NCBI GenBank assembly: GCA_026415985.1
Contig: JAOAGA010000060.1
Span: 1-10,823 of the forward strand
DNA from: Pseudomonadota bacterium
GTDB taxonomy: Bacteria > CALINM01
DNA length: 10,823 bases
Reading direction: 5' to 3'
Below are positions 1 to 10,823 of the stretch, piece after piece; the first letter of the stretch is position 1; the number at the start of each line of letters is the position of its first letter. The notes beneath the pieces were generated by a model. It was given only the letters and a program-made list of their open reading frames with translations. It was not told where the DNA came from and made no database searches. Position numbers and translations under genes: made by a program.

Positions 1-1
1 G

Positions 2-355
2 GCTTTAACTGGTCCACAAGATTCTGTTATGGAGATGTTAAGGGAGTTCAATAAAAGAAGGGATTTAATAGCAAAATTGCTTATGGAAATAGAAGGTGTT
101 AGATTAAAAAAACCTCAAGGAAGTTTCTATATTTTCCCTGATTTTTCATGTTTCGTTGGTAAAAAGGCTAATGGAATAAAGATTCAAAATACAATAAAAC
201 TATGCGAATATCTTTTAGAAGAAGCGAAAATAGGTATAGTTCCGGGTGAAGCCTTTGGTGCGCCTGGATATGTAAGATTTTCTTTTGCCACATCTGAAGA
301 AAATATTATTGAAGGAATTAGAAGATTAAAAGAGGCTTTAGGAAAGTTAAAATAA
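2..355 (+). CDS. Pyridoxal-phosphate aminotransferase (aspartate aminotransferase-like), C-terminal part
   Basis: The gene enters from the left edge; only the last 117 codons and a TAA stop are present. The reading frame begins at base 2, and the ATG at base 29 is internal, not a start. The fragment matches the C-terminal small domain of fold-type I class I/II aminotransferases. It shows the LTGPQD segment, a basic helix (EFNKRRDLI), the GSFYIFPDFS strand and, near the end, PGEAFG followed by YVRFSFA. The Arg of that last motif is the conserved residue that binds the substrate alpha-carboxylate (Arg386 in E. coli AspC numbering). The pattern is closest to the bacterial Ib aspartate aminotransferases, which interconvert aspartate/2-oxoglutarate and oxaloacetate/glutamate in the cytoplasm. 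The PLP lysine lies outside the window, so substrate specificity cannot be judged; a related transaminase is possible. An AT-only palindrome (354-375) overlaps the stop codon. Confidence 0.85.
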   Translation, partial: ALTGPQDSVMEMLREFNKRRDLIAKLLMEIEGVRLKKPQGSFYIFPDFSCFVGKKANGIKIQNTIKLCEYLLEEAKIGIVPGEAFGAPGYVRFSFATSEENIIEGIRRLKEALGKLK

Positions 356-383
356 ATTTTAAAAATTTAAAATTTCTCTTTCT

Positions 384-428
384 AAGATAAAACTTTATTT
401 ATAGCTAAATTTTTTTATCTTTCTTTTG
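384..428 (+). terminator. Possible terminator hairpin after the aminotransferase
   Basis: A 9-bp perfect stem pairs AAGATAAAA (384-392) with TTTTATCTT (413-421). A second 5-bp stem lies inside it (ATTTA 397-401 with TAAAT 406-410, loop TAGC), and the outer stem is followed by a T-rich tail (TCTTTTG). It sits between two same-strand transcription units. The stem is very A/T-rich and so weak, and part of its pairing could be chance in this composition. Confidence 0.4.
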
Positions 429-469
429 CCTGTAGACTTGAGCTTTTTCCTGTATTTCTAACTTTAATA

Positions 470-505
470 TTTACATCTTTTTACAAATTTTTACAACCAT
501 TAACA
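470..505 (+). promoter_or_regulatory. Helically phased TTTACA direct repeats (putative activator site) upstream of the nitrite reductase
   Basis: Three exact TTTACA hexamers start at 470, 480 and 490, and a near copy, TTAACA, starts at 500. All four starts are exactly 10 bp apart, which places them on one face of the helix. The last copy abuts the putative -35 element. Direct half-sites at 10-11 bp spacing are characteristic of OmpR/PhoB-family response regulators, and OmpR half-sites are themselves TTACA-like. The spacing and sequence are seen directly; the regulator family is inferred. No regulator gene lies in the window. Confidence 0.5.
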
Positions 506-534
506 TTGCACAATTCTTAAAACCTGCTAATAAT
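506..534 (+). promoter_or_regulatory. Putative sigma-70 promoter of the octaheme nitrite reductase gene
   Basis: The candidate -35 is TTGCAC (506-511), a poor 3/6 match, followed by a 17-bp spacer and the -10 AATAAT (529-534), a 5/6 match. A start near 541 would give a leader of about 25 nt containing the ribosome binding site AAGGAGGT (553-560). A weak -35 preceded by phased direct repeats fits an activator-dependent promoter. In such A/T-rich DNA other -10 choices exist. Confidence 0.4.
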
Positions 535-566
535 TTAATTAGAACTTATGATAAGGAGGTAAACAT

Positions 567-2147
567 ATGAGAAAGTTTTTTTTAATGTTAGTGATTTTTC
601 TTTTTGCTTTTTCCACCTATGCTGTGGGAGCAAAGAAAAACTCAATGGAAAAGGCGGATAGTAAGCAGTGCTATCAGTGTCATGAGGAGATTAAGTCTTT
701 AAAAGAAGGGTCAAAACATGCAAAATTGGATTGTGCACAATGTCATAGTGGTTTAAAAGAACATTTGGACAATTCCGATACCAAACCAGTAACTAACCTG
801 AGTTTAGAAAACTGTGGAAGATGTCACAAGGATCAATATGATTCCTATTTCGGTGTTAATTATCACAAAAGGGCAAAGAAAGAAAAAGCAATCCCTGATG
901 GTAGAGCACCACTACTTGATAAGCTTCTTTTGGGGCATGGTTTTACAAAGGAACATGCAGAGCCAAGGAGTCATCCCTATATGTTGATTGACCATATAAC
1001 AGTTGATAGAGCCTATGGTGGAAGATTTCAGTATAAAAATTGGGCGGATATAACTAAGTATGGGAAAGCATGGGATATCTTAATTGATACAAATAAAACA
1101 CTTCCAGAAACAGCAAAAGCAGCAAATCCAACTTGTTTACAATGCAAGACTTCAGATTTTGGTCTTAAGTGGGCATATTTAGGGGAGAAAAACCCAAAAG
1201 CAAAATGGGATAGAACATCAGATGTCTTGCAAGTTATCAAAGATGCTCAAAATCCAGCAGGTTGTATTGAATGTCATGACCCTCACGCTGCAAAAGATAG
1301 GGTAATAAGAGATGCTCTTATACAGGCAGTTCAAAGAGATGGTGATAGACCCTATAGTAAAAATAATGATAAGAATGCCCTTGATGTTAAAGAATTCAGA
1401 GGATATAGAAAAATAGGCATACTTAAGAAAAAAGATTCGGTTTTACAATGTGCTCAGTGTCATGTAGAATATGCTTGTAATCCCGGATTTGAAAAGGATG
1501 ATTTCAATAAGAAAATTGGTTTTAATGATCCAAGAACGAACATATTTCCATGGAAAAATGTATTCGATGTTCTTAAATTTTATGACGATATAAACTTCAG
1601 GGATTACAGACATCCAGTTACTGAAGCAAACTTAATTAAGTTTCAGCATCCAGAAGCAGAGACTCACTTTGGCAGTAAACATGACAGAGCGGGTGTAACC
1701 TGTGCAGATTGTCATATGGCTAAGACAAAGAATAAGGCTGGCAAAGTTTACACGTCTCATTTTGTTGTCAGTCCGAAAGAGGACCTTAAAAATACCTGTC
1801 TAAGATGCCACAAAGACTGGGATGAGAAAAAGGCTCTCTATACCATTGACAGTGTAAAAAACTATATTAAGGGTAAAATCAGAAAATCTGAGTACTGGCT
1901 ATCTCAGTTTATAGATAAGTTTGAAAAGGCAAAGAAGGCAGGAGTCTCTGAAGAGGTATTAAAGGAAGCAAGAAAACAGCATGATATAGCCCATACACAT
2001 TGGGAATGGTGGACTGCAGAAAACTCTGACGGTTTTCATAACCCGGATCAGGCAAGGCAGTCAATTGCTACCTCTATCGAAGCCTCAAAAAAGGGTATAG
2101 AGATTCTTGATAAGGCGATTAAAGAAAAGCAGGGGGCACAGAAGTAA
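567..2147 (+). CDS. Periplasmic octaheme c-type cytochrome nitrite reductase (TvNiR/ONR type, ammonia-forming)
   Basis: A signal peptide (about residues 1-22) indicates export. Eight c-heme sites follow: CXXCH at residues 35, 56, 83, 233, 295, 379 and 411, plus CLQCK at 190-194, whose Lys is the proximal ligand of the catalytic heme. Five sites and their surroundings follow NrfA order; the three N-terminal hemes are the extension that defines octaheme nitrite reductases. Expected active-site residues are present: R148 (aligned by hand with NrfA Arg106), Y302 and H361 (in QHPE), with E301, Y302, K358 and Q360 as calcium ligands. Cys304, two residues after Y302, matches the Tyr-Cys cross-link known from TvNiR. 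Family members reduce nitrite, and also hydroxylamine and sulfite, by six electrons. The 526-residue length fits this family. The ATG at 567 has an excellent AAGGAGGT seven bases upstream. The gene stands alone, with no donor cytochrome beside it. Automated pipelines may label it nrfA. Confidence 0.93.
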   Translation: MRKFFLMLVIFLFAFSTYAVGAKKNSMEKADSKQCYQCHEEIKSLKEGSKHAKLDCAQCHSGLKEHLDNSDTKPVTNLSLENCGRCHKDQYDSYFGVNYHKRAKKEKAIPDGRAPLLDKLLLGHGFTKEHAEPRSHPYMLIDHITVDRAYGGRFQYKNWADITKYGKAWDILIDTNKTLPETAKAANPTCLQCKTSDFGLKWAYLGEKNPKAKWDRTSDVLQVIKDAQNPAGCIECHDPHAAKDRVIRDALIQAVQRDGDRPYSKNNDKNALDVKEFRGYRKIGILKKKDSVLQCAQCHVEYACNPGFEKDDFNKKIGFNDPRTNIFPWKNVFDVLKFYDDINFRDYRHPVTEANLIKFQHPEAETHFGSKHDRAGVTCADCHMAKTKNKAGKVYTSHFVVSPKEDLKNTCLRCHKDWDEKKALYTIDSVKNYIKGKIRKSEYWLSQFIDKFEKAKKAGVSEEVLKEARKQHDIAHTHWEWWTAENSDGFHNPDQARQSIATSIEASKKGIEILDKAIKEKQGAQK

Positions 2148-2187
2148 GTTTAAAAAATTAGTGATTTGTTTAATTTAACATAATTTG

Positions 2188-2232
2188 AGGGGAATAGATT
2201 TTTGTTACTGAGATCTATTCCCCTAATCTTTT
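2188..2232 (+). terminator. Strong Rho-independent terminator of the nitrite reductase gene
   Basis: A perfect 12-bp stem pairs AGGGGAATAGAT (2188-2199) with ATCTATTCCCCT (2213-2224). It has a 13-nt loop that can pair a little further, and is followed by AATCTTTT. It lies 40 bp after the stop codon, so the reductase is probably monocistronic. Confidence 0.85.
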
Positions 2233-2273
2233 GAAAATATGATAAAACTAAGATTAAGATATTTAAAACAAAG

Positions 2274-2285
2274 TGTTTATAAACA
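2274..2285. promoter_or_regulatory. Perfect 12-bp palindrome, possible operator of the downstream operon
   Basis: TGTTTATAAACA is a perfect inverted repeat in the spacer between the terminator and the next promoter. Its centre is about 71 bp before the inferred transcription start near 2351, a position often used by upstream activators. It does not match FNR (TTGAT-N4-ATCAA) or CRP (TGTGA-N6-TCACA). Short palindromes are not rare in A/T-rich spacers, so the functional call is weak. Confidence 0.25.
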
Positions 2286-2312
2286 TTAACGTATCAAATT
2301 ATTTCAAATCTG

Positions 2313-2342
2313 TTGAAAATTAATCATTCAAAAACCTATAAT
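2313..2342 (+). promoter_or_regulatory. Sigma-70 promoter of the lipoprotein/RNA-methylase operon, probably leaderless
   Basis: TTGAAA (2313-2318), an 18-bp spacer and a perfect TATAAT (2337-2342) form the best promoter match in the window. The ATG of the next gene begins only 9 bases after the -10, where transcription itself should start. No Shine-Dalgarno sequence is present before that ATG. Confidence 0.65.
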
Positions 2343-2350
2343 AATACATA

Positions 2351-3028
2351 ATGAGGTATCTCCTAATAGTCTTCTTATCTTTGTTTTTTTCCTGTGCAGG
2401 TTCCTTATACGTAGAAAAAGACAAAACAGGCATTGAAGGAACAGTGGTATCCGTTAATAATATGCCTGAATCAGATGTTTATGTTTATTTGTACCGCTCT
2501 ATATCATCGGGGCTCATTGGACCTTCGGATTTTATGGAAAAGACCGATGAAAAGGGTTACTTTTATTTTGATGTGCCCGAAGGGAAATACTATATTATAG
2601 CAAGAAAAAGAATTAAGGGTGGTGATGCAGGCCCTTTAAGGGAAGGAGACCGATCCGCCATTTATAATAAAAATCCTGTGGAAGTTAAACCAAACCATGT
2701 ATCTAACGTAAAAATCATTCTTCCACCTTCCTCATCACTCTTTCAGAAGAAAATGCCCTTGGGAGACATAGAAATAACAATTAAGTTAAAGGGTAACCTC
2801 AATAAAAGATTGAAACTTCTTGTTTACGAAGGAGAGGATATTAAAAGAAGTCCCTCTTATATTATCGATATTCAGGAAAACGAAAAAGTTATTAATCTTT
2901 ACAGAGGAAAAAGATACATAATAGTTTTAAGAGAAGGATTAAAGGAAAAGGTTGGCGAGACTGAATTTTTTAAAATCTATGGCCCCTTTTTATCTGATAC
3001 AACGAGTGTTATAGAATTTGATCTATGA
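2351..3028 (+). CDS. Putative lipoprotein with carboxypeptidase-regulatory-like beta-sandwich domain
   Basis: The N-terminus is a short lipoprotein signal (a hydrophobic stretch at about residues 4-13, then FFSC). Cys15 is the likely lipidated residue, although Phe at -3 is less usual than Leu. Residues 27-125 resemble a carboxypeptidase regulatory-like (transthyretin-fold) domain: GIEGTVV opens the first strand, then come DVYVYLYR and a DEKGYFYFDVPEGKYYIIARK segment with the typical G-x-F-x-F...P-G-x-Y signature. Residues 137-225 look like a second beta-rich domain without a family I recognise. Such proteins sit in the envelope and are usually annotated as hypothetical; no enzymatic motif is seen. 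The ATG at 2351 is the only start that keeps the signal peptide; it has no ribosome binding site and lies just after a promoter. The stop overlaps the next gene (ATGA), so the two are translationally coupled. Confidence 0.75.
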   Translation: MRYLLIVFLSLFFSCAGSLYVEKDKTGIEGTVVSVNNMPESDVYVYLYRSISSGLIGPSDFMEKTDEKGYFYFDVPEGKYYIIARKRIKGGDAGPLREGDRSAIYNKNPVEVKPNHVSNVKIILPPSSSLFQKKMPLGDIEITIKLKGNLNKRLKLLVYEGEDIKRSPSYIIDIQENEKVINLYRGKRYIIVLREGLKEKVGETEFFKIYGPFLSDTTSVIEFDL

Positions 3029-3795
3029 TGAAACTTATAAGCTCTGTGCAAAACGAGACCATAAAAAATGTTATAAAGCTCAGAGAAGATGATTTTTTTT
3101 GGTGGGAAGGGTATAACTTTTATAATGAGATTATAAAAGAAAAGATTGAAGTTGAGATTTTATTTGTAGAAGAAGAGTTTTATCTTAAAAAATTAGGTAA
3201 TAAAATATCACTTAAGTTCAAAGATGGCTATTTAGTATCGAAAAGGGTTTTCCAAAAATTATCTTTTACCAGATCTCCCCAATGGATAGGGGGAATGATA
3301 AGAAAACCCAGTTATCGTTTAGATGAAGTTCTGAAAAAGGGGGAAAATTTTTTTTATCTTGCGGGATTACAGGACCCCGGTAATGTCGGAGCCATTGTAA
3401 GAATTGCCGATGCCTTTTCTTTCGATGGGATAGTTTTTGAGAAAAGAGGGGTTTCTCCATATAATGAAAAGTCTGTAAGGGCAAGTGCAGGTAGCATCTT
3501 AAGAGTGCCCTGTTTGGAAGGTGATACCTGTTTTTTATATAAATTTAGAGAAGAAGGTTACAGAATTTTTTTTCTGACCACATCAACTACTGCTAAAAAA
3601 ATTGTTAAAGTGCGTTTCGGAGACAAGAATGTCTTTGTATTGGGACAGGAAGGGCAGGGAATAGATTTTGATTTTGAAGGAAAAGAGGATATTGCTGTTC
3701 CGATGAAAAGAGGTGTCGATTCCTTAAACGTATCGGTAACCGCAGGTATAGTGGCATTTTATAAAAGTTTGGAGGTAAGTTTTGAAAAGGATTAG
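3025..3795 (+). CDS. SpoU/TrmH-family RNA 2'-O-ribose methyltransferase (RlmB-like)
   Basis: This predicted cytoplasmic enzyme would transfer a methyl group from SAM to a ribose 2'-OH of rRNA or tRNA. All three SpoU motifs of the knotted SPOUT fold are present: QDPGNVGAIVR at 116-126 (Arg126 is the conserved catalytic-site arginine), VLGQEGQGI at 205-213 and VPMKRGVDSLNVSVTAG at 225-241. The conserved VRASAGS (151-157) lies between motifs 1 and 2. Residues 5-90 correspond to the substrate-binding N-domain. At 256 residues it has normal family length. The target (23S G2251-type, another rRNA base or tRNA) cannot be read from the sequence. The ATG at 3025 overlaps the previous stop by 4 bp and is followed directly by a second ATG at 3028; no clear ribosome binding site is seen, so initiation probably depends on coupling. 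Confidence 0.9.
   Translation: MMKLISSVQNETIKNVIKLREDDFFWWEGYNFYNEIIKEKIEVEILFVEEEFYLKKLGNKISLKFKDGYLVSKRVFQKLSFTRSPQWIGGMIRKPSYRLDEVLKKGENFFYLAGLQDPGNVGAIVRIADAFSFDGIVFEKRGVSPYNEKSVRASAGSILRVPCLEGDTCFLYKFREEGYRIFFLTTSTTAKKIVKVRFGDKNVFVLGQEGQGIDFDFEGKEDIAVPMKRGVDSLNVSVTAGIVAFYKSLEVSFEKD
3771..3776 (+). promoter_or_regulatory. Shine-Dalgarno GGAGGT that fixes a TTG start
   Basis: GGAGGT lies inside the end of the methyltransferase gene, five bases before TTG (3782). This is the strongest ribosome binding site in the plus-strand operon, and it is the reason for choosing a TTG start for the YdcF-like gene, which has no suitable ATG near its N-terminus. Confidence 0.75.
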
Positions 3796-4360
3796 ACATA
3801 AGATCGTTTTTCTCTTATTTATTATAATTTCAGCTTTGACGGTAATGTTTATATTAAAGGGAGAGCAAATATTAACTTATGTCGGGAGAAAACTAATCGT
3901 TGTTGATGAGATAAAAGATGCTGACCTTATTGTAGCTTTAGGAGGCGAAAACATCAGGAAAAAAGAGGCAGTCGAACTCTTTAATAAGGGCTATGGAAAA
4001 AAAATCTTATTTACGGGTTTTGAGATAGAAAAGGAAGACTATTACAGATATGGTCTTAAGGATAAAGATTTTATTTATCCTGTCAGATTTTTAAGTAATA
4101 CTTATGAAGAAGCAGTTTTTACAAGAGATGTAGCATTAAATAAAGGTTATAAATCAGTCATCGTTGTAACATCTAATTATCACACAAGAAGAACCTCTTA
4201 CATATTTAAAAAACTTCTTGAGAAAGAAGGGATTAAGGTAATGGTTCATCAAGCGGTTTCTAAAAATCTTGATTTGAATAAATGGTGGCAAACTCGGTTC
4301 TTAAGAAAGATAGTTATTATTGAATGGGTAGGTCTTTTATATTATATGATAGAATATTAA
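3782..4360 (+). CDS. YdcF/SanA-like DUF218 membrane-anchored protein
   Basis: One N-terminal transmembrane segment (residues 7-25, preceded by basic residues) anchors a DUF218 domain expected to face the periplasm. The family signatures are visible: ADLIVALGG (47-55), an SNTYEEA segment (105-111, the usual S-x-N-T-x-E-N-A) and VIVVTSNYHTRR (126-137, with the conserved His134). The relatives SanA and ElyC are linked to envelope integrity and peptidoglycan precursor metabolism, but no defined reaction is established for most members. At 192 residues this matches the short SanA type rather than the longer multi-membrane ElyC. It starts with TTG and overlaps the upstream gene by 14 bp. The final residues are hydrophobic and aromatic. 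The family call is secure; the cellular role is not. Confidence 0.85.
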   Translation: MKRIRHKIVFLLFIIISALTVMFILKGEQILTYVGRKLIVVDEIKDADLIVALGGENIRKKEAVELFNKGYGKKILFTGFEIEKEDYYRYGLKDKDFIYPVRFLSNTYEEAVFTRDVALNKGYKSVIVVTSNYHTRRTSYIFKKLLEKEGIKVMVHQAVSKNLDLNKWWQTRFLRKIVIIEWVGLLYYMIEY

Positions 4361-4413
4361 AAGTGTTGAAAATAAAAATTGAAAAAGATTATGAATAACT
4401 GACAGAGGTTTAT

Positions 4414-5166
4414 ATGAATAAAATTTTTTTTATCGGTGCGGGGCCCGGAAATTCCGATTATCTGACATTAAAAGGTCGAAAGTGTTTGCAAAAAAGCGGT
4501 GTAGTTTTTGCCCCAAACATTTATAAAATTACATATAAACCTTTTCTGAGAGGGAAAACTGTCTATGATCCAATGGAGTATCTTTTTAAAGATTTAAAGA
4601 AACTTATCGAAAAACACCTTATCTCAACAAATATTTCTTTTCTGTTACCGGGAGATGAGACAGTTTTTTCCCCCTTTCAGCCAATAATTGATTATTATTC
4701 TAAAATCTCTGAGGTAGTTCCGGGTGTTGGTGTCGTGAATGCAAGTTCAGCATTGTTAAAAAAGACCCTCGATCTACCCAATGTGTCCAATACCATAGTT
4801 TTGACAAGCTCCCGTTCTCTTAAATCAACCTTTGAGGATCATAATTTTATAAGATTTTTAAGTAGAGACGTGACTTTAGTCCTGTTTATGAACCATATCC
4901 CACTGAAGGAACTTACTGAAAGATTAATACCCTATATGGGTGAAAAATGTCCCATAGCGATCGTTTATAAGGTCTCTTTACCAGAAGAAGAGGTGGTTAT
5001 CGGTAATTTAAAAAATATAGCAAGTAAGGTCAAAAAGGATTATTTTGAAAGCAAAAAAGAGCCCTCAATGGCTTTAGTGATCGTAGGTTATGTTCTAAAC
5101 AAAAAAGCAACAATAAGTTCTTGGGATTACAGAAAAAAACAGATATGGGACAAAAGAAAAAAATAA
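4414..5166 (+). CDS. CbiF/CobM-like tetrapyrrole (corrin/porphyrin) methylase, divergent
   Basis: The protein has the TP_methylase fold signature of SAM-dependent precorrin and siroheme methyltransferases: FFIGAGPGNSDYLTLKG at the N-terminus, LPGDETVFSP (78-87), VVPGVGVVNASSALL (101-115), SNTIVLTSSR (125-134) and an IVYKVSLPEEEVVIGNL block (183-199). The last two blocks match precorrin-4/cobalt-precorrin-4 C11-methyltransferase best, as does the 250-residue length. Two usually conserved sites differ: the AGS segment after the first helix is APN, and the GDPSLYG loop reads GDETVFS. A genuine C11 activity is therefore uncertain. No other cobalamin or siroheme gene lies in the window. The ATG at 4414 is preceded by AGAGGT. 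The 53-bp gap upstream has no clear promoter or terminator. The lysine-rich C-terminal tail overlaps the next gene. Confidence 0.8.
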   Translation: MNKIFFIGAGPGNSDYLTLKGRKCLQKSGVVFAPNIYKITYKPFLRGKTVYDPMEYLFKDLKKLIEKHLISTNISFLLPGDETVFSPFQPIIDYYSKISEVVPGVGVVNASSALLKKTLDLPNVSNTIVLTSSRSLKSTFEDHNFIRFLSRDVTLVLFMNHIPLKELTERLIPYMGEKCPIAIVYKVSLPEEEVVIGNLKNIASKVKKDYFESKKEPSMALVIVGYVLNKKATISSWDYRKKQIWDKRKK

Positions 5167-6095
5167 AGATTCTCTCTCCTGTTGATAATTTTTTGGAAGC
5201 AAAGGCTCTTGTTGAAGAAGGTGCTGATGAGCTTTATGGCGGACTTTTTCCGTCTTTTTTTAGGGATTATCCCTATTTTCTCTCACCTAACCAGAGAACC
5301 TTCAGAGAAGCTCAGATGGATGAAGAGGAGTTAAAAAGGATTTTAGAGCTTTGTAAAGAAAGAAACGTTCCTTTTTATCTTACCATAAATCAGCTTTATT
5401 TTAAACATAAGCAACTACCGCTTATCATGAAATTAGCTGATTTTGCAATAAGTTTGGGAGTTTCAGCCTTCATTATGGGCAGTCTCCCGTTAATTATAAA
5501 TGTAAGGGAAAGGTTTCCTGATTTTCCCATACATCTAAGCACAATGGGTGTGGCATTAAACCATCATTCAATCTCCTTTTATGAAAATCTGAATATCAGA
5601 AGGGTAACCCTCGAAAGGTCTCTTTTACTAAAGGAGATCAGGGGTATAATTAGTAATTCGAAAGCCATAGAGTTTGATGCCTTTATTCTCATAGGGAAAT
5701 GTCCTAATGTGGAGGGTTTTTGTAGTCTTTTACATACAAATGCAGATAAAATCTGGCCCTGCGAGCAAAATTACAGGCTTAAAGGTTCGGAAGATATTAT
5801 TAAGGTTCAGTCTAACTGGCAAGGTTTTTACAGATCTCAATCCTGCGGTATCTGTGGCATCCCCTATCTGTTAAGCATTGGAATAGGGGCATTAAAGATT
5901 GTAGGTAGAGGTAGTTCAACAAGATTTAAGATAGAAAATATAAAGATGATAAAAGAAGCTTTATCTTTAGAAAGAGAAATAGCTGAAAAAAAGGTGCTTG
6001 TAAAGGAGTTTAAAAAGCTATATAAGACCCGCTTTAATCATCCCTGTAATTCCTACTGTTGTTATTTTCCGGAGATAGGTTTCGGATTAGAGTAA
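5145..6095 (+). CDS. Peptidase U32-family [4Fe-4S] protein (UbiU/UbiV/RlhA-like)
   Basis: The protein begins with the family's TIM-barrel strand (KIKILSPVDN, then EGADELYGG, usually G-A-D-A-V-Y-x-G). It continues through FYLTINQ, a DFAISLGVSAFIMGS segment and IHLSTMG, and ends its core with IGALKIVGRG (247-256), equivalent to the K-I-E-G-R motif of U32 proteins. Cysteines at 186, 193, 206, 234 and 237 lie where UbiU-type proteins bind a [4Fe-4S] cluster; the CX6C spacing of the first pair equals that of UbiU. Further cysteines occur at 301, 305 and 306. Characterised members carry out O2-independent hydroxylation of ubiquinone precursors or of 23S rRNA or tRNA; peptidase activity is doubtful. 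The chosen ATG overlaps the upstream gene by 22 bp. A TTG at 5121 would add eight polar residues and is less likely. The 3' end overlaps a convergent gene by 34 bp. Confidence 0.85.
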   Translation: MGQKKKIKILSPVDNFLEAKALVEEGADELYGGLFPSFFRDYPYFLSPNQRTFREAQMDEEELKRILELCKERNVPFYLTINQLYFKHKQLPLIMKLADFAISLGVSAFIMGSLPLIINVRERFPDFPIHLSTMGVALNHHSISFYENLNIRRVTLERSLLLKEIRGIISNSKAIEFDAFILIGKCPNVEGFCSLLHTNADKIWPCEQNYRLKGSEDIIKVQSNWQGFYRSQSCGICGIPYLLSIGIGALKIVGRGSSTRFKIENIKMIKEALSLEREIAEKKVLVKEFKKLYKTRFNHPCNSYCCYFPEIGFGLE

Positions 6096-7072
6096 TAATT
6101 ATTTTTTACCCCTTCAACAAGAACGGTAGGTGGTTTCTTAAATCTGATAACATTGGTTATAAAAAAGCCTGCGCTGGTTACTAAATCTTTTAGTTCCGAG
6201 ATGGTAAAATTATCACCACCATCGGAGTGGATAAGCATATTCAGACAAAAGATAACATTATCCTTAGGTGCGGTCCTTCTTTCGTTTAAATAAAACTCGT
6301 GGATATAGATTTTTCCTCCCTTTTTAAGGGCATTAAAGGATTTTTCCAAGGCTATTTTACAGACGGACCTGTTTAGGGCGTGCAATACCTGAGATATTAA
6401 TATAATATCATAGTCAGAGCCGAAGTCCTTCTCTTCTACCCCACCTTCTATGAACCTGACTCTGTTAATTAAACCTTCTTTTTTAAGTTTTTGCTTTGCC
6501 ACCAAGATTGCCTGAGGTAGGTCAAGGATAACCCCTTTTAATTTTTCATTCTTTTTTAACATTTCTCTCAGATAGGTGGCGGGACCGGAACCAATATCTA
6601 AAATTCTTTTTGAGTTCATAAAATCTATGTTAGATATAAGATTGTTTTTATAAAACTTGGTTAGGTTATCCATACCGTTTATAAAATGATAACTTTCCTC
6701 TTGATCCTTCTTTTTCCTATCATTGGGTTTGCCTGTTTTTATTGATTCTATAAGATTTCCCCAGTCGTTCCACATATTGTAGTAATGAATTAGTATAGAG
6801 GTTATTGATTCTTCAGAATCAGACACTAAATAACCTGCATATTTATCCCTATTTTTATAGAGATTATCCTTTTTTTCCAAAAAGCCTAAGGAAGACAGGG
6901 CATCGAGCAACATTTTCAAAGCCCTTTCATTAACTTTTAGTTTTTTAGAAAGGGCTTTTGGATCATTAAAGTCACCTAAATAATCAAATATCTTAAGTTT
7001 GACGGAAGTAAGCAAAACCTGCGAATCCCAGAAAACTCTTCCTAATGATAATATGTTTTTTAGTTCTTTCAT
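6062..7072 (-). CDS. Class-II SAM-dependent O-methyltransferase (Methyltransf_2; BchU/CrtF/ASMT-like)
   Basis: Residues 10-75 form the winged-helix dimerisation domain typical of this family (ALSKKLKVNERALKMLLDAL, then SLGFLEKKDNLY). The Rossmann methyltransferase domain follows: motif I RILDIGSGPATYL at 156-168, the acidic residue in VILDLPQ (181-187), IILISQVLHAL (223-233), LKKGGKIYIHEF (249-260) and a C-terminal FCLNMLIHSDGGDNFT block (275-290). Known relatives methylate hydroxyl groups of carotenoids, N-acetylserotonin, plant phenolics or polyketides; BchU methylates a tetrapyrrole carbon. The substrate here cannot be told. It is the last gene of the minus-strand operon, 28 bp after asd, with AAGG seven bases before the ATG. 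Its last 13 residues (324-336) run beyond the usual family end (VEGVK) and into the end of the convergent U32 gene. No terminator follows. Confidence 0.87.
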   Translation of the reverse strand: MKELKNILSLGRVFWDSQVLLTSVKLKIFDYLGDFNDPKALSKKLKVNERALKMLLDALSSLGFLEKKDNLYKNRDKYAGYLVSDSEESITSILIHYYNMWNDWGNLIESIKTGKPNDRKKKDQEESYHFINGMDNLTKFYKNNLISNIDFMNSKRILDIGSGPATYLREMLKKNEKLKGVILDLPQAILVAKQKLKKEGLINRVRFIEGGVEEKDFGSDYDIILISQVLHALNRSVCKIALEKSFNALKKGGKIYIHEFYLNERRTAPKDNVIFCLNMLIHSDGGDNFTISELKDLVTSAGFFITNVIRFKKPPTVLVEGVKNNYYSNPKPISGK

Positions 7073-7100
7073 AATCTTGCCTTAATTTTGTCTTGTAAAA

Positions 7101-8117
7101 CTATAAATATTTTTCTCCCAAAATTTCAGCTATCTGAATAGCATTTAATGCAGCTCCTTTTCTTAGCTGATCACCTACTATCCACATTGATAACCCCTTC
7201 TCACAGGAAATATCTTCTCTGATTCTGCCTACATAGCAGTCGTCTGTTCCGGATAGGAAGAGGGGCATGGGATACTTTTTGTTTTGAGGATCATCTATTA
7301 CAGTTACCCCCGGTGCCTTAGAGAGAAGCTCAACTGCCTCTTGGCGGGTTATTTTCTTTTCCGTCTCTATAGTTACCGATTCGGAATGACATCTAAAAAC
7401 CGGAACTCTTACAGTGGTAGCGGTAATGTTTATAGAGCTGTCACCCATTATTTTTCTTGTCTCGTTTACCATCTTCATCTCTTCTTTCGTATAAAGATTA
7501 TCAGTAAAGATATCTATCTGAGGTATCAGGTTGAAGGCTATCTGATAGGCTAAGGCTGATACCTTAATTTCTTCACCATTAACATACTGTCTTATCTGAC
7601 TTTCTAATTCAGCCATTGCCTTTGCTCCCGCACCGGATACCGCTTGATAGGTAGAAACGACGATTCTTTTAATTTTGGCATAATCATGTAATGGTTTTAA
7701 AGGTACCACCATAATAATTGTAGTACAATTGGGGTTTGCTATAATTCCTCTTTTTTTATAAAGAGCGATGTCCTGGGGATTAACCTCCGGTACAACAAGC
7801 GGAATTTCCGGATCCATTCTGAATGCGGAGCTGTTATCTACAACGACTGCACCTGATTGAACAGCATAGGGTGCAAACTCCTTACTCCTATCCCCACCTG
7901 CAGAAAAAAGAGCAATATCAATATTTTGAAAAGAGTCCTTGTCTAATTTTTCTACGACGAACTCTTCACCCTTAAACTTAATTTTTTTGCCAACACTTCT
8001 CTCTGATGCCAAAAGCTTTAAGTTTTTAATTGGAAAATTTCTTTGTGCCAGAATCTCTAAAAAAACATCACCTACAGCACCGGTAGCTCCCGCTACCGCC
8101 ACATTAAACTCTTTCAT
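7101..8117 (-). CDS. asd: Aspartate-semialdehyde dehydrogenase
   Basis: This enzyme reduces aspartyl phosphate with NADPH to aspartate semialdehyde, the branch point towards lysine/diaminopimelate, threonine and methionine. The N-terminal dinucleotide-binding loop is GATGAVG (10-16). The catalytic cysteine is C131 in NPNCTT, the active-site glutamine is Q158 in STYQAVSGAG, and H244 in FRCHSESV is the general acid/base, with R237 and R242 nearby. VVDNSSAFRM (92-101) is the conserved phosphate/substrate segment. The 338-residue length is standard, and no key residue is missing. The gene follows wrbA by 18 bp. Its AGGAG lies in that gap, eight bases before the ATG, so it is co-transcribed. A semialdehyde dehydrogenase for N-acetylglutamyl phosphate is excluded by the motif pattern. 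Confidence 0.97.
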   Translation of the reverse strand: MKEFNVAVAGATGAVGDVFLEILAQRNFPIKNLKLLASERSVGKKIKFKGEEFVVEKLDKDSFQNIDIALFSAGGDRSKEFAPYAVQSGAVVVDNSSAFRMDPEIPLVVPEVNPQDIALYKKRGIIANPNCTTIIMVVPLKPLHDYAKIKRIVVSTYQAVSGAGAKAMAELESQIRQYVNGEEIKVSALAYQIAFNLIPQIDIFTDNLYTKEEMKMVNETRKIMGDSSINITATTVRVPVFRCHSESVTIETEKKITRQEAVELLSKAPGVTVIDDPQNKKYPMPLFLSGTDDCYVGRIREDISCEKGLSMWIVGDQLRKGAALNAIQIAEILGEKYL

Positions 8118-8135
8118 CTTTAAAACTCCTTTCTG

Positions 8136-8741
8136 TTAACTTTTTAATTTTTTTGTAATCTCCGCCAATCTTTTGCCAAGGGCAAAGGCAAGGTTTAATT
8201 CTGTCTCATCTGGTTCAACGTCTGCCATCGGACCGGAAACAGAGCTTGCTCCGTAAGGTGTCCCCCCTTTTTTAGTGGTTATTAAACCCATCTCAGAGTA
8301 AGGAATACCAACGATAATGGCACCGTGATGTATCATGGGAAACATCATGGAAACTAAAGTTGTCTCGTTACCACCATGCATAGATGAGGTTGAGGTTATG
8401 AAGCTGACTGGTTTTCCAATTAAAGCACCTTCAAGCCAGACTTTGGAAGTAGAGTCTATAAACATCTTTAATGGGGCAGACATATTTCCAAACCTTGTTG
8501 GTGAACCAAGTATCAATCCGTCACACTCCTTTAAATCTTCTGCTGTTGCTTCCGGCAGGGCAGAATATTCTTCATAGGCTTTTTTCCATCTCTCGTTCTT
8601 CTCAATTATTGCCTCTGGTTCATATATTTTTACTCTCTTAAGTACGCCTTCACATCCTGCAGATTCGAGACCTTCTTTTGCCTTTTTTATTAGTTTCATT
8701 GTATTGCCGTAACGGGTGTCAAAGATAAGATATACCTTCAT
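8136..8741 (-). CDS. wrbA: WrbA-type NAD(P)H:quinone oxidoreductase (flavodoxin fold)
   Basis: A flavodoxin-like FMN protein with the WrbA pattern. The phosphate-binding loop is DTRYGNT (8-14), followed by the WrbA-specific insertion (about residues 40-68). Next come GSPTRFGNMSAPLKMFID (79-96), TSKVWLEGALIGK (98-110), STSSMHGGNETT (117-128) and the HHG (138-140) flavin-contact motif, then GGTPYGASSVSG (149-160). WrbA proteins make two-electron reductions of quinones, avoiding semiquinone radicals, and act as cytoplasmic tetramers; they occur in many anaerobes. The 201-residue length is normal. AGGAGG lies five bases before the ATG and overlaps the upstream gene's TAG stop, so coupling is likely. 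The N-terminal loop lacks the more usual S-x-x-G-H-T sequence but is within family variation. Confidence 0.93.
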   Translation of the reverse strand: MKVYLIFDTRYGNTMKLIKKAKEGLESAGCEGVLKRVKIYEPEAIIEKNERWKKAYEEYSALPEATAEDLKECDGLILGSPTRFGNMSAPLKMFIDSTSKVWLEGALIGKPVSFITSTSSMHGGNETTLVSMMFPMIHHGAIIVGIPYSEMGLITTKKGGTPYGASSVSGPMADVEPDETELNLAFALGKRLAEITKKLKS

Positions 8742-8750
8742 ATAAACCTC

Positions 8751-9452
8751 CTATTTTAGTTTTAAGAATCTTAAAACCTTTGATACCACTTCTTCTTCAT
8801 TGTCCATAATCTCAAGGAGATCCATATCTTCTTTACTAATAAGTTTTTTAGCAAGAGTCTCTTTTTTCAGCCATTTTAGTAAGCCACTCCAGTAGTCTTT
8901 TCCTACAAGTATCAAAGGGAATGGTTTAATCTTTTTCGTTTGTATCAGGGTAAGAGCCTCCATAAGCTCATCCATTGTTCCATAACCACCGGGAAAAATA
9001 ATGAAACTTGAGGAATATTTAACAAGCATTACCTTCCTTATAAAAAAATAGTGAAAACTTACTAAAACATTACAATATCTGTTAGGTTTTTGCTCCAACG
9101 GTAGTTCTATGTTGCAACCTACTGATTTTCCACCTTTTTCATAGGCACCCCTGTTTGCCGCTTCCATAATTCCCGGCCCCCCGCCGGTAAGAGTAGAGAC
9201 TCCGTATTCTGCCAAACAACCGGTGATATTTCTTGCCATTCTGTAATATTTATTGTTGGGTTTTGCCCTTGCTGAACCGAAAACAGTAACTGCTGGCACA
9301 ATATTGCTAAGTTTTTCAAAGCCTTCCACCATCTCGGATAGGACACGAAAGATCCTCCATGTATCACCCACTTTGATGGCATCTATAACGTACTGCTTTT
9401 CCCTGATATCTATATTGTTGTTATTAAATAGTTTTTCTAACATCTCATCCAT
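8751..9452 (-). CDS. LOG-family (TIGR00730) Rossmann protein, putative nucleoside-5'-monophosphate phosphoribohydrolase
   Basis: The LOG/'lysine decarboxylase-like' signatures are clear: VTVFGSARA (56-64), TGGGPGIMEAANRGA (89-103) and the active-site motif PGGYGTMDELMEAL (154-167), with an FIRKVML helix in between (R139 and K140). Characterised relatives cleave cytokinin ribotides or AMP into base and ribose 5-phosphate. The old lysine decarboxylase name for these proteins is a misannotation. Residues 1-45 are a helical N-terminal extension of the kind found in longer bacterial members; the total of 233 residues fits that group. The ATG shares its first A with the TAA stop of ftsY (TAATG), so translation is probably coupled; an upstream GAGG is rather far away. 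A second in-frame ATG three codons later is possible. Its link to protein targeting or to wrbA is unknown. Confidence 0.88.
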   Translation of the reverse strand: MDEMLEKLFNNNNIDIREKQYVIDAIKVGDTWRIFRVLSEMVEGFEKLSNIVPAVTVFGSARAKPNNKYYRMARNITGCLAEYGVSTLTGGGPGIMEAANRGAYEKGGKSVGCNIELPLEQKPNRYCNVLVSFHYFFIRKVMLVKYSSSFIIFPGGYGTMDELMEALTLIQTKKIKPFPLILVGKDYWSGLLKWLKKETLAKKLISKEDMDLLEIMDNEEEVVSKVLRFLKLK

Positions 9453-10348
9453 TATTTAAAAAGTCCCTCTGCAAATTCTTGTGCGTTGAAATATTCTAAA
9501 TCATCAATTTTTTCACCAGTGCCGATAAACTTTATAGGGATATCAAACTCACGAGAGACATTAATAAGAATACCACCTTTAGCTGTTCCGTCGAGCTTTG
9601 TCATTATAATACCAGAAATATCTATGAGCTCTTTAAACGTTTTTGTCTGAGAGAGGGCGTTTTGACCAACCGTCGCATCAAGAATTAGCAGTGTTTCCTG
9701 AGGATATGAAGGATTTTCTCTGTTTATAACCCGCTTAATCTTACGTAATTCTTCCATAAGGTTAGATTTGGTATGAAGCCTTCCCGCAGTATCTATAATA
9801 AGAACATCGGCGTTTTTTGACTGAGCATATTTCAGGCTGTCATAGGCAACTGCTGCGGGGTCTGCACCTTCTCTCTGCTTAACTACGTCTATTTTCAATC
9901 TATTTCCCCATATCTCTAATTGTTCTATAGCAGCTGCCCTGAAGGTATCTCCTGCTCCGAAAACCACCTTTTTCCCTTGATTCTGAAAAAATCTTCCTAA
10001 CTTGGCTATTGTTGTTGTTTTGCCTACACCATTTACACCAACTACTAAAATACAATAGGGGTAGGGCGGATTAATGTTAATTGTTCCTTCAAATCTTTTT
10101 AAGATATTGGTAATTAACACAATGAGGTTAGTTTGCAGTTCTGTTAAGTTTTTTATATTCCTCTTTTTTAACTCGGTTATAATTTCTTCTGTAGTTTTGT
10201 AGCCGATATCCGAAGTTATAAGAAGATTTTCAAGTTCTTCCCATCCCTGATCATCTATAGTATTCCTGCTAAAAATCTGATTGAAACCAATTACCAGTCT
10301 ATCATGGGTTTTAGAAAGACTTTCTTTTATCTTACTAAAAAAATTCAT
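9452..10348 (-). CDS. ftsY: Signal recognition particle receptor FtsY (SRP GTPase)
   Basis: FtsY is the membrane-associated SRP receptor that docks ribosome-nascent chain-SRP complexes at the Sec translocon. The N domain spans about residues 1-90. The G domain has the P-loop GVNGVGKTTT (104-113), the SRP-GTPase insertion signature DTFRAAA (134-140), G3 DTAGRL (186-191) and G4 TKLDG (250-254). The FtsY-type end IKFIGTGEKIDDLEYFNAQEF (272-292) is also present. The last motif, the absence of an Ffh M domain and the 298-residue length distinguish it from Ffh and FlhF. It lacks the long acidic A domain of E. coli FtsY; membrane binding probably relies on the basic N-terminal helix (MNFFSKIKESLSK). 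The start overlaps the upstream Roadblock gene by 4 bp (ATGA) and the stop shares one base with the next ATG. Confidence 0.97.
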   Translation of the reverse strand: MNFFSKIKESLSKTHDRLVIGFNQIFSRNTIDDQGWEELENLLITSDIGYKTTEEIITELKKRNIKNLTELQTNLIVLITNILKRFEGTININPPYPYCILVVGVNGVGKTTTIAKLGRFFQNQGKKVVFGAGDTFRAAAIEQLEIWGNRLKIDVVKQREGADPAAVAYDSLKYAQSKNADVLIIDTAGRLHTKSNLMEELRKIKRVINRENPSYPQETLLILDATVGQNALSQTKTFKELIDISGIIMTKLDGTAKGGILINVSREFDIPIKFIGTGEKIDDLEYFNAQEFAEGLFK

Positions 10349-10692
10349 GCTATTTCTCTGGCAAAAATATCTACCACTTGTTGTAGATTGTGTAGTGCCC
10401 TTGGAGCGGATTCTTTATTCTGAAAATATAGAAATACATAATAATCATTATTAACAGGCAAAAACTGAATTACAGAATCCGAAAACTTCATTTGAAAAAA
10501 TTTTACTTCGTCTTTATTCCTTGCATTTTTAAAATGGTTTAATATTATAACCTGATAGGCACCCATTACCTTTAAATCATACTCATCAATTTTACCGTAA
10601 TGAACAACGCTCTCTCCTTCCCAATCAAGCAGAATAGCTCCCTTTGCATCAACTTTTTCTACCAATTCTTTTAATAATCTCTCAAAAGGCAT
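10345..10692 (-). CDS. Roadblock/LC7-domain protein (MglB-like fold) preceding ftsY
   Basis: This small, single-domain protein of 115 residues has the alpha-beta-beta-alpha-beta pattern of Roadblock/LC7 proteins. An amphipathic helix (PFERLLKELVEKV) is followed by AKGAILLDWEGESVVHYG, which fits the family's G-x-x-L-x-D-x-x-G strand pair. A helix with AYQVIIL comes next, then two strands (SDSVIQFLP and DYYVFLYF) and a final helix. Family members such as MglB dimerise and regulate small Ras-like GTPases. The assignment is by pattern only. I chose the ATG at 10692: it lies 7 bp after a good -10 and has no ribosome binding site, as expected for a leaderless mRNA. A TTG at 10752 would add a hydrophobic 20-residue stretch, but translates the promoter and lacks a ribosome binding site. 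It overlaps ftsY by 4 bp. Confidence 0.72.
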   Translation of the reverse strand: MPFERLLKELVEKVDAKGAILLDWEGESVVHYGKIDEYDLKVMGAYQVIILNHFKNARNKDEVKFFQMKFSDSVIQFLPVNNDYYVFLYFQNKESAPRALHNLQQVVDIFAREIA

Positions 10693-10698
10693 TATGAA

Positions 10699-10728
10699 AT
10701 AATATGTCAAAAAAGCAAGAAAAGTCAA
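10699..10728 (-). promoter_or_regulatory. Sigma-70 promoter of the Roadblock-ftsY operon, probably leaderless
   Basis: On the minus strand TTGACT (10728-10723), an 18-bp spacer and TATTAT (10704-10699, 5/6 match) precede the ATG at 10692 by only 6 bases. Transcription should therefore start at or within a base or two of the start codon. The same geometry is seen at 2313-2351. It would drive the six-gene minus-strand operon. Confidence 0.6.
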
Positions 10729-10809
10729 GATTTTTACCACAAATAGCCCCAAATAGGTATAGACATATTAACCAGTTAAAAGATAAAAGAGGAGAAGAGG
10801 TAATTTTAT

Positions 10810-10823
10810 ATGAAGAGTTTGAC
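10810..10823 (+). CDS. Start of a divergent gene (truncated by window edge)
   Basis: An ATG at 10810 is preceded by AGAGGT (10796-10801) at 8-base spacing, with a second purine-rich GAGGAG just upstream. The visible codons read MKSL. A weak promoter (TAGACA at 10760, GATAAA at 10782) may lie in the 117-bp divergent spacer. Only four full codons are visible, so the product is unknown and the call rests on the ribosome binding site. Confidence 0.45.

Follow-up and report, generated by a model that had tools for sequence, protein, structure and literature searches.

The window (the whole stretch of 10,823 nucleotides analysed here) carries a gene for a multiheme cytochrome, and two questions are raised by this locus: to which family of nitrite reductases the product belongs, and whether the Tyr-x-Cys pair found in it sets the enzyme apart from its relatives. 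A first-pass annotation had named the gene an octaheme nitrite reductase (ONR) of the TvNiR type that retains this pair, and had contrasted it with pentaheme NrfA.

Heme motifs, sequence and fold of the gene product

The onr open reading frame (567-2147, forward strand) starts with ATG and, upon translation, yields a protein of 526 amino acids. Its heme motifs are CYQCH (residue 35), CAQCH (56), CGRCH (83), CLQCK (190), CIECH (233), CAQCH (295), CADCH (379) and CLRCH (411). The count given in the first-pass annotation (seven CXXCH and one CXXCK, with three hemes before the CXXCK) and its coordinates were exact. In the published family definition, ONRs have seven CXXCH motifs, one CXXCK motif and an active-site Tyr, Arg and Cys (PMC5433712), while a second study describes the heme order 3xCXXCH-CXXCK-4xCXXCH, a His that lies between the sixth and seventh heme sites, and a site of the calcium-dependent type, which is without XXRH (PMC10716430). 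The window ONR shows this same heme order and the same numbers of both motifs; its Y302, R134 and C304 align with TvNiR, and K358-F-Q360-H361, with the conserved His of the family, sits between heme 6 (295) and heme 7 (379). Within a set of 34 aligned ONRs, R134, K194, Y302 and C304 were invariant, and Q360 and H361 nearly invariant. The features of the gene and its flanks are collected in Table 1.

Table 1. Features of the onr gene and its flanking regions, in coordinates of the window.
Feature	Position	Strand	Basis
Operator-like 10-bp direct repeat TTTACA-N4-TTTACA-N4-TTTACA (470-495), then TTAACA (500-505)	470-505	+	Exact match to the three-repeat pattern
Putative sigma-70 promoter (TTGCAC, 17 nt, AATAAT), directly 3' of the repeats	506-534	+	Consensus match only; conserved in the promoter of the C80 onr copy
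Ribosome-binding site AAGGAGG	553-559	+	Sequence
ONR of the TvNiR family, 526 aa; signal-peptide-like stretch at the N-terminus	567-2147	+	
Hemes 1-3 (CXXCH), N-terminal triheme part that NrfA is without	669-683, 732-746, 813-827 (span 669-827)	+	
Heme 4 (CLQCK), predicted catalytic heme; Lys194, predicted proximal ligand	1134-1148	+	K194 invariant in 34 ONRs
Heme 5 (CIECH)	1263-1277	+	
Heme 6 (CAQCH)	1449-1463	+	
Tyr302-Ala-Cys304, counterpart of Tyr303/Cys305, the cross-linked pair of TvNiR	1470-1478	+	Alignment
Active-site motif of the calcium-dependent type, KxQH rather than XXRH (Lys358-Phe-Gln360-His361)	1638-1649	+	Alignment
Heme 7 (CADCH)	1701-1715	+	
Heme 8 (CLRCH)	1797-1811	+	
Terminator-like hairpin, 15 pairs	2188-2224	+	Sequence

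A sequence search of the PDB placed the ONR of Trichlorobacter ammonificans first among solved proteins (8rv0; E 4e-183, 55% identity), and TvNiR of Thioalkalivibrio nitratireducens (2ot4) matched with an E-value of 1e-164 and 51% identity. The AlphaFold2 model of the window ONR (mean pLDDT 83, pTM 0.83) superimposed on 8rv0, 3rkh and 2ot4 with a TM-score of 0.90 and an rmsd of 1.7-2.1 Å (1.7 Å for the T. ammonificans enzyme), and on NrfA with a TM-score of about 0.6. The T. ammonificans ONR (8rv0, 8rvm, 8rxu) is thus alike in fold, as it is in heme order, Tyr-x-Cys pair and active-site residues. TvNiR (2ot4, 2zo5, 3rkh), with eight hemes in the same order, stands somewhat further from the window ONR, and its source is a haloalkaliphile, with surface adaptations to match (PMC5433712). 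Pentaheme NrfA (e.g. 1gu6, 2j7a) has a homologous catalytic core, but is without the first three hemes. No hydroxylamine oxidoreductase was present among the sequence matches of the PDB search or among the fold matches. The octaheme sulfite reductase MccA appeared only as a noise-level fold match (E 0.2 or worse) and OcwA as a weak one (TM 0.36-0.37).

The window ONR is an ordinary enzyme of a known family, which had been correctly identified. We consider it highly probable that the gene encodes a canonical ONR of the TvNiR type, with the mechanism and regulation set out below.

Proposed mechanism and physiological role

By analogy with the characterized enzymes, the window ONR would be exported and would bind eight c-type hemes; cytochrome-c assembly proteins of PF01578 are present in its own genome (84% complete). 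Electrons would enter via the heme chain and pass to heme 4, whose CLQCK motif would supply Lys194 as the proximal ligand. On the opposite, distal face nitrite would be bound between Arg134, Tyr302 and His361, where its six-electron reduction would yield ammonia. TvNiR forms a stable hexamer and converts nitrite to ammonia with six electrons, and it also reduces hydroxylamine, sulfite and peroxide (PMC5433712). From this likeness we infer a nitrite-to-ammonia activity of the window ONR, with hydroxylamine and sulfite reduction as side activities, in agreement with what the first-pass annotation had expected.

In the 84% of the genome that is available, neither a catalytic subunit of a NapA/NarG nitrate reductase was recognised nor was there a family match to an NrfH/NapC-type donor. 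Two molybdopterin proteins of this genome look TtrA-like and NrfD-linked, and neither is a recognised nitrate reductase. On another of its contigs (L119 317-3626, G000:C92), genes for an NrfD-like membrane protein, a molybdopterin protein and a multiheme cytochrome stand in a row; they form a possible quinol-linked electron module, perhaps a donor route.

A main role in removing toxic nitrite, NO or hydroxylamine, or in reducing sulfite, in place of respiratory ammonification, is a serious although less favoured possibility. It would agree with the lack of a recognised nitrate reductase next to the TtrA-like, NrfD-linked proteins, with the heme-sensor kinase that adjoins the onr paralogue (see below), and with the in vitro reduction of hydroxylamine and sulfite by TvNiR. 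It would also agree with the setting of the gene: the window onr stands alone, while onr of Trichlorobacter lovleyi adjoins nap, and T. ammonificans pairs its ONR with Nap. However, the genome is only 84% complete, nitrite may be supplied by neighbouring organisms, and the isolated position of a gene is a poor guide to its function.

Promoter region, genomic neighbourhood and a second onr copy

The gene is preceded by an aminotransferase-like C-terminus (judged from its translation), and the hairpin downstream is followed by genes for a small protein, a SpoU methylase, a DUF218 protein, a tetrapyrrole methylase and a U32 peptidase. Because of this terminator-like hairpin, onr is probably transcribed alone. 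No further gene of nitrogen metabolism was recognised in the window. The tetrapyrrole methylase gene (CobM/CbiF-like) lies just before, and overlaps, that of the U32-family (UbiU-like) peptidase (window 4414-6095).

A second onr is located on contig C80, in a locus (L107 1-3875, G000:C80) that also holds the regulatory genes named below; it is cut by the contig end, and its product is 84% identical to that of the window gene over 348 residues. More than one onr copy has been reported in only 1 of 105 onr assemblies (PMC10716430). A comparison of the two copies gave a dN of about 0.10 against a saturated dS of about 2.0, and both are therefore maintained by purifying selection. The block with the repeats is conserved between both onr promoters (L107 1113-1148, reverse strand, before the C80 copy), and a likely -35 element (TTGCAC or TTGCAG) follows directly after the repeats. 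When up to 1 mismatch was allowed, the two onr promoters were the only places in the own genome with TTTACA-N4 repeated three times; in shuffled sequences, with as many as 3 mismatches allowed, an average of 0.07 matches per shuffle was obtained.

The C80 onr is preceded by genes for (i) an OmpR/PhoB-type regulator, (ii) a histidine kinase with a Tll0287-type heme-sensor domain, in which a CXXCH motif is present, and (iii) a hemerythrin-like protein. Direct repeats of 10 bp suit OmpR-type regulators. Since both onr promoters, and no other place in the genome, carry the triple repeat, a dedicated two-component control is suggested: the C80 kinase-regulator system probably controls both onr genes, and the OmpR-type regulator would activate the two copies via the TTTACA-N4 repeats. 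A Tll0287-type kinase and a regulator are also found near onr in two loci from other phyla (L062 and L076), and a similar regulator at a third onr locus (L083).

It is very unlikely that one of the two copies stems from contaminating DNA of a different organism and is no true paralogue. The assembly is fragmented (161 contigs), and the saturated dS places the divergence of the copies long ago; however, the reported contamination of the genome is 0.17%, both copies share the unusual operator and promoter sequence in front of them and are closest to one another in the tree described below, and the layout of the C80 copy (kinase, regulator, onr) is kept in a relic of a sister genome.

The data set covers three genomes of the source phylum, the own genome and two others. 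In the genome of a sister genus (G001), which contains the relic, onr (L106 6999-8665, G001:C68) has many stops and frame changes, and neither its beginning nor its first heme motif can be made out; fused remnants of a Tll0287-type kinase and a regulator precede it. As the genes around this pseudogene are intact, decay is more likely than sequencing error. No PF02335 protein (the Pfam family discussed below) was found in the third genome (G002). In that genome a molybdopterin protein with one in-frame TGA (G002:C33:17519-18790, 901-aa frame) was observed, which is possibly a selenocysteine formate dehydrogenase. The regulatory element, together with duplicated, regulated and decaying copies of the gene, offers testable hypotheses on the control of onr.

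Phylogenetic position of the window ONR

In a tree of 93 proteins, the window ONR fell inside the ONR clade (100% SH-aLRT) and was grouped with its own paralogue; the neighbours of this pair were ONRs of Geobacteraceae/Desulfuromonadales (97%). Unlike the T. ammonificans enzyme, it lies outside the Geobacteraceae clade. It is one more, phylogenetically separate member of a small family, and it extends the range of ONRs in the data set, where its phylum has three genomes. In a second tree the ONRs, including the window protein, were split from the NrfAs at 100/100, so the placement inside pentaheme NrfA that the first-pass annotation had set against its own reading was not seen. Its assignment to the ONR/TvNiR type rather than to NrfA is borne out by heme order, identity to solved ONRs, fold and phylogeny, and an identity as pentaheme NrfA is rejected for a protein with eight hemes that falls outside the NrfA clade.

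The best Pfam family of the window ONR, PF02335 (Cytochrom_C552), is common with NrfA and covers the C-terminal part, as would be the case for a pentaheme NrfA with an independently gained N-terminal cytochrome domain, but this origin has practically no probability left, given the full-length identity of 51-55% to ONRs (triheme part included), an E-value of the best NrfA match (8e-32) that lies over 100 orders of magnitude above those of the ONRs, and the position in the ONR clade, by which both trees refute it.

Tyr-x-Cys pair in octaheme and pentaheme enzymes

Tyr302 and Cys304 of the window ONR are located in CAQCHVEYACNPG (HVEYACNPG). In a numbered HMMER alignment this segment matched TvNiR CAQCHVEYNCNPG without a gap, with Tyr302/Cys304 on TvNiR Tyr303/Cys305, which confirms the correspondence proposed in the first-pass annotation. 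Both cross-link residues are present, and a Tyr302-Cys304 bond may form. A review (PMC12285233) describes the Tyr-Cys covalent bond of ONR, together with the hypothesis that it provides a better proton donor.

Every one of the 80 ONRs retrieved from genomes contains the pair; 78 of these match the search pattern directly, and the other two, with HVDYAC (L017) and QVEYSC (L048), keep Tyr-x-Cys as well. Its presence in the window ONR therefore stands, while the rarity implied by calling it retained does not: the pair is invariant in ONRs, belongs to their published definition and, being universal among the ONRs examined, is not distinctive of the window enzyme. In the second of the two divergent proteins (L048 165-1700, from a Desulfuromonadales bin), the sixth heme motif, CAQCH, reads RAQCQ; this ONR has seven hemes, or the sequence contains an error.

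Nor is the Tyr-x-Cys pair exclusive to ONRs. A scan of 386 genomes for the pattern CxQCHVEYxC returned, besides ONRs, pentaheme proteins with five CXXCH motifs, and one further NrfA came from a scan of a single phylum. In total, ten pentaheme, all-CXXCH NrfAs have Tyr-Tyr-Cys (in one case Tyr-Phe-Cys), the Cys falling exactly where ONRs have their cross-link cysteine (loci L127-L133, L140, L142 and L144; genomes G061, G053, G062, G341, G089, G194, G184, G149, G181 and G142). The catalytic-site motif is CXXCH in 10/10 of them. The four CXXCK-type NrfAs, and most other CXXCH ones, recovered with the matching Phe pattern have Phe, not Cys, two residues past the tyrosine (Tyr-Tyr-Phe in other NrfAs), a residue that this search prescribes by its construction. 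The contrast with NrfA drawn in the first-pass annotation, which cited the E. coli enzyme, is not general, since it fails for the all-CXXCH pentaheme clade.

In the second tree the ten Cys-bearing NrfAs cluster together (93/96; as a single group in 93% of bootstrap trees), apart from the ONRs, and therefore a second, independent origin of the pair in all-CXXCH NrfAs is suggested by the sequences. We put forward, tentatively and as something short of an even chance, that the pair is not an invention of ONRs and that a Tyr-Cys cross-link next to the catalytic heme may have arisen on two or more occasions, in the second case at a heme bound through CXXCH and not CXXCK. In a literature search on Tyr-Cys in all-CXXCH NrfA, none of the titles and abstracts returned was on this topic, and passages of two reviews mention the link only for octaheme enzymes or not at all. 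The observations on these NrfAs and on onr regulation are worth more than the identification of the enzyme itself, and all-CXXCH NrfAs with Tyr-x-Cys would offer a second and simpler type of enzyme in which to test the role of the cross-link.
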